DNA of 64,000 nucleotides from Methylobacillus rhizosphaerae (lineage in GTDB: Bacteria; Pseudomonadota; Gammaproteobacteria; Burkholderiales; Methylophilaceae), in contig NZ_FZOA01000001.1 of assembly GCF_900187985.1 (NCBI RefSeq), positions 124,001 to 188,000 on the forward strand, written 5' to 3'. This document shows positions 1 through 64,000 of this stretch, piece after piece (positions within the stretch are counted from its first letter, which is position 1; every line of letters begins with the position of its first letter). The position numbers were made by a program, and so were the translations under genes. The notes under the pieces were generated by a model. The model did not search any database and was not told the origin of the DNA. It saw only the letters and a program-made list of their open reading frames with translations.

Positions 1-440
1 ACTTCCTCAATTTTCACACGTACAACGAGTTCAGCTTCCTGATATTCTGCCAGTAATGGATCTGCCGGGTCTATGCTGGCCGTGCCATGTACCCGTACCC
101 GGTGCGGAGTTTCAAAGTCGATGAACAACATACCCACCTTGGGGTTGAGCGTGAGGTTGCCCATGGATAGGTACATGCTGTTACCGTCCAAGCTGGGAAA
201 TGCCAGTGTTGTATCGTCCAGGATTTTTACAAAACCCGTTTGTCCTCCCTTGTAGGAGCATGTCGGGAAGCCGCGATGGTCAATGGTGGAAAGAAAAAAG
301 AAATCGCGGCTGCCAATGAAACCAGCATGTTCTTCCGGAATGGTTGGCTGCACGATCAGGTCGTGTACGCGTTCTGCCATAGGGACACTATCAAAATGTT
401 CCTGCCACTTCCTGTGTTGTTCTCCGTAGAGGTTACTCAT
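1..440 (-). CDS. Pyridoxamine 5'-phosphate oxidase-family flavin-binding protein (3' end cut by the window)
   Basis: The minus-strand frame is open from an ATG at 440 to the window edge, giving about 146 codons. The protein begins MSNLYGEQHRKWQEHF and contains FIGSRDFFFLSTIDHRGFPT, the start of an FMN-binding split-barrel domain, then GGQTGFVKILDD and FIDFETPHRVRVHGTA. This pattern matches the MSMEG_1061-like branch of PPOX-related proteins, which bind a flavin and whose substrates are mostly unknown. An AAGGAGA ribosome site sits just before the ATG. A Fur-like palindrome (557-571) lies upstream. It is probably not the vitamin B6 enzyme PdxH itself. The family is fairly sure, the reaction unknown. 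Confidence 0.8.
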   Translation of the reverse strand, partial: MSNLYGEQHRKWQEHFDSVPMAERVHDLIVQPTIPEEHAGFIGSRDFFFLSTIDHRGFPTCSYKGGQTGFVKILDDTTLAFPSLDGNSMYLSMGNLTLNPKVGMLFIDFETPHRVRVHGTASIDPADPLLAEYQEAELVVRVKIEE

Positions 441-556
441 CCTGCTTCTCCTTGAGTTGAGGTCCATGGATGTACCGACCTGTATATTTTCATGGTAGAG
501 ACAATGCATGCAGGACGTCAACATGACTTGCTAGATAAATGACCTCTAGTATAAGG

Positions 557-571
557 TGAGAAGGATTCTCA
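557..571. promoter_or_regulatory. Fur-like palindrome upstream of the PPOX-family gene
   Basis: TGAGAAGGATTCTCA is a perfect 6-3-6 inverted repeat. It agrees with the 7-1-7 Fur core TGATAATNATTATCA at 11 of 14 positions. On the minus strand it is followed by TATACT (553-548), a plausible -10, so the repeat would lie between -35 and -10 of a promoter reading toward the gene at 1-440. A short stem-loop at the end of the ubi hydroxylase transcript is the alternative. Confidence 0.35.
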
Positions 572-1852
572 TTAACTGGGTTGTTTAGATGAAAACACTT
601 CCAGACGCGCAGCAAGATTGCGCAAAGGGGCGGGCAACGGCAGTGAGGGCTGGCCTAGTCCCAGCGCATAGCGGATCACTTCCCGTTTGACAGGTCCATG
701 GTGGTCGGCAAGCTTGAGCCCGAGATTACGCAAGGCGCGTAATGGGGTGATATCGTTGCTGAAACCATAGCTGAACGCGTCCATGGCGCGCTGCATGACG
801 AGGTTGGCGAGCTTGCGTTCGCGCTCATAGCCTTGCAGGCGGGATAGCGCGGCAATATCGCCACCTTCCTGCCAGGTTTGCAGCAGAATCCTACTCAGCA
901 CGGCAGCATCCTGGAAGCCAAGATTGACGCCCTGACCTGCCAGGGGATGAATGGTGTGAGCGGCGTCGCCGATCAGCGCGACACCCTGGCGCGCATAGGC
1001 CTGTGCATGGCTGCGTGCGAGCGGGAAGCTGCCGCGTTGCACCAACCCCGTGATGTCGGGCAATGCGGCAGGGAAGTGCTGGCGGAATGCATCCAGCAAT
1101 GCGTCGTCTTCCAGCGTCAATAGTCGGCGCACTTCGCTCGGGCGGTGGTACCAGACCAGCGATGCATAGTCGCCGGGCAGGGGCAATAGCGATTGCGGTC
1201 CGTCAGGAGTGAAGCGCTGCCAGGTGATGTCGCGTTCACCCCCTTGGATACTGACGGTGGCAACCAGCGCATGCATGGGATATTGTTGACTGTCCGATGC
1301 AATCCCTGCAGCCTTGCGTACTTGCGAGTTGGCGCCATCGGCACCGATGAGGAGTTTTGCTTCGAAAGCCTGTCCGCTTTTCAAATGGATGCGGCTGCCT
1401 TCCGGCTGATAGGTGATTTGGGTGATCTCGTCCGGACACAGCAGCGTGATGTTGTCGTAATCTTGAAGAGTCTCCAGGCAGGCGAGCTGCACCAGTCGGT
1501 TTTCGACGATATGGCCAAGCCAGGGTGCGTCAACCTCTGTGGCATCAAACAAAGTGCCCTGATCCCGGCGGTTCTCCCATACTTGCATGCGCTTGAACGG
1601 TGCAGTACGCATGGCTTGTATCGTTGGCCATACCTGGGCCTGCTCAAGAAAATTTATTGAAGCTGGACTTAAGGCCGATACGCGTAAATCTGGAGTACTG
1701 GCGGCATCGAAAAGGGCTGGTGGATTGTTTTCCAGCAGTGCGATCTGCATGCCGCTGGCCGCCAGCCTGGCTGCCAGCGCGCTACCTATCATGCCACCGC
1801 CGACAATGAACAGGTCGATTTTATGGAGGCTGTCTGCTGTGCTACTCATCAT
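572..1852 (-). CDS. UbiH/UbiF/VisC/COQ6-family FAD-dependent hydroxylase
   Basis: A 426-residue flavoprotein monooxygenase that should hydroxylate the aromatic ring of a ubiquinone precursor at the membrane. Seen: a dinucleotide-binding GGGMIGSALAARLA at residues 18-31, the ADGANSQVR motif near 171, and the second FAD motif GDAAHTIHPLAGQG at 295-308. Which ring carbon is modified (UbiH, UbiF, UbiI or a multi-position UbiM type) cannot be decided from the sequence. Two adjacent ATG codons (1852 and 1849) can serve as start; both overlap the end of the upstream CorC-like gene (stop at 1842), implying translational coupling. It is near the end of the long minus-strand block that starts at mreB. 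Confidence 0.87.
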   Translation of the reverse strand: MMSSTADSLHKIDLFIVGGGMIGSALAARLAASGMQIALLENNPPALFDAASTPDLRVSALSPASINFLEQAQVWPTIQAMRTAPFKRMQVWENRRDQGTLFDATEVDAPWLGHIVENRLVQLACLETLQDYDNITLLCPDEITQITYQPEGSRIHLKSGQAFEAKLLIGADGANSQVRKAAGIASDSQQYPMHALVATVSIQGGERDITWQRFTPDGPQSLLPLPGDYASLVWYHRPSEVRRLLTLEDDALLDAFRQHFPAALPDITGLVQRGSFPLARSHAQAYARQGVALIGDAAHTIHPLAGQGVNLGFQDAAVLSRILLQTWQEGGDIAALSRLQGYERERKLANLVMQRAMDAFSYGFSNDITPLRALRNLGLKLADHHGPVKREVIRYALGLGQPSLPLPAPLRNLAARLEVFSSKQPS

Positions 1853-3155
1853 GTTTCTGCTTCGGATGGATGCGGACCAGGATGATGCGTGGGCCGTTCA
1901 TTTTCTTGATGACAATATCAAATTGCTCAAAAGGAATGCTGTCGCCCTCCTTGGGAATATCGCCGAGCTTGGATAGCACCAGGCCACCAACGGAATCGAC
2001 TTCGTCATCGTTCTCGATCTCGATGCCTAAAGCACGCTCCAGCGTGAAGATGGGCAGGCTGCCCTTGCCGATTAAGGTGTCGTCGTCGAGTTTGGTCCAG
2101 TCGTTCTGGCTCTGACGGAATTCGTCACGAATCTCGCCGACGAGGGCGCCCAGCATATTGTCCAGTGTAATGAAACCCTGGGGCTCCTGGCCCTTGCGGC
2201 CGACGATGGCGAAATGGCTGGCTTTGCCTTCACGGAAACGGCGGAACAATTCTATGGCCGGCAGGTCAGGGGCAACAAATGGGGCAGAGTGCACAAAGCG
2301 TCCCAGATCCTGCAGTTCATCCTCTTCAAATTTTGCCAGAAACAGGCTCTTGAGGTGAATGACGCCCTTGACTTTGCCATCCTGTTCGACAAAGGGATAA
2401 CGGCTGTATCGGTGCTGGGAGATGATCTCCAGGTTTTCCTCAAAGCTGTTGTCAGCAGAGAGTGTAATGGCTTCATTAAAAGGCCGCATGAGGTCGGCAA
2501 CTTCCAGATCGCTGAAATCCAGCGTATGAGCGAGGATGTTCCATTCATCCTTGGTGAGTTCCTCTGAAGCACGGCTGCTGCGCAGGATCAGTTTGAGTTC
2601 GTCCGCCGAATATTGCGCATCGCTGGCATGGGAAGTACTCAAGCCAGCTTTGTGCAGCAGCCAGTTGGAGCTGGAGTTGAGCAGCCAGATTGCGGGATAC
2701 ATGATCCAGTAGAACGCATACAGGGGTGTTGCTGTCCAAAGGCCGATTCTTTCTGCCTGGCGGATGGCGATGGATTTGGGTGCCAGTTCTCCCAGTACGA
2801 TATGCAGATAGGAAATGGTGAAGAAAGCAGCAACAAAGGAAATGCCATGGACTACTTCATCAGAACGCACCCCGAGCTGGTACAGCACCGGCTCCAGCAA
2901 GCGGGCGAAAGCAGGTTCACCTACCCAGCCCAGGCCAAGCGAGGCCAGTGTGATCCCAAGCTGACAGGCAGAAAGGTAAGCATCCAGCTGGGAATGTACC
3001 TTGGCCAGGATATGCCCGCGCCAGCCGTGGGTCTTGGCAATGGCCTTGACGCGGGTCTGCCGGAGCTTGACCAGGCCGAACTCGGCAGCGACGAAGAAGC
3101 CATTGAGCAGGACCAGGAAAAACGCGAGCAGGATAAGTAAAAGATTGCTTTCCAT
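1842..3155 (-). CDS. CNNM/CorC-type membrane protein with CBS domains (HlyC/CorC, YtfL/PaeA-like)
   Basis: A 437-residue inner-membrane protein. The N-terminal about 190 residues form a DUF21/CNNM transmembrane domain with the typical opening NGFFVAAEFGLVKLR (about 18-32) and several hydrophobic segments. A paired CBS module follows (about 215-335, with FVEQDGKVKGVIHLKSL), and the last 85 residues look like the CorC_HlyC transporter-associated domain. Such proteins are linked to magnesium, cobalt or polyamine efflux; older annotations call them hemolysins. The substrate here is unknown. The start lies 12 bases after the lipA stop, in the same operon run, and the 3' end overlaps the hydroxylase start. 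Confidence 0.85.
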   Translation of the reverse strand: MESNLLLILLAFFLVLLNGFFVAAEFGLVKLRQTRVKAIAKTHGWRGHILAKVHSQLDAYLSACQLGITLASLGLGWVGEPAFARLLEPVLYQLGVRSDEVVHGISFVAAFFTISYLHIVLGELAPKSIAIRQAERIGLWTATPLYAFYWIMYPAIWLLNSSSNWLLHKAGLSTSHASDAQYSADELKLILRSSRASEELTKDEWNILAHTLDFSDLEVADLMRPFNEAITLSADNSFEENLEIISQHRYSRYPFVEQDGKVKGVIHLKSLFLAKFEEDELQDLGRFVHSAPFVAPDLPAIELFRRFREGKASHFAIVGRKGQEPQGFITLDNMLGALVGEIRDEFRQSQNDWTKLDDDTLIGKGSLPIFTLERALGIEIENDDEVDSVGGLVLSKLGDIPKEGDSIPFEQFDIVIKKMNGPRIILVRIHPKQKHDE

Positions 3156-3167
3156 GATAGTGGAGGG

Positions 3168-4145
3168 TTAAAAGCTGACTCCTGCCTGTTGTGCCTGGTT
3201 ATCGGCATGATAGGACGAACGCACCATGGGACCGCAGGCGGCATGGGTGAAGCCCATTGCGAGTGCTTGTTGCTCAAATTGGGCAAAGCGTTGCGGCGTG
3301 ACAAAACGTTTCACTGGCAAATGGTGAGGGCTGGGCTGTAGGTACTGGCCCAATGTCAGCATGGTGACATTATGCGCACGCAAATCACGCATGACGTCGA
3401 GAATTTCCTCATCCGTCTCGCCCAGTCCCAGCATCAGGCCAGATTTGGTTGGTACTTCGGGATGCAGTTCACCGAATTCCTTGAGCAGATCCAGTGAGTT
3501 CTGATAGTCGGAACCAGGGCGTGCCTCTTTGTACAGGCGCGGCACAGTTTCCAGGTTGTGGTTCATCACATCGGGCGGTGCGGCCTTGAGGATATTGATA
3601 GCGCGATCCAGGCGACCGCGGAAGTCTGGTACCAGGATTTCCACCTTGATATTGGGAGAGTGAGTGCGCACTGATGCAATGCAGTCAACAAAATGCTGGG
3701 CACCACCGTCCCGCAAGTCATCGCGGTCCACGCTGGTAATCACGACATATTTCAGGCGCATCTGTGCAATGGTACGCCCGAGGTTTTCTGGCTCATTGGT
3801 ATCAGGAGGCAACGGTTTGCCATGGGAAACATCGCAGAACGGGCAACGGCGCGTGCAGATATCGCCGAGGATCATGAAGGTGGCGGTACCGCCGCTGAAA
3901 CATTCACCGATATTGGGGCATGATGCTTCTTCGCAGACAGTATGCAGGTTATTGTCGCGCAGCACCTGCTTGATTTCGCGGAAACGCGCGCTGTCCGGCA
4001 CTTTCATGCGTATCCATTCCGGCTTGCGCATGGCGGGCATCGGGATGATCTTGATCGGGATACGCGCCATTTTCTCGGCGCTGGTTTCCTTGACGCCAGC
4101 CACTTTACGGGCGGGCATGGTGATGGCTTCTGTGGATTCTGTCAT
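3168..4145 (-). CDS. lipA: Lipoyl synthase
   Basis: Radical-SAM enzyme (325 aa) that inserts two sulfur atoms into protein-bound octanoyl groups to make lipoyl cofactors for 2-oxoacid dehydrogenases and the glycine cleavage system. Both iron-sulfur cluster sites are visible: the auxiliary cluster cysteines at 71, 76 and 82 in [12 protein letters not shown], and the radical-SAM CxxxCxxC at 97, 101 and 104 (CTRRCPFC). The C-terminal RSSY (about 309-312), whose serine binds the auxiliary cluster, is present. Length is normal for betaproteobacteria. It starts 12 bases after lipB, so the octanoyl transfer and sulfur insertion steps are co-transcribed. Confidence 0.98.
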
Positions 4146-4157
4146 AAGGTTTGTGGG

Positions 4158-4814
4158 TCAGAGAGAGTGCCTGACGATAGCCCTAGTATAGCCTAACTGG
4201 CGTGACAATTTATCTAGCAGTTGCTGGGCGGCATCTTCAGGGGTCAGTGTGAGGCCAAGATCGCGGGTCTGGGTGACTTGCAGGCCTTGATAACCACAAG
4301 GGTCTATGGCGAGAAAAGGCGCGAGATCCATATCGATATTCAATGCCAGGCCATGATAGCTGCGCTGGTGCTTGAGACGCAGGCCCAGTGACGCAATTTT
4401 TGCATCATGCACGTAGACGCCGGGGGCATCGGCACGTGCTTGTGCCGGAATATTGTACTCAGCGAGCAACTCAATAATGGAGTTTTCCATCATGCTCACC
4501 AGTGAGCGCACACTGATACCCAGGCGCTGGAGGTCAATCAATGCATAAATGATCACCTGACCTGGGCCGTGGTAGGTAATCTTGCCTCCACGATCAACTT
4601 CAATCAGAGGGATATCCTGGCGGCTGGGAGGGCGTACTTCCCGGCGGTTCAAACCTAGTGTGTACACTGGCGCATGTTCGGTCAGCCAGAGTTCATCGGC
4701 ACTTTCCTCTGTGCGCGAGAGTGTATACGCCTGCATGGCCTGCCAAGTGGCGAGATAATCCATGTGCCCCAGTGTACGGATGACCAGGGGCGGAAGTACG
4801 CTGCTAGAATGCAT
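4158..4814 (-). CDS. lipB: Octanoyl-(acyl-carrier-protein):protein N-octanoyltransferase
   Basis: LipB (218 aa) moves octanoate from acyl carrier protein to the lipoyl domains of target enzymes, the step before LipA. Seen: the [12 protein letters not shown] motif at 75-86, catalytic lysine K139 in DAKIASLG, and catalytic cysteine C173 in IDPCGYQGL, with HGLALNID between them. It sits between the DUF493 gene (21 bases upstream) and lipA (12 bases downstream) in the same direction, the ybeD-lipB-lipA order known in many proteobacteria. Confidence 0.97.
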
Positions 4815-4835
4815 TGCCAGGTCCTGCTGTCGTGC

Positions 4836-5114
4836 TCACAGTACGTATTTGACCTTGGGGTGAGAGGTGAGTGAGCGGTAGATATCGTCGAGCTGCTGTT
4901 TTGAGTCTACGCCCACGGTGCAAGTCAGACTGATATATTTGCCACCACTACTTGCACGCATTTCAATCGCCGTTGCATCAAAGTCCGGCAGGTGTTGCTG
5001 GACGACAGCCAGAATCAGGTTGGCAAATTCTTCATGTGACTCACCCATGACTTTGATGGGAAAGTCGCAGGGGAATTCCAGCAGTGTTTCTTGGTCATTG
5101 GGTTCGTTCGCCAT
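4836..5114 (-). CDS. ybeD: YbeD-like DUF493 family protein
   Basis: A 92-residue cytoplasmic protein of the DUF493/YbeD family, beginning MANEPNDQETLLEFPCDFPI and ending in the family's HPKVKYVL. YbeD has a ferredoxin-like fold related to ACT regulatory domains; its molecular role is not settled. The position between the D-amino acid aminotransferase gene (6 bases) and lipB (21 bases) suggests a link to lipoate metabolism through conserved neighbourhood only. No transmembrane segment or signal peptide is seen. Confidence 0.85.
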   Translation of the reverse strand: MANEPNDQETLLEFPCDFPIKVMGESHEEFANLILAVVQQHLPDFDATAIEMRASSGGKYISLTCTVGVDSKQQLDDIYRSLTSHPKVKYVL

Positions 5115-5120
5115 ATTCGA

Positions 5121-5984
5121 TTACCTCGGTCTCATTACTTGATTCTTGAAGTCCTGGTACAAGGCGTACATGCGCCTGAATACCGGGCCTGGCCTGCCAT
5201 CATGCACCGCCTTGCCATCCAGCGATACAACGGCCAGTATTTCCTTTGTGGAAGAGGTCAGCCAGATTTCATCTGCATGCCTCAATTGTGCTTCACTGAC
5301 TGCGCCAATGCGCAATGGAATGGCGTGATATTCTGCCAATTCCAGTATCACATCATAGGTAATACCCGGCAACATGTGCTGATCTTTGGGCGGTGCCAGC
5401 AGTGTACCTTCATGCACTATGAACACATTGCTACTGCTGCCTTCCGTGAGCCATCCATCCCGCAGCATCAGGGTTTCCGCGACGCCATGATCCACAGCTT
5501 CCTGGCGCAACAACACATTAGCCAGCAGTGATATAGCCTTTATATTGCAGCGCTGCCAGCGAATATCAAGTGCCGTGATTGCACTGACACCGGAAGCAAC
5601 CAATTCGGCAGAAGGCGTGGAGAGCGGCATGCTCATGGCAAATACAGTGGGCTCCACGTCTGGTACCGGAAATGCCTGGTCACGCGGCGCTACTCCCCGG
5701 GTAACCTGGAGATAAACGGATTGGTCTTTCCAGGCGCGATTTTCCTGTATCAACCTGGTGATCATGGCCTGCCAGCCGGAAAAATCCAGCGGGTTGCGGA
5801 TGCGTACTGCATCCAGGCTGTGAACGAGCCGGGAAAGGTGTTCTTGCAGCCGGAAGGGCTGGCTGGAATAGACCGGAATGACTTCGTAAATGCCATCACC
5901 AAAGATAAAGCCACGATCCAGTACCGGGATCGTGGCTTGTGCCGACGGCATGAATGATCCGTTGAGATAGACGGTGTCATCCAT
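5121..5984 (-). CDS. dat: Class IV PLP aminotransferase, probably D-amino acid aminotransferase
   Basis: A 287-residue fold-type IV pyridoxal-phosphate enzyme. DRGFIFGDGIYEVI (23-36), the Schiff-base lysine K149 in CNIKAISLLANVL, and the glutamate that binds the PLP ring nitrogen in LTEGSSSNVF (E181) are all present. D-alanine aminotransferases, branched-chain aminotransferases and aminodeoxychorismate lyases share these motifs. The context next to dacC, rlpA and the elongasome genes supports D-amino acid transamination, which would supply or recycle D-alanine or D-glutamate for peptidoglycan. It starts 11 bases after dacC and ends 6 bases before ybeD. Confidence 0.85.
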   Translation of the reverse strand: MDDTVYLNGSFMPSAQATIPVLDRGFIFGDGIYEVIPVYSSQPFRLQEHLSRLVHSLDAVRIRNPLDFSGWQAMITRLIQENRAWKDQSVYLQVTRGVAPRDQAFPVPDVEPTVFAMSMPLSTPSAELVASGVSAITALDIRWQRCNIKAISLLANVLLRQEAVDHGVAETLMLRDGWLTEGSSSNVFIVHEGTLLAPPKDQHMLPGITYDVILELAEYHAIPLRIGAVSEAQLRHADEIWLTSSTKEILAVVSLDGKAVHDGRPGPVFRRMYALYQDFKNQVMRPR

Positions 5985-5995
5985 GTGTTGTGGGA

Positions 5996-7156
5996 TTACT
6001 CAAACCATAATTTGATACTGTCCAGCATGCGGCCAAATATGCCAGCTGCCTCTACACTCTTGGCAGCGACCAGCTTGTGTTCAGCAATTAATTTGTCATC
6101 CAGTGTGAACTGGATAGTGCCGATCTGCTGCCCGGCGCTGACGGGGGCAATCAGAGGCTGTTGGCTGATGACCTTGGCTTTGACGCGAGCATATTCTCCC
6201 TTGGGCAATGTCAGGGACAAATCCTTGGCAACAGTTGCCATGACAGTATTCTCAGCACCCTTCCATACCTTGAGGGAACTCACTTCACTACCACGCTTGT
6301 AAATGAGTTTGGACTCATAGAACTGGAAACCATAATTCAGCAGCTTCTGGCTTTCTGTCGCACGGGCAGAGTCAGATGGGGCACCCAGTACGATGGAAAT
6401 CAAGCGGGTATCCCCGCGTTTGGCGGAGGTTACTAGGCAATAGCCTGCACTCTTGGTGTGCCCAGTCTTCATGCCATCGACATAAGGGTCCAGCCACAAC
6501 AATCGGTTGCGGTTGGGCTGGCTGATCTTGTTATAAGTGTATTCCTTGACTGAATAGAGGCGTTTGTACTCTTCAGGGTAGTCGCGGATCAAGGCGCCAG
6601 CCAGCACGGCAAGGTCATGCGCAGTTGTGTAGTGCTGAGGGTCAGGCAGGCCGGTCGCATTGACGAAATGGGAGTCTTTCATTCCCAGTCTCGCAGCTTC
6701 CTTGTTCATGAGCTCTGCAAATCCTTCTTCAGAGCCAGCAATGCCTTCTGCCAGTGCGATGGAAGCATCATTGCCTGATTGAATGATCATACCGTGCAGC
6801 AGTTCATCCACAGTCACAGGCTTGTTTGGCTCAATAAACATCTTGGAGCCTTCGACTTTCCAGGCTTTGACACTGACAGGCAATGTCTGCGTCAGGGTGA
6901 GATGGCCGTTCTTGACCGCCTTGAATGCCAGGTAGGCACTCATGATTTTGGTCAGTGAAGCTGGTTCTACCCGGGAATTGCCATCCTGTTCAGCAATCAC
7001 ACGCTCACTATTGTAGTCATAAAGCTGATATGACTTGACGGCAAGCGTTGGTGGTTGAGGAATATCGGCTGCCTGCGCGCTCAGGTGGCTGGCCAGAAAT
7101 GTCATTCCTGCCAGCAAGATGGCGGCAGGCTTTGCATGGGTGGAGAAGTAGGACAT
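5996..7156 (-). CDS. dacC: Serine-type D-Ala-D-Ala carboxypeptidase (PBP5/6 family)
   Basis: A 386-residue low-molecular-weight penicillin-binding protein that trims the terminal D-alanine from peptidoglycan pentapeptides in the periplasm. A signal peptide covers about residues 1-30, ending SAQAA. The three active-site motifs are intact: SLTK at 67-70, SGN at 127-129 and KTG at 230-232. A C-terminal beta domain follows, and the tail (FGRMLDSIKLWFE) looks like the amphipathic membrane anchor of PBP5/6 proteins. Symbols dacA and dacC are both used for betaproteobacterial members. It lies downstream of rlpA in the shape-gene run. Confidence 0.95.
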   Translation of the reverse strand: MSYFSTHAKPAAILLAGMTFLASHLSAQAADIPQPPTLAVKSYQLYDYNSERVIAEQDGNSRVEPASLTKIMSAYLAFKAVKNGHLTLTQTLPVSVKAWKVEGSKMFIEPNKPVTVDELLHGMIIQSGNDASIALAEGIAGSEEGFAELMNKEAARLGMKDSHFVNATGLPDPQHYTTAHDLAVLAGALIRDYPEEYKRLYSVKEYTYNKISQPNRNRLLWLDPYVDGMKTGHTKSAGYCLVTSAKRGDTRLISIVLGAPSDSARATESQKLLNYGFQFYESKLIYKRGSEVSSLKVWKGAENTVMATVAKDLSLTLPKGEYARVKAKVISQQPLIAPVSAGQQIGTIQFTLDDKLIAEHKLVAAKSVEAAGIFGRMLDSIKLWFE

Positions 7157-7212
7157 AAAATCTCTTTGCTTAATTCAAAAAATCAGGGTTCGAATGATGG
7201 ACTCTGCCAATG

Positions 7213-8145
7213 TTACTGATACAGCACAATCGTGTTGATATTGAGCGATTGCTTGATTCTTGCCGCAGCAGACTCAGCATCTTGACGGCTGCTGTAAGGC
7301 CCCAGGCGCACGCGATAAGTTCCAGCATTATACCAATTCTCTACCTGGACGTTTTCTGCGAGCTGGTTCTGTTGCAGTGTGGCAACCAGGCGCTCTCCAT
7401 TTTCCTTGATTGAGAATGCACCTACTTGTACATAGGCACCCGAAATGCTCTGGGTGGTAGCCGTTTCATTCATGGCATTGGTCATTGCCAGTGGCGCTGC
7501 TTCTACTGGCGCGACAGGCGCCGAGGCAGGTTGTGTTTTCGCTCGAGCTGTAATTGGGTTGCCGTGCTCATCAAGTGCTTCTACGTCCACGACACCGCTG
7601 CCTTTTGCTATCAAATCCAGTTTGTAGGCCGCAGCGTAAGAGAGGTCAATCAGCCGGTTATCATGGAAAGGACCGCGGTCATTGATGCGTACGATGACGG
7701 ATCGACCATTTTCCGGATTGGTGACGCGCACGTAGCTGGGTAATGGCAGAATGGTATGTGCGCCTGTCATGGCATACATATCATAGATTTCGCCACTGGA
7801 AGTTTTCTGGCCGTGGTAGCGCTTTCCGTACCATGAGGCAACGCCACGCTGTTTGTAAGGCGTATGGGAAGTCAGTGGCGTGTAGCTGCGCCCGAGGGCG
7901 CTATAGGGGCGATTGGCACGTGGCAGCGGGGTTTCTGCGCGTGGGACGGCATTGGGAATGCTGTCTATATTGGTGGGAGGATTGTCACCGGGGCCATCGT
8001 CCAGATAATACCCTCCTTTTTTAGGAGCTGGTTTTTGTGTGCTGGTCCCCGATTTTCCTGTTTCGGGTTTGACGCTTGTGCCGCCGCCGCAGGCAATGAG
8101 GGTCAGGGCAAGGATGCTGGGAATCAGGTTGCGGATAAATTTCAT
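7213..8145 (-). CDS. rlpA: RlpA-like septal ring lytic transglycosylase lipoprotein
   Basis: A 310-residue lipoprotein with a lipobox ending at C19 (LTLIAC), then a low-complexity linker, a double-psi beta-barrel domain from about 100 to 190 (GVASWYGKRYHGQKTSSGE, RINDRGPF) and a C-terminal SPOR domain from about 235 (YVQVGAFSIKENGERL). RlpA cleaves glycan strands lacking stem peptides; the SPOR domain binds such denuded glycans at division sites. The gene lies between rodA (42 bases upstream) and dacC (56 bases downstream), the arrangement seen in many proteobacteria. Confidence 0.95.
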   Translation of the reverse strand: MKFIRNLIPSILALTLIACGGGTSVKPETGKSGTSTQKPAPKKGGYYLDDGPGDNPPTNIDSIPNAVPRAETPLPRANRPYSALGRSYTPLTSHTPYKQRGVASWYGKRYHGQKTSSGEIYDMYAMTGAHTILPLPSYVRVTNPENGRSVIVRINDRGPFHDNRLIDLSYAAAYKLDLIAKGSGVVDVEALDEHGNPITARAKTQPASAPVAPVEAAPLAMTNAMNETATTQSISGAYVQVGAFSIKENGERLVATLQQNQLAENVQVENWYNAGTYRVRLGPYSSRQDAESAAARIKQSLNINTIVLYQ

Positions 8146-8187
8146 TGATGTCTACAGGCTAGTATGGCCGCCTGCCTCACTCCTTTC

Positions 8188-9279
8188 CTACGATGTAACA
8201 AGTTTCTTGTGAGTATGAATGCTCATGAGTATGCCAAAGCTGATCAACAGAGTAACCAGGGATGTGCCGCCGTAGCTGATCAGGGGGAGTGGCACGCCCA
8301 CAACAGGCAGAATACCACTGACCATGCCGATGTTGACAAATGCATAGGTGAAAAATGTCAGGGTGATGCTGCCGGCAAGCAGGCGACAGAATGTGTTGGG
8401 GGCTTGTGCTGCAATGACCAGGCCGCGCCCGATAATAATGGAGAACAATACGATCAGCAGGATATTGCCCAGTAATCCGAATTCTTCACCAAATACGGCA
8501 AAAATGAAGTCAGTCGTGCGTTCTGGCAGGAAGTCGAGCTGGGATTGAGTGCCGTTCAGCCATCCCTTGCCTGCAAGTCCCCCTGATCCGAGAGCAATGC
8601 TGGCCTGTATCGTATGGTAGCCGGCACCTAAGGGGTCCTGGTAAGGGTCGAACAGGATTTCAATGCGCCGGCGCTGGTAATCGTGCAGCATGGTCCAGAG
8701 AATGGGAGCCATGATGCCTATGCTGGCCGCGGCTCCGATCAGCAGGCGCCAGCTCAGGCCAGCAAGGAATAGGACATAGAAACCCGATGCGGCAATCATG
8801 AGTGAGGTGCCAAGGTCCGGCTGTTTCATGATCAATAGCACCGGTACGGCAAGCAGCAGGGCACCGACAACGTGGTCCCTGAATGAAATCACGGATTCAC
8901 GATGGGCAAAATACCAGGCCAGCAACATGGGAACGGCGATCTTCATTAATTCCGATGGCTGGATTTTGGCGACTCCTATATGCAACCAGCGCCTGGCACC
9001 GTGACTGATTTCACCAAACAGGGCAACGGAGATCAACAGCAAGACACCAACGGCATACGCAGGCACAGCAATGCGCTGCAGTACCTGGGGAGGAACGTTG
9101 GCTGCAATCCACATCAGGCTGACAGCAATGCTGATGTTGACCATTTGTGAGCTGATCCTGCTGATATCCTGGCCTGATGCACTGTAAAGAATGCATAAGG
9201 CAACGATCATGGTGATAATCAGGCTGGTCATCAGGAAGCCATCGATATGGCGGATGATGGGTTTCAGTAACTTATTCAT
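8188..9279 (-). CDS. rodA: SEDS peptidoglycan polymerase RodA (rod shape-determining)
   Basis: A 363-residue polytopic membrane protein of the SEDS family. With PBP2 it polymerises lipid II into glycan strands during cell elongation. About ten hydrophobic segments are visible, along with the family features GYHTIQASIALGSGGLAGKG (about 221-240), DFIFAVFGEEFG and the C-terminal GVPLPLISYGGTS. The start ATG overlaps the 3' end of mrdA by 8 bases, so the partner proteins are translationally coupled. Confidence 0.97.
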   Translation of the reverse strand: MNKLLKPIIRHIDGFLMTSLIITMIVALCILYSASGQDISRISSQMVNISIAVSLMWIAANVPPQVLQRIAVPAYAVGVLLLISVALFGEISHGARRWLHIGVAKIQPSELMKIAVPMLLAWYFAHRESVISFRDHVVGALLLAVPVLLIMKQPDLGTSLMIAASGFYVLFLAGLSWRLLIGAAASIGIMAPILWTMLHDYQRRRIEILFDPYQDPLGAGYHTIQASIALGSGGLAGKGWLNGTQSQLDFLPERTTDFIFAVFGEEFGLLGNILLIVLFSIIIGRGLVIAAQAPNTFCRLLAGSITLTFFTYAFVNIGMVSGILPVVGVPLPLISYGGTSLVTLLISFGILMSIHTHKKLVTS

Positions 9280-11206
9280 CGTGCGTGTGCTCCTCGGGCG
9301 TAGCAGGTGCTCCCACGTTGGTATCTTCTACTGCTGGCCTGGCTGAAGCAGGTTCCTTGCCCAGCAGGTAATAATCCATGACCCTGCGGGCGATTGGGCC
9401 TGCGGTGGAGCCGCCATGGCGCCCGTTTTCGACAATCACGGCAACGGCAATCCTCGGTGCTTCAGCGGGGGCGTAGGTGATGAACAAGGCGTGGTCAAGA
9501 TGGCGTTCAGCCAGCTTGCTCTCGTTATATTTCTCATTCTGCTTGATACCGACGACCTGGGCAGTCCCGGTCTTGGACGCCATGAGGTATTCGCTGTCCG
9601 CACCCAGACGGGCGGCAGTGCCGCCGGGCAGGGTCACATCCATCATGCCTTGCTTCACGATTTCAATATTCTTGGGATTCAGTGCAATCTGGTCAACTAC
9701 CTGTAATGGTACAGGGTGGGTTTTGCCTCCCTTGTTTTCCTGGATGGCTGTTACCAGGTGGGGGCGCATGGCTTTGCCATTGTTGGCAAGAATGGCGGTG
9801 GCATGGGCCAGCTGCATGGGGGTAGTCAGTGTATAGCCCTGGCCGATGCCCACGATGACAGTTTCTCCCGGGAACCACTTCTGCTTGAAACGGCGCCCTT
9901 TCCATTCTGGTGTGGGAAGCAGACCGCTTTTCTCGCCACGGATATCGATACCTGATGGTTTGCCGAAACCAAAATGACTGACAAAGGAAGTCAGCTTCTC
10001 TATTCCCAATTCCACGGCCAGCCCGTAGAAAAATGTATCGCATGACACTGCAATTGCCTTGCGTACATCGACTATGCCATGGCCACCGACCCGCCAGTCA
10101 CGATAGCGGTGGGTATTGCCAGGCAAAGTGAAATAGCCGGAATCCACAATGCTGAACGGAGGCGCACGTTTGCCGGCCTCCAGCCCTGCCAGCGCCACGA
10201 AAGGCTTGAAGGTGGAGCCTGGTGGATAAACGCCCTGCAGGGGGCGGTTGACCATGGGAGTATCCAGGGATTCGTTGAGTTCCTTCCAGTTTTCGGTATC
10301 GATTCCGTCCACGAACAAGTTGGGATCAAAACCTGGCCGGCTGACATAAGCCAGTACTTCACCTGTGCTGGGCTCAATCGCCACCAGTGCGCCCCGGTAG
10401 TTGCCAAAGGCTTCTTCGGCAATATGTTGCAATTTGCTGTCTATGGACAGGATTAGGTTATTGCCTGGAATGGGGGCTGTACTGGACAGCACCCTGACCG
10501 CATGGCCGCCAGCATCTGTTTCAACTTGCTGGAAGCCGGTGACGCCATGCAGCTGGGATTCGTAATACTGCTCCAGGCCGCTCTTGCCAATATGGTCGGA
10601 ACCCTTGTAATTGGACAGGCTGCCGGATTCCTTCAGGTTTTCCAGGTCACGGTCGTTTATGCGTCCAATATAGCCGATAGTATGTGAGGCCAGCTTGCCT
10701 TGGGGATATTGTCTAAACAGGCGGGAGCGGATTTCGACACCAGGAAGACGGAAGCGGTGTACTGCAATCTTGGCCGCTTCCAACTCATTCAGGTGGGTGC
10801 GGATGGGGACACTTTCAAAACTATGTGTCTGGGCACGTAGTTTCTTGAAACGTTTGCGGTCACTGGCGCTGACTTCAATCAGTTGCGCCAGCTCATCAAT
10901 CGTTTCATCGACAGTCGTCGCGACCTTGGCCGGCGTGATTTCCAGCGTATAGACAAAAGAGTTCTGTGCCAGCACTACGCCATTTCTGTCGAGAATCAGG
11001 CCTCGATTGGGCACGATGGGAACCAGCGAGATACGGTTGTTCTCGGCCATGGTCTGGAAGTGATCATACTTGAAGTACTGTAGATAGGCGAAGCGCGCAA
11101 TGAGGATGCCGAAACACACGATGACCAGCAGTGCACCTGTGGCCAGGCGGATGCGGAAATCATATTTTTCCCGCGAGTAATTCTTTAATTCTGAACGTGA
11201 CCGCAT
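9272..11206 (-). CDS. mrdA: Peptidoglycan D,D-transpeptidase PBP2
   Basis: Class B penicillin-binding protein (644 aa from the chosen start) that cross-links peptidoglycan in the elongasome with RodA. One transmembrane segment near the N-terminus is followed by a PBP dimerisation domain and the transpeptidase domain with STFK at 331-334, SCD at 388-390 and KTGT at 545-548. The frame stays open for 22 more codons (to 11272), but that would overlap mreD by 58 bases and adds unrelated residues. MRSRSELKNYSREKYDF starts 8 bases after the mreD stop and resembles other PBP2 N-termini. No strong ribosome site is seen, which fits coupling to mreD. Confidence 0.95.
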   Translation of the reverse strand: MRSRSELKNYSREKYDFRIRLATGALLVIVCFGILIARFAYLQYFKYDHFQTMAENNRISLVPIVPNRGLILDRNGVVLAQNSFVYTLEITPAKVATTVDETIDELAQLIEVSASDRKRFKKLRAQTHSFESVPIRTHLNELEAAKIAVHRFRLPGVEIRSRLFRQYPQGKLASHTIGYIGRINDRDLENLKESGSLSNYKGSDHIGKSGLEQYYESQLHGVTGFQQVETDAGGHAVRVLSSTAPIPGNNLILSIDSKLQHIAEEAFGNYRGALVAIEPSTGEVLAYVSRPGFDPNLFVDGIDTENWKELNESLDTPMVNRPLQGVYPPGSTFKPFVALAGLEAGKRAPPFSIVDSGYFTLPGNTHRYRDWRVGGHGIVDVRKAIAVSCDTFFYGLAVELGIEKLTSFVSHFGFGKPSGIDIRGEKSGLLPTPEWKGRRFKQKWFPGETVIVGIGQGYTLTTPMQLAHATAILANNGKAMRPHLVTAIQENKGGKTHPVPLQVVDQIALNPKNIEIVKQGMMDVTLPGGTAARLGADSEYLMASKTGTAQVVGIKQNEKYNESKLAERHLDHALFITYAPAEAPRIAVAVIVENGRHGGSTAGPIARRVMDYYLLGKEPASARPAVEDTNVGAPATPEEHTHDE

Positions 11207-11214
11207 AGAGAGGA

Positions 11215-11694
11215 TCAGTTCCGGCTGGAGTGGCTGACAATGGTGAAGGGTGACAGCATCATGAACAGCCACAACAGGATGCCGGTAATGCTGGGCAGAA
11301 AGTACTGCCAGCCAAATAATTCACCACCCGCAAAAACCTTCATGATCAATGTAGTCAGCTGGGCGAGCAACAGCAGCAGGAACACGTAACCAGCCTGTTG
11401 CCATATATCGAACAATGCCAGCCGACGTTGATAGGTGACTGCAATATAGGAAGTCAGGGTATAGGCCAGTGCAAACTGGCCGAACAGACCGCCGGAGATC
11501 AAGTCCATGAGAATGCCGGCAAACCATGCGGTACCGATATTGCATAAGTGCGGCGCACGCAGAGTCCAGTAAAGGATGGTAAGCAGCAGGAACTCCGGGC
11601 GCAGTATGAGTGATATGCCGGACCATGGCAAAAGCTGGCATAACAATGCCAGCAGCAGTGACAGGTAGACAGGTTTTGAGCTAATTGTTGCCAT
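11215..11694 (-). CDS. mreD: Rod shape-determining protein MreD
   Basis: A 159-residue, very hydrophobic protein with about five or six membrane segments. MreD is an inner-membrane partner of MreC in the elongasome and helps activate PBP2-RodA synthesis. Identification rests on position (mreC, then mreD, then mrdA), length and residues such as ILRPEFLLLTILYW and GLFGQFALAYTLTSYI. The start overlaps the mreC 3' end by 14 bases. Confidence 0.93.
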   Translation of the reverse strand: MATISSKPVYLSLLLALLCQLLPWSGISLILRPEFLLLTILYWTLRAPHLCNIGTAWFAGILMDLISGGLFGQFALAYTLTSYIAVTYQRRLALFDIWQQAGYVFLLLLLAQLTTLIMKVFAGGELFGWQYFLPSITGILLWLFMMLSPFTIVSHSSRN

Positions 11695-12637
11695 GGCGTT
11701 TGGGGGTGACAGCCTTTTTATTACGTGGAGATGCTACATTTTGCTGAGGATCAGGGTTCTGCAGCGTATTGCTGTCTGCTGGACGGTCCACCTTGGGAAT
11801 GCTCACGAGTAACAGTTGTTTATGGTTTTCAATGCCAGCCAACGGCTTGGCGATGATATGTGCAAATGGTGTGTCTGTATTGGTATCCACATGGGTGACT
11901 TCTGCGACCGCCAGACCTGTCGGGTAAATACCATCTATCCCGGACGTGATGAGCTTGTCACCGACACGGATATCCACGTTGGTGGGTAGTGAAGGCAGTT
12001 CTATCATGGCGTCATGGCCACGACCAAAAGCAATGGCGCGCAGGCCATTACGTTCTACCAGCACAGGCACAGACAGTCCCTTATCCGTAATCAGCGTGAC
12101 TTCACTACTGAACGGATAGACCCTGGTGACCTGTCCGATAATGGCTACTTCGTCAATGACAGCCTGCCCGGCCACGATATTCTGCCGTGAACCCAGATTG
12201 ACCACGACTTTATGCGTAAATGGGTCGCGGCCCATATGCAGGATTTCAGCCAGGCGCGCGGGCTGACTGGATAGCTGGGCTGCCCCCAGCAGCTTGCGCA
12301 AGCGCTCGTTCTCGACTTCCAGTGTCTTGTAGCGTTGCAATTCGGCAGCATGCTTCAGGGCCTGGCTGCGCAGGACGCTGTTTTCATGCACTACGCTGGT
12401 TTGGGTATGAAAATATGCGCCCACATTCTGTATCAGGTTGCGAGGCGCGTTGGCAATCAATTGCAGGGGATGCGCGAGGGCCAGGAAGCCTTGGCGTACT
12501 TCTGTCAGATAATTGAGTTTTGCATCCGTGGCCAGCAATACCAGGGAAAGCAGGGAAAACAACAGCAAGCGAGCAGCCGGACTGGGGCCACGGACAAAGA
12601 AGCCAGTGTGGTGTTGGTGTTCTATGGCGCGTGGCAT
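11681..12637 (-). CDS. mreC: Rod shape-determining protein MreC
   Basis: A 318-residue bitopic protein: a short cytoplasmic tail, one membrane helix (about 22-38), a coiled coil (about 78-115, NSVLRSQALKHAAELQRYK) and two periplasmic beta-barrel domains (LLVSIPKVDRP near 275). MreC assembles in the periplasm and switches on PBP2-RodA. The last about 35 residues are polar and low-complexity, as is common. It lies 124 bases downstream of mreB with a strong terminator-like hairpin in between, so its transcription depends on readthrough or a separate promoter. Confidence 0.96.
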   Translation of the reverse strand: MPRAIEHQHHTGFFVRGPSPAARLLLFSLLSLVLLATDAKLNYLTEVRQGFLALAHPLQLIANAPRNLIQNVGAYFHTQTSVVHENSVLRSQALKHAAELQRYKTLEVENERLRKLLGAAQLSSQPARLAEILHMGRDPFTHKVVVNLGSRQNIVAGQAVIDEVAIIGQVTRVYPFSSEVTLITDKGLSVPVLVERNGLRAIAFGRGHDAMIELPSLPTNVDIRVGDKLITSGIDGIYPTGLAVAEVTHVDTNTDTPFAHIIAKPLAGIENHKQLLLVSIPKVDRPADSNTLQNPDPQQNVASPRNKKAVTPKRHGNN

Positions 12638-12710
12638 CGGGAGTTCAGGTGTGAGTCTGGGTTGTTAAGGGCAAGCTGTAAAAATATTGTAACAGTAACA
12701 TTCCAGCCAA

Positions 12711-12741
12711 TAAAAACAGGCCACTGTGACATGGCCTGTTT
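12711..12741 (-). terminator. Intrinsic terminator between mreB and mreC
   Basis: On the minus strand AAACAGGCCA, an 8-base loop and TGGCCTGTTT form a perfect 10-bp stem followed by TTTTTA. It lies 20 bases beyond the mreB stop. It would make much mreB mRNA monocistronic and leave mreCD-mrdA-rodA to readthrough. Confidence 0.85.
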
Positions 12742-12761
12742 CCTGTTGCTGTCTTTTTACC

Positions 12762-13926
<1,165 letters not shown>

Positions 13927-14214
13927 ATGTCACTCAACACACATGATGTTAAACGGATTGCGCATCTGGCGCGGATCGCCATTAGCGAAGAAGAGGCGGA
14001 AGCGACACTGGTGAAGCTTTCTGGAATCCTCGGCATGATAGAGGAAATGCAAGCTGTGGATACCTCCGGGATCGTGCCCATGTCGCACTCCCAGGATGTG
14101 ACCCAGCGATTGCGTGAGGATGCAGTGACGGAAAGCAACCAGCGTGAACTGCTGCAGTCCATTGCTCCAGCCGTGGAAAACGGCCTGTATCTCGTCCCCC
14201 AAGTTATCGAGTAA
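13927..14214 (+). CDS. gatC: Asp-tRNA(Asn)/Glu-tRNA(Gln) amidotransferase subunit C
   Basis: A 95-residue subunit that wraps around and stabilises the GatA-GatB complex. It opens MSLNTHDVKRIAHLARIAIS, the typical GatC N-terminus, and has GIVPMSHSQDVTQRLREDAV in its second half. The complex converts mischarged Glu-tRNA(Gln), and possibly Asp-tRNA(Asn), to the amide form. It is first in gatCAB, 6 bases before gatA. Confidence 0.96.
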   Translation: MSLNTHDVKRIAHLARIAISEEEAEATLVKLSGILGMIEEMQAVDTSGIVPMSHSQDVTQRLREDAVTESNQRELLQSIAPAVENGLYLVPQVIE

Positions 14215-14220
14215 GTCTAC

Positions 14221-15690
14221 ATGATTAACCATAGCCTGAAGCACCTGGCCAGTATGCTGACCAGCAAGGAAGTGTCCAGCGTCGAGTTGACGCAGGAATA
14301 CCTCAACCGCATTGCCCGCCTGAATCCAGAGATCAATGCTTATATCACTGTTGATACGGAGTTGAGTCTGGCTCAGGCACGTGCTGCCGATCAGCGTATC
14401 GCCAATGGTGATGCCGGACCATTGACGGGTATCCCGATTGCACAGAAGGATATTTTCTGTGCCAAGGGCTGGAAGACCACCTGTGGGTCAAAAATGCTGG
14501 AAACCTTTATTGCACCTTATGATGCAGGGATAGTTGAGCATTTCAATGCGGCCGGCGCCGTGAATCTGGGCAAGACCAATATGGATGAGTTCGCGATGGG
14601 TTCATCCAACGAGACTTCCTATTTCGGCAAGGTGCAGAATCCATGGGACAGGACACGCGTACCTGGCGGTAGTTCTGGTGGTAGTGCAGCTGCGGTGGCA
14701 GCACGTCTTTGCGCTGCAGCAACGGGTACTGATACTGGGGGTTCAATCCGCCAACCTGCATCCTTGTGTGGTCTTTCCGGCCTCAAGCCAACCTATGGCC
14801 TGACTTCCCGTTACGGCATGATTGCCTTTGCTTCCAGCCTGGATCAGGCTGGTCCTATGGCGCATTCATGCGAGGATATGGCCATCATGATGAATGCGAT
14901 GACGGGATTTGACCAGCGTGATTCCACCAGTCTGCAACGTGAGAAGGAAGACTACACGCGCGATCTTGGCAAGCCGTTGGCGGGACTGCGGGTCGGCTTA
15001 CCTAAGGAGTATTTCGCCGAAGGTCTGGATGCCGGGGTGGCGAAGGTCATCGAGGCGGCGGTGGACGAATACCGCAAATTGGGTGCGGAAATTGTCGAAA
15101 TCAGTCTGCCCAATACCATGCTATCCATTCCTGTCTACTATGTGCTCGCACCTGCTGAGGCTTCCAGTAATCTATCGCGTTATGACGGTGTGCGCTTCGG
15201 TCATCGCGCCGCTGAGTACGATGACCTCATGGATATGTACTGTAAGAGCCGTGCTGAAGGCTTTGGTGCTGAAGTGAAGCGCCGTATCCTCATCGGTACC
15301 TACGTGCTGAGCGCCGGCTATTACGATGCTTATTACCTCAAGGCGCAGCAGATCCGCCGCCTGATTGCTGAGGATTTTGCCAAGGCTTTTGAGCAGTGCG
15401 ACCTGATTCTTGGGCCGACAGCACCTTCCACTGCATTCAAGGCGGGCGAGAAGGCGGATGATCCCGTGTCCATGTATTTGCAGGATATCTATACCATTGC
15501 GGTCAATCTCGCCGGATTGCCTGGCATGAGCATCCCGGCAGGGTTTGCACCTGCTGCAGATGGCAAGGAGCTACCCGTGGGCTTGCAGGTGATCGGCAAT
15601 TATTTCGATGAAGCGCGCATGCTCAACGCAGGACATGCCTATCAACAAGTCACAGACTGGCACACCCGCATGCCAGAGGGGATTGCATAA
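14221..15690 (+). CDS. gatA: Asp-tRNA(Asn)/Glu-tRNA(Gln) amidotransferase subunit A
   Basis: GatA (489 aa) is the amidase-signature subunit that releases ammonia from glutamine for transfer to the tRNA-bound amino acid. The Ser-cisSer-Lys triad is in place: K76 in [10 protein letters not shown]151 in [11 protein letters not shown] and S175 in [11 protein letters not shown]. Length is normal. The stop codon overlaps the gatB ATG in the sequence TAATG, so GatA and GatB should be made in equal amounts. Confidence 0.98.
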
Positions 15691-17126
15691 TGAGTAGTTG
15701 GGAAGTCGTCATCGGGCTGGAGACACATGTCCAGCTCAATACCAAATCCAAGATTTTTTCTGGCAGCAGTATTGCTTTTGGCGCAGAGCCCAATACCCAG
15801 GCCAATGTGGTCGATATTGCCCTGCCTGGCGTATTGCCAGTGTTGAACAAGGAGGCCGTGCAATGCGCGATCCGCTTTGGCCTGGCTGTCAATGCCGAGA
15901 TTGCGCCACGCTCGGTGTTCGCGCGTAAGAACTACTTCTATCCCGATCTGCCCAAGGGCTACCAGATCAGCCAGTATGAGCTGCCTGTCGTCGGCAAGGG
16001 CACACTGACTATCGAAGTCGGTGATAGCGAGAAAATCATCAATATCACCCGCGCCCACCTTGAGGAAGACGCGGGAAAATCCGTGCACGGCGCCAGCCCA
16101 GGTCAATCCGGCATCGACCTCAACCGCGCGGGCACGCCCTTGCTGGAAATCGTTACCGAGCCTGACATGCGTTCAGCTGCCGAAGCGGTGGCCTATGCGC
16201 GCAAGCTGCATGAGCTGGTGCAATGGATCAACATCTGCGATGGCAACATGCAGGAAGGCAGCTTTCGCTGCGACGTCAACGTTTCCGTGCGTCGCAAGGG
16301 TGAAGAAAAATTTGGCACCCGCCGCGAGATCAAGAACCTCAACTCCTTCCGTTTCATGCAGCAGGCTATCGAGTACGAAACCCGCTGGCAGATCGAGACG
16401 CTGGAAGATGGCGGCAAGATCGAGCAGGCCACTGTGCTGTTCAATCCCGACACCGGCGAAACCCGCGCCATGCGCAGCAAGGAAGAAGCCAACGATTACC
16501 GCTACTTCCCCGATCCCGACCTGCTGCCGCTGGCTGTTTCCGCTGCGGATATTGATGTTATCCGCGCCACTTTGCCTGAACTACCTTCCGCAATGAAGGC
16601 GCGTTTCGAGCGTGAGCATGGCTTGTCGACTTACGATGCTGGCGCATTGACTGCCTCGCGTGCGATTGCCGATTATTTCACGGCAACCCTGCAAGTATTC
16701 GGCGGCGAAGCCAAACTGGCCGCCAACTGGGTCATGGGTAATGTCAGTGCCAAGCTCAATGAGGAAGGTCGTGTCATTGCTGATGCGCCGGTTTCTCCTG
16801 CGCTGCTGGCCGGCCTGCTCAAGCGCATTGCCGACAATACCATCTCCAGCAAGATCGCCAAGGATGTGTTCGAAGCGATGTGGGCAGGCGAGGGCGATGC
16901 TGATGCCATCATTGAGCGCAAGGGCCTCAAGCAGGTGACGGATACCGGTGCGATCGAGGCAATTGTCGATGAAGTCCTGGCCGCCAATGCCGCCATGGTG
17001 GAAGAGTTCCGCGCAGGCAAGGACAAGGCATTCAATGCGCTGGTGGGCCAAACCATGAAAGCATCCAAGGGCAAGGCTAATCCCGCCCAGGTCAACGAAA
17101 TCCTCAAACGCAAGCTGGCTGGTTAA
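15690..17126 (+). CDS. gatB: Asp-tRNA(Asn)/Glu-tRNA(Gln) amidotransferase subunit B
   Basis: GatB (478 aa) binds the mischarged tRNA, phosphorylates the side-chain carboxylate and transfers the ammonia. The cradle domain begins [20 protein letters not shown] and includes the family motif [14 protein letters not shown]; the C-terminal helical and YqeY-like tail domain ends [15 protein letters not shown]. Last gene of gatCAB, followed by a clear terminator. Confidence 0.98.
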
Positions 17127-17152
17127 AATCGAGTCAGTATTGGGCAGAGTGC

Positions 17153-17179
17153 AATGCCAGGTGCAAGCCTGGCATTTTT
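17153..17179 (+). terminator. Intrinsic terminator of gatCAB
   Basis: AATGCCAGG, loop TGCAAG, then CCTGGCATT form a 9-bp stem followed by a short T run (17175-17179). The 3' end touches the stop codon of the convergent glycosylase gene. Confidence 0.8.
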
Positions 17180-17714
17180 ATTTCTGCACGTAGTTCTCAG
17201 GTGTTGTTTGATGCAGGATGGTGGCGATGTATTGCCAGTCTGCCAATTTGCGCGCACGCGGGATGGAAGCGTTGGCTGGGCTGGTGGACGGTAAGCGGTG
17301 ATAATGCAGGCCAGCAGGCAGGGACTGGTGTTTCAGCACGTGGCGGCGGAATGCCTGCTCCGCTTTGCTGCCATTGAAGAAAATATGCCGGATGCCGGGG
17401 AATTGTTGCAACAAAGTGCTGAAATCATTGGCGATGATGGAGACTTCTTCTATGTCACTGTCCAGGCTGCCGGTACGGAAACACTCCTGTAATACATCCC
17501 AGAGACCAACGCCGTGCTGGTTCAGCAGTGCAAGCCTGTCCTGATAGACAGGAGTCTCCGGCATGGAAAGCGTGGTGCGGATGAACGGCCAGAACAGGTT
17601 TTGCGGATGGGCATAGTATTGCTGCATTTCCAGCGAACGCCTGCCGGGCATGGAACCCAGGATCAATACCCGGCAGTTGGCGCTGATGGCTGGAGGAAAG
17701 CTGTGAACCAGCAT
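17178..17714 (-). CDS. DNA-deoxyinosine (hypoxanthine) glycosylase-like protein, uracil-DNA glycosylase superfamily
   Basis: A 178-residue protein with VLILGSMPGRRSLEMQQYYA (17-36) followed by HPQNLFW, the motif-1 region of family 6 (HDG) of the uracil-DNA glycosylase superfamily, and LPSTSPANAS near 141, the motif-2 loop. Members characterised elsewhere remove hypoxanthine (deaminated adenine) from DNA rather than uracil. That this protein has the same substrate is inference; a Mug-type G:U/T glycosylase is the other option. The gene is on its own strand between gatB (convergent) and pyrE (34 bases upstream, same strand). Confidence 0.82.
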   Translation of the reverse strand: MLVHSFPPAISANCRVLILGSMPGRRSLEMQQYYAHPQNLFWPFIRTTLSMPETPVYQDRLALLNQHGVGLWDVLQECFRTGSLDSDIEEVSIIANDFSTLLQQFPGIRHIFFNGSKAEQAFRRHVLKHQSLPAGLHYHRLPSTSPANASIPRARKLADWQYIATILHQTTPENYVQK

Positions 17715-17748
17715 GATGTATCGCGATGTGCTTTATTCCACGCCGCGT

Positions 17749-18390
17749 TTATTCGACACCGTAAGTCGTGCGGTAGGCTGCAATTGCAGCGCGGTATTGC
17801 GCGAGTTCGCTATTTTGGTCGAGATAGGCAATCAGGGCGTGCAGGTTGGCGATGCTGATCACTGGTAACTGATGCTGCTGCTCCACTTCCTGTACCGCAG
17901 ATAATGCGCCAAGGCCGCGCTCCTGGCGGTCGAGTGCAATGGCAACGCCGCAGGGAGTGGCACCGCTGGTGGAAATGATATTGACCGACTCGCGTACAGA
18001 AGTACCGGCGGAAATGACATCATCCACAATCAGCACGCGGCCTTGCAGCGGTGCGCCAACGATGGTGCCGCCCTCGCCATGATCCTTGGCTTCCTTGCGG
18101 TTAAAGGCGTAGGGGACATTGAGGCCCTGACGTGCCAGAGCAATGACGATGCTGGCTGCCAGGGTGATACCTTTATAGGCCGGGCCGAACAGCATATCGA
18201 ACTGTACCCCGGAGCGCAGGATGGTGGCAGCATAGAATTCGCCAAGGCGCATCAGGCTTTCTCCATCATTGAATAAACCGGCATTGAAGAAGTAGGGACT
18301 GAGGCGGCCAGCCTTGGTTGTGAACTCGCCGAAACGTAAAACCTGCTTTTGGATGGCGAATTGGATAAAATCTTGCGTTGAATCTGACAT
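17749..18390 (-). CDS. pyrE: Orotate phosphoribosyltransferase
   Basis: PyrE (213 aa) joins orotate to PRPP in pyrimidine synthesis. The PRPP-binding motif [13 protein letters not shown] is at 119-131, and the catalytic loop contains [13 protein letters not shown] (97-109). The frame extends 66 codons upstream, but that stretch is antisense to xthA and unrelated to PyrE. The ATG at 18390 giving [14 protein letters not shown] is the family start. No good ribosome site precedes it. Only 24 bases separate this ATG from the xthA start codon on the other strand. Confidence 0.96.
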
Positions 18391-18426
18391 GATGAATGAA
18401 GAAAGGTTGTAGTCTTGCGTATTATA
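18366..18426. promoter_or_regulatory. Interlocked pyrE / xthA promoters
   Basis: With a 24-base gap between start codons, each promoter must lie in the other gene. A perfect minus-strand TATAAT sits at 18426-18421, inside xthA codons 3-4, and would start pyrE mRNA near 18414. A plus-strand TAAAAT at 18366-18371, inside pyrE, could serve xthA. The -35 elements are weak in both. If right, the two mRNAs overlap by about 35 bases at their 5' ends. Confidence 0.4.
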
Positions 18427-19185
18427 TCCCTGAATCTCAATGGCATTCGCTCTGCCAGCAGCAAAGGTTTTTATCCATGGATGCAGCAGCAACAGGCTGA
18501 CATTATCTGCCTGCAGGAGTTGAAAGCGCAGGAATCCAACATGACAGCAGAAATGCTGCAACCTGAAGGCTATTTCGGTTATTTCCATTATGCCGAGAAA
18601 AAAGGTTACAGTGGTGTGGGTATTTACTCACGCGCCAAGGCAGATGCAGTCATCGTGGGACTGGGGATGGCAGATATCGATAGCGAGGGACGCTATCTGG
18701 AGGCACGTTATGGCAATCTCAGTGTGGTGTCACTTTACCTGCCTTCCGGTTCGAGCGGGGAAGAACGTCAGGCGTTCAAGTTCAGTGTCATGGCGCGCTT
18801 CATGCCGCATCTGGAATCCTTGATTCGTGAAGGACGCGACGTGGTGGTTTGCGGCGACTGGAATATCGCGCATCAGGAAGCTGATCTCAAGAATTGGAAA
18901 GGCAATCGCAAGAATTCCGGCTTCCTGCCGGAAGAGCGCGCCTGGTTGACCGATTTGTTTGGCCGCGTGGGATGGGTGGATGTTTATCGGGCATTGCATC
19001 CTGATACCACGGATGATTGTTATACCTGGTGGAGCAGCCGCGGGCAGGCTTGGGCCAAGAACGTGGGTTGGCGCATCGATTACCAGATTGCCACACCGGC
19101 ATTTGCTGCAAAAGCAGTGAGTGCTTCCATATACAAGGATGAAAGATTCAGTGATCATGCCCCGCTCAGCGTGGATTACCAATAG
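18415..19185 (+). CDS. xthA: Exodeoxyribonuclease III
   Basis: A 256-residue AP endonuclease / 3'-5' exonuclease for base-excision repair. It starts with TTG at 18415 ([14 protein letters not shown] when initiated with Met), preceded by AAAGG at 18402-18406; no upstream ATG gives a better fit. Catalytic features: E35 in [22 protein letters not shown] near 142, and the terminal [11 protein letters not shown] carrying the active-site histidine. The nearby deoxyinosine glycosylase-like gene makes this a small base-excision repair group. pyrE and xthA diverge in the same way in other betaproteobacteria as far as I recall. Confidence 0.96.
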
Positions 19186-19209
19186 TCATTTGACAAGTCA
19201 GGATATGCA

Positions 19210-20442
19210 ATGATCAAGCAAGGCTGGGGGGCTACCTTCAGGGCGGTGGCAAGCGGACGCATGCTGGTGGCGTTGATGATGGGGTTTGCCTCAGGTTTGC
19301 CGCTGTTGCTGACAGGGTCCACCATGCAAGCCTGGCTCAGGGAATCCGGCGTTGACCTGGCCACGATAGGGGCGGCAGCTATCATTGGCTTGCCTTATAC
19401 GCTGAAATTTCTCTGGGCGCCCCTGTTTGATCGTTACACCATGCCACTGTTGGGACGTCGCCGCGGTTGGCTGGCGTTGAGCCAGGCTGCACTGGTGCTG
19501 GCTTTGCTGGCACTCAGTGTCAGCGATCCCGCTGCCAGTCTGTGGGGTGTAGCGCTGGCGGCGTTACTGGTCACTTTCTTTTCGGCCTCACAGGATATCG
19601 TGATTGATGCTTATCGGCGCGAGAGCCTGTCAGACCAGGAGCTTGGCCTGGGTTCTGCCATGTTCGTCAATGGCTATCGTGTTGGTATGTTGTTGGCTGG
19701 AGGTGGCGGTCTGATATTGGCAGACCTGCTGACATTCTCCGGCATGTATCAGTTGATGGCCTTGCTCATGGGCTTGTGCATTATGGTGACGCTTGCTGCT
19801 CCTGAGCCTGGAAAAGCGGCCGGTAGCCCGCGTAACCTGAGGCAGGCTGTCATTGAACCTTTCATGGAATTCTTCAAGCGTCCCGAGGCGATAGCTATCC
19901 TAACTTTTATCCTGCTCTACAAGCTTGGGGATACGCTGGCCTCAGCCATTAATGTGCCGTTCTATCTTGACCTGGGGTTCAGCAAGAGTGAAATCGGCGC
20001 AGTTGCCAAACTGTTTGGCTTCTGGGCCACCTTGATCGGCGGGACGCTGGGCGGTATCTGGATATTGCGTATTGGTTTGTACCGTTCCCTGTGGATATTC
20101 GGTTTCCTGCAGATGGCGTCCACTTTCGGTTTTGTCCTGCTGGCCCAGGTGGGAAACAATCTGCCCATGCTGACCGGGGTGATTGCGGTCGAGAATTTTA
20201 CTGGTGGGCTGGGTACAGCAGCTTTTGTCGGTTTCATGGGAGCCATGACAGACCGGCGTTTCACGGCAACTCAATATGCTTTGCTATCAAGCCTCATGGG
20301 TGTGCCGCGTGTGATCTTGTCGGCGCCTACAGGATGGATGGCAGATGAAATGGGTTGGACAGTGTTTTTCCTGTTATGCACAGTACTGGCGATTCCCGGC
20401 TTGTTGATGATCCGTCGTTTCAAGGACTGGGAACATGCCTGA
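19210..20442 (+). CDS. ampG: AmpG-family muropeptide permease (MFS)
   Basis: A 410-residue major-facilitator protein with about 12 hydrophobic segments. FASGLPLLLTGSTMQAWLRE (22-41) and LPYTLKFLWAPLFDR are hallmarks of AmpG, which imports anhydro-muropeptides released by cell-wall turnover so they can be recycled. The fit with the mre/PBP genes in this window is good. The start ATG at 19210 is 24 bases after xthA, and the 3' end overlaps the next gene by 8 bases. Confidence 0.9.
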   Translation: MIKQGWGATFRAVASGRMLVALMMGFASGLPLLLTGSTMQAWLRESGVDLATIGAAAIIGLPYTLKFLWAPLFDRYTMPLLGRRRGWLALSQAALVLALLALSVSDPAASLWGVALAALLVTFFSASQDIVIDAYRRESLSDQELGLGSAMFVNGYRVGMLLAGGGGLILADLLTFSGMYQLMALLMGLCIMVTLAAPEPGKAAGSPRNLRQAVIEPFMEFFKRPEAIAILTFILLYKLGDTLASAINVPFYLDLGFSKSEIGAVAKLFGFWATLIGGTLGGIWILRIGLYRSLWIFGFLQMASTFGFVLLAQVGNNLPMLTGVIAVENFTGGLGTAAFVGFMGAMTDRRFTATQYALLSSLMGVPRVILSAPTGWMADEMGWTVFFLLCTVLAIPGLLMIRRFKDWEHA

Positions 20443-21100
20443 GCTCAGCCTGTTTGCCGCCTTGCTGGTCGGGTTGCTTGGTGGCGGACATTGTGTGGGG
20501 ATGTGCGGAGGAATTGTCGGGGCCGTGAGCATGAGCATGCCGGGCAGTCGTCCGCAATGGCGCTTGCTGCTGGCCTATAACCTGGGACGTATCACGAGCT
20601 ACACGCTCGCGGGTATCGTCGCGGGTGCGCTGGGTGCCAGCAGTTTCTTTCTGCAGCGCCTGGTGCCGGTTGGCGAAGGATTGTATGTACTCGCTAACAT
20701 TATGTTGATCCTGCTGGGGCTGTACCTGGCCAATATCTGGCATGGCGTGATCATGCTGGAGCGCATGGGGGGCATGCTCTGGCGACGCTTGCAACCGTTC
20801 AGCAAACGCTGGCTGCCAGTGCGTACCATTACACAGGCCGGCATGTTGGGCATGATATGGGGCTGGTTGCCTTGCGGCATGGTCTATAGTGTCCTGATTG
20901 CCGCTCTGGCCACCGGTAGTCCGGCGCAGGGCGGTTTGCTGATGCTGGCATTTGGAGTGGGCACCTTGCCTACCTTGCTGACCATGGGCATGGCATCGGT
21001 ACGCCTGAAAGCCTGGTTGCAGCATATCTGGATCAGGCGGGTCAGTGGTGTGTTAGTGCTTACATTCGGCATTGTTGGCTTGCTGCGTCTGTGGTGGTGA
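20435..21100 (+). CDS. TauE/SafE-like (DsbD_2 family) integral membrane protein
   Basis: A 221-residue membrane protein with about six hydrophobic segments. GHCVGMCGGIVGA (19-31) and GWLPCGMVYS (about 147-156) mark the DsbD_2 / sulfite-exporter TauE-SafE-like family, often found with cytochrome oxidase assembly or copper homeostasis genes. The paired cysteines could relay electrons or bind copper, but no partner genes such as ccoG, ccoI or ccoS are nearby. The start overlaps ampG. Function not assigned. Confidence 0.8.
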   Translation: MPELSLFAALLVGLLGGGHCVGMCGGIVGAVSMSMPGSRPQWRLLLAYNLGRITSYTLAGIVAGALGASSFFLQRLVPVGEGLYVLANIMLILLGLYLANIWHGVIMLERMGGMLWRRLQPFSKRWLPVRTITQAGMLGMIWGWLPCGMVYSVLIAALATGSPAQGGLLMLAFGVGTLPTLLTMGMASVRLKAWLQHIWIRRVSGVLVLTFGIVGLLRLWW

Positions 21101-21119
21101 ACGCAGCAGCCGGGAAGGT

Positions 21120-21746
21120 TTAATAGCTGATCGGCCAGGCTGCCTGCTCGAAACGATAAATCGCCAGACTACCACGCAGATTGGGCATGAAGCTGACAGT
21201 GTCCCCTTCGTTGATCACGATGCGGTCGGTGATGCGGATGTTCATTTTCCCGCACAGCGCCTCGAAGTCATCAATGGTGCACAAGTGCAGGTTAGGCGTG
21301 TTGTACCATTGATAGGGAATGTTGTCGGAAACCGGCATATGTCCTGCCATGAGCTGGATGCGGTGACGCCAGTAACCGAAGTTGGGAAAGGTAATGATGC
21401 CTTGCTTGCCCACACGCAGCATTTCACGCAATACGCCCTCTGTGTTGACCATGGCCTGCAAGGTCTGTGACAGGATAACGTAATCAAAGGATAAGGAATC
21501 GAAACCGGCCAGACCGGCTTCCAGATCCATCTGGATGACGTTGACACCATGGTCGATGCAGGCCAGTACATTGCTATCATCCTTGTCGACACCGTAACCC
21601 TTGACGTCGAGCCTGTCGCGCAGGAAGGAAAGCAGAGAGCCATTACCACAACCCAGGTCCAGCACTTTGGATCCAGGCTGGATCCATTTTGCAATCAGCG
21701 CAAAATCGTGGCGATTGGCAGCTTCTCTGATGATTTCTGTACTCAT
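21120..21746 (-). CDS. metW: Methionine biosynthesis protein MetW
   Basis: A 208-residue SAM-dependent methyltransferase-like protein with the glycine-rich motif [15 protein letters not shown] at 29-43. MetW is found next to metX and is needed for homoserine acylation in several proteobacteria; a complex with MetX has been reported for related pairs. ATG at 21746 overlaps the metX stop (ATGA), so the two are translationally coupled. Confidence 0.93.
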
Positions 21747-22882
21747 GCGCTGGCTCCGGTATCAATATTCGCAAGATAGGCACGCAGAATCTGGTGATAG
21801 TGTGGGTCCGGCATCAGGAAAGCATCGTGGCCGTGGGCCGCAGTGACTTCGGCGTAGCTCACGCTGAGTTCATTATCCAGCAACGCTTTGACAATCTCGC
21901 GCGAGCGGGCAGGCGAGAAACGCCAGTCACTGGTGAAGGACACCACCAGGAAGTCAGCCTTGGCTTTTGCCAGTGCGAGGCTGAGGTCCCCATGATGGGG
22001 GAAAGCCGGATCGAAATAATCCAGTGCCTTGGTCATGCGCAGGTAACTATTGGCGTCAAATGCCGTGGCAAACTTGTCTCCCTGGTAGCGCAGGTAGGAT
22101 TCCATTTCGAACTCGACCTCGAAATTGTATTTCAGGCTGCCATCGCGCAATTTACGGCCAAATTTTGCACCCATCGCATCATCAGACAAGTATGTGATAT
22201 GCCCAAGCATGCGTGCGATGCGCAGGCCACGGTTGGGGATGGCCTGGTATTCGTAGTAGTCGCCGTTATAAAACTCGGGATCGGTCATGATGGCCTGGCG
22301 CGCCACTTCATTGAACGCCAGGTTCTGTGCAGTGAGATTGGGGGCCGAGGCAATGACCAGGGCATGGCGTACACGGTCAGGATAATCCAGCGTCCATTGC
22401 ATGGCCTGCATGCCACCCAGGCTACCGCCAACGACAGCTGCCAGTTGCTGGATGCCCAACTGGTCAAGCAGCATGGCTTGTGAACTGACCCAGTCTTCCA
22501 CCGTTACCATGGGGAATTTTGAACCCCATGGTTTGCCTGTGGCCGCGTTGATGCTGGCTGGGCCGGTGCTGCCATGACAGCCACCAAGATTATTCAGGGC
22601 GATGACAAAGAATTTGTTGGTATCCAGTGGTTTGCCCGGCCCGATCAGGTTGTCCCACCATCCCGGGTGTTTGTCATTCTCATGATGCTTGCCTGCAGCA
22701 TGATGATTGCCTGATAACGCATGACAAATCAGCACGGCATTGGATTTCGTGCTGTTCAGGGTGCCATAGGTTTCATACACAATGTCGAATTCAGGCAGTA
22801 CCTCTCCACTCTTGAGTGTCAGGGCTTGCGGGAAATGTGCAGTATGCGGGGCGACGATACCGATGAATGAAGAATCTTGCAT
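21743..22882 (-). CDS. metX: Homoserine O-acyltransferase (MetX)
   Basis: An alpha/beta-hydrolase (379 aa) that acylates homoserine in methionine synthesis. The nucleophile S154 is in [11 protein letters not shown], the acid is D319 in FTSDWRFSP and the base H352 in HGHDAFLM. Members of this branch use either acetyl- or succinyl-CoA; proteobacterial MetX proteins paired with MetW are often succinyltransferases despite the acetyltransferase label, so the donor should not be assumed. The start has no room for a riboswitch or normal leader: a perfect TATAAT ends 7 bases before the ATG. Confidence 0.95.
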
Positions 22883-22889
22883 GGTTGGG

Positions 22890-22897
22890 ATTATACT
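22890..22897. promoter_or_regulatory. Shared -10 region of metX and the carbonic anhydrase-like gene
   Basis: The eight bases ATTATACT give TATAAT on the minus strand (22895-22890) and TATACT on the plus strand (22892-22897). Exactly seven bases follow each hexamer before the ATG of metX (22882) and of the divergent gene (22905), so both mRNAs would begin at or next to their start codon. -35 elements are poor on both sides. Confidence 0.5.
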
Positions 22898-22904
22898 ATG
22901 GCTT

Positions 22905-23465
22905 ATGTCAGAGCATCATACCTCGCAAGCCGGTTCTGTGCTTGCTTCCTATCAGGGCATCGCGCCACAAATCGGCCGCGAGGTCTATCTCCATCCTTCT
23001 GCTGTTATCATCGGCGATGTGCTGCTGGGTGATCATGTGTCGGTATGGCCTGGTACGGTAATCCGTGGGGATGTGAACCATATCTGTATCGGCGAGGGCA
23101 GCAATATCCAGGATGGTTCCATCCTGCATGTCAGCCATAAATCCAGTTGGGAGCCGGAAGGTTGTCCACTGATGATTGGACGCAATGTCACCGTTGGTCA
23201 TAAAGTCATCCTGCATGGCTGCACCCTGGAGGACGAATGCCTGATCGGCATGGGCAGCATTGTCATGGACAAAGTCATTGTGCAGAAACATGTATTGCTC
23301 GGCGCTGGCAGCCTGGTGCCGGAAGGCAAGGTGCTGGAGAGCGGCTTTCTCTATCTCGGTAGCCCGGCAAGAAAGGTCAGGGCGCTGACAGAGAAGGAAA
23401 TCGCCCACTTCATGTATTCCGCGCAGCATTATATGCGACTCAAGCAACACTACCTGGCTGCCTGA
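22905..23465 (+). CDS. Gamma carbonic anhydrase-like left-handed beta-helix protein
   Basis: A 186-residue protein made of hexapeptide repeats ([50 protein letters not shown]). The metal-binding histidines expected of gamma carbonic anhydrases are present in SILHVSH and [10 protein letters not shown]. YrdA/CaiE-type relatives share the fold and many lack tested activity, so hydration of CO2 is a family-level inference. The frame runs 41 codons further upstream, but those overlap met[13 protein letters not shown] is the sensible start. Confidence 0.85.
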
Positions 23466-23501
23466 TATTTCTCATCGTCACCAAGTACGACCATCAATAA
23501 A

Positions 23502-24416
23502 ATGACAAATCTGTTCAAGGGCTTGTTTGATTCGCGCCAGCACATGCTGGGCGTAGCTTTTGCGTTACTCTCGGCAATCGGGTTTTCCGCCAAGGCCATC
23601 TTCGTCAAGCTGGCCTATGTCGAGCCAGTGGACGCTGTCACCCTGTTGGCGTTGCGTATGGCATTTTCCGTGCCGTTCTTCGTGTTTGCCATGTTCCATG
23701 GCCAGGCGCAGGCCACTCCCATGACCCGACGCGATTGGCTTGCCGTACTGCTGCTGGGTTTGGTGGGTTACTATCTCGCAAGCTACCTCGATTTTCTTGG
23801 CCTGCAATACATCAGCGCCGGGCTGGAGCGCTTGATCCTGTTCCTCTATCCCACCATGGTTGTGCTTATCAGTGCATTGGTATTCCGCGAGCATATAGGC
23901 CGTACCGTCATTCTGGCCTTGTTGCTCAGTTACGTCGGTATCGCGCTGGTATTCGTACACGATTTCCATAGCGCCGTCGATGGCCTGTTTCTCGGCTCCA
24001 GCCTGGTGTTCGCCAGCGCCCTGGCTTATGCCATTTACCTGGTCGGTGCCGGCCACACCATCGCCCGCATTGGTTCCATGCGTTTCACCGCCTATGCCAT
24101 GACGGTTGCATGTCTAGCCTGTATTGCCCAGTTTCTGCTCACACACCCGCTGGATGAATTGCAGCAGTCTTCACGCGTTTATGCCCTCAGCATCGGTATG
24201 GCCCTGTTTTCCACCGTCTTGCCTGCTTTCGCTCTCGCTGCCGCCATGCGCCGCATCGGCTCCATGCAGACTTCCATGATAGGCGCGCTGGGGCCGGTGG
24301 CGACGATTTACCTGGCTTATGTATTTCTGGATGAGCAATTGTCGCTGATACAGCTTGTGGGTTCGGTGCTGGTGCTGATTGGGGTGATGATGATCAGCTT
24401 GCGGAAAAAGGGCTGA
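23502..24416 (+). CDS. EamA/DMT-family permease
   Basis: A 304-residue inner-membrane transporter with about ten hydrophobic helices in two EamA repeats (about 12-150 and 160-300; the first starts GVAFALLSAIGFSAKAIFVK). Such drug/metabolite transporters export amino acids, purines or other small metabolites; substrate cannot be told. The start is 36 bases after the carbonic anhydrase-like gene and the stop TGA lies 4 bases before the next ATG, so the three plus-strand genes probably form one unit. Confidence 0.87.
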   Translation: MTNLFKGLFDSRQHMLGVAFALLSAIGFSAKAIFVKLAYVEPVDAVTLLALRMAFSVPFFVFAMFHGQAQATPMTRRDWLAVLLLGLVGYYLASYLDFLGLQYISAGLERLILFLYPTMVVLISALVFREHIGRTVILALLLSYVGIALVFVHDFHSAVDGLFLGSSLVFASALAYAIYLVGAGHTIARIGSMRFTAYAMTVACLACIAQFLLTHPLDELQQSSRVYALSIGMALFSTVLPAFALAAAMRRIGSMQTSMIGALGPVATIYLAYVFLDEQLSLIQLVGSVLVLIGVMMISLRKKG

Positions 24417-24420
24417 TGGG

Positions 24421-24903
24421 ATGGCGCTCAATCAATTCAATATGGGTACTATCGCCCTTGCCACAATCGAGGATGCTGAATCTATCCTGGACCTGCAGAA
24501 GCACGCTTATGAATCCGAGGCCAGGTTGTATAACGATTGGAGCATTCCTCCGCTTACACAGTCACTTGATTCTCTCAAAGCTGAGATTCTGGCTGGCGGT
24601 GTACTGAAGTATAGCGAAGGCGGAGCCGTTGTCGGCTCAGTGCGAGCTCTTTTCCAGGATGGGAAATGTGAGATTGGTCGCCTCATTGTCGCCCCAGAGT
24701 TTCAGGGACGGGGAATAGGCAGCGCCCTGCTGCAGGCAATCGAGGCCCGGTTTCCCCAGGCTCACAGCTTTGAACTTTTCACGGGCGCCAGTAGCGAGGG
24801 CAATATTCGTCTATACCGGCGTCATGGCTACGAAATTTTTGCCACCAAGGTACTTTCTCCCACGATCACATTGGTATTGATGTCGAAATCGCAGCCTGGA
24901 TAG
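24421..24903 (+). CDS. GNAT-family N-acetyltransferase
   Basis: A 160-residue acetyltransferase. Motif A is clear in IGRLIVAPEFQGRGIGSALL (about 88-107, with the acetyl-CoA pyrophosphate loop QGRGIG), and the motif-B region follows in GNIRLYRRHGYEIF. The acceptor is unknown. The neighbouring EamA permease suggests a small-molecule detoxification or export pair, but that is guesswork from position. Confidence 0.85.
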   Translation: MALNQFNMGTIALATIEDAESILDLQKHAYESEARLYNDWSIPPLTQSLDSLKAEILAGGVLKYSEGGAVVGSVRALFQDGKCEIGRLIVAPEFQGRGIGSALLQAIEARFPQAHSFELFTGASSEGNIRLYRRHGYEIFATKVLSPTITLVLMSKSQPG

Positions 24904-24940
24904 GATGTGCTCGTCTTGGCAGGATAATATCCCGTATTGA

Positions 24941-25795
24941 TTATGCAAGCCGTCCCAACGTCACCCTTTCGTGTCCCGCCAGATCAATCACGGTGCTGAT
25001 GTTGATGAATCCATGCTGTTGCAGGATATGGCGCACTACAGCGCCTTGCTGGTAGCCATGTTCCAGCATCAACCAGCCACCGGGAGTGAGGTGGCCGGCA
25101 GCTCGGGCGCTGATGGTGCGGATGTCGTCCAGGCCGTCTGTGCCAGATGCTAAAGCGGTGATGGGTTCAAAGCGTAGGTCGCCTTGTTGCAGGTGCGGGT
25201 CGGCGCTTTCGATATAGGGCGGATTGCTGACGATGATATCGAAACGCAGCCCTTGCACGGCGCTGTACCAATTGCTGTGCAGTGCGGTGACATTGGCGGC
25301 GGCGAGGTGGCGGGCATTCTCTTTGGCTGTGGCCAGGGCGTTGTGGGAGAAATCTACGATTACGACTTCGCTCAGAGGTCGTTCCAGCGCCAGGGTGATG
25401 CCAATAGCACCAGTGCCGGTACCGAGGTCGAGAATGCGGCAGGCTTGGTTGGTCGGTATTTTTTCCAGCGCGGTTTCGATGAGTATCTCGGTGTCAGGGC
25501 GCGGAATCAAGGTGGCAGGCGTGACCATGAAATCGCGCCCGAAGAATTCACGCCGACCAAGAATGTGGGCAATGGGCTCCCCGCTAATGCGTCTTGCCAG
25601 CAGGCTTTCAAAGCTGGCGCGTAATGGTACCGTGACAGGGTTGTCGCCATGTGCAATCAGCCATGCGTGATTGACGTCTCCCAAGGCATGTTGCAGTAAT
25701 ACACGGACTTCAATGCGGGCTTCGGCAGCTTCCAGCTGGCTTGCCTGTTGCAAACGCTGGGTTGCGCAGGCTGCCAGGTTCTTCAGCTTGGCCAT
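24941..25795 (-). CDS. prmC: Peptide chain release factor N5-glutamine methyltransferase
   Basis: PrmC/HemK (284 aa) methylates the glutamine of the GGQ motif in RF1 and RF2. It has an N-terminal helical substrate-binding domain, the SAM motif ILDLGTGTGAIGI (121-133) and the catalytic NPPY at 191-194, which is diagnostic for glutamine or adenine N-methyltransferases. Its substrate gene prfA lies just upstream, separated by the small DUF2127 gene. Confidence 0.97.
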   Translation of the reverse strand: MAKLKNLAACATQRLQQASQLEAAEARIEVRVLLQHALGDVNHAWLIAHGDNPVTVPLRASFESLLARRISGEPIAHILGRREFFGRDFMVTPATLIPRPDTEILIETALEKIPTNQACRILDLGTGTGAIGITLALERPLSEVVIVDFSHNALATAKENARHLAAANVTALHSNWYSAVQGLRFDIIVSNPPYIESADPHLQQGDLRFEPITALASGTDGLDDIRTISARAAGHLTPGGWLMLEHGYQQGAVVRHILQQHGFINISTVIDLAGHERVTLGRLA

Positions 25796-25809
25796 ATTGA
25801 GTTACCCGG

Positions 25810-26241
25810 TTAGCGGTGGTGCTGCCAGAGGATGGCGACAATGACCAGGTTGGATACAAAAATACCCAGGCCCAGCCAGCTGAAATGCGCGAGCAGTTCC
25901 AGGATTTCAAACGGCAGGTAGAGGCCAGCGCTTGCCATGCCTAGGATGATGGCCCAGTGCCGTCCCAGCCATAAGCCATAGGCTTCGAGCAGGCGGATGC
26001 CAGCATAAAAGAGAGCGCCAAATGCCAAGGCCATCAATCGAGGTTCGGTGACATTGGACATCCAGTGCAGCAGGATGCGTGGATAGTGGTTGGCCGGATT
26101 GAGGTGCAGGTGGCGTACCACGGTTTCCGCACAGGATTGCCAGTCGGCATTGATATGGCGAAACAGCGCCAGTGAGGCTGCCAACACAACCAAGCCCTTG
26201 CTGGCTTCAAACAGGGCAATGCTACGCAAACTGGTAGTCAT
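25810..26241 (-). CDS. DUF2127 family membrane protein
   Basis: A 143-residue protein with about four hydrophobic segments. SIALFEASKGLVVLAASLAL at the N-terminus, RLLEAYGLWLGRHWA near 83-97 and GLYLPFEILELL near 106-117 match the DUF2127 family, which has no known function. It is inserted between prfA (6 bases) and prmC (14 bases), splitting an otherwise common pair, and must be co-transcribed with them. Confidence 0.82.
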   Translation of the reverse strand: MTTSLRSIALFEASKGLVVLAASLALFRHINADWQSCAETVVRHLHLNPANHYPRILLHWMSNVTEPRLMALAFGALFYAGIRLLEAYGLWLGRHWAIILGMASAGLYLPFEILELLAHFSWLGLGIFVSNLVIVAILWQHHR

Positions 26242-26247
26242 ACAGAA

Positions 26248-27330
26248 TTAGTTGTCTTCGCCTAAAGTCGCCAGCAGATCTGCCTGATGTTCTGCTGCGA
26301 GTACACCGATCAACTCATCCATATCACCTTCCGTGATGGCGTCAATTTTATACAGGGTGAGGTTGATGCGATGGTCAGTGATACGTCCTTGTGGATAATT
26401 GTAGGTACGTATGCGCTCACTTCGGTCGCCGGAACCGATCAGGCTGCGACGTTCACTGGCGATCTTGCTCTGCTGCTCATCTACCTGCTTGGCCTTGATG
26501 CGGGCGGCGAGCACTTGCATGGCTTGTGCCTTGTTTGAGTGCTGGCTGCGGCCGTCCTGGCATTCCACGACGATGCCGGTGGGAAAGTGAGTGATACGCA
26601 CGGCGGAATCGGTCTTGTTGATGTGCTGTCCGCCTGCGCCAGAAGCACGGAAGGTATCAATGCGGATATCCGCAGGGTTGATGGAGATATCCGAGACCTC
26701 ATCCACCTCGGGTAATACGGCGACAGTACAGGCAGAAGTATGGATGCGGCCCTGGGTTTCGGTTTCCGGTACACGCTGCACGCGATGACCGCCGGATTCG
26801 AACTTGAGTTTGGAGTAGGCGCCAAAGCCCTCGATCTTGGCAATGATTTCCTTGTAGCCACCCACTTCTGATTCACTGGCAGAGACAATCTCGACTTTCC
26901 AGCGCTGGCGCTCGGCATAGCGAGAGTACATGCGGAACAGGTCGCCTGCGAACAGCGCGGATTCGTCGCCGCCAGTACCGGCACGGATTTCCAGGAAGAT
27001 GTTGCGCTCGTCGTTGGGATCCTTGGGCAGCAATAATTTCTGCAGTTCCGCTGCAATGTCTTCCAGCTTCTGCTTGCTGGTCTCGATTTCCTCCTGCGCA
27101 AACTCTTTCATCTCGGGATCTGCCAGCATGGCCTGGGCATCCCGGATATCACTTTCTGTTTGCTCATAAGCGCGGAATTGCTCCGCGATGGGCGTGATTT
27201 CTGCATGTTCGCGCGTGATTTTGCGATAGTTGTCCATATCGCTGGTTGCATCTTCGCTCGACAGCAGGCGATTGAGTTCATCCAGGCGCTCGCTCAGGGT
27301 GGCGAGCTTTTTAATCATTGAAGGTTTCAT
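26248..27330 (-). CDS. prfA: Peptide chain release factor 1
   Basis: RF1 (360 aa) ends translation at UAA and UAG. The GGQ motif is at 233-235 ([18 protein letters not shown]) and the codon-reading PxT tripeptide is PET at 188-190 in [15 protein letters not shown]. The N-terminus [19 protein letters not shown] matches the family. It is 35 bases downstream of hemA; hemA-prfA-prmC is a widely conserved order. Confidence 0.98.
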
Positions 27331-27365
27331 TGCTTGAAAAGTGAAAAGCTGGAATATGGGTTAAT

Positions 27366-28610
27366 TTAATGATGAATCTGGTAAAGCTGGCGCAGCATGG
27401 CTTCAATCTGGTCGCGATTTTCGCCTTCGGCGCTATTGAGAACGTGACTCGGGCCGTGCAGTAGCTTGTTGGTCAGAGCATTGCTTAGTGCTTCCAGCAC
27501 CTGGACTGGATCATCCCCTCGGGCAAGTAGTTTTTGCGCTTTCTCCAGTTCATTGATACGGTATTGCTCGGCCTGTTCGCGCAGGGCGCGGATGGTGGGT
27601 ACCGCACTACGCGTTTTTAGCCAATGCATGAAATTTTCCACGCGCGTGTCGATGATGGCCTCGGCTTCTGCTGCGGCTTCCTGACGGTTTTCCATGCCTT
27701 CTTGCACTACTTGTGCCAGATCATCCACGGTGTAAAGGAATACATCATCCAACTCTCCTGCTTCGGGCTCGATGTCACGTGGCACGGCCAGATCCACCAT
27801 GAACATGGGTTTGTGCTTGCGGCTGCGGATTGCGCGCTCCACCATGCCCAGGCCGACGATAGGCAGTTGGCTGGCAGTGGAAGTAATCACAATATCGAAT
27901 TCCGCCAGGCGGTCAGGCAGGTCGGCCAACAGCATGCTCTGGCCATTGATGCTGGCGGCCAGCTCCTGGCCGCGTTCCAGTGTGCGGTTGGCAATGGTCA
28001 GGGACAATGGGCGGTGGGCAGCAAAATGTTCGGCACAAAGTTCTATCATTTCCCCGGCGCCAATGAAAAGTACATGTTGCTGGGAAATATCTCCAAAAAT
28101 GCGTTGTGCCAGCCTGGTAGCCGCTGATGCGAGGGATACGGAATTGGCGCCGATATTGGTATTGGTACGAACTTCCTTGGCAACCGAGAACGTGCGCTGG
28201 AACAGCTTGTGCAGCAGAGTGCCCAGCGTGCCGGCATTCTCTGCAATGCGCACTGCCTGTTTCATCTGACCCAGGATTTGCGCTTCGCCCAGCACCATGG
28301 AGTCCAGTCCTGAGGCAACGCGGAAAGCGTGCTTGACGGCATCCTGCTGGGGCAGGGTGTACATATAGGGTTCTATCGCCTGAGGCTGCAGCTTGTGGTA
28401 GCTCGCCAGCCACTCCAGGGCTTTCTGCGGGTTGTCGGTATTGCAGTAAAGTTCGGTGCGATTGCAGGTGGACAGGATAGCAGCTTCGCGGATGCCATGA
28501 GAATTGAGGTCGCGCAAGGCCGATCCGAGGCGCTCGTTCTGGAAGGCGACATTCTCACGTATGGAAACTGGTGCGGTCGTGTGGTTAACGCCCACTGTAA
28601 ATAAATGCAT
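27366..28610 (-). CDS. hemA: Glutamyl-tRNA reductase
   Basis: HemA (414 aa) reduces Glu-tRNA(Glu) to glutamate-1-semialdehyde, the first committed step of tetrapyrrole synthesis by the C5 route. The catalytic cysteine is C49 in [12 protein letters not shown], and the NADPH domain has [17 protein letters not shown]. The frame is open 16 codons further, but [19 protein letters not shown] is the conserved start, with AGGAAA about ten bases ahead. A perfect palindrome overlaps the likely -35 element (see 28718-28737). hemB lies on the other strand about 6 kb away. Confidence 0.97.
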
Positions 28611-28909
28611 CCTGCAATTTTCCTGTATCGCGGCAACTTGAGCAACAATTTCAAGCAATTAAGCCCTGAGTAATTGTGCGCGGCAGGCCGCTATGATACT
28701 CCGATTTTGGCTGATTGAACTAACCAGTTGGTTAGTTGGCGAATTGTTTTATTGGTTCCACAGCATATTCAAGGTTGCCAATCAGCCTGTTCTCCTAGTA
28801 TAAACATGGTTGCAGCATGGATTTTACGCAGCAGAGTGCCGATGCCGAGTGTAGCGGCGCATTTTCGGTTAAAATACTTATTTTTACGCTATAAACGACT
28901 TCGAATATC
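28611..28909. other. Intergenic region between divergent hemA and rpe
   Basis: No gene is seen in these 299 bases. For hemA, a minus-strand TATCAT (28698-28693) with a weak -35 (AGTTCA, 28721-28716) is the best promoter. For rpe, TATAAA just upstream of the gene (about 28891) is plausible but lacks a good -35. Another AT-rich TAGTATAA lies near 28796. The palindrome at 28718-28737 is the main structure. Confidence 0.6.
28718..28737. promoter_or_regulatory. Perfect operator-like palindrome overlapping the hemA promoter
   Basis: AACTAACCAGTTGGTTAGTT has perfect 8-base arms (AACTAACC / GGTTAGTT) around a 4-base centre. Its size and symmetry resemble TetR-family operators. It overlaps the predicted hemA -35. 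No regulator gene is adjacent. An RNA hairpin is the alternative, but no T run follows on either strand. Confidence 0.55.
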
Positions 28910-29608
28910 ATGGCCAAACCATTCAGAATTGCACCTAGTATCCTTTCCGCCAACTTTGCCAAGCTGGGCCAGGAAATCACCGATGTCATCACATCTGGCG
29001 CAGATATTGTCCACTTTGATGTGATGGACAACCATTATGTTCCCAACCTGACCATTGGGCCTCTGGTTTGCGAAGCAATCCGCCCTGTGACTGATGCCAT
29101 CATTGATGTGCACTTGATGGTCAAGCCTGTTGATCGCATCATTCCTGATTTTGCCAAGGCTGGTGCCAATATCATCACTTTCCACCCTGAGGCATCGGAT
29201 CATATTGACCGCAGCCTGTCCCTGATCCGTGATAACGGCTGTAAATCCGGCTTGGTGTTCAACCCTGCAACCCCGTTGTCTTATCTTGATTACGTAATGG
29301 ATAAAGTGGACATGGTGTTGTTGATGTCCGTGAACCCTGGTTTCGGTGGACAGAAGTTCATTCCAGGCACACTGGACAAGCTGCGTGAAGCCCGTGCCCG
29401 TATCGATGCCTACACTGAGAAGACTGGCCGTGAAATCTGGCTGGAAATCGACGGTGGCGTAAATCCTGCCAATATTGCCGATATTGCCCGTGCAGGTGCT
29501 GACACTTTCGTGGCTGGCTCTGCGGTATTCGGTGCTGGCAAGGACACTGACCCTAACCGTTACAACACCGTGATCAGCACATTGCGTGCTGAATTGGCAA
29601 AAGTATAA
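28910..29608 (+). CDS. rpe: Ribulose-phosphate 3-epimerase
   Basis: Rpe (232 aa) interconverts ribulose- and xylulose-5-phosphate. The TIM-barrel metal ligands are visible: H35 and D37 in IVHFDVMD, the histidine in DVHLMV, and the aspartate in [19 protein letters not shown] is the phosphate-binding loop. Codon choice looks biased toward highly expressed genes. In a ribulose-monophosphate methylotroph this enzyme would regenerate the formaldehyde acceptor, but no hps/phi genes are here to prove that. In several other betaproteobacteria gph separates rpe from trpE; here a trp leader follows directly. Confidence 0.97.
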
Positions 29609-29609
29609 G
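29582..29609 (+). promoter_or_regulatory. Likely trp operon promoter inside the end of rpe
   Basis: TTGCGT (29582-29587), a 16-base spacer and TATAAG (29604-29609) form a reasonable sigma-70 promoter. Transcription would start near 29616, about 12 bases before the leader peptide ATG. Confidence 0.55.
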
Positions 29610-29627
29610 TAGCAAAGTAGTGAGCAT

Positions 29628-29678
29628 ATGAAACCCCAAATCCTGAATAATCGCGCTAGTTGGCGATGGTGGCGCTGA
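29628..29678 (+). CDS. trpL: trp operon leader peptide
   Basis: A 16-codon frame between rpe and trpE reads MKPQILNNRASWRWWR then TGA. Three of its last five codons are TGG (12, 14, 15), far above chance for Trp. This is the expected design of a ribosome-mediated attenuator: low charged tRNA(Trp) stalls the ribosome at the end of the leader. The Trp-codon segment 29669-29675 (GTGGCGC) pairs perfectly with 29714-29720 (GCGCCAC), and 29639-29647 pairs with 29739-29747 just before the trpE ribosome site. A classical GC-rich terminator with a T run is not obvious, so the exact mechanism is open. The leader ribosome site is weak (GTGAG). Confidence 0.8.
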   Translation: MKPQILNNRASWRWWR

Positions 29679-29758
29679 AATAGTCAAGCTTTATGCCTGC
29701 GGCAGGGTCGTGGGCGCCACTTTGAATAATCAACCTTTTTCAGGATTCGGGAGTTTTT
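29679..29758 (+). promoter_or_regulatory. trp leader region with alternative pairings
   Basis: Contains GCGCCAC (29714-29720), complementary to the Trp-codon segment of trpL, a five-T run (29736-29740), and TTCAGGATT (29739-29747), complementary over 9 bases to 29639-29647 in the leader. The trpE ribosome site GGGAG lies at 29749-29753, right after this last segment, so leader folding could block trpE translation as well as transcription. Confidence 0.55.
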
Positions 29759-31249
29759 ATGCTGCAAACCATCAGTCAACAGGATTTTGACGCTCTGGCA
29801 GGCCAGGGCTATAACCGCATTCCATTGGTTGTCGAGACATTTGCTGATCTCGATACGCCATTGTCGCTTTATCTCAAATTGGCTAATCAGCCATTTTCCT
29901 ATCTGCTTGAGTCCGTACAAGGCGGCGAGCGTTTTGGTCGCTATTCCATTATCGGGCTGCCTGCCCATACCCGCATTGAAGCACGAGGGGCTGTTATCCA
30001 GGTTCTGGCGCATGGGCAGGTGGTCGAAGAAACCAGTGCCGTCAATCCGCTGGATTTTATCCAGTCATATCAGGCCCGGTTCCGTATCCCTCCGTATCAG
30101 GGATTGCCGCGGTTTACCGGCGGGCTGGCAGGGTACTTCGGTTACGACACCATACGCTATATTGAGCGACGCCTGGCAGGTAACAGCAAGCCGGATGAGC
30201 TGGGTGTGCCGGATATTCTCCTGATGGTGTCGGAAGAGCTGGCTGTGGTGGATAACCTGTCTGGCAAGCTCTATTTCATTGTCTATGCCGATCCTGCCTT
30301 GCCAGATGCATATCAGCAGAGCATCCAGCGCCTGCACGCGCTGGTCCAGCGTCTGCGTCAGCCCGTTGCGATCCCGCATGTGGCTGCGACTACCGCGACA
30401 GAAACACACTCCGAGTTCGGTGAGGCAGCTTTCAAGGATGCAGTTGCCAAGTCAAAGCGCTATATTTTTGATGGCGACATCATGCAGGTAGTGCTCTCGC
30501 AGCGCATGGCGAAGCCATTTTCTGAAGACCCTCTGTCTTTGTATCGTGCCCTGCGCAGCCTTAACCCTTCGCCTTATATGTTTTATTACGATATGGGCGA
30601 TCATCATGTGGTGGGAGCATCGCCGGAGATTCTGGTACGTCTTGAGGATGATATCGTCACTTCACGACCGATTGCCGGTACGCGTCCGCGTGGCAAGACG
30701 CGCGAAGAGGATCTGGCTCTTGCGGAGGAACTGCTGGCTGATCCCAAGGAAATTGCCGAGCATGTGCAGTTGATGGATCTGGGACGTAATGATGTAGGGC
30801 GTGTCGCGCAAGTAGGCAGTGTGCACGTGACAGACAACATGATGATAGAGCGCTATTCTCATGTGATGCATATTGTTTCCAATGTGGAAGGCAAGTTGAA
30901 ACCCGGCTTGCATGCCATTGATGTACTCAAGGCTGCGTTTCCTGCAGGTACGCTCAGTGGCGCACCCAAGGTGCGAGCCATGGAAATCATTGACGAATTG
31001 GAGCCCAGCAAACGCGGTATCTATGGCGGTGCTGTAGGGTATCTCGGTTTCAACGGGGACATGGATCTGGCAATTGCCATTCGCACTGGCGTTATCAAGG
31101 ATGGCATGCTGTATTCCCAGGCGGGTGCTGGCATTGTGGCGGATTCCGTACCTGAAAGTGAATGGACGGAAACCCAGAACAAGGCCAGGGCAGTGCTGCG
31201 CGCTGCCGAGATTGTCCAGGCAGGGTTGGACAACAAGTTGTCGTCATGA
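29759..31249 (+). CDS. trpE: Anthranilate synthase component I
   Basis: TrpE (496 aa) converts chorismate and ammonia to anthranilate. The tryptophan feedback-inhibition motif LLES is intact at 49-52, and the chorismate-binding domain carries [25 protein letters not shown] and the C-terminal [15 protein letters not shown]. Length is normal. It is preceded by the leader peptide and followed after 85 bases by trpG. Confidence 0.98.
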
Positions 31250-31334
31250 CCGTGATGAATTCGCGGCCCGTTTCACGCCAGACCAACAGGGATAAGTGAA
31301 GCGCGGCTGACTCAAGCGATGAAGGAACCATATT

Positions 31335-31901
31335 ATGCTGTTAATGCTGGATAACTACGATTCGTTTACCTACAACCTCGTGCAATATCTTGGTGAGCTT
31401 GGACAGGATGTGCAGGTATATCGCAACGATGAAATCGACCTTGCGCGCGTAGCCGAGCTTAATCCCCGGCACATTGTCATTTCCCCTGGGCCATGCACAC
31501 CGAGCGAGGCTGGTATTTCCGTGCCACTGATCCATGAGTTTGCCGGTAAGATTCCCATGCTGGGCGTGTGCCTGGGTCACCAGAGTATCGGCCAGGCCTT
31601 TGGCGGCAGAATTGTGCATGCCAAGCAACTCATGCATGGCAAGACCTCGGAAATTCATCATGCAGATGCCGGTGTATTCAAGGGGCTACCCAATCCATAC
31701 ACGGCAACGCGCTACCACTCTTTGGTCATTGAGCGTGAAACTATCCCGGATTGCCTGGAAATCACCGCCTGGACCGAAGATGGCGAAATCATGGGTGTGC
31801 GGCACAAAACCCTGCCGATCGAGGGCGTGCAGTTCCACCCTGAGTCTATCCTGACCCAGTATGGCCATGAGTTGCTGAATAATTTCCTGAAAGCCTATTG
31901 A
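31335..31901 (+). CDS. trpG: Anthranilate synthase glutamine amidotransferase component II
   Basis: TrpG (188 aa) supplies ammonia from glutamine to TrpE. The class I amidotransferase triad is present: C79 in [11 protein letters not shown]168 and E170 in VQFHPES. In many bacteria this subunit also serves p-aminobenzoate synthase; no pabA is in the window. Its stop overlaps the trpD ATG (TGATG). Confidence 0.97.
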
Positions 31902-32926
31902 TGAGTATTACTGCCAAAGCTGCTCTGCAGAAACTGATCGACCATGTGGATTTCAGCCATGAGGAAATGCTGGATGTGATGCAGCAGATCATGGGCGGGA
32001 CATTCACTCCCATCCAGATTGCAGGCTTCCTTGCCGGCTTGCGCGTCAAGGGTGAAACCGTCGTCGAGATTGCCGCTGCCGCACAGGTGATGCGTGAGCT
32101 GTCGAGCAAGGTAGAGATTGCCGATACCCGACACCTGATCGATACCTGTGGCACTGGTGGTGCGCCCAACAAAGCATTCAATGTGTCGACGGCTTCTGCT
32201 TTTGTCGCTGCCGGTGCTGGTGCGAGAATTGCCAAGCATGGCGGCAGGGCGGCATCTTCCAAGAGTGGCTCTGCTGATGTGCTGGAGGCGCTGGGCGTAA
32301 ATATCGGCCTGACGCCGGAACAAGTAGCACGCTGCGTGGATGAGGCCGGTATCGGTTTCATGTTTGCGCCCAATCATCATGCGGCGATGAAACATGCTGC
32401 GCCTGTGCGTCGTGAGCTGGGCGTACGCACCATGTTCAACCTGCTGGGCCCGATGACCAACCCGGCCGGGGCAAAAAGGCAGGTCATGGGTGTATTTCAC
32501 CGCGACCTGGTCAGCCTGCTGGCGCATACCCTGAAACAGCTGGGCAGCGAGCACGTGATGGTGGTGCACAGCGCGGACGAAATGGATGAAATCTCCTTTG
32601 CCGCAGATACCTATGTTGCCGAACTCAAGGATGGGGAAGTGCGTGAATACACGCTGAACCCGACCCAGTTCGGCATGCCTTTGCATGATATCAACAGCAT
32701 CCATGTGGAAAGTGCGCAGCACTCCAGCGAAATTATCCTGGGCGTCCTGCGTGGCGAAACCGGTCCGGCGCGGGATATTGTATTGCTGAACGCCGGGGCA
32801 GCAATTTACGTTGCTGGCCTGGCGCAGGATTTACAGGCAGGCATTGCCCAGGCAGCATCTTCCCTGGATTCCGGCGCGGCATTGGCTAAGCTGGAGCAAT
32901 TGAAAGCACTGAGCCAGGCATCATGA
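31901..32926 (+). CDS. trpD: Anthranilate phosphoribosyltransferase
   Basis: TrpD (341 aa) transfers phosphoribose from PRPP to anthranilate. The family's pyrophosphate loop is seen in LIDTCGTGGAPNKAFNVST, then KHGGRAASSKSGSADVLEALG. ATG at 31901 overlaps the trpG stop; a TTG one codon earlier (31898) is possible but less likely. Its own stop overlaps the next start (CATGATG at 32923-32928). Confidence 0.97.
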   Translation: MSITAKAALQKLIDHVDFSHEEMLDVMQQIMGGTFTPIQIAGFLAGLRVKGETVVEIAAAAQVMRELSSKVEIADTRHLIDTCGTGGAPNKAFNVSTASAFVAAGAGARIAKHGGRAASSKSGSADVLEALGVNIGLTPEQVARCVDEAGIGFMFAPNHHAAMKHAAPVRRELGVRTMFNLLGPMTNPAGAKRQVMGVFHRDLVSLLAHTLKQLGSEHVMVVHSADEMDEISFAADTYVAELKDGEVREYTLNPTQFGMPLHDINSIHVESAQHSSEIILGVLRGETGPARDIVLLNAGAAIYVAGLAQDLQAGIAQAASSLDSGAALAKLEQLKALSQAS

Positions 32927-33384
32927 TGCGCCTGCTGCTGGTGGTCGTCATTGCGGTCACTTACACGCTCTACCATTTTGGCCATGAGGACAGTCCAGCC
33001 TCCTTGCCTGTCTCGGAACAGGCCTTGGTTTCTGCGCCGGCAGTTGCGGAAGCCAACCAGCGTATTGAAGAAGCTTTCCGTCAACACGAACATGATGTGG
33101 AGGTGCAGTCTCACGGTGTGGTAACTAAGGTGCTGCCGGATGATAATGATGGTACACGTCACCAGCGTTTTATCCTGACCCTGGATAATGGCATGACGGC
33201 GCTTGTTGCGCACAATATCGATCTCGCCCCCCGGCTTGAAGGGCTCAAGACAGGAGACGAGGTGGAGTTCAAGGGTGTTTATGAATGGAATGCCAAAGGC
33301 GGTGTCATACACTGGACCCATCATGACCCGCGCGGTCGCCATGCAGCAGGCTGGTTGCGCTATCACGGCAAACTCTATCAGTAA
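32923..33384 (+). CDS. DUF3465 family protein inside the trp operon
   Basis: A 153-residue protein with one N-terminal hydrophobic segment (about 3-19) that could be a signal peptide or anchor, a variable linker, and a C-terminal about 100-residue domain with SHGVVTKVLPDDNDGTRHQR, VAHNIDLAPRLEGLKTGDEV and VIHWTHHDPRGRHAAGWLRY. This matches DUF3465, a small predicted periplasmic OB-like domain often said to bind nucleic acid; function is unproven. It is translationally coupled to trpD and lies 24 bases before trpC. Nothing in it suggests a step in tryptophan synthesis. Confidence 0.82.
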   Translation: MMRLLLVVVIAVTYTLYHFGHEDSPASLPVSEQALVSAPAVAEANQRIEEAFRQHEHDVEVQSHGVVTKVLPDDNDGTRHQRFILTLDNGMTALVAHNIDLAPRLEGLKTGDEVEFKGVYEWNAKGGVIHWTHHDPRGRHAAGWLRYHGKLYQ

Positions 33385-33408
33385 TCAGAACGAAAGCGAT
33401 ACAGGGCA

Positions 33409-35851
<2,443 letters not shown>

Positions 35852-35876
35852 ATTGCCCGATCCTTTAACAATATCA

Positions 35877-35908
35877 AAAGTGCTGTCAGTGCATACTGCC
35901 AGCACTTT
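35877..35908 (-). terminator. Intrinsic terminator of mrcA
   Basis: A 9-bp outer stem (AAAGTGCTG / CAGCACTTT), one mismatch and a 4-bp inner stem (CAGT / ACTG) close a GCAT loop. On the minus strand it is followed by TTTTGATATT, 16 bases beyond the mrcA stop. Confidence 0.75.
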
Positions 35909-35923
35909 GTTTAAAACATATGT

Positions 35924-38296
35924 TTAAAACAATTGGTCGGGCCCTTGTGGCGCACTATCCTTCTTTTCCATGGGGACAGTTGCGCCATGTCCGGGAATCG
36001 GGAAGCCAGGAATGATGGAGAATGCGGGCTCTTCCGGTTCTGGCGGTGGAAATTCCTGATAGAAGTATTCCACAACGCCGCTATCATCCGTGCTGCGCAT
36101 TCCTGTTTCTGGATTGATGCGGATGGCACTGATTCCGTCAGGCATCGTTGGCGTGACATTCGGCGTGCCTTTCAGCGCAGAGCTCATGTAATCAACCCAG
36201 ATGGGCAGCGCAGCTTTGCCGCCGGTTTCCAGGCTGCCTAGCGATTTAGGTTTGTCGTAACCCATCCAGGCAATTGCTACTTGCTTGGGATTGTAACCAG
36301 CAAACCAGGCATCGATCTGGTTGTTGGTGGTCCCTGTTTTGCCTGCCAGGTCGGAGCGTCCCAGCGCGCGAGCCTTGCTTGCGGTACCAATTCGCACCAC
36401 ATCACGCAGCATGGAATTCATGATGAAGGCATTGCGACCATCAATGACACGCGGCGCGCCTTGCCCTGCCAATAGCGGTTTGGATTGCTCCACGACCTTG
36501 CCGCGCGGGTCTACAACCTTATCGATGATGTATGGTTTGACCCTATAGCCGCCGTTGGCGAATACCGCATATGCTCCTGCCATCTGCCATGCGGTGACTG
36601 AACCTGAGCCCAGTGCCATGGCAAGGTAAGGAGGGTGATCCTTGGGAGAGAAGCCAAAGCGGGTGATATAGTCCTGGGCGTAATTGACGCCAATACCTTC
36701 GAGAATACGGATGGACACCATATTCTTGGACTTGGTCAAGGCAGTGCGCACGCGCATTGGGCCATCATATTTCCTGTCGTAATTCTTGGGTTGCCAGGAT
36801 GAACCACTCCCGGTTTCACGTGCGGAAATTGAAATGGGTTCATCCTCGATCATGGTGGCAGGGGTGAAGCCTTTCTCCAGCGAAGCAGAGTAAATGAAGG
36901 GCTTGAAGCTGGAGCCGGGTTGACGCCAGGCCTGGGTGACATGGTTGAACTTGTTGCGGTTGAAGTCAAAACCGCCAACCAATGCACGTACCGCTCCATT
37001 TTCCGTGTCCAGGGAAACCAGTGCCGCTTCTGCCTGAGGCAGCTGCACAATATGCCAGGCATCTTTCTGACGCATGATGCGGATCACGGCACCCGGTTTG
37101 ATGGTGCGCTTGGCAGCATCCTTGTCATTCAGTTGTTTTTTGACAAAAGCCAGCCCATCGCCGCTGATTTCGATATTGTTGCCATCCTTGGAATATACGC
37201 TGACAGCCTTGGGTGAGGCATCCGTGACCACGGCGGGCACCATGCCCTGGAACGTTTCGAGGGCATCCAGTGCATTGTCCAGCCAGGTGCCATTGCCTGT
37301 GGGGTTTGCGCCTGGGGTCACGGTCTTTTCCGGGCCGCGATAGCCGTGGCGGCGGTCATAATCAATAATGCCCTGCAGGATAGCCCGGTTGGCCGCTTCC
37401 TGGTCGCTTTTGCGGATAGTGGTATAAATCTTCAATCCGCTGCTGTAGATATCATTTTTGTAACGCTCATACATGGCCTGGCGCACGATTTCAGCCACAT
37501 AATCTGCTGAAAGCTCACGTATCTTGCGGGACTGGCGCAAATGATGAGGCTCGTTATAGGCGGCATCATATTGTTTCTGGTCAATGAAATGCAGTTCTTT
37601 CATCCGGCGCAAGACATAATGTTGTCGCGCTTCGGATCGCTTGATATTGGCAAACGGGTTGTAGCGTGAAGGGGCTTTGGGCAAGCCTGCCAGCATGGCT
37701 GCCTCGGCAATGCTCAGTTCATTCAGGGGCTTGCCGTAATATACCTGGGATGCCGCAGCAAAGCCGTAGGAGCGGTGACCGAGGTAAATCTGGTTGATAT
37801 ACAGTTCCAGGATTTGATCCTTGGTCAGGCTGTGCTCGATCTTGATCGAAAGCAGGGCCTCACTCAGTTTGCGGGTGGCAGTTTTTTCGCGGGAAAGGAA
37901 AAAGTTACGCGCTACCTGCATGGTGATGGTGCTGGCGCCTTCCTTGAAACTGCCGGAAATGACATTGGATACGGCTGCCCGCAGGATGCCCAGTGTATCA
38001 ATACCGCCGTGCTGGTAGAAGCGTTCATCTTCTGCAGCCAGAATAGCCTGTTTGAGGATGGTCGGGGTGTCGTTGATGCTGATAAAGGCACGGCGCTCTT
38101 CGCCAAACTCGCCGATCAGGTAGCCATCGGCGGAATAAACGCGCATCGGCACCTTGGGTTTGTAATCGGTGAGTGCATCCAGGGAAGGGAGCTCAGGGTA
38201 GATCAATGTGGCAGCCAGTGCTACCAGCGCAGTTGCCACCAGACCGAGGATAATGCCGGTCAGGATCAGGAACTGCCACCATTTTTTAGGGAGCAT
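35924..38296 (-). CDS. mrcA: Class A penicillin-binding protein 1A
   Basis: A 790-residue bifunctional peptidoglycan synthase. After a membrane anchor (about 8-30) comes the glycosyltransferase domain with catalytic E89 in AAEDERFYQHGG, GASTITMQVARNFFLS and the downstream QILELYINQIYLG. An OB-like insert (about 320-425) follows, then the transpeptidase domain with SSFK at 462-465, SKN in LTKSKNMVS and KTGT in LAGKTGTTNNQID. A polar, proline- and glutamate-rich tail ends the protein. It is divergent from aroK, with the pil genes that often lie between absent. Confidence 0.97.
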   Translation of the reverse strand: MLPKKWWQFLILTGIILGLVATALVALAATLIYPELPSLDALTDYKPKVPMRVYSADGYLIGEFGEERRAFISINDTPTILKQAILAAEDERFYQHGGIDTLGILRAAVSNVISGSFKEGASTITMQVARNFFLSREKTATRKLSEALLSIKIEHSLTKDQILELYINQIYLGHRSYGFAAASQVYYGKPLNELSIAEAAMLAGLPKAPSRYNPFANIKRSEARQHYVLRRMKELHFIDQKQYDAAYNEPHHLRQSRKIRELSADYVAEIVRQAMYERYKNDIYSSGLKIYTTIRKSDQEAANRAILQGIIDYDRRHGYRGPEKTVTPGANPTGNGTWLDNALDALETFQGMVPAVVTDASPKAVSVYSKDGNNIEISGDGLAFVKKQLNDKDAAKRTIKPGAVIRIMRQKDAWHIVQLPQAEAALVSLDTENGAVRALVGGFDFNRNKFNHVTQAWRQPGSSFKPFIYSASLEKGFTPATMIEDEPISISARETGSGSSWQPKNYDRKYDGPMRVRTALTKSKNMVSIRILEGIGVNYAQDYITRFGFSPKDHPPYLAMALGSGSVTAWQMAGAYAVFANGGYRVKPYIIDKVVDPRGKVVEQSKPLLAGQGAPRVIDGRNAFIMNSMLRDVVRIGTASKARALGRSDLAGKTGTTNNQIDAWFAGYNPKQVAIAWMGYDKPKSLGSLETGGKAALPIWVDYMSSALKGTPNVTPTMPDGISAIRINPETGMRSTDDSGVVEYFYQEFPPPEPEEPAFSIIPGFPIPGHGATVPMEKKDSAPQGPDQLF

Positions 38297-38613
38297 TGAT
38301 AGAGTTCAGTATTTGGTAACAGACGACAGTATTATAAGTGTCATTGACGGGATTTTAAAAACAATTAATCAGTTCGGCATGCTGGCAGGCTGGCTGGTAC
38401 CCGCAATAATGACGGTGCGAGCGCAGTAAAATACCGGGATTTCATGCATCACATCACGCAGCCGGGATGCTGCCAATCAGCAAGATGAAGCGGCATGGTT
38501 GCGCACGCATCATTGTCGGCATTATGCAGAAAAATGCAGCATTGCCTTCGTCATATCTGACAGCCAGGCCAGATTCCCTTAAAATGCACGCTTGCGTATG
38601 GCGGGCGTTTTTT
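38297..38613. other. Intergenic region between mrcA and aroK with two promoters
   Basis: No gene is seen in these 317 bases. mrcA (minus): TATAAT at 38336-38331 with TTTAAA at 38359-38354, 17-base spacing. aroK (plus): CTGACA at 38557-38562, 17-base spacing and TAAAAT at 38580-38585, starting about 22 bases before the aroK ATG. The middle has no readable structure. In Pseudomonas, Neisseria and others pilMNOPQ occupy this position. Confidence 0.65.
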
Positions 38614-39126
38614 ATGGCAACGAATATTATCTTTGTAGGCTTGATGGGGGCGGGAAAGACCACCATAGGCCGCATTATTGCCAAGCATCTTCATAAAACC
38701 TTTTATGACAGCGATCATGAAATCGAGCGTCGTACAGGAGTCAGCATCCCGGTGATTTTTGAACTGGAGAAAGAGGATGGTTTTCGCAGGCGCGAGGCTT
38801 CGGTGATAGAAGAGTTGTGCCAGATGCAGGATATCGTATTGGCAACAGGCGGCGGTGCCGTATTGCTGCCGGAGAGCCGTCAGCAGCTCAAGGAGCATGG
38901 TGTAGTGATCTACCTGCGTGCCAGTGTGCATGAACTCTGGCTGCGCACCCGGAATGACAAGAACCGTCCTTTGCTGCAAAGCGAGAACCCGCGTAGGAAA
39001 CTGGAGCAATTGTTTGCGCAGCGTGATCCCTTGTATCGAGAAGTAGCTTCCATTATTGTGGATACCGGTGGGCAGCCAGTGAGCGCCATCGTGCATCAGA
39101 TTGAACAGAAACTGACAGACTTATAA
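38614..39126 (+). CDS. aroK: Shikimate kinase
   Basis: AroK (170 aa) phosphorylates shikimate. The Walker A motif is GLMGAGKTT at 9-17, followed by [11 protein letters not shown] (shikimate binding), [19 protein letters not shown] and the lid [11 protein letters not shown]. The open frame starts 49 codons earlier, but the ATG at 38614 gives the family N-terminus [15 protein letters not shown] and is 22 bases from a predicted transcription start. aroB begins 3 bases after the stop. Confidence 0.97.
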
Positions 39127-39129
39127 ATT

Positions 39130-40209
39130 ATGCAGACATTACACGTAGATTTGGGCGAGCGTTCCTATCCTATTCATATCGGTCGCGGGCTGCTCAACCA
39201 GCCGGAATTGATATTGCCGCATCTGAAGCGCAAACAAGTCGCTATTGTCACCAATACCACGGTCGCGCCCTTGTACCTGGAAAAACTGGCGCAACCACTG
39301 CGTGATGCCGGCGTCAAGGTCATTCCCATCATTCTGCCGGATGGTGAGGCTTATAAGAATAGTGCCACGCTGAACCTGATTTACGATGCATTGCTGGAGA
39401 ACCGCTGCGAGCGCAGCACCACAGTGATTGCCCTGGGTGGTGGCGTGATTGGCGACCTGACCGGCTATGCTGCTGCGACTTACTTGCGCGGTGTGCCTTT
39501 TATCCAGGTGCCTACCACACTACTGTCACAAGTGGATTCCTCAGTGGGGGGTAAGACCGGCATCAACCATCCCCTGGGCAAGAACATGATAGGAGCGTTC
39601 TATCAGCCGCAGGTGGTACTGGCAGATATAGATACTTTATCCACCCTGCCCGAGCGTGAACTGTCCGCAGGCCTGGCGGAAGTCATCAAGTATGGCTTGA
39701 TCCGTGACGAGCCATTCTTCGCCTGGCAGGAATCCAATATGCAGAAATTGCTGGCGCTGGATACCGAGGCAATGAGTTATGCCATTTACCGTTCCTGTGA
39801 AAACAAGGCCGAAGTAGTAGCCGCCGATGAACGTGAATCCGGCGAACGGGCGTTGCTCAACCTGGGTCATACCTTTGGTCATGCCATAGAAAACGCCATG
39901 GGATATGGTGTTTGGCTCCATGGCGAGGCAGTGGCTGCGGGCACCATGTTGGCTGCCGACCTTTCCCGTCGTCTGGGATGGTTGAGTGATGATGACATCA
40001 AGCGCATTGTCGCCATCTTCACGGAAGCCAGGTTGCCAGTGCATGCACCTGCCTTGGGGGTAGAGCGTTATCTTGACCTCATGGGGCTGGATAAGAAAGT
40101 CGTGGATGGCCAGATTCGCCTGGTCTTGCAGCAGGGCATAGGAAAATCACTGGTTAGCAGTGAATATGATGCCCAGTTGCTCAGGGAAACCCTGGCTATC
40201 GCCGCATGA
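39130..40209 (+). CDS. aroB: 3-dehydroquinate synthase
   Basis: AroB (359 aa) makes dehydroquinate from DAHP using NAD and a divalent metal. Family motifs: [20 protein letters not shown] (98-117), [30 protein letters not shown] and the metal histidines in [10 protein letters not shown] and WLHGEAVA. The start is 3 bases after aroK and the end overlaps dgt by 4 bases (ATGA), so all three are coupled. Confidence 0.98.
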
Positions 40210-41324
40210 TAGCGCTCGCTCCCTACGCAGCAAACCCAGCCCTGACGCGAGGGCGCCAGCATCCGGAAGCTGCACCGGCTACGCGCAACCACTTCCAGCG
40301 CGACCGTGACCGTATCATCCACTCCGGCGCGTTTCGGCGCCTGGAATACAAGACCCAGGTATTCATCAATCATGAAGGCGACCTGTTTCGCACCCGCCTG
40401 ACTCACAGTCTGGAAGTGGCGCAGATTGGTCGCGCCATTGCGCGCAACCTCAACCTGCACGAAGACCTGATTGAAGCCGTGGCATTGGCCCATGATCTGG
40501 GACATACCCCGTTCGGCCACGCCGGGCAGGATGAACTTAATGAATGCATGCGCGAATTCGGCGGGTTTGAGCATAACCTGCAGTCCCTGCGGGTGGTGGA
40601 TCACTTGGAACAACGTTATGCCGAGTTTGATGGCCTCAACCTGACCTACGAAGTACGCGAAGGCATACTCAAGCATTGTTCCTGGCCCAATGCCCGTCTG
40701 CTGGGTGAACTAGGCGAGCGCTTCCTCAACAAGCAGCAGCCATCGCTGGAAGCGCAGGTGACCAATCTTGCAGATGAAATCGCCTATAACAATCATGATG
40801 TGGATGATGGCCTGCGTTCAGGCCTCATCACCATGGAGCAGCTTGCAGAAGTGCAACTGTTTGCCGAACAGTTCGCGTTGGTGCAGCATCAATACCCAGC
40901 GCTGACCGGCCGCCGTATGATCCATGAAACCGTGCGCCGCATGATACATATATTAGTGACGGATCTGTGTGAGCAAAGCAGCCGCAATATAGCGGAACAC
41001 GCGCCGCAAACTCTGGACGATGTGCGCAACCTGCCGCCCCTGATCGGTTTCAGTCCGGCTATCGAGGCGCAGCAGCTTGAACTCAAGCGTTTCCTGCGCA
41101 CCAACCTCTACCGGCATTACCAGGTCAATCGCATGACCTCCAAGTCCAAGCGCGTTATTGCGGAATTGTTCCGTGCCTTTATCGCAGACCCCGGCCTGTT
41201 GCCGGATGAATACCAGGCGCAGGACAGTACCAAGCAGCCACGCATCATTGCAGACTATATTGCCGGCATGACAGACCGTTACGCCATCCGCGAGTATCAG
41301 CGTCTGTTCTCCATAGCTGAGTAA
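40206..41324 (+). CDS. dgt: Deoxyguanosinetriphosphate triphosphohydrolase-like protein
   Basis: An HD-domain hydrolase (372 aa) of the type 2 dGTPase subfamily that splits dNTPs into deoxynucleoside and triphosphate. The metal-binding residues are in [16 protein letters not shown] and the HD pair in [15 protein letters not shown]. The family's [24 protein letters not shown] appears at about 29-52. It follows aroB in many betaproteobacteria. A 43-base near-perfect inverted repeat covers its stop codon. Confidence 0.94.
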
Positions 41325-41359
41325 CAACCTTAGCATTGAATGCTAAGTTGTTAACTCAG
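41317..41359. terminator. Long inverted repeat over the dgt stop codon
   Basis: Two 21-base arms (41317-41337 and 41339-41359) around one central base pair over about 20 bp with a single-base bulge on each side. There is no T run after it, so it may be a Rho-independent-like stop of low efficiency, an mRNA 3' end protector, or a protein site. Confidence 0.6.
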
Positions 41360-41397
41360 CAATACTTTCGTTCCTGAATCTGCCCTTTTCATCAAAA

Positions 41398-41419
41398 TGT
41401 GTTGCGTAATTGCAACACA
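41398..41419. repeat. Palindrome upstream of the porin
   Basis: TGTGTTGC, six bases, GCAACACA: a perfect 8-base inverted repeat with core TTGC-N6-GCAA, lying about 75 bases upstream of the predicted porin promoter. It may be an operator for a porin regulator; no regulator gene is adjacent. Confidence 0.5.
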
Positions 41420-41454
41420 AATCACCTTTTCCCCTGAAAAAACCACAAGAGCAC

Positions 41455-41509
41455 TTGCAGCTTGTGAATCGGCTTTGGCATACTGGGCACAACTTCTTCG
41501 AGAAGAAGT
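41455..41509 (+). promoter_or_regulatory. Porin promoter with a hairpin at the mRNA 5' end
   Basis: TTGCAG (41455-41460), 18 bases and CATACT (41479-41484) with an extended TGG form a promoter candidate. Transcription would begin near 41491, and ACTTCTTCGAGAAGAAGT (41492-41509, perfect 8-bp stem) would be the very 5' end of the mRNA, a place where hairpins protect abundant outer-membrane protein mRNAs from decay. Confidence 0.45.
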
Positions 41510-41578
41510 CAGTGCAGTACCCTTGAAGTGATGGAAACACATTACCAGGGGCTAACTAAAACGCATTAGGAGATATAC

Positions 41579-42766
41579 ATGAACAAGAAGCTAGGCTTGG
41601 CAGTTGCTGGTGCCGTAATGGCATTTGGTGCATCTGCTGCAAATGCAGGCATCATCATTCCAGCAGGTGACTGGACCATCGATATCGGTGGTAACGTTAA
41701 TACCTACTACACAAACACACGTTACAGCGGCGATGCTTTCGCTGGTGTTGGCAAGAAAAACCAAGTTTCTACAGGTCTGCTGCCTTCCGCTATCGGTATC
41801 GGTGGTAAGACACGTCAGAACGATCTGGACATTGCATTCCAGTTCACATTCTTCGTCGGCGCTAACTCCGACAGCGGTTTCGGCACCACCGGTTCTGCAA
41901 ATGATAATTTACAAAGTCGTGCTGGTGATGGCAACTCCATCAACATTCGTCAAGCTTACATGACTTTCGGTGATGCTTCCTGGGGTACTATCAAGGCTGG
42001 TCGTGACCTCGGCCTGTTCGGTTCTGACGCTATCCTGTCCGACATGACATTGTTGGGCGTTGGTGTTGGTGCTGGTGGTCCTGGTAACTCCACACTGGGT
42101 CGTATCGGTTCCGGTTATGTCTACGCTGACTGGATCGGCCAGATTCAATACGCATCTCCTAACTGGAACGGTTTCAGCTTCGCTGTAGCTGCTCGCGAAG
42201 GTCTGCGTAATGAGCTTGTTACAAATGCTACTGATGAGAAGACAGAACTTGGCTTCGACGGTAAGTTGGGTTATGAGTGGACTGGCGACTTCGCTGGTAA
42301 GGTTTGGGCTGGTTTCCTGACACAGAAGCATATCAATAATGTAACAGGTGATTACCGCTCACGTGGTTATGACATCGGTGGTAAGGTTAACGTAGCTGAC
42401 TTCGGTCTGGTTGGTTACTACTACGATGGTAAGGGTCTGGATACTCAAACTGGTGGTCAACTGGGTGGTTTGCAATTCCTGGGTGGCAACAAGTCTGATG
42501 ACAAGGGTGGCTACGTACAAGCTACTTACAAGCTGCCAGAAGTTGGTACCAAGCTGGGTGTTTCCTATGGTATCTCTAAGTCTGAAGCTAATGACAAGAG
42601 CTACGATATCGAGAACAAGTCCTGGATCTTCGGTGCTTACCATCCTCTGACCAAGAGCCTGAACCTGGTTGCTGAATACGCACAGCAAAAGGTTGAAAAC
42701 AATGTTACCGGTGGTTTGGACGGTAAGGCCAAGACTATTAGCTTGGGCGCGATCCTGTTCTTCTAG
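41579..42766 (+). CDS. Gram-negative classical porin
   Basis: A 395-residue outer-membrane protein. The signal peptide MNKKLGLAVAGAVMAFGASA-ANA is cut after residue 23. The rest is typical of a trimeric 16-strand porin: NAGIIIPAGDWTIDIGGNVN at the start of the barrel, AYMTFGDASWGTIKAGRDLG for strand turns, alternating aromatic and glycine residues, and a terminal ILFF with C-terminal Phe for BAM recognition. AGGAG stands in front of the ATG. Codon use is restricted (TCC, GGT, CTG), as in very highly expressed genes, and a strong terminator follows. It is single in this window. Confidence 0.93.
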   Translation: MNKKLGLAVAGAVMAFGASAANAGIIIPAGDWTIDIGGNVNTYYTNTRYSGDAFAGVGKKNQVSTGLLPSAIGIGGKTRQNDLDIAFQFTFFVGANSDSGFGTTGSANDNLQSRAGDGNSINIRQAYMTFGDASWGTIKAGRDLGLFGSDAILSDMTLLGVGVGAGGPGNSTLGRIGSGYVYADWIGQIQYASPNWNGFSFAVAAREGLRNELVTNATDEKTELGFDGKLGYEWTGDFAGKVWAGFLTQKHINNVTGDYRSRGYDIGGKVNVADFGLVGYYYDGKGLDTQTGGQLGGLQFLGGNKSDDKGGYVQATYKLPEVGTKLGVSYGISKSEANDKSYDIENKSWIFGAYHPLTKSLNLVAEYAQQKVENNVTGGLDGKAKTISLGAILFF

Positions 42767-42802
42767 GATTAAATCGAAAGATTTAGCTTAGAAAGCAATC
42801 GT

Positions 42803-42831
42803 AAAAACGGCACCTTCGGGTGCCGTTTTTT
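42803..42831 (+). terminator. Strong bidirectional terminator after the porin
   Basis: AAAACGGCACC, a TTCG tetraloop and GGTGCCGTTTT form an 11-bp stem followed by TTTTTT on the plus strand; on the minus strand TTTTTAC follows, so it could also end glnG transcripts arriving from 43022. Confidence 0.95.
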
Positions 42832-43021
42832 ATTGCCTGTCACTTTTGCTTTTACCTTTTATGAGTGTTGTTCTGCTGCATGGCATTGGAAATGGATCAG
42901 CACATGTTATCCCGGCCTTGAGCTGGGGTCTCGTGGGTATGTTGAAACACCGCAGGAAGCCAAACCAGACCTGGCATGAGCTAGTGTGTCATGACTCAGG
43001 CGTGGTTTCGGTGATGTTGAT

Positions 43022-44410
43022 TTACTCGTCTATTCCCAGTTCCTGGATTTTGCGGGTCAGGGTGTTGCGGCCCATGCCTAGTTGGGTGGCTGCTTCAATG
43101 CGCCGCCCTCCGGTGTGGCGCAATGCCTGGGTGATCAGGATGCGCTCGAAGTGCTGGGTGCGGTGATTGAGGATGTCATGTTCTCCACGGTTGAGAGCAT
43201 CGGTGACTTCTGTCGCCAGTGCGCTCTGCCAGGATGTGCCATCCGAAGGCTTACCGGTGTCTTCCTTGAGTTCCGGCGGCAGGTCGGCAATATCAATGTT
43301 CTGCCCGGGCGCCATGACGGTGAGCCAGTGGCAGACGTTTTCCAGTTGGCGGACATTGCCACTCCAGTTCAGTGTGCTGAGATAGCGCAAGGCGGCCGCA
43401 GATGGCTGCTTGGCTTCCACGCCAAGCTCTTGTGCGCTGTGTTGCAGGAAATGTCGGACCAGGAGTGGAATATCTTCTCTGCGTTCGCGCAGGGGAGGCA
43501 GGCGCAGGCGGATTACGTTCAGGCGATGAAATAAGTCCTCGCGGAACAGGCCTTGTTTGACTCTTTCTTCCAGATCCTGGTGGGTGGCGGCAATGATACG
43601 CACATTGACCTTGACCGGCTGGTGCCCGCCTACGCGGTAGAACTGCCCGTCACAGAGTACGCGTAATAGCCGTGTCTGCAGGTCGGAAGGCATATCGCCG
43701 ATTTCATCGAGGAATAATGAGCCACCATCTGCCTGTTCAAAACGCCCACGCCGGGCAGCCTGTGCACCGGTGAATGCGCCGCGTTCATGTCCGAATAATT
43801 CGGATTCCAGCAAGTCCTTGGGAATAGCGGCCGTATTGATGGCAATAAACGGTTTGTCTGCTCTGGGGCTATGCCGGTGCAATGCGCTGGCGACCAGCTC
43901 CTTGCCGGTGCCGGATTCGCCATTGATCAGCACGGTGGAATGGGAGCGGCTCAAGCGGCCAATGGCGCGGAATACTTCCTGCATGGCGGGTGCCTGGCCA
44001 ATGATTTCCGGTGTTTTTTCTTGGATGACCACTTCTATGGCCTGGCGCATGCTCTCATCCACGGCGCGGCGGATGATTTCAATGGCCTGATCCACGTCGA
44101 ATGGCTTGGCAAGATATTCGAATGCACCTCCCTGGAACGCCGCCACGGCACTTTCCAGGTCGGAATAGGCGGTCATGATGATAACAGGAATGTCTGGGTA
44201 GCGCTGTTTGACCTCATGCAGGAAATCCAGGCCGGAACCGTTCGGCATGCGGATATCGCTGACGATGACCTGTGGTGTGTCATGGTTCAGTGCATTCAGT
44301 GCTTCTGGCACCGAGGCGAAGGTCTTGAAGTCCATATCAGTGCGTGCCAGGGCTTTCTCGAATACCCAGCGGATGGATTTGTCGTCGTCTATGATCCAGA
44401 TTGGTTTCAT
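43022..44410 (-). CDS. glnG: Nitrogen regulation response regulator NtrC
   Basis: NtrC (462 aa) is the sigma-54 activator of nitrogen-scavenging genes. It has a receiver domain with phospho-acceptor D52 (IVSDIRMPNGSG), an AAA+ domain with Walker A GESGTGKE at 164-171 and the sigma-54 contact loop GAFTGA at 211-216, and a C-terminal Fis-type helix-turn-helix (GGRRIEAATQLGMGRNTLTR). It starts 21 bases after glnL and is the last gene of the nitrogen cluster. Its likely target sites lie upstream of glnA. Confidence 0.97.
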   Translation of the reverse strand: MKPIWIIDDDKSIRWVFEKALARTDMDFKTFASVPEALNALNHDTPQVIVSDIRMPNGSGLDFLHEVKQRYPDIPVIIMTAYSDLESAVAAFQGGAFEYLAKPFDVDQAIEIIRRAVDESMRQAIEVVIQEKTPEIIGQAPAMQEVFRAIGRLSRSHSTVLINGESGTGKELVASALHRHSPRADKPFIAINTAAIPKDLLESELFGHERGAFTGAQAARRGRFEQADGGSLFLDEIGDMPSDLQTRLLRVLCDGQFYRVGGHQPVKVNVRIIAATHQDLEERVKQGLFREDLFHRLNVIRLRLPPLRERREDIPLLVRHFLQHSAQELGVEAKQPSAAALRYLSTLNWSGNVRQLENVCHWLTVMAPGQNIDIADLPPELKEDTGKPSDGTSWQSALATEVTDALNRGEHDILNHRTQHFERILITQALRHTGGRRIEAATQLGMGRNTLTRKIQELGIDE

Positions 44411-44431
44411 GATGTGCCTTTGTTGTTTTTT

Positions 44432-45532
44432 CTAATTGTTGCCTGGGAATGTAAGCTGCATTGCCGTGCTTTCAATTGGCAGCAATATGGTGAAACAGGT
44501 ATGCCCGGGTTCGCTTTCACACTCGATCATGCCGTGATGCTGGGTGATGAATGTCTGCGCCAGTGTCAGGCCGAGACCAGTGCCGTTGTCGCGTCCCGAG
44601 ACTAGTGGGTAGAAAATGCGCTCACGGATATCCGAGGGAATGCCCGGGCCGTTATCAATGATTTGCAGCTTGATGGCTACGCGGTAGCGTTTTTTTGCCA
44701 GTGTGACCTGACGCGCCACGCGGGTGCGCAGGGTGATGGCCGGCGCTTCTTTTCCGGATGCGTTTTGCATGGCCTGGACAGCATTGCGTGCAATGTTCAG
44801 CACGGCCTGGATCAGTTTTTCGCGGTCACCAATCAGCTCCGGCAGGCTGGTGTCGTAATCCCGCTGGATATTGATGGTGCGTGGGGATTCTGCCAATAGC
44901 AGGCTACGGACGCGCTCCAGGACTTCATGGATATTGGTGGGCTCGTATTTGGGCACCCGATGTGGCACCAGCAGCCTGTCCATCAATAGCTGCAGGCGGT
45001 CGGCTTCCTTGATGATGACCTGGGTGTATTCGCGCAAGCTGACTTGTGGCAGTTCGTGTTCCAGCAGCTGGGCGGCACCGCGTAATCCACCCAGCGGGTT
45101 GCGGATTTCATGCGCCAGGTTGCGTAGCAGTTCGGCGTTGGCTTGTTGCTGGATCAGCATGCGCTCTTCCCGTGCAATGCGCAGCTGCTGGTCCATATGC
45201 TGGAATTCCAGTACCAGGCAGGCAGGTGTCAGCTCGACAGGGGTGACGGTGCATGTCACGGCAAAGGTTTGCTGGCGCAGGGTGGTGATGGTGAATTCAT
45301 GCTCGCGGAACGGGCTGTGATGCTGGATGGCATGTTCCATGGCCGAATCAAGGATATCGCTACCGGGAAATACCTGGGAAATGGATAGTCCGGCGATTTG
45401 CCGTGCGCTGATGGCAAACAGCACTTCTGCTCCAGGATTGGCATAGACAACATGGCGCTCCTCATCAAGCAGGAGAATGGCAGTTGATAAATGTTCTAGG
45501 CCGGCGAATGCGAGCGGGATTTTATGTTCCAT
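44432..45532 (-). CDS. glnL: Nitrogen regulation sensor histidine kinase NtrB
   Basis: NtrB (366 aa from the ATG at 45532; a TTG five codons upstream, 45547, is also possible). An N-terminal PAS domain (about 10-110, HLSTAILLLDEERHVVYANP) is followed by a HisKA domain with phosphorylated H141 in NLAHEIRNPLGGLRGAAQLL and an ATP-binding domain with IDNGPGIPSDIRERIFYP and GTGLGLTLAQTF. No membrane segment is seen, as expected for this cytosolic kinase, whose partner PII protein is not in the window. Neither start has a good ribosome site. Confidence 0.96.
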   Translation of the reverse strand: MEHKIPLAFAGLEHLSTAILLLDEERHVVYANPGAEVLFAISARQIAGLSISQVFPGSDILDSAMEHAIQHHSPFREHEFTITTLRQQTFAVTCTVTPVELTPACLVLEFQHMDQQLRIAREERMLIQQQANAELLRNLAHEIRNPLGGLRGAAQLLEHELPQVSLREYTQVIIKEADRLQLLMDRLLVPHRVPKYEPTNIHEVLERVRSLLLAESPRTINIQRDYDTSLPELIGDREKLIQAVLNIARNAVQAMQNASGKEAPAITLRTRVARQVTLAKKRYRVAIKLQIIDNGPGIPSDIRERIFYPLVSGRDNGTGLGLTLAQTFITQHHGMIECESEPGHTCFTILLPIESTAMQLTFPGNN

Positions 45533-45604
45533 GCTGATAATAAGCAAAAGCCAGGCCAGCTAGACTGGTGGACAATTCGCATGTCCTGGTCTTGCCCTGA
45601 AAGC

Positions 45605-45621
45605 TGCACAGAATCGGTGCG
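45605..45621. promoter_or_regulatory. NtrC-like site in front of glnL
   Basis: TGCACAGAATCGGTGCG matches TGCACCANNNTGGTGCA at 10 of 14 informative positions. It sits about 73 bases upstream of glnL, between the glnA terminator and glnL, where enteric bacteria have an NtrC-repressed glnL promoter. Confidence 0.45.
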
Positions 45622-45744
45622 GTTTGCAGGAGCCTGAAATATTGCATTGTTCCTCTTTATGGATGGATGTTTTTTGATTTTTGCTGATGAGTTTACACGT
45701 AGAAAGCGACTGATAGTAGCGGTCAAGCTGGAATCGGCAGGCAT

Positions 45745-45770
45745 AAAAAAAGCGGGTTGCCCCGCTTTTT
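45745..45770 (-). terminator. Intrinsic terminator between glnA and glnL
   Basis: AGCGGG, a TTGC loop and CCCGCT form a 6-bp GC core extended by A/T pairs, followed on the minus strand by TTTTTTT. It would end most glnA mRNA and leave glnLG to readthrough or their own promoter. Confidence 0.85.
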
Positions 45771-45790
45771 CTGGTTAACAGTACTGTAGC

Positions 45791-47200
45791 TTAAACGCTG
45801 TAGTACATGCTGAACTCGACAGGGTGTGGAGTCTGGCGCAGCTTGGTGACTTCTTCCATCTTCAAGTCAATGTAGCTGTTGATCCAGTCTTCGGAGAATA
45901 CGCCGCCGCGAGTCAGGAACTCACGATCCTTGTCCAGAGCTTCCAATGCTTGTTCCAGGGAAGAGGCAACAGTCGGGATCGCTGCATCTTCTTCTGGTGG
46001 CAAGTGGTAGAGATCCTTGGTTGCAGGCTCACCAGGGTGAATCTTGTTCTGCACGCCGTCCAGGCCAGCCATCATCAAGGCACTGAATGCCAGGTATGGG
46101 TTGGCAGTAGGATCAGGGAAGCGGGCTTCGATGCGGCGTGCCTTGTCAGAGTGCACAAAAGGAACGCGGATGGAAGCAGAACGGTTCTTCGCAGAGTATG
46201 CCAGCTTCACTGGAGCTTCAAAACCAGGTACCAGACGCTTGTAGGAGTTGGTGCCAGGGTTGGTGATCGCATTCAGTGCGCGTGCGTGCTTGATGATGCC
46301 GCCGATGTAGTAAAGGGCGAAATCGCTCAGGCCTGCATAGCCATTGCCTGCAAACAGGTTCTTGCCATCTTTCCAGATGGATTGGTGAACGTGCATGCCA
46401 GAGCCGTTGTCGCCAAAGATTGGTTTTGGCATGAAAGTGGCTGTCTTGCCATAAGCGTGAGCCGTGTTCAGCACGACATACTTGAGGATCTGGGTCCAGT
46501 CAGCGCGCTGTACCAGGGTGCTGAACTTGGTGCCGATTTCACATTGGCCTGCAGTTGCCACTTCGTGGTGATGCACTTCTACAGGTACGCCCAGCTCTTC
46601 CAGCGCGACGACCATTGCAGAGCGGATATCGTGCAGGGAGTCGATTGGGGGCACAGGGAAGTAACCACCCTTGACGCCTGGGCGGTGACCGGTGTTGCCG
46701 CCTTCAAACTTCTCACCGGAAGCCCATGCAGCTTCTTCGGAGTTGATCTTGACGGAGCTGCCGCTCATATCTACAGACCAGTTGATGGAGTCAAAAATGA
46801 AGAACTCTGGTTCTGGGCCGAAGAATGCAGTATCACCGATACCGCTGGACTTGAGGTAAGCTTCTGCGCGTTTTGCCAGGCTGCGGGGGCAACGGTCATA
46901 ACCTTTGCCATCAGTCGGGTCAATTACGTCACAGGTCAGGATCAAGGTTGGCTCGTCCATGAATGGATCGATATTGGCGGTGTCAGGATCAGGCATCAGT
47001 TGCATGTCTGAAGCCTGGATGCCTTTCCAGCCAGCGATGGAGGAACCATCAAATGCGTGACCTTCAGTAAATTTATCTTCGTCGAATGCTGAAACAGGCA
47101 CTGTGACATGCTGTTCTTTGCCTTTGGTGTCAGTAAAGCGAAAATCGACAAACTTGATGTCATTTTCCTTCACAAGTTTTAATACGTCGGCCACCGCCAT
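45791..47200 (-). CDS. glnA: Type I glutamine synthetase
   Basis: GlnA (469 aa) makes glutamine from glutamate, ammonia and ATP as a dodecamer. Seen: [17 protein letters not shown] near the N-terminus, metal ligands in [12 protein letters not shown], the flap region [20 protein letters not shown]-type [17 protein letters not shown], and [14 protein letters not shown] near 395, where the tyrosine is the adenylylation site of GlnE-controlled enzymes. It is preceded by a sigma-54 promoter with two NtrC-like sites and followed by a terminator and then glnL-glnG. Regulation is therefore both transcriptional and covalent. Confidence 0.98.
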
Positions 47201-47265
47201 TTGATTCTCCTAGCTCTTTCTGAATTAAGAAGGTTGTTGAAGCACTATGCTTGACACTAAGCTCA

Positions 47266-47281
47266 AGCATGAAGCGTGCCA
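47266..47281 (-). promoter_or_regulatory. Sigma-54 promoter of glnA
   Basis: On the minus strand TGGCACGCTTCATGCT matches the -24/-12 consensus TGGCACNNNNNTTGCW at 9 of 11 bases, with GG and GC exactly ten bases apart. Transcription would start near 47255, about 55 bases before the glnA ATG at 47200. Confidence 0.8.
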
Positions 47282-47341
47282 TTGGGAAAATGCCATTTGC
47301 TATTTTCACACATACGTTTATAAAAGAGAAATCCTAGATTG

Positions 47342-47358
47342 AGCACCAATTTGATGCA
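47342..47358. promoter_or_regulatory. NtrC-like enhancer site 1 of glnA
   Basis: AGCACCAATTTGATGCA matches TGCACCANNNTGGTGCA at 12 of 14 informative bases. Its centre is about 95 bases upstream of the predicted glnA start. Confidence 0.75.
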
Positions 47359-47371
47359 TCGTCTAATTTTA

Positions 47372-47388
47372 TGCACCAATTATGTGCA
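47372..47388. promoter_or_regulatory. NtrC-like enhancer site 2 of glnA
   Basis: TGCACCAATTATGTGCA matches the same consensus at 12 of 14 informative bases. Its centre is 30 bases (about three helical turns) from site 1 and about 125 upstream of the glnA start, like the paired sites of E. coli glnA. It also abuts the rhodanese promoter (TATACT at 47414-47419). Confidence 0.75.
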
Positions 47389-47448
47389 TATGGGTTTGCG
47401 TTAAAATTGGGGCTATACTCCATGCATTTTTAACCTGAGGAGGAAGCA

Positions 47449-47904
47449 ATGGAAACGTTGAGTACGATATTGCAGAATGCAAAACAACGCGCAGAGCAGC
47501 ATGGCCTTCCTTATGCTGGCGCGCTGACCCCCGCAGAAGCGCAAAAAGTGTTGGAATTGGCGCCTGCCGCCAGGTTGGTGGATGTGCGCACTCGCGCAGA
47601 ACTTGAACTGGTTGGCCGGGTGCCTGCAGCTACCCACATTGAATGGGCTTTCTACCCAGGCATGACAGCCAATCCGGATTTTCTTTCCCAGCTGGATAAA
47701 CAGGTGGATCATGAGGCGCTGGTCATGTTTCTCTGCCGCACCGGTGGACGTTCCCACAATGCTGCGGTAGTCGCTGCCCAGGCTGGATATACGGAAGCCT
47801 ATAATGTGCTGGAAGGGTTCGAGGGGGAAGCAACGCCTGATACCAAGCAACGCGGCAAGATCAACGGCTGGAAAGCGGCTGGCCTGTCCTGGACCAATGC
47901 CTGA
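47449..47904 (+). CDS. Rhodanese-like domain protein
   Basis: A 151-residue single rhodanese domain. The active-site loop is CRTGGRS with cysteine C96, the persulfide carrier, and the domain starts with ARLVDVRTRAELEL. It probably moves sulfur between proteins or thiosulfate; the partner is unknown. It has a very strong ribosome site (GAGGAGG) and a TATACT -10 at 47414-47419. The upstream region is shared with glnA, so nitrogen control is possible but unproven. aroE follows after 9 bases. Confidence 0.9.
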   Translation: METLSTILQNAKQRAEQHGLPYAGALTPAEAQKVLELAPAARLVDVRTRAELELVGRVPAATHIEWAFYPGMTANPDFLSQLDKQVDHEALVMFLCRTGGRSHNAAVVAAQAGYTEAYNVLEGFEGEATPDTKQRGKINGWKAAGLSWTNA

Positions 47905-47913
47905 GGTTGATGG

Positions 47914-48726
47914 ATGGATCATTATGCTGTTATCGGCCATCCGGTAGAACATAGTAAGTCGCCTTTGATTCACGCTGCTTTTGCCCGGCAAACCGGGCAG
48001 CAGCTTGAATATGGCAAGGTATTGTCTCCTCTGGATGGTTTTGCCGCGACGGTTGCTGACTTGCAAGCGCGAGGCTATGCCGGTGCCAATGTCACGGTGC
48101 CATTCAAGTTCGAGGCCTATACCTTGGCGGACAGTGTGACGGAGCGCGCGCGCCATGCTGGTGCAGTCAATACGTTGACTTTCCGTGATGGCGGAATTTT
48201 GGGGGATAACACTGATGGTGTGGGCCTGGTGCGTGACATTCTGGATAATCAGCAGTTTGCGCTGGCAGGAAAACGCATCCTCCTGCTCGGTGCTGGTGGC
48301 GCGGCAGAAGGAGTGTTGGGGCCATTGCTTGAGAGCTTGCCCGCACGGCTGTGTGTTGCCAATCGCACGGTGGATAAAGCAGGCGCGATGGTCGCACGGG
48401 CACAGGCAGGCGGCACCAGGCTTGATGCTGCCGGTTTCGCTGAGTTGACGGGGCAGGTATTTGATGTGGTCATCAACGCCACTTCCAGTGGGTTGAGCAA
48501 CGAGCGATTGCCATTGCCTGCTGGTTTGTTCGCTGATGGTGCGCTGGCGTATGACATGATGTACGGGCGAGAAACGCCATTTATGGCATTCGCACGGGAA
48601 GCAGGCGTCCAGCGTGTGGTGGATGGACTGGGTATGTTGGTAGAGCAGGCAGCAGAGGCATTCTTCATCTGGCGTCAGATGCGACCGGCTACTGCGCCTG
48701 TCATGGAAATGGTGCGTGCATTGTGA
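47914..48726 (+). CDS. aroE: Shikimate dehydrogenase
   Basis: AroE (270 aa) reduces dehydroshikimate with NADPH. Seen: VEHSKSPLIHAAFARQTGQ (shikimate-binding serine region), ANVTVPFKFEAY with the catalytic lysine, DNTDGVGLV with the catalytic aspartate, and LLLGAGGAAEGVLGPLL for the cofactor. The stop overlaps the GTG start of mtgA. Confidence 0.97.
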   Translation: MDHYAVIGHPVEHSKSPLIHAAFARQTGQQLEYGKVLSPLDGFAATVADLQARGYAGANVTVPFKFEAYTLADSVTERARHAGAVNTLTFRDGGILGDNTDGVGLVRDILDNQQFALAGKRILLLGAGGAAEGVLGPLLESLPARLCVANRTVDKAGAMVARAQAGGTRLDAAGFAELTGQVFDVVINATSSGLSNERLPLPAGLFADGALAYDMMYGRETPFMAFAREAGVQRVVDGLGMLVEQAAEAFFIWRQMRPATAPVMEMVRAL

Positions 48727-49412
48727 TCAAGCGGCTCTTATGGCAAGGCTTGTTGCTGGCTCTGGTGCTGATTGTGCTGTACCAATTATGGATATTCATC
48801 AATATTCTCTGGTGGGTAGACCATAACCCGGGCAGTAGCGCGTTTATGCGTACCAGTCTGAGCGTTCTGCGCGAGGACAACGCCAAGGCGACACTCAAGC
48901 ATGAGTGGGTGGAATACAACAGGATTTCGCGTCATCTCAAGCGGGCAGTCATTGCCTCTGAGGATGCCAAGTTTGTCGGGCATGAGGGGTTTGACTGGGA
49001 TGGTATCCAGAAGGCCTATGAGAAGAACTGGCAGAAAGGCAAGATAGTGGCAGGTGGATCTACCATCAGCCAGCAGCTTGCCAAGAACCTGTTTCTATCC
49101 ACCAAGCGCACTCCTTGGCGTAAGCTGGAAGAAGCTGTGATCACCTGGATGCTGGAAAGCATGATGAGCAAGCGCAGGATTTTCGAGATTTACCTGAATG
49201 TGATTGAATGGGGGAATGGCGTATTTGGCGCAGAAGCTGCCGCACGTCATTACTACAGGACCAGTGCGGCCAATCTCGACAGTGCGCAGGCTGCCAGGCT
49301 GGCAGCGATGATTCCCAATCCACGCTATTATGACCAGCACCGTGAGGCGCGTGGCCTGGTGAGAAAGGCCGCAATCATTGAGTCGCGCATGCGCCACGCT
49401 GCCGTGCCGTGA
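48723..49412 (+). CDS. mtgA: Monofunctional biosynthetic peptidoglycan transglycosylase
   Basis: MtgA (229 aa, GTG start) polymerises lipid II without cross-linking. It has one N-terminal membrane helix (about 6-25) and the GT51 domain with catalytic glutamate in IASEDAKFVGHEGFDW, GGSTISQQLAKNLFLS and RIFEIYLNVIEWG. The overlap with aroE (GTGA) means translational coupling; aroE-mtgA is a known betaproteobacterial arrangement. Confidence 0.96.
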   Translation: MIKRLLWQGLLLALVLIVLYQLWIFINILWWVDHNPGSSAFMRTSLSVLREDNAKATLKHEWVEYNRISRHLKRAVIASEDAKFVGHEGFDWDGIQKAYEKNWQKGKIVAGGSTISQQLAKNLFLSTKRTPWRKLEEAVITWMLESMMSKRRIFEIYLNVIEWGNGVFGAEAAARHYYRTSAANLDSAQAARLAAMIPNPRYYDQHREARGLVRKAAIIESRMRHAAVP

Positions 49413-49460
49413 TGGTGGCTGTGGCCTTATGTTAGAATAAACACTTTGAAGTCAAATACC

Positions 49461-49583
49461 ATGCGCTTCTGTTTCCTGATCCTGATTGCAAGCCTGACAC
49501 TTGTTGCATGCGGTACCAAAGGGGATCTTTATATCCCGGAAAAGCAGTATCCGCAGGCATCTACTCCACCAACACAACCTTGA
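49461..49583 (+). CDS. lptM: LptM (YifL)-like small lipoprotein
   Basis: A 40-residue frame starting at ATG 49461: a basic and hydrophobic signal segment (MRFCFLILIASLTLVAC), a lipobox cysteine at residue 17, then GTKGDLYIPEKQYPQ and a proline-rich tail. The CGxKGxLYxP block right after the lipid-bearing cysteine is the signature of LptM, which helps the LptD-LptE lipopolysaccharide translocon mature in E. coli. It precedes lysA by 10 bases, as in many proteobacteria. It is shorter than the usual 45-70 residues. Confidence 0.88.
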   Translation: MRFCFLILIASLTLVACGTKGDLYIPEKQYPQASTPPTQP

Positions 49584-49593
49584 TGATTTTTCC

Positions 49594-50841
49594 GTGAATC
49601 CATTCCAATTAAAAGATGGCGTGTTGCACGCTGAAGAAGTTGCACTTGACCAGATCGCTGGGGAATTTTCTACGCCGACGTATGTATATTCGCGTGCTGC
49701 CCTTGAATCTGCCTATACACGTTTTGCGGCAGGGTTTGCCGGCACGGACCACCTGGTTTGCTTTGCCGTGAAATCCAACCCCAGCCTGGCGGTGCTTAAC
49801 CTGTTTGCCCGCTTGGGCGCTGGCTTTGATATTGTTTCCGGCGGGGAGCTGGCACGCGTGCTGGCTGCTGGTGGAGACCCGGCCAAGGTGGTGTTTTCCG
49901 GCGTCGGGAAAACCGAGGCTGAAATGGAAGCGGCGCTCAATGCTGGTATTTTCTGTTTCAACGTGGAATCCGCGAGCGAACTGGAACGCCTGAATGAGGT
50001 GGCAGGCCGCCTGGGCAGAGTGGCGCCGGTGTCCTTGCGCGTAAACCCGAATGTGGACGCCAAGACCCATCCTTATATCTCAACCGGGCTCAAGAACAAC
50101 AAGTTTGGTGTGGCTTATGAGGATGCTTTCAGCCTCTATCAACGTGCGGCCAGCCTGCCCAATGTAGCGGTGCATGGCGTGGATTGCCATATCGGCTCGC
50201 AATTGACGGAATTATCCCCATTCCTGGATGCATTTGACCGGGTGTTGGTGCTGGTGGATCAATTGGAGGCCGATGGCATTCATATCCAACATATTGATCT
50301 GGGTGGCGGGATTGGCATCTGCTATGCCGATGAGACTCCTCCGGATTTTACCGAGTACGCGGCAGCAATGCGGCAGAAACTGGGTAAGCGTGCTGTCAAA
50401 CTGGTGTTCGAGCCAGGCCGGGCGCTGGTGGGTAATGCAGGTGTCTTGCTGACCAAGGTGGAATATCTCAAGCATACCGAAGCCAAGAATTTTGCCATTG
50501 TCGATGCAGCCATGAACGATTTGATGCGTCCGGCGCTGTATGATGCCTATCATGAAGTGCTGGCGGTCAGGACGGCGACTGAGCAAGCCGCGCAGGTCTA
50601 TGAGATTGTGGGTCCTGTGTGCGAGAGTGGCGATTTTCTGGCGCATGACCGTGAGCTGGCATTGCAACAGGGCGACCTGCTGGCAGTGATGTCTGCTGGT
50701 GCCTATGGCATGAGCATGAGTTCGAATTACAATACCCGTCCACGTGCTGCGGAAATCATGGTGGATGGCGACAAGGTGCACTTGATCCGCCAACGGGAAA
50801 CCATAGAGCAGCTGTTCGCTTTGGAAAAGATAGTCGGCTAA
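49594..50841 (+). CDS. lysA: Diaminopimelate decarboxylase
   Basis: LysA (415 aa) makes lysine from meso-diaminopimelate with PLP. The PLP lysine is K60 in CFAVKSNPSLAVL, HIGSQLTELSPF and CESGDFLAHDREL are family motifs, and the active-site EPGRALVGNAG is present. The open frame runs into lptM, but MNPFQLKDGVLHAEEV from the GTG at 49594 is the conserved N-terminus. The ribosome site is poor, which fits coupling to lptM. Confidence 0.96.
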   Translation: MNPFQLKDGVLHAEEVALDQIAGEFSTPTYVYSRAALESAYTRFAAGFAGTDHLVCFAVKSNPSLAVLNLFARLGAGFDIVSGGELARVLAAGGDPAKVVFSGVGKTEAEMEAALNAGIFCFNVESASELERLNEVAGRLGRVAPVSLRVNPNVDAKTHPYISTGLKNNKFGVAYEDAFSLYQRAASLPNVAVHGVDCHIGSQLTELSPFLDAFDRVLVLVDQLEADGIHIQHIDLGGGIGICYADETPPDFTEYAAAMRQKLGKRAVKLVFEPGRALVGNAGVLLTKVEYLKHTEAKNFAIVDAAMNDLMRPALYDAYHEVLAVRTATEQAAQVYEIVGPVCESGDFLAHDRELALQQGDLLAVMSAGAYGMSMSSNYNTRPRAAEIMVDGDKVHLIRQRETIEQLFALEKIVG

Positions 50842-50886
50842 ATTAGCCGGGAAACAAGTTTAAATAATAGAAAGAAGGAGTTATCA

Positions 50887-51075
50887 ATGCGTTTGATTCT
50901 TGCCATTTTCCTGCCATGGGTGCAGTTCTTTACGATTGGTCGTCCGATTGCCGGTATTATCTGCCTGATTCTGCAACTGACCATTATCGGTTGGCTGCCA
51001 GCGGCAATTTGGTCTGTGTATGCCTTGAGCCAGTACAAGACTGACCAGAAGATCCAGCAAGCCTTGCGAAAGTAA
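50887..51075 (+). CDS. YqaE/Pmp3-family small membrane protein
   Basis: A 62-residue protein with two hydrophobic helices separated by a short polar turn (MRLILAIFLPWVQFFTIGRP, then IICLILQLTIIGWLPAAIW), the pattern of the UPF0057/Pmp3 family. Pmp3 proteins affect membrane potential and salt tolerance in yeast and plants; the bacterial role is unclear. AAGGAG stands before the ATG. A terminator follows directly. Confidence 0.88.
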   Translation: MRLILAIFLPWVQFFTIGRPIAGIICLILQLTIIGWLPAAIWSVYALSQYKTDQKIQQALRK

Positions 51076-51091
51076 GCAGCAGCATAAAATG

Positions 51092-51118
51092 AAAAAAGCC
51101 AGCTTTGCTGGCTTTTTT
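51092..51118. terminator. Bidirectional terminator between the Pmp3-like gene and purU
   Basis: AAAAAAGCCAGC, TTT and GCTGGCTTTTTT: a 6-bp GC core flanked by A and T runs, so it works on both strands for the two converging genes. Confidence 0.92.
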
Positions 51119-51143
51119 ATTGGCTGGTTTTAAGAGGTAAGGA

Positions 51144-51998
51144 TCAGTCAAAAATAACCGTCTTGTTTGCGTACAGCAGGATACGGTTCTCGATATGCCA
51201 GCGCACGGCGCGTGACAGTACCACGCGCTCAAGGTCACGCCCCTTCTGAATAAGGTCTTCAACCTGGTCACGGTGGGAGATGCGTGTAATGTCTTGCTCA
51301 ATGATCGGGCCTTCATCCAGCACTTCGGTCACATAATGACTGGTGGCGCCTATCAGCTTGACGCCGCGTTCAAAGGCGCGATGGTAGGGGCGCGCGCCGA
51401 TGAAGGCAGGCAGGAATGAGTGGTGGATATTGATGACGCGGCGCGGGTAGCGTTTGACAAAGTCCGGTGAAAGAATCTGCATGTAGCGTGCCAGCACAAT
51501 CAGATCCACCTGGTGTTCATCAAACAGGGCAAATTGCCTGGCTTCCGCTTCTGCCTTGTTTTCCTTGGTCACGGCAATATGGACGAAAGGAATGTTGTAG
51601 AAGGCAGCTAGCTTTTCTGTGTCACGATGATTGCTGATAATCAGGGGAATGTCGCAGTTCAGTTCGCCACTCTGGTGGCGATGCAGCAGGTCAACCAGGC
51701 AGTGATCGTATTGTGACACCATGATGGCCATGCGCGGGCGGCGCTGCGAACTCTTGAGGTCCCAGTCCATGTCGAATTTTTCGGCAATCGGGGAGAAGTG
51801 CCCGGAAAAATTGTCAATGGTGAGCCCTGATCCTTCCATATTCCATTCCACGCGCATGAGGAACAGGTTGTTTTCCGCATCCTGATGCTGGTCGGCATGC
51901 AGGATATTGGCATCGTGACGGTAGAGAAAGTCGGCAATGGATGCAACGATACCCTTGCGGTCAGGGCAGGTGACAAGAAGGGTTGCTGTGTTTTTCAT
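51144..51998 (-). CDS. purU: Formyltetrahydrofolate deformylase
   Basis: PurU (284 aa) hydrolyses 10-formyl-THF to formate and THF. An N-terminal ACT domain (about 6-80, TCPDRKGIVASIADFLYRHD) is followed by the formyltransferase-like domain with NIHHSFLPAF at 190-199 and the D228 region EVLDEGPIIEQD. It balances one-carbon units and can feed formate for PurT or energy. A TATAAT lies on the minus strand at 52035-52030, about 30 bases upstream of the ATG. Confidence 0.97.
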   Translation of the reverse strand: MKNTATLLVTCPDRKGIVASIADFLYRHDANILHADQHQDAENNLFLMRVEWNMEGSGLTIDNFSGHFSPIAEKFDMDWDLKSSQRRPRMAIMVSQYDHCLVDLLHRHQSGELNCDIPLIISNHRDTEKLAAFYNIPFVHIAVTKENKAEAEARQFALFDEHQVDLIVLARYMQILSPDFVKRYPRRVINIHHSFLPAFIGARPYHRAFERGVKLIGATSHYVTEVLDEGPIIEQDITRISHRDQVEDLIQKGRDLERVVLSRAVRWHIENRILLYANKTVIFD

Positions 51999-52207
51999 CG
52001 TACTGGCAGCTTAAAAAGCAAAGAATGACATTATACTGGGATTTATCGCTTATGCAGGTGCCGGGAGTGACCATCGCTCCAGGATTGAAAAGTTATGATG
52101 AAGCCAAGCTGGGTCTGTGGTATCTTTTACCGATAAAAATAACTGTGACTCGTAATATTTCTGGGTTGCAGGTTGATCGTTGATAACTGCTGCATGACGT
52201 CAAGACC

Positions 52208-52756
52208 GTGAAAAAACAATTACCTTATTTTCTGTTGGTGTTCCTGCTACCTGTGACTGCTGTGTTGTGGTGGTGGGGGCTGTTTGCATCTGCTACCGTG
52301 GAAATCGCAGAACGTGGCGATTACCGTTATGCTTATCTGGATGCAGAAGGGCCTTACTCCAAACTTTCCAGCAAGCAGGAAGATGTACTGCATACTCTGG
52401 TGGAACAGAAGATACAGCCAGGGCCGGAGATCACCCTGATTTTCAGTGATCCTCGCACGACACCATACAAGGAACTGCATGCACGTGCAGGCTTCATTGT
52501 CGATGCAGATGCCAAGCCAGTAGCACCACTCAAGGTTGATACAGTCCCTATGCGGCAGGTGCTGGTTGCCAGTATCAAGGCACATCCGCTACTTGCGTAT
52601 GGCAAGACCTATTCCAAGCTGCTGGAGTATGTCAAATCCAAGGGCACAAATCTGAACCTGCCGACAGTGGAAATTGTGGATGACAGCGTGTTAACTGTTG
52701 AAATGCCGCTGGAGCCGGTTGCTCCGGCAGTTACAAGTACAGGAGTTTCGCCTTGA
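52208..52756 (+). CDS. Membrane-anchored GyrI-like (AraC effector-binding fold) protein
   Basis: A 182-residue protein with an N-terminal hydrophobic anchor (about 6-24, signal-like, no clear cleavage site) and a soluble domain starting VEIAERGDYRYAYLDAEGPY. The AEGPYSKL and GKTYSKLLEYVKSKG segments resemble the GyrI-like small-molecule-binding fold. Ligand unknown. It starts with GTG and the stop overlaps the TTG start of the next gene, so the two are coupled and probably share a role at the membrane. Confidence 0.65.
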   Translation: MKKQLPYFLLVFLLPVTAVLWWWGLFASATVEIAERGDYRYAYLDAEGPYSKLSSKQEDVLHTLVEQKIQPGPEITLIFSDPRTTPYKELHARAGFIVDADAKPVAPLKVDTVPMRQVLVASIKAHPLLAYGKTYSKLLEYVKSKGTNLNLPTVEIVDDSVLTVEMPLEPVAPAVTSTGVSP

Positions 52757-53667
52757 ACTTTATTGCTCTGATTGGTGCCCTGGCGCTTACCTATTACCGC
52801 CCACATCGCAGGCAGGACTGGCTGCAGGAAATTTTTTCTCCTTTTGCCCAGCTGCTGGAGCGCAGTTTCAACGGCGGTAATCGTCTGCAGGGGGCGACTG
52901 CCTGGGTGCTGGCGGTATTGCTGCCCAGTGTGCTGGTCGGTATCGTCTATTATGTCCTGTTGCAGATCAATGCCATTCTGGGCCTCGTATTCGGCCTGGT
53001 GGTGCTGTATTTCACACTGAGGCTTAGCCAGTTCGGCCCTCGCGCAGAGGGTGTGATTGCGGCCTTGCGTACCGGGAATATTGGTGAAGCGCGATTATTG
53101 CTGGAGCAATGGGCCAAAGTAGACAGCGATCACCTGAATACTACCCAGGTGGCGCAAGTCAGCATAGAAACGGTGCTGACACGCTCTCATTATGGTTTGC
53201 TGGCACCGATTTTCTGGTTTGTGGTCTTCGGGCCGGCAGGCGCATTGTTCTACCGCTTGTCGCATATCGTAACGCTGGAATGGCAGTCCGAGGAAGATAC
53301 CCAGTTCAATCATCTTGCCCGTAAAGTGTTCTATTGGTTCAATTGGCCTCCTGCATTCGTGACAGCGGGCAGTTTTGCTATTGTTGGCGATTTTGAGGAT
53401 GCAATTTATTGCTGGAGGGCCCAGGCTGAAACATGGAGCGACAAGGCCATGGGCATGGTGCTGGCCAGCGGGGCAGGGGCACTGGGTGTCAGGATAGGTG
53501 AGCCGTTGCCTATGAACGGTATTCTGATGTACCGGCCGGAGATAGGTTTGGGCGAGACTGCTGATGCGGATTATGTACGTAGTGCGGTCGGCTTGGTCTG
53601 GCGGGTATTGGCGCTGGTTATAGGTTTGTTGTTGTTGCTGACTTTTGCGCACTGGCTGGGGCAGTAA
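52753..53667 (+). CDS. CobD/CbiB-family integral membrane protein
   Basis: A 304-residue membrane protein with several hydrophobic segments. The last half resembles the CobD/CbiB (and AmpE-like) family: FVVFGPAGALFYRL, FYWFNWPPAFVTAGSFAIVG, then DFEDAIYCWRAQA. True CbiB makes adenosylcobinamide phosphate, but no other cobalamin genes are near, and many betaproteobacterial relatives are annotated as regulatory AmpE-like proteins. It starts with TTG at 52753, preceded by AGGAG. ispH follows after 9 bases. Confidence 0.8.
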   Translation: MNFIALIGALALTYYRPHRRQDWLQEIFSPFAQLLERSFNGGNRLQGATAWVLAVLLPSVLVGIVYYVLLQINAILGLVFGLVVLYFTLRLSQFGPRAEGVIAALRTGNIGEARLLLEQWAKVDSDHLNTTQVAQVSIETVLTRSHYGLLAPIFWFVVFGPAGALFYRLSHIVTLEWQSEEDTQFNHLARKVFYWFNWPPAFVTAGSFAIVGDFEDAIYCWRAQAETWSDKAMGMVLASGAGALGVRIGEPLPMNGILMYRPEIGLGETADADYVRSAVGLVWRVLALVIGLLLLLTFAHWLGQ

Positions 53668-53676
53668 GAGAGATTC

Positions 53677-54603
53677 ATGGATATTGTATTAGCAAATCCG
53701 CGCGGGTTCTGTGCAGGCGTAGACCGCGCGATCATTATTGTGGAACAGGCGTTGGAAAAGTTCGGCGCGCCGATTTATGTGCGGCATGAGGTGGTGCATA
53801 ACAAGTTTGTTGTGGATGACCTGCGGAAGAAGGGCGCTATTTTTGTCGAGGAGCTTGATGAGGTCCCGGCAGGTAATACCGTGATTTTCAGCGCGCATGG
53901 GGTTTCCAGGGATGTCCGGGCTGAGGCCGAGGCGCGCGGCTTACAAGTGTTCGATGCAACCTGTCCACTAGTGACCAAGGTGCATATTGAAGTAGCGAAG
54001 ATGCGGGCTGCTGGTAAGGAAATCATTATGATCGGCCACAAGGGGCATCCCGAAGTGGAAGGCACCATGGGGCAATCTGAAGGCGGCATGTACCTGGTCG
54101 AATCACCAGAGGACGTCGAGAGGCTGGAAGTGACTGACCCAACCAAGCTAGCCTATGTGACACAGACCACCCTGTCCATTGATGACGCAGCCTCTGTGGT
54201 AGCCGCATTGCAGAATAAATTCCCGGAGATTGCATCTCCGCGCAGTGATTCAATCTGCTATGCCACACAAAACCGCCAGGACGCGGTCAAGGTCATGGCA
54301 CGAGATTGTGACCTGGTGATTGTGGTGGGGTCTCCCAATAGTTCCAACTCCAATCGCCTGCGCGAGGTTGCGCAGAACCAGGGAGTGGAATCCTATATGG
54401 TGGATAATGCCTCTTTTCTTGATCCGGCATGGATTGTCGGCAAGAAGCGCATTGGCGTTTCTGCGGGGGCATCTGCGCCCGAAGTGCTGGTACGGGAAGT
54501 GATTGCAAAACTCAAGGAGCTGGGAGCTGCTGATGTGCAGGAATTGAGTGGCGTGGTGGAAAACGTCATCTTCAAGATACCACGTAATCTTGCAGAAGCT
54601 TGA
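53677..54603 (+). CDS. ispH: 4-Hydroxy-3-methylbut-2-enyl diphosphate reductase
   Basis: IspH/LytB (308 aa) is the last enzyme of the MEP isoprenoid route and makes IPP and DMAPP. The three cluster-binding cysteines are C12 ([13 protein letters not shown]), C96 ([12 protein letters not shown]) and C194 ([10 protein letters not shown]), with the substrate-binding [12 protein letters not shown] perfect terminator follows the stop. Confidence 0.98.
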
Positions 54604-54608
54604 ACAAT

Positions 54609-54637
54609 GAAAAAGGGCGGTGATACCGCCCTTTTTC
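54609..54637. terminator. Bidirectional terminator between ispH and the DoxX gene
   Basis: GAAAAAGGGCGGT, a 3-base loop and ACCGCCCTTTTTC form a perfect 13-bp stem with an A run on one side and a T run on the other. Confidence 0.95.
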
Positions 54638-54654
54638 ATTCAGTGCATGGGGTT

Positions 54655-55047
54655 TCAGGATTTCTTGCGCAGATTATCCAGGCTCCACGCCGTGGGAGCA
54701 TGGACGGCCAGGGTAATGTAACCACCGGCAATGGCAAGGTATTGCATAAAGCCGATCAGGTCGCCGATTTGCAGCTTGAGCACGATAGCGACAAAGATGG
54801 CGTAAATCGCCAGTATGTAGGCAGCCAACCTGGTTTTGTAACCCAAGAGCAGCATCAGGCCGAACACCAGCTGGATCAGGATGGTCAATGGTGCGAAGAA
54901 GGGCACCAGGCCAAATTGGGCCAGATACATTTGGTAGCTTTCATAGCCACTGGGGTGTTGGGTGATCATGTACAGCTGAATCAGGACTGCAACAAGAAAA
55001 ATCTGTGCCAGCAAAATACGGCCCAGGAAACTTAGGAATTTTGTCAT
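54655..55047 (-). CDS. DoxX-family membrane protein
   Basis: A 130-residue protein with four hydrophobic segments (FLGRILLAQIFLVAVLIQL, then VPFFAPLTILIQLVFGLMLL, LAAYILAIYAIFVAIVL, and GFMQYLAIAGGYITLAV), the DoxX/SURF4-like layout. DoxX proteins occur with terminal oxidases or in oxidative-stress complexes; no partner is in the window, so no function is assigned. Confidence 0.87.
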   Translation of the reverse strand: MTKFLSFLGRILLAQIFLVAVLIQLYMITQHPSGYESYQMYLAQFGLVPFFAPLTILIQLVFGLMLLLGYKTRLAAYILAIYAIFVAIVLKLQIGDLIGFMQYLAIAGGYITLAVHAPTAWSLDNLRKKS

Positions 55048-55225
55048 CGATTTACCTTCTCATCCAATCGCACAGCGCGTGGGTGCGTGTTTATATTGAT
55101 TTATCATCGCTCAGGGCGAAGGCAAATAATGCCTGTAAGCACAAACTATCGCAACCGTTGTTGTGGATGTGGCGGGTTTTGCACTGTCAACCAAGCCGAG
55201 GCATCAACCGGAAAGAGCAAACAAC

Positions 55226-55648
55226 ATGCATTTTTATGTCAGAGAGGCAGACTGGGTCACCGAGCAGGCATCCATTGCTGCCATCAGGAGTCAGGTATTC
55301 ATCGAAGAGCAGCATGTGCCACCTGAGCTGGAGTGGGATGGGTTGGATGAGTCAGCGCTGCATTTGCTTGCCATGGCCGAGGATGGCCAAGTGATGGGGT
55401 GTGCCCGGGTATTGAGCGATGGTGGTATTGGCCGTATGGCCGTGCTGGTTTCATGGCGGCAGCAGGGCGTTGGTCGTGCTTTGTTGCAGGCTGCTATTTC
55501 GGCTTGTCAGCGTCACGGCTGGCTGGATATCCATCTTTCTGCCCAGACCCATGCTGTCGTTTTTTATGAAAAGGCCGGCTTCGAGGTCATCAGTGATGAG
55601 TATATGGATGCCGGCATTCCACACAAAGCCATGAAGTTACATGTTTGA
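55226..55648 (+). CDS. GNAT-family acetyltransferase, ElaA/YjcF-like
   Basis: A 140-residue acetyltransferase. IRSQVFIEEQHVPPELEWDG at about 20-39 is the hallmark of the ElaA/YjcF group, followed by the acetyl-CoA loop RMAVLVSWRQQGVGRALL and the motif-B region HAVVFYEKAGFEVIS. Acceptor unknown. The frame is open 21 codons further, but the ATG at 55226 gives the family start MHFYVREADW. It converges with uvrA. Confidence 0.87.
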   Translation: MHFYVREADWVTEQASIAAIRSQVFIEEQHVPPELEWDGLDESALHLLAMAEDGQVMGCARVLSDGGIGRMAVLVSWRQQGVGRALLQAAISACQRHGWLDIHLSAQTHAVVFYEKAGFEVISDEYMDAGIPHKAMKLHV

Positions 55649-55705
55649 CCTGAACCACAGAGGGGCTAGGATAATACAGCTGGCCAATTCCACCTGCAGC
55701 GGACA

Positions 55706-58525
55706 TCAGCGTTTCAGCATGGGTTTCAGGTACTTGCCGGTATAGCTGGCTGGTGTGTCGGCCACGCTTTCCGGGGTTCCGTATGCGATCATGGTGCCGC
55801 CACCGTCCCCTCCTTCCGGCCCCATATCGATAATCCAGTCAGCAGTCTTGATAACATCAAGGTTATGCTCAATGATCACAACGGTGTTGCCATGATCGCG
55901 CAGGCGGTGCAAGACATCGAGTAAAAGCTGGATATCGGCAAAATGCAGGCCGGTAGTGGGTTCGTCAAGGATATACAGTGTGCGCCCGGTGTCGCGTTTG
56001 GAAAGCTCCAGGGCCAGTTTGACACGTTGTGCTTCACCACCCGACAAAGTAGTGGCAGCCTGTCCCAGGGTGATGTAGCCCAGGCCAACATCCAGCAAGG
56101 TCTGTAACTTGCGGGCGACGACAGGTACGGCATCAAAAAACTCTCTTGCTTGTTCTACTGTCATTTCCAGCACTTCGCGGATGTTTTTCCCCTTGTACTG
56201 GATTTCCAGGGTTTCCCGGTTGTAGCGATGTCCCTTGCATACATCACACGGCACATACACATCAGGCAGGAAGTGCATTTCCACGCGGATAACGCCATCG
56301 CCCTGGCAGGCTTCGCAACGGCCACCCTTGACGTTGAATGAATAGCGTCCAGGACCATAGCCACGTGCACGACTTTCCGGAACGCCTGCAAACAGGTCGC
56401 GGATAGGTGTGAAGACGCCGGTGTAGGTAGCCGGATTGGAGCGAGGTGTGCGTCCTATCGGGCTTTGATCTACATCCACGACCTTGTCGAAGAATTCCAG
56501 GCCGTTGACACTCTCGAATGCGGCAGGCTCTGTGGAACTGCCATAGAGGTGTTTCGCCACGACACGATACAGGGTGTCATTGATCAGAGTGGACTTGCCG
56601 GACCCGGAAACTCCGGTAACGCAAGTCAGCAGGCCGACAGGAATGGCGAGATCCACATGTTTGAGATTGTTGCCGCTGGTTTTTGTCAGTGTCAGCCAGC
56701 GTTTCGGATCTGGTGTATGACGCTGTGCCGGTACGGCAATTTCCTTGGCGCCACTCAAGTATTGTCCGGTCAGGGAGTGGCTGTTCTGTTGCACTTCTGT
56801 CGGTGTGCCTGCAGCAATGATGTTACCACCGTGTTCGCCGGCTCCCGGACCGATATCGACAACATAATCGGCCGCCATGATGGCATCCTGGTCATGCTCC
56901 ACGACAATAACGCTGTTGCCGATATCACGCAGGCGCAGCAATGTCTGCAATAAGCGATCATTATCGCGTTGATGCAGGCCAATGGATGGCTCATCCAGTA
57001 CATACATGACACCGGTGAGGCCAGAGCCGATTTGTGAAGCCAGGCGGATACGCTGCGCTTCGCCGCCGGACAGGGTTTCAGCCGAGCGCGACAGGGACAG
57101 GTATTCCAGCCCTACATTGGTGAGGAATTTCAGCCTGCTGCTGATTTCCTGCACAATCTTGTCGGCAATCGCAAGTTTCTGCCCCGTTAGTTCGATATGG
57201 TCGAAAAAATGCAGGGCCTGACGCAAGGGGGACTCGCAAATTTCATGAATGTTTTTGCCACCTACCTTGACGTGACGCGCCTCGCGGCGCAAGCGAGTGC
57301 CGCCGCAATCCGGGCAGGCCTGGGAATTCAGGTATTTTGAGAGTTCTTCGCGTACTGTTGTGGAGTCGGTCTCGTGATAGCGGCGTTGCAGATTATTGAG
57401 TATGCCTTCAAACGCATGGGATTTCTCATAGAGCTTGCCGCGTTCATTAAGGTAATGGAAGGTAATGGCTTCCTTATGGCTGCCATTGAGCAGTACATCC
57501 TGTACCTCTACGGATAACTCCTCAAAAGCCTGTTCCAGATCAAACCCATAGTGTTGGGCCAGGCTTTGTAACATCTGGAAGTAAAACTGGTTGCGTTTAT
57601 CCCAGCCTTTGATGGCACCGCTGGCCAATGACAGGTGAGGAAAAGCGACAACCCGTTTGGGATCAAAGAAACTGATTTGGCCCAGGCCATCGCATTTCGG
57701 GCAGGCTCCCATCGGGTTGTTGAATGAAAAGAGCCGGGGCTCCAGTTCTGCAAGTGAGTAATCGCACACCGGGCAGGAGAACTTGGCAGAAAACAGGTGT
57801 TCCTTATCGCTGTCCATTTCCAGTGCCACGGCTTTGCCATCAGCCAGGCGCAATGCTGTTTCGAAGGATTCTGCAATGCGCTGCTTGACGTCCTCACGCA
57901 CCTTGAGGCGGTCCACGACAACATCCACATTATGTTTCACGGTCTTGGCCAGTTTGGGCACACTATCAAGCTCGTAGATGTTCCCATCGACGCGGACGCG
58001 GACAAAGCCTTGTGCCTTGAGCTCCTCAAACAAGTCAAGTTGTTCGCCTTTGCGATTGCTGACAACGGGTGCCAGTATCATCAGCTTGGTATCTTCCGGC
58101 AGCAGCAATACGCTGTCCACCATCTGGGAGACCGTCTGCGCTTCCAGCTTGATGCCATGCTCCGGGCATTCGGGATCACCGGCACGCGCATACAGCAGTC
58201 GCAAGTAGTCATGGATTTCCGTGACGGTTCCGACAGTGGAGCGCGGATTGTGGGAAGTGGATTTCTGTTCAATGGAAATAGCCGGGGACAAGCCTTCGAT
58301 GAGATCGACATCTGGTTTGTCCATGCGTGCCAGAAATTGGCGGGCATAGGCTGACAGAGATTCTACATAGCGTCGCTGCCCCTCTGCATATAGGGTGTCG
58401 AATGCAAGTGAGGACTTACCTGAGCCGGAAAGGCCGGTGATCACGATCAGTTTGTTGCGTGGAAGATCCAGCGAAACATTTTTCAGATTGTGCGTGCGGG
58501 CACCACGTATGCGTATGTAGTCCAT
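55706..58525 (-). CDS. uvrA: UvrABC excinuclease ATPase subunit A
   Basis: UvrA (939 aa) finds bulky DNA lesions for nucleotide excision repair. Two ABC ATPase modules are visible, Walker [10 protein letters not shown] at 31-39 and GVSGSGKST in the second half, each with a LSGGEAQR signature, plus cysteine zinc motifs ([31 protein letters not shown]). The ATG at 58525 ([19 protein letters not shown]) is the family start; the frame extends 14 codons to a TTG at 58567. uvrA faces away from an MFS gene followed by ssb, a common proteobacterial neighbourhood. Confidence 0.98.
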
Positions 58526-58612
58526 GGGTGATTGTCGTCTGTCAGTTTGGTTACTTGGGTGGGGCAACCTGTTAATATACGCAACTTCGCGTGTTTAATT
58601 CAATGATTTTTA

Positions 58613-59989
58613 ATGTCACAATCTGAACGCATGTCTTCTGTAGAGCTGCGATCCACCCTGAGCCTTGCCTCCATTTATGGCTTGCGCATGCTCGGGATGT
58701 TTCTCATTCTGCCGATTTTCGCCATCTACGCAGAAACCCTGCCAACAGGACATGACCATTTCTATATCGGCCTAGCACTGGGTGCTTACGGCCTGACCCA
58801 GGCGTTGTTCCAGTTGCCGTTTGGCATGGCGTCTGATCGCCTGGGACGCAAGAACATGATTTACATCGGGCTGCTGATTTTTGCCATCGGCAGTTTTGTG
58901 GCCGCGTCGGCAGACGATATTCATATGATCATCATCGGCCGGGCTATTCAGGGAGCAGGTGCAGTATCGGCGGCTGTGACGGCGCTGGTGGCCGATCTCA
59001 CACGTGAAGAACATCGCACCAAGGCCATGGCCATGATAGGCGGCAGTATCGGCATTACATTTGCGTTGTCCTTGATCCTTGGCCCTACGTTGAATCAATG
59101 GATAGGCGTGCCGGGCATATTCATCCTCACCGGCGTATTGGCGTTACTGGCAATTCTGGATGTCAAATATCTGGTACCGGATCCACAGGTCAGTCGTTTC
59201 CATTCCGATACGCAGGCAGCGCCTGCCAGGTTGGGTACTGTTCTGCAGAATACACAATTGCTGCGGCTCAATTTTGGTATTTTTGCCCTGCATGCCTCGC
59301 ACATGGCTATGTTCGTGGTGGTGCCTTTTGCCCTGAAGCAGACCAGCGGCCTGAATGAAGGGGATCACTGGATGATTTACCTGCCCATCATGCTGGTGTC
59401 CATGATCATGATGGTGCCTGCCATTATCATTGGCGAGAAAAAGGCCAGGCTCAAGCAGGTGTTCATACTCAGTGTGGCAGTGATGCTGGCGTCCGAGGTT
59501 GCATTCGGGCTCATGATCAGCAGCTTCTGGGGCATTGTTGCGGCATTGACGGTTTTCTTCATTGCTTTCAATGTGCTGGAAGCCATCATGCCTTCCACAA
59601 TTTCCAAGCAGGCGCCCGCTGCCGCTAAGGGAACGGCGATAGGAGTATTCAACACGGCACAATCGCTGGGCATTTTTGTTGGCGGGGTGTCAGGGGGATG
59701 GCTTTCAAGTCAGTACGGCTATGCAGCAGTTTTTATCTTCTGTGGCATACTCATGTTGTTATGGCTGGTGAGTGTCATGACCATGCAGGCACCGGCTGCA
59801 GTGCGCAGCAGGATGTATCATCTGCCGGATGGTTATGCGGGGGACACAGCACAATTATCGCGCCAGTTGGCAGCCTTGCCAGGCGTGAGGGAATCCGTGG
59901 TATTACCCACTGAGGGTATGGTGATATTGAAAGTGGATATGCAGGCGAGCTGGGATGATTCCGCGGCGCTGCAATTAATAAGGGGTTGA
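58613..59989 (+). CDS. YajR-type MFS transporter with C-terminal ferredoxin-like domain
   Basis: A 458-residue major-facilitator protein with 12 hydrophobic segments (to about 390), the motif-A loop GMASDRLGRKNMIYIG and RAIQGAGAVSAAVTALVADL. The C-terminal about 65 residues (LPDGYAGDTAQLSRQLAALP, VRESVVLPTEGMVILKVDMQ) match the small YAM domain of E. coli YajR. The substrate is unknown. It lies 3 bases before ssb. Confidence 0.88.
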   Translation: MSQSERMSSVELRSTLSLASIYGLRMLGMFLILPIFAIYAETLPTGHDHFYIGLALGAYGLTQALFQLPFGMASDRLGRKNMIYIGLLIFAIGSFVAASADDIHMIIIGRAIQGAGAVSAAVTALVADLTREEHRTKAMAMIGGSIGITFALSLILGPTLNQWIGVPGIFILTGVLALLAILDVKYLVPDPQVSRFHSDTQAAPARLGTVLQNTQLLRLNFGIFALHASHMAMFVVVPFALKQTSGLNEGDHWMIYLPIMLVSMIMMVPAIIIGEKKARLKQVFILSVAVMLASEVAFGLMISSFWGIVAALTVFFIAFNVLEAIMPSTISKQAPAAAKGTAIGVFNTAQSLGIFVGGVSGGWLSSQYGYAAVFIFCGILMLLWLVSVMTMQAPAAVRSRMYHLPDGYAGDTAQLSRQLAALPGVRESVVLPTEGMVILKVDMQASWDDSAALQLIRG

Positions 59990-59992
59990 AAA

Positions 59993-60496
59993 ATGGCATC
60001 GGTCAATAAAGTAATCTTGGTAGGCAATCTGGGGCGCGATCCTGAAGTGCGCTATATGCCGAATGGCGAGGCGGTATGTAATTTCAGTATTGCGACGACG
60101 GACAACTGGAAAGACAAGAATGGTCAGCGCCAGGAGCGGACAGAGTGGCACAATATCGTCATGTATCGCAAATTGGCGGAGATTGCTGGTGAATACCTGA
60201 AAAAAGGCCGGCCTGTCTATGTGGAAGGTCGTCTGCAAACACGTAAATGGCAGACCAAGGAAGGTCAGGACAGATATACCACCGAGATCATTGCGGACCA
60301 GATGCAGATGCTAGGTGGTCGTGACGCGGGAAGTAGTGGTGGCGCCAGTTACGATGGCGGCGATGATTTCAACCAGGAGTACAGCCAGTCCGCGCCCAAG
60401 CAACAGGCCGCTCCGACGCAGCGCCCTGCAGCTGCTAAACCAGCCCCTGCCGCGGGTAACAGTTTTGATGATTTTGAGGATGACATCCCGTTTTGA
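59993..60496 (+). CDS. ssb: Single-stranded DNA-binding protein
   Basis: SSB (167 aa) has an N-terminal OB-fold (about 1-110; [40 protein letters not shown]), a glutamine- and proline-rich linker and the acidic tip DDFEDDIPF that recruits repair and replication proteins. The upstream MFS and uvrA genes are its usual neighbours. Confidence 0.98.
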
Positions 60497-60559
60497 TGCC
60501 ATTCCCAGCCTGGCGCCTGGATGCCATCCCGTTAACAGTATGTTTTGTTGGAGCACTGC

Positions 60560-61306
60560 ATGAGCAAGATCGCCGCTACGGCGAGTGATACCCCGGCCTT
60601 TGATCTCAAGGGTTCGACTTTTCCCATGTTGATTTTGTATCTCTACAGCACTGACCTGTCTGCGATAGAGCAGCAGGTTCAGGCGCGTATGTTGAGTGCG
60701 CCGGACTTGTTCTCTTATGATCCTGTGGTCCTGGACATGAGCAAGCTTGGCAATCAGCAGGAAACGCCTGATTATGCTGCGATCAGGACGATTCTTCACT
60801 CACACAAGCTGGTGCTGGTCGGTGTTGCCAATGCCGGGGAAGAGCATGCTGAGGCTGCGCAGAAAGTTGGCTTGGGCTTATTCAATGGTGGTGTATTGAC
60901 CAAACCTCGTGTAGCTGAGCCAGCGCCGGTTGAGGAAGCTCCGCAGCCGCCTGCGGAACCGGTGGCAATTTCGCGCGTGGCAAGAATTATCACCAGTCCG
61001 GTGCGTACCGGACAGCAGATCTATGCCAAGGGTGGGGACCTGATCGTGTTGGCGCCGGTGTCTGCAGGTGCGGAAGTGTTGGCTGACGGTAACATTCATG
61101 TATACGCCTCGTTGCGCGGACGCGCGTTGGCGGGCGCCCGGGGGGATGAGTCGGCGCGTATTTTCATACGCTCGATGGAAGCTGAATTGATTTCCATCGC
61201 TGGCTCCTACAAGGCCATTAACGAAGAGCTGTCACGCGAAATGCATGGCAAGGCGGTACAAGCCTATCTGGTTGACGAGCAGTTGCGAATCGAAGTCATG
61301 GCGTAA
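60560..61306 (+). CDS. minC: Septum site-determining protein MinC
   Basis: MinC (248 aa) blocks FtsZ rings away from midcell. The N-terminal about 110 residues form the FtsZ-inhibiting domain (FDLKGSTFPMLILYLY), then a proline-rich linker, and the C-terminal right-handed beta-helix that binds MinD (TSPVRTGQQIYAKGGDLIVL, VHVYASLRGRALAGARGDES-like IHVYASLRGRALAGARGD). ATG at 60560 is preceded by TGGAG; a TTG five codons earlier is less likely. minD follows after 49 bases. Confidence 0.96.
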   Translation: MSKIAATASDTPAFDLKGSTFPMLILYLYSTDLSAIEQQVQARMLSAPDLFSYDPVVLDMSKLGNQQETPDYAAIRTILHSHKLVLVGVANAGEEHAEAAQKVGLGLFNGGVLTKPRVAEPAPVEEAPQPPAEPVAISRVARIITSPVRTGQQIYAKGGDLIVLAPVSAGAEVLADGNIHVYASLRGRALAGARGDESARIFIRSMEAELISIAGSYKAINEELSREMHGKAVQAYLVDEQLRIEVMA

Positions 61307-61355
61307 TTCAAGGAATGAATCAATCTGAAATCAATGGCATAAAGGAAATTTATAA

Positions 61356-62162
61356 GTGGCAAAAGTAATCGTGGTTACATCGGGCAAAGGCGGAGTTGGC
61401 AAAACCACCACCTCCGCCAGTTTTGCAACTGGCCTGGCGTTGCAAGGTCACAAAGTAGCGGTGCTGGATTTTGATGTCGGTCTCCGGAACCTGGACCTTA
61501 TCATGGGCTGTGAACGGCGCGTGGTGTATGACTTCGTTAATGTCATTAACCAGGAAGCAACACTGAAACAGGCGCTGATCAAGGACAAGCACTGCGATAA
61601 TCTGTACATCTTGCCTGCCTCACAAACGCGCGATAAGGATGCGCTGACAGTGGAAGGTGTGGAGAGAGTGATTGATGAGTTGAAAGAATCGTTTGACTAC
61701 ATCGTCTGTGATTCACCTGCCGGTATTGAAAAGGGCGCGATCATGGCACTTTATTTCGCGGATGAAGCGCTGGTGGTGACCAATCCGGAAGTTTCCTCTG
61801 TGCGCGACTCTGACCGCATTCTCGGTATGCTGTCGGCCAAGTCGCGCCGTGCCGAAAAGGGCGAAAGCCCGGTCAAGGAGCATTTGCTCGTGACGCGTTA
61901 TTCCCCCAAGCGTGCCAAGAATGGCGAAATGCTGTCTGTCGCTGATGTGCAGGAAATTCTCAATGTGCCACTACTGGGCGTGATCCCGGAGTCGGAAGTC
62001 GTGTTGCAAGCCTCCAACGCTGGTGCGCCGGCCATTCACCAGAATGGTAGCGATGTCTCAGAAGCCTATGGCGATGCCATTGCCCGCTTCCTCGGTGAGG
62101 AGCGCCCTATGCGTTTCACCACCGAAAAGCCCGGTCTTCTGCAACGCCTGTTTGGAGGTTGA
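61356..62162 (+). CDS. minD: Septum site-determining ATPase MinD
   Basis: MinD (268 aa, GTG start with AAAGGAAA ahead) is the membrane-bound ATPase that carries MinC and oscillates with MinE. The deviant Walker A is KGGVGKTT at 11-18, and the membrane-targeting amphipathic helix is at the end ([12 protein letters not shown]). minE starts one base after the stop. Confidence 0.98.
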
Positions 62163-62163
62163 T

Positions 62164-62433
62164 ATGTCGATACTCAGTTATTTGCTTGGCAGCCGCAAGA
62201 AAACTGCCTCCGTTGCCAAAGAACGTCTGCAGATCATCCTGGCACATGAGCATAATGGCCGTGGTGCGCCAGATTATCTGCCTGCAATGAAGCAAGAGAT
62301 CATGGCGGTTATTGCAAAATATATTGAAATTGATGTGGATAAAATTCATGTCAATCTGGACCGCCAGGATGAAGTGGCTGTGCTGGAACTCAATGTGGTG
62401 TTGCCAGAGATGCAAGTACAAGGCAAAAGCTAG
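62164..62433 (+). CDS. minE: Cell division topological specificity factor MinE
   Basis: MinE (89 aa) displaces MinC from MinD and drives Min oscillation. The N-terminal [20 protein letters not shown] carries the membrane-binding and MinD-contact helix, and [20 protein letters not shown] the anti-MinD region. The ATG at 62164 is the conserved start; the longer open frame runs back into minD. Confidence 0.97.
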
Positions 62434-62539
62434 ACATGATAGGCAGGGAGGGCCGACAGGGATGGAGATCGCCGGCTTTCCCGGAATAAACACTTGATGT
62501 TGAAGTAATCATTGCCATGTTCTAGAGGGTAGCTTCGAG

Positions 62540-62545
62540 TATAAT
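62540..62545 (+). promoter_or_regulatory. -10 element upstream of the FmdB gene
   Basis: A perfect TATAAT lies 41 bases before the FmdB-like ATG, in an AT-rich gap after minE. TTGCCA (62512-62517) is a candidate -35 but 22 bases away, so recognition may rely on the -10 alone. Confidence 0.5.
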
Positions 62546-62586
62546 TTCGTTTTTTTGTCGTTTCGACTTTCGAAGTGGACACTGAT

Positions 62587-62838
62587 ATGCCTATTTACGA
62601 TTATCAATGCAGTAGCTGTGGTCACAAAGCCGAGCTGATGCGTAAGGTGAGTGAAGCCGGTACCACCACGGTATGCCCGGCCTGCGCTCAGGAAACATTT
62701 GAGAAGCAGGTATCTGCTCCCAGTTTCCAGCTGACAGGTAGTGGCTGGTATGCGACCGACTTCAAGGGCAGCAGCCCGGCAAAGAAATCTGAAGAAGCGG
62801 CGCCTGCAGCCTGTGGTACAGGTTGTGCCTGTCATTAA
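62587..62838 (+). CDS. FmdB-family zinc ribbon protein
   Basis: An 83-residue protein opening MPIYDYQCSSCGHKAELMRK. Cysteine pairs at 8/11 and 30/33 form a zinc ribbon, and the C-terminus adds a cysteine-rich CGTGCACH that may bind a second metal. FmdB proteins are named from a regulator of formamide/formate genes in Methylophilus; most are uncharacterised. It is followed by the DUF502 gene and aspS, a very common beta/gammaproteobacterial order. Confidence 0.92.
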   Translation: MPIYDYQCSSCGHKAELMRKVSEAGTTTVCPACAQETFEKQVSAPSFQLTGSGWYATDFKGSSPAKKSEEAAPAACGTGCACH

Positions 62839-62866
62839 CGCTTCCGCACTTACGTTCAGGGTTGCC

Positions 62867-63469
62867 ATGAAAAGCTATTTTATTACTGGTCTGCTGGTGC
62901 TGGTGCCGTTGTGCATCACCATCTGGGTGCTCAGCACATTGATTGGCCTGATGGACCAGAGTTTGCTGCTGCTGCCTGCAGCCTGGCGTCCCGAAGCATA
63001 CTTTGGGCGCGCCATCCCCGGAATCGGCGCCATCCTGACCTTGCTGATTGTGCTGGGTACCGGTTTGGTGGCGACCAATTTTTTCGGCAAACGCCTGATT
63101 CAATTCTGGGAAGCCTTGCTTGCCCGCGTGCCGGTGGTGAAGTCTATCTACTACAGCGTCAAGCAAGTATCGGATACGCTGTTTTCCGATTCTGGCCAGG
63201 CGTTCCGCAAGGCGTTGCTGGTGCAGTATCCGCGCCAGGGAAGCTGGACAATTGGTTTCCTGACTGGTCAGCCCGGGGGCGATGTTGCCAATTATCTGGA
63301 AGGGGAGTTCGTCAGCGTCTATATCCCGACGACGCCTAACCCTACGTCCGGTTTTTTCCTCATGATGCCGGCAGCAGATGTGGTGGAACTCGACATGAGC
63401 GTGGACGAAGCCCTTAAATATATTATTTCCATGGGAGTAGTGGCTCCCGAGAATAAACTTAAATCCTGA
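62867..63469 (+). CDS. DUF502 family membrane protein
   Basis: A 200-residue protein with two N-terminal hydrophobic segments (MKSYFITGLLVLVPLCITIW, then IGAILTLLIVLGTGLVATNF) and a soluble C-terminal domain with ARVPVVKSIYYSVKQVSDTL and YIPTTPNPTSGFF, the DUF502 signature. Function unknown. ATG at 62867 is chosen; the longer frame overlaps the FmdB gene. It lies between the FmdB gene and aspS (34 bases). Confidence 0.93.
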   Translation: MKSYFITGLLVLVPLCITIWVLSTLIGLMDQSLLLLPAAWRPEAYFGRAIPGIGAILTLLIVLGTGLVATNFFGKRLIQFWEALLARVPVVKSIYYSVKQVSDTLFSDSGQAFRKALLVQYPRQGSWTIGFLTGQPGGDVANYLEGEFVSVYIPTTPNPTSGFFLMMPAADVVELDMSVDEALKYIISMGVVAPENKLKS

Positions 63470-63503
63470 TTTTTAACCTTATTTCCTATACAAGAAAAAC
63501 GTT

Positions 63504-64000
63504 ATGCGTACTCATTACTGCGGTCACCTGAACCGTGAACATATTGGCCAGACTGTCACCCTCTGTGGCTGGGCGCACCGCCGTCGCGACCATGGTGGCG
63601 TGATCTTCATCGATTTGCGCGACCGCGAAGGCATGGCACAGATTGTCATTGATCCGGATACGCCGGAAGCTTTCACACTGGCCGAGAGCGTACGTAATGA
63701 GTTCGTGCTCAAGGTGGTGTGCAAGGTGCGTGCTCGCCCTGAGGGCACTGTCAATCTCAACATCCCGACCGGCGAAGTGGAAATGCTGGCGAGCGAGATC
63801 GAGATACTCAATCCATCGCTAACGCCGCCGTTCATGCTGGACGACGACAATTTGTCGGAGATGGTGCGTCTGGAGCACCGTTACATCGACTTGCGCCGCC
63901 CTGCGATGCAGAAAAATCTGATGCTGCGCTACCGTGTTGCCAAGGCACTGCGCGATCAGCTCGATAACCAGGGCTTTATCGAGGTTGAGACCCCAATGTT
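63504..64000 (+). CDS. aspS: Aspartate--tRNA ligase (3' end cut by the window)
   Basis: The first 165 codons of AspRS, from ATG 63504 to the window edge. The N-terminal anticodon-binding OB domain is seen ([57 protein letters not shown]), followed by the linker and the start of the class II core ([28 protein letters not shown]). Because gatCAB is present, this may be a non-discriminating enzyme that also charges tRNA(Asn); whether asnS exists cannot be seen here. Confidence 0.98.

Follow-up and report, generated by a model that had tools for sequence, protein, structure and literature searches.

The trpE gene of Methylobacillus rhizosphaerae is preceded by a short leader frame, trpL, which carries clustered Trp codons and whose first codons are complementary to the initiation region of trpE. 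As judged from sequence, it is well supported that this complementarity recurs, in different letters, across genera, families, and orders. The recurrence of the leader together with the pairing suggests that Trp supply is sensed by ribosomes on the leader and controls the translation of trpE, not its transcription. We consider it likely that the element is a ribosome-mediated translational attenuator of trpE, in which ribosomes stalled at Trp codons would keep the start of the leader covered, perhaps via a queue.

A Trp-rich leader frame between rpe and trpE

The window, by which we mean the whole stretch of 64,000 nucleotides analyzed here, comes from a 2.37-Mb assembly of 17 contigs. In TrpE comparisons, its closest named relatives were three Methylobacillus species (86 to 90% identity); a set of 80 named loci served for naming only. 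The original prediction placed a 16-codon Trp-rich frame between rpe and trpE, and such a frame is present: trpL occupies positions 29628 to 29678 of the positive strand, encodes MKPQILNNRASWRWWR, and ends with the stop codon TGA. The upstream gene, which we take to be rpe (28910 to 29608, positive strand), ends 19 bases before trpL; trpE, the controlled gene in the proposed model, extends from 29759 to 31249 on the same strand. The Trp codons of trpL are the TGG triplets at 29661 to 29663, 29667 to 29669, and 29670 to 29672, and a CGA codon for arginine (29664 to 29666) separates the first from the second. At least three clustered Trp residues were found in 8 of the 1,210 ATG-started window ORFs of 8 to 40 amino acids; thus, a Trp cluster by itself is rare but not unique. 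A scan of 28600 to 30000 listed no promoter-like site on the positive strand between 28911 and trpL. The trp genes and rpe may belong to one common transcript.

Predicted pairing of the leader start with the trpE initiation region

Folding of the leader RNA, proposed earlier as a check, was run on positions 29616 to 29770 and yielded a structure of −58.8 kcal/mol (z = −4.4), which none of 200 shuffles equaled. Its main feature was a long helix between two segments of the positive strand. Segment A, the anti-Shine-Dalgarno arm (29625 to 29647), covers the first trpL codons including the start codon and is supported by the fold and the swap tests described below. Segment D (29739 to 29761) is the trpE initiation region, with GGGAG at 29749 to 29753 and the ATG at 29759 to 29761. 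The A:D helix comprises 21 bp with small interruptions at −23.1 kcal/mol (z = −3.8; 2 of 1,000 shuffles were equally good) and is predicted to span the trpE Shine-Dalgarno sequence, the trpE ATG, and most of the trpL ATG. The 9-base pairing AATCCTGAA noted previously (29639 to 29647 with 29739 to 29747) is exact and forms the core of this longer helix. The earlier observation of a Trp leader with its pairings ahead of trpE is thus confirmed. Folds and swap tests together predict that the trpE Shine-Dalgarno sequence is sequestered by pairing, as is characteristic of a translational attenuator. An Rfam 15 scan of window positions 27000 to 36000, with E values of up to 5, returned three matches, none of them in the leader.

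Conservation of the leader in relatives

For the family, 140 of 150 searched genomes had a strong TrpE match, and 90 trpE upstream regions were sampled from these, each from a different genome. A leader was scored when two Trp codons no more than four codons apart were located close to the end of a short frame. Such leaders were found in 79 of the 90 regions, whereas shuffled sequences averaged 2.4 and never exceeded 5, and a stricter W-R-(x)-W rule gave 76 regions against 0.15. Relatives whose leader frame has no Trp codons, the outcome that would have spoken against the original prediction, were therefore not the rule. Most of the 21 genera of the family read W-R-W-W; in g19 (Methylophilus) and in some leaders of g7 and g22 (Methylotenera), the motif is W-R-x-(x)-W-R or a similar one. 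Outside the clustered Trp codons, the peptide varies freely. Between 6 and 19 codons (most commonly 11) precede the first Trp codon of the leaders.

The leader extends beyond the family. Among the 141 matching genomes of other families of the order, 60 were sampled, with at least one from each family with a match; one region (L217) was excluded for insufficient length. The remaining 59 contained 27 leaders (shuffle mean, 1.35). A sample of 40 out of 93 genomes from other orders of the class contained 11 (shuffle mean, 1.65). Thus, by our rule, approximately half to three quarters of the regions outside the family have no leader.

Seven of the 90 family regions (L065, L088, L040, L052, L041, L071, and L077) carried no multi-Trp leader. 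Among these are all five examined regions of genera g13 (L040 and L052) and g15 (L041, L071, and L077), whose examined genomes are small (1.2 to 1.4 Mb). One-Trp frames occurred in two family regions, L008 and L065. The leader of L008 (genus g21), MLKPINFKFYDGRWRY, has a single Trp codon and Gly and Arg at the remaining usual Trp positions, yet its A:D pairing is strong (−24.8 kcal/mol). By eye, some regions of the order and class sets also carry one Trp only. In two regions from other orders, L244 and L249, the Trp-bearing frame seems by eye to run without a stop toward the trpE start, which would suggest coupling rather than a closed leader.

The leaders are also rich in CGA. This codon accounts for 84 of the 168 Arg codons in the 83 leaders, whereas five neighboring genes of the window use it for 5 of 78; in 54 of the 83 leaders, it stands immediately after the first Trp codon. 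These counts are not independent since the leaders are related by descent. CGA is a slowly read codon. Placed beside Trp codons, it may lengthen the pause, or its letters may serve the pairing.

Covariation of the two arms

Leaders were first collected with an automatic picking rule, which found one in 82 of the 90 family regions. After the pairings had been seen, the starts were moved by hand in L032, L050, L062, and L091, the ORF of L051 was replaced, and the one-Trp leader of L008 was added, yielding 83 leaders from 21 genera; such changes can favor pairing. In this set, the mean A:D energy was −17.9 kcal/mol with the leader's own partner and −10.7 kcal/mol with partners from other genera. 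With one genome per genus, the swap test gave z values of −7.8 to −9.0 (range over the first 8 of 20 draws), and none of 2,000 permutations was equally good. Individually, 53 of the 83 leaders reached the 5% level or better against shuffles and 30 missed it; in 52, the own partner outperformed at least 95% of the foreign ones.

Because six leaders had been adjusted by hand, the test was repeated on 79 leaders from 20 genera, all picked automatically and left untouched, with the segment length fixed at 60 bases. Own partners averaged −17.4 kcal/mol versus −11.4 kcal/mol for foreign partners, with z values of −5.3 to −7.6 in 20 draws and 0 of 2,000 permutations equally good in each; 37 of the 79 leaders outperformed 95% of their foreign partners. 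The effect was smaller than that with the adjusted leaders but still strong. The same test on 27 leaders from 21 other families of the order gave z values of −6.4 to −7.6 (0 of 5,000 permutations in each of four draws), and 11 leaders from other orders gave a z value of −5.9 (0 of 5,000).

Thirteen segment pairs were compared with shuffles over the 21 genera. A:D deviated furthest, with a mean z of −2.1 and values below −1.5 in 13 genera; the runner-up was B:D (mean z, −0.96; 7 of 21 genera below −1.5), which may be an addition in some genera. Segments B and C are the two arms of the Trp-codon helix discussed below. The pairings A:B, A:C, and C:D were not favored. Some genera, for example, g8, g14, and g24, look unpaired in A:D. 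Across the comparative set of leaders, the paired bases on the trpE side peaked at −17 to −5 relative to trpE. Our computations thus found the leader, the A:D complementarity, its covariation, and its focus on the Shine-Dalgarno sequence.

One member of the order set, L184, has a helix with 31 pairs and an energy of −57.9 kcal/mol. By eye, both arms in L184 and L197 are composed of a repeated CACAGAG-like motif, and those in L242, from another order, of a CGCAAAG-like one; these arms look as if they had been supplied by mobile or repeated intergenic sequence.

Alignment-based evidence was more limited. The A:D helix changes register between genera, and RNAalifold applied to a plain alignment of 13 sequences recovered no A:D helix. 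In six register-compatible sequences, a 13-bp core had 93.5% paired cells and two double changes, a result that column shuffles matched in 63 of 500 trials. With ungapped 10-mers, at least 9 of 10 pairs formed in 16 of 21 own combinations compared with 43% of the swapped ones, which is a moderate separation only. Part of the A:D complementarity is generic because D carries a purine-rich Shine-Dalgarno sequence; the energy-based swap tests allow for this part because swapped partners are reoptimized too. The helix keeps its partners, not its letters, so ordinary alignment and Rfam both miss the element.

Terminators and the Trp-codon helix

The textbook example of a leader peptide that controls transcription is the trp attenuator. 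In a classical arrangement of this kind, stalling at Trp codons would choose between an antiterminator and a Rho-independent terminator, and the A:D pairing would be either incidental or the terminator stem. The window and the 79 family regions have the clustered-Trp leader ORF before trpE that such an attenuator requires, and five T's follow the Shine-Dalgarno sequence of the window trpE. The Rho-independent terminator, however, is missing from the window: in agreement with the original prediction, the scan of 28600 to 30000 revealed no terminator-like site between trpL and trpE, and none of six Methylobacillus leaders passed a hairpin-plus-T rule. We therefore rejected a classical terminator for Methylobacillus. 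Terminator-like hairpins were present in 15 of the 83 family leaders (4.7 expected), whereas only 9 of the 83 had at least five T's among the last eight bases before the trpE ATG, so the A:D stem is not a terminator in general. Termination is therefore not the output that the leaders have in common. Moreover, the classical leader of Escherichia coli, treated in the same way as the window leader, showed no A:D-type pairing (z = 0.1). On balance, classical attenuation is an improbable account of the element.

One genus stands apart in this respect. Seven of nine g20 leaders (L009, L010, L011, L016, L018, L019, and L021) have a terminator-like hairpin followed by T-rich sequence between the leader stop and trpE, and these account for part of the hairpin excess. 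Genus g20 may combine termination with A:D pairing and thus have both outputs.

A second pairing had been noticed earlier, between the Trp codons and a downstream segment: GTGGCGC at 29669 to 29675 (segment B, the 5′ arm) with 29714 to 29720 (segment C, the 3′ arm), both on the positive strand. This Trp-codon helix is exact in the window, but its comparative support turned out to be much weaker than that of A:D. By energy, the mean z of B:C was −0.40, with 2 of 21 genera below −1.5, and the longest exact B:C complement gave a z of +0.73 (t = 2.1). Given these weak scores, pairing of the Trp codons with the downstream segment was rejected as the main switch; it is possible as a helper only.

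Proposed mechanism

The earlier idea that the leader acts at trpE translation is well supported by comparison: in different genera, families, and orders, the start of the leader is complementary to the region where trpE is initiated. In the OFF state of the translational attenuator that we propose, A would pair with the trpE Shine-Dalgarno sequence and start codon, preventing initiation at trpE. The start codon of trpL also lies in A, so trpE could not be sequestered while a ribosome initiates at trpL, nor could trpL be initiated while trpE is sequestered. When Trp is plentiful, a ribosome would cross the short frame and depart, and A:D would re-form. When Trp is short, ribosomes would stall at the UGG codons and A would remain covered. 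In leaders whose A reaches almost to the first UGG, the stalled ribosome would cover it directly; in those with A at a greater distance upstream, such as that of Methylobacillus, a second ribosome queued behind the first at the start of trpL would do so. With A covered, D would be free and trpE would be translated. The stalling, the response to Trp, and the queue are features that we infer, and the queue is an assumption added to the model.

In folds with the ribosome-covered bases masked, the outcome of which is nearly forced by the mask itself, the Shine-Dalgarno region had a mean openness over genera of 0.24 in the free RNA. This value was 0.35 when one ribosome occupied the first Trp codon, 0.49 when another was placed behind it, and 0.27 when the ribosome stood at the stop codon. 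Subject to the same constraint, openness in the window stayed at 0.21 with one stalled ribosome and rose from 0.21 to 0.47 with a queue. One ribosome at the first Trp codon gave gains above 0.2 in only 17 of 83 leaders, a queue in 49, and a ribosome placed at the stop in 2; in genus g7, there was no gain on average. When eleven codons precede the first Trp, a ribosome positioned at the trpL AUG trails one whose A site holds the first UGG by 30 bases, approximately the distance between stacked ribosomes. Genus g3 has seven such codons, and there the modeled stalled ribosome would cover A itself.

These distances raise a more specific scheme, which we offer tentatively and hold to be rather less than an even bet: a queue-gated switch, spread over Burkholderiales-like families and further orders of the class, with no conserved helix sequence. 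In Methylobacillus and other genera with 11 or 12 codons before the first Trp, the stalled ribosome would miss most of A, and the next ribosome, stacked at the trpL start, would cover it, so that trpE would sense a two-ribosome stack. Initiation at trpL would exclude initiation at trpE, and vice versa. A helix of this sort, lacking a conserved sequence, would be missed by sequence-based RNA searches.

Two other readings share the A:D pairing with the translational attenuator. According to the first, trpL would be a general sensor of translation, with any ribosome on it opening trpE and the Trp codons not being sensed at all. Initiation alone could open D because the trpL start lies within A; toiL is reported to work in this way with several antibiotics (PMC12121999), and the one-Trp frames in L008, L065, and some order- and class-set regions (the latter judged by eye) would fit as well. 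The retention of clustered Trp codons in the family far above the shuffled level, while the remaining peptide varies freely, makes a sensor blind to Trp very improbable. According to the second, a Rho-dependent action of the kind also raised in the original prediction, leader translation would expose or hide a rut site, and the pairing with D would only silence trpE translation for Rho. A second, Rho-dependent layer has been reported for toiL-topAI (PMC12121999), and a uORF-dependent, presumably Rho-mediated case has been modeled in Sinorhizobium meliloti (PMC12218461). Rho alone, however, does not explain why A covaries with the Shine-Dalgarno sequence, and we regard Rho-dependent attenuation as unlikely to be the explanation. 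It may be an addition to the translational attenuator rather than a replacement: by analogy with the report on toiL-topAI (PMC12121999), Rho could add polarity once trpE is left untranslated.

Comparison with known systems

In ermB and ermC, a ribosome stalled on the leader by a drug frees the Shine-Dalgarno sequence of the next gene, and several hairpins are rearranged. The element proposed here would likewise use a ribosome stalled on a leader frame to free the next Shine-Dalgarno sequence, but none of the 13 segment pairs examined yielded a competing helix. Both erm leaders are named as translational attenuators in the toiL-topAI report (PMC12121999).

As far as that report describes it, the toiL-topAI uORF of E. 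coli most resembles the trp leader (PMC12121999). Its sequence pairs directly with the downstream Shine-Dalgarno sequence, and it is proposed, with support from in-cell SHAPE, that the latter becomes free when a ribosome is held at the beginning of the uORF. In both systems, a short upstream frame would thus pair with the next Shine-Dalgarno sequence, the reduction of pairing by ribosomes resting on SHAPE there and being our supposition here. In toiL-topAI, the signals are ribosome-targeting antibiotics and the target is a toxin-antitoxin operon, whereas here clustered Trp codons precede trpE.

The LEU element found before leuA in Actinobacteria also has a leader rich in codons for the product of the pathway and a base stem that holds the Shine-Dalgarno sequence (PMC1262725). 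As described there, however, the run of Leu codons itself pairs with the Shine-Dalgarno sequence, and a pseudoknot is proposed; the authors report that the effects of codon mutations were at odds with classical attenuation and favor a protein ligand (PMC1262725). In the window, it is the first codons (29625 to 29647) that pair; the Trp codons, which start at 29661, lie apart, and the regulatory codon run does not pair with the Shine-Dalgarno sequence. The trpL leaders of E. coli and S. meliloti (for the latter, PMC7298713) also have clustered Trp codons directly before trpE but act through transcription termination, whereas the window leader has no terminator-like site.

A screen for premature terminators in many bacteria is, by the design it describes, blind to such a leader (PMC2965389). 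A study of leader-gene reinitiation (PMC4833913) cites Lopatovskaya 2010 for a mechanism relying on overlap with the ribosome-binding site, and a related idea may therefore already be in print. Our literature search returned no account of this mechanism for trpE in these bacteria; with Vitreschak 2004 and Lopatovskaya 2010 outside the comparison, the novelty is provisional. If the translational attenuator is real, one and the same Trp-codon sensor serves two different outputs, and the leaders would offer a natural setting in which to test control by queued ribosomes.

Other amino acid biosynthesis genes in Methylobacillus

Similar leaders were sought within 330 bases upstream of two further genes in Methylobacillus. 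No frame of 6 to 40 amino acids with at least three Trp residues was found for trpF (4 of 8 loci), and none of that size with at least three His residues was found for hisG (5 of 7 loci). In the trpF locus L285, the match begins only at family position 18, which means that the start taken for this locus is off by approximately 50 bases. In the draft genome G062, the trpF match consisted of two adjoining pieces (L287 and L288), which reflects either a frameshift or an assembly fault.
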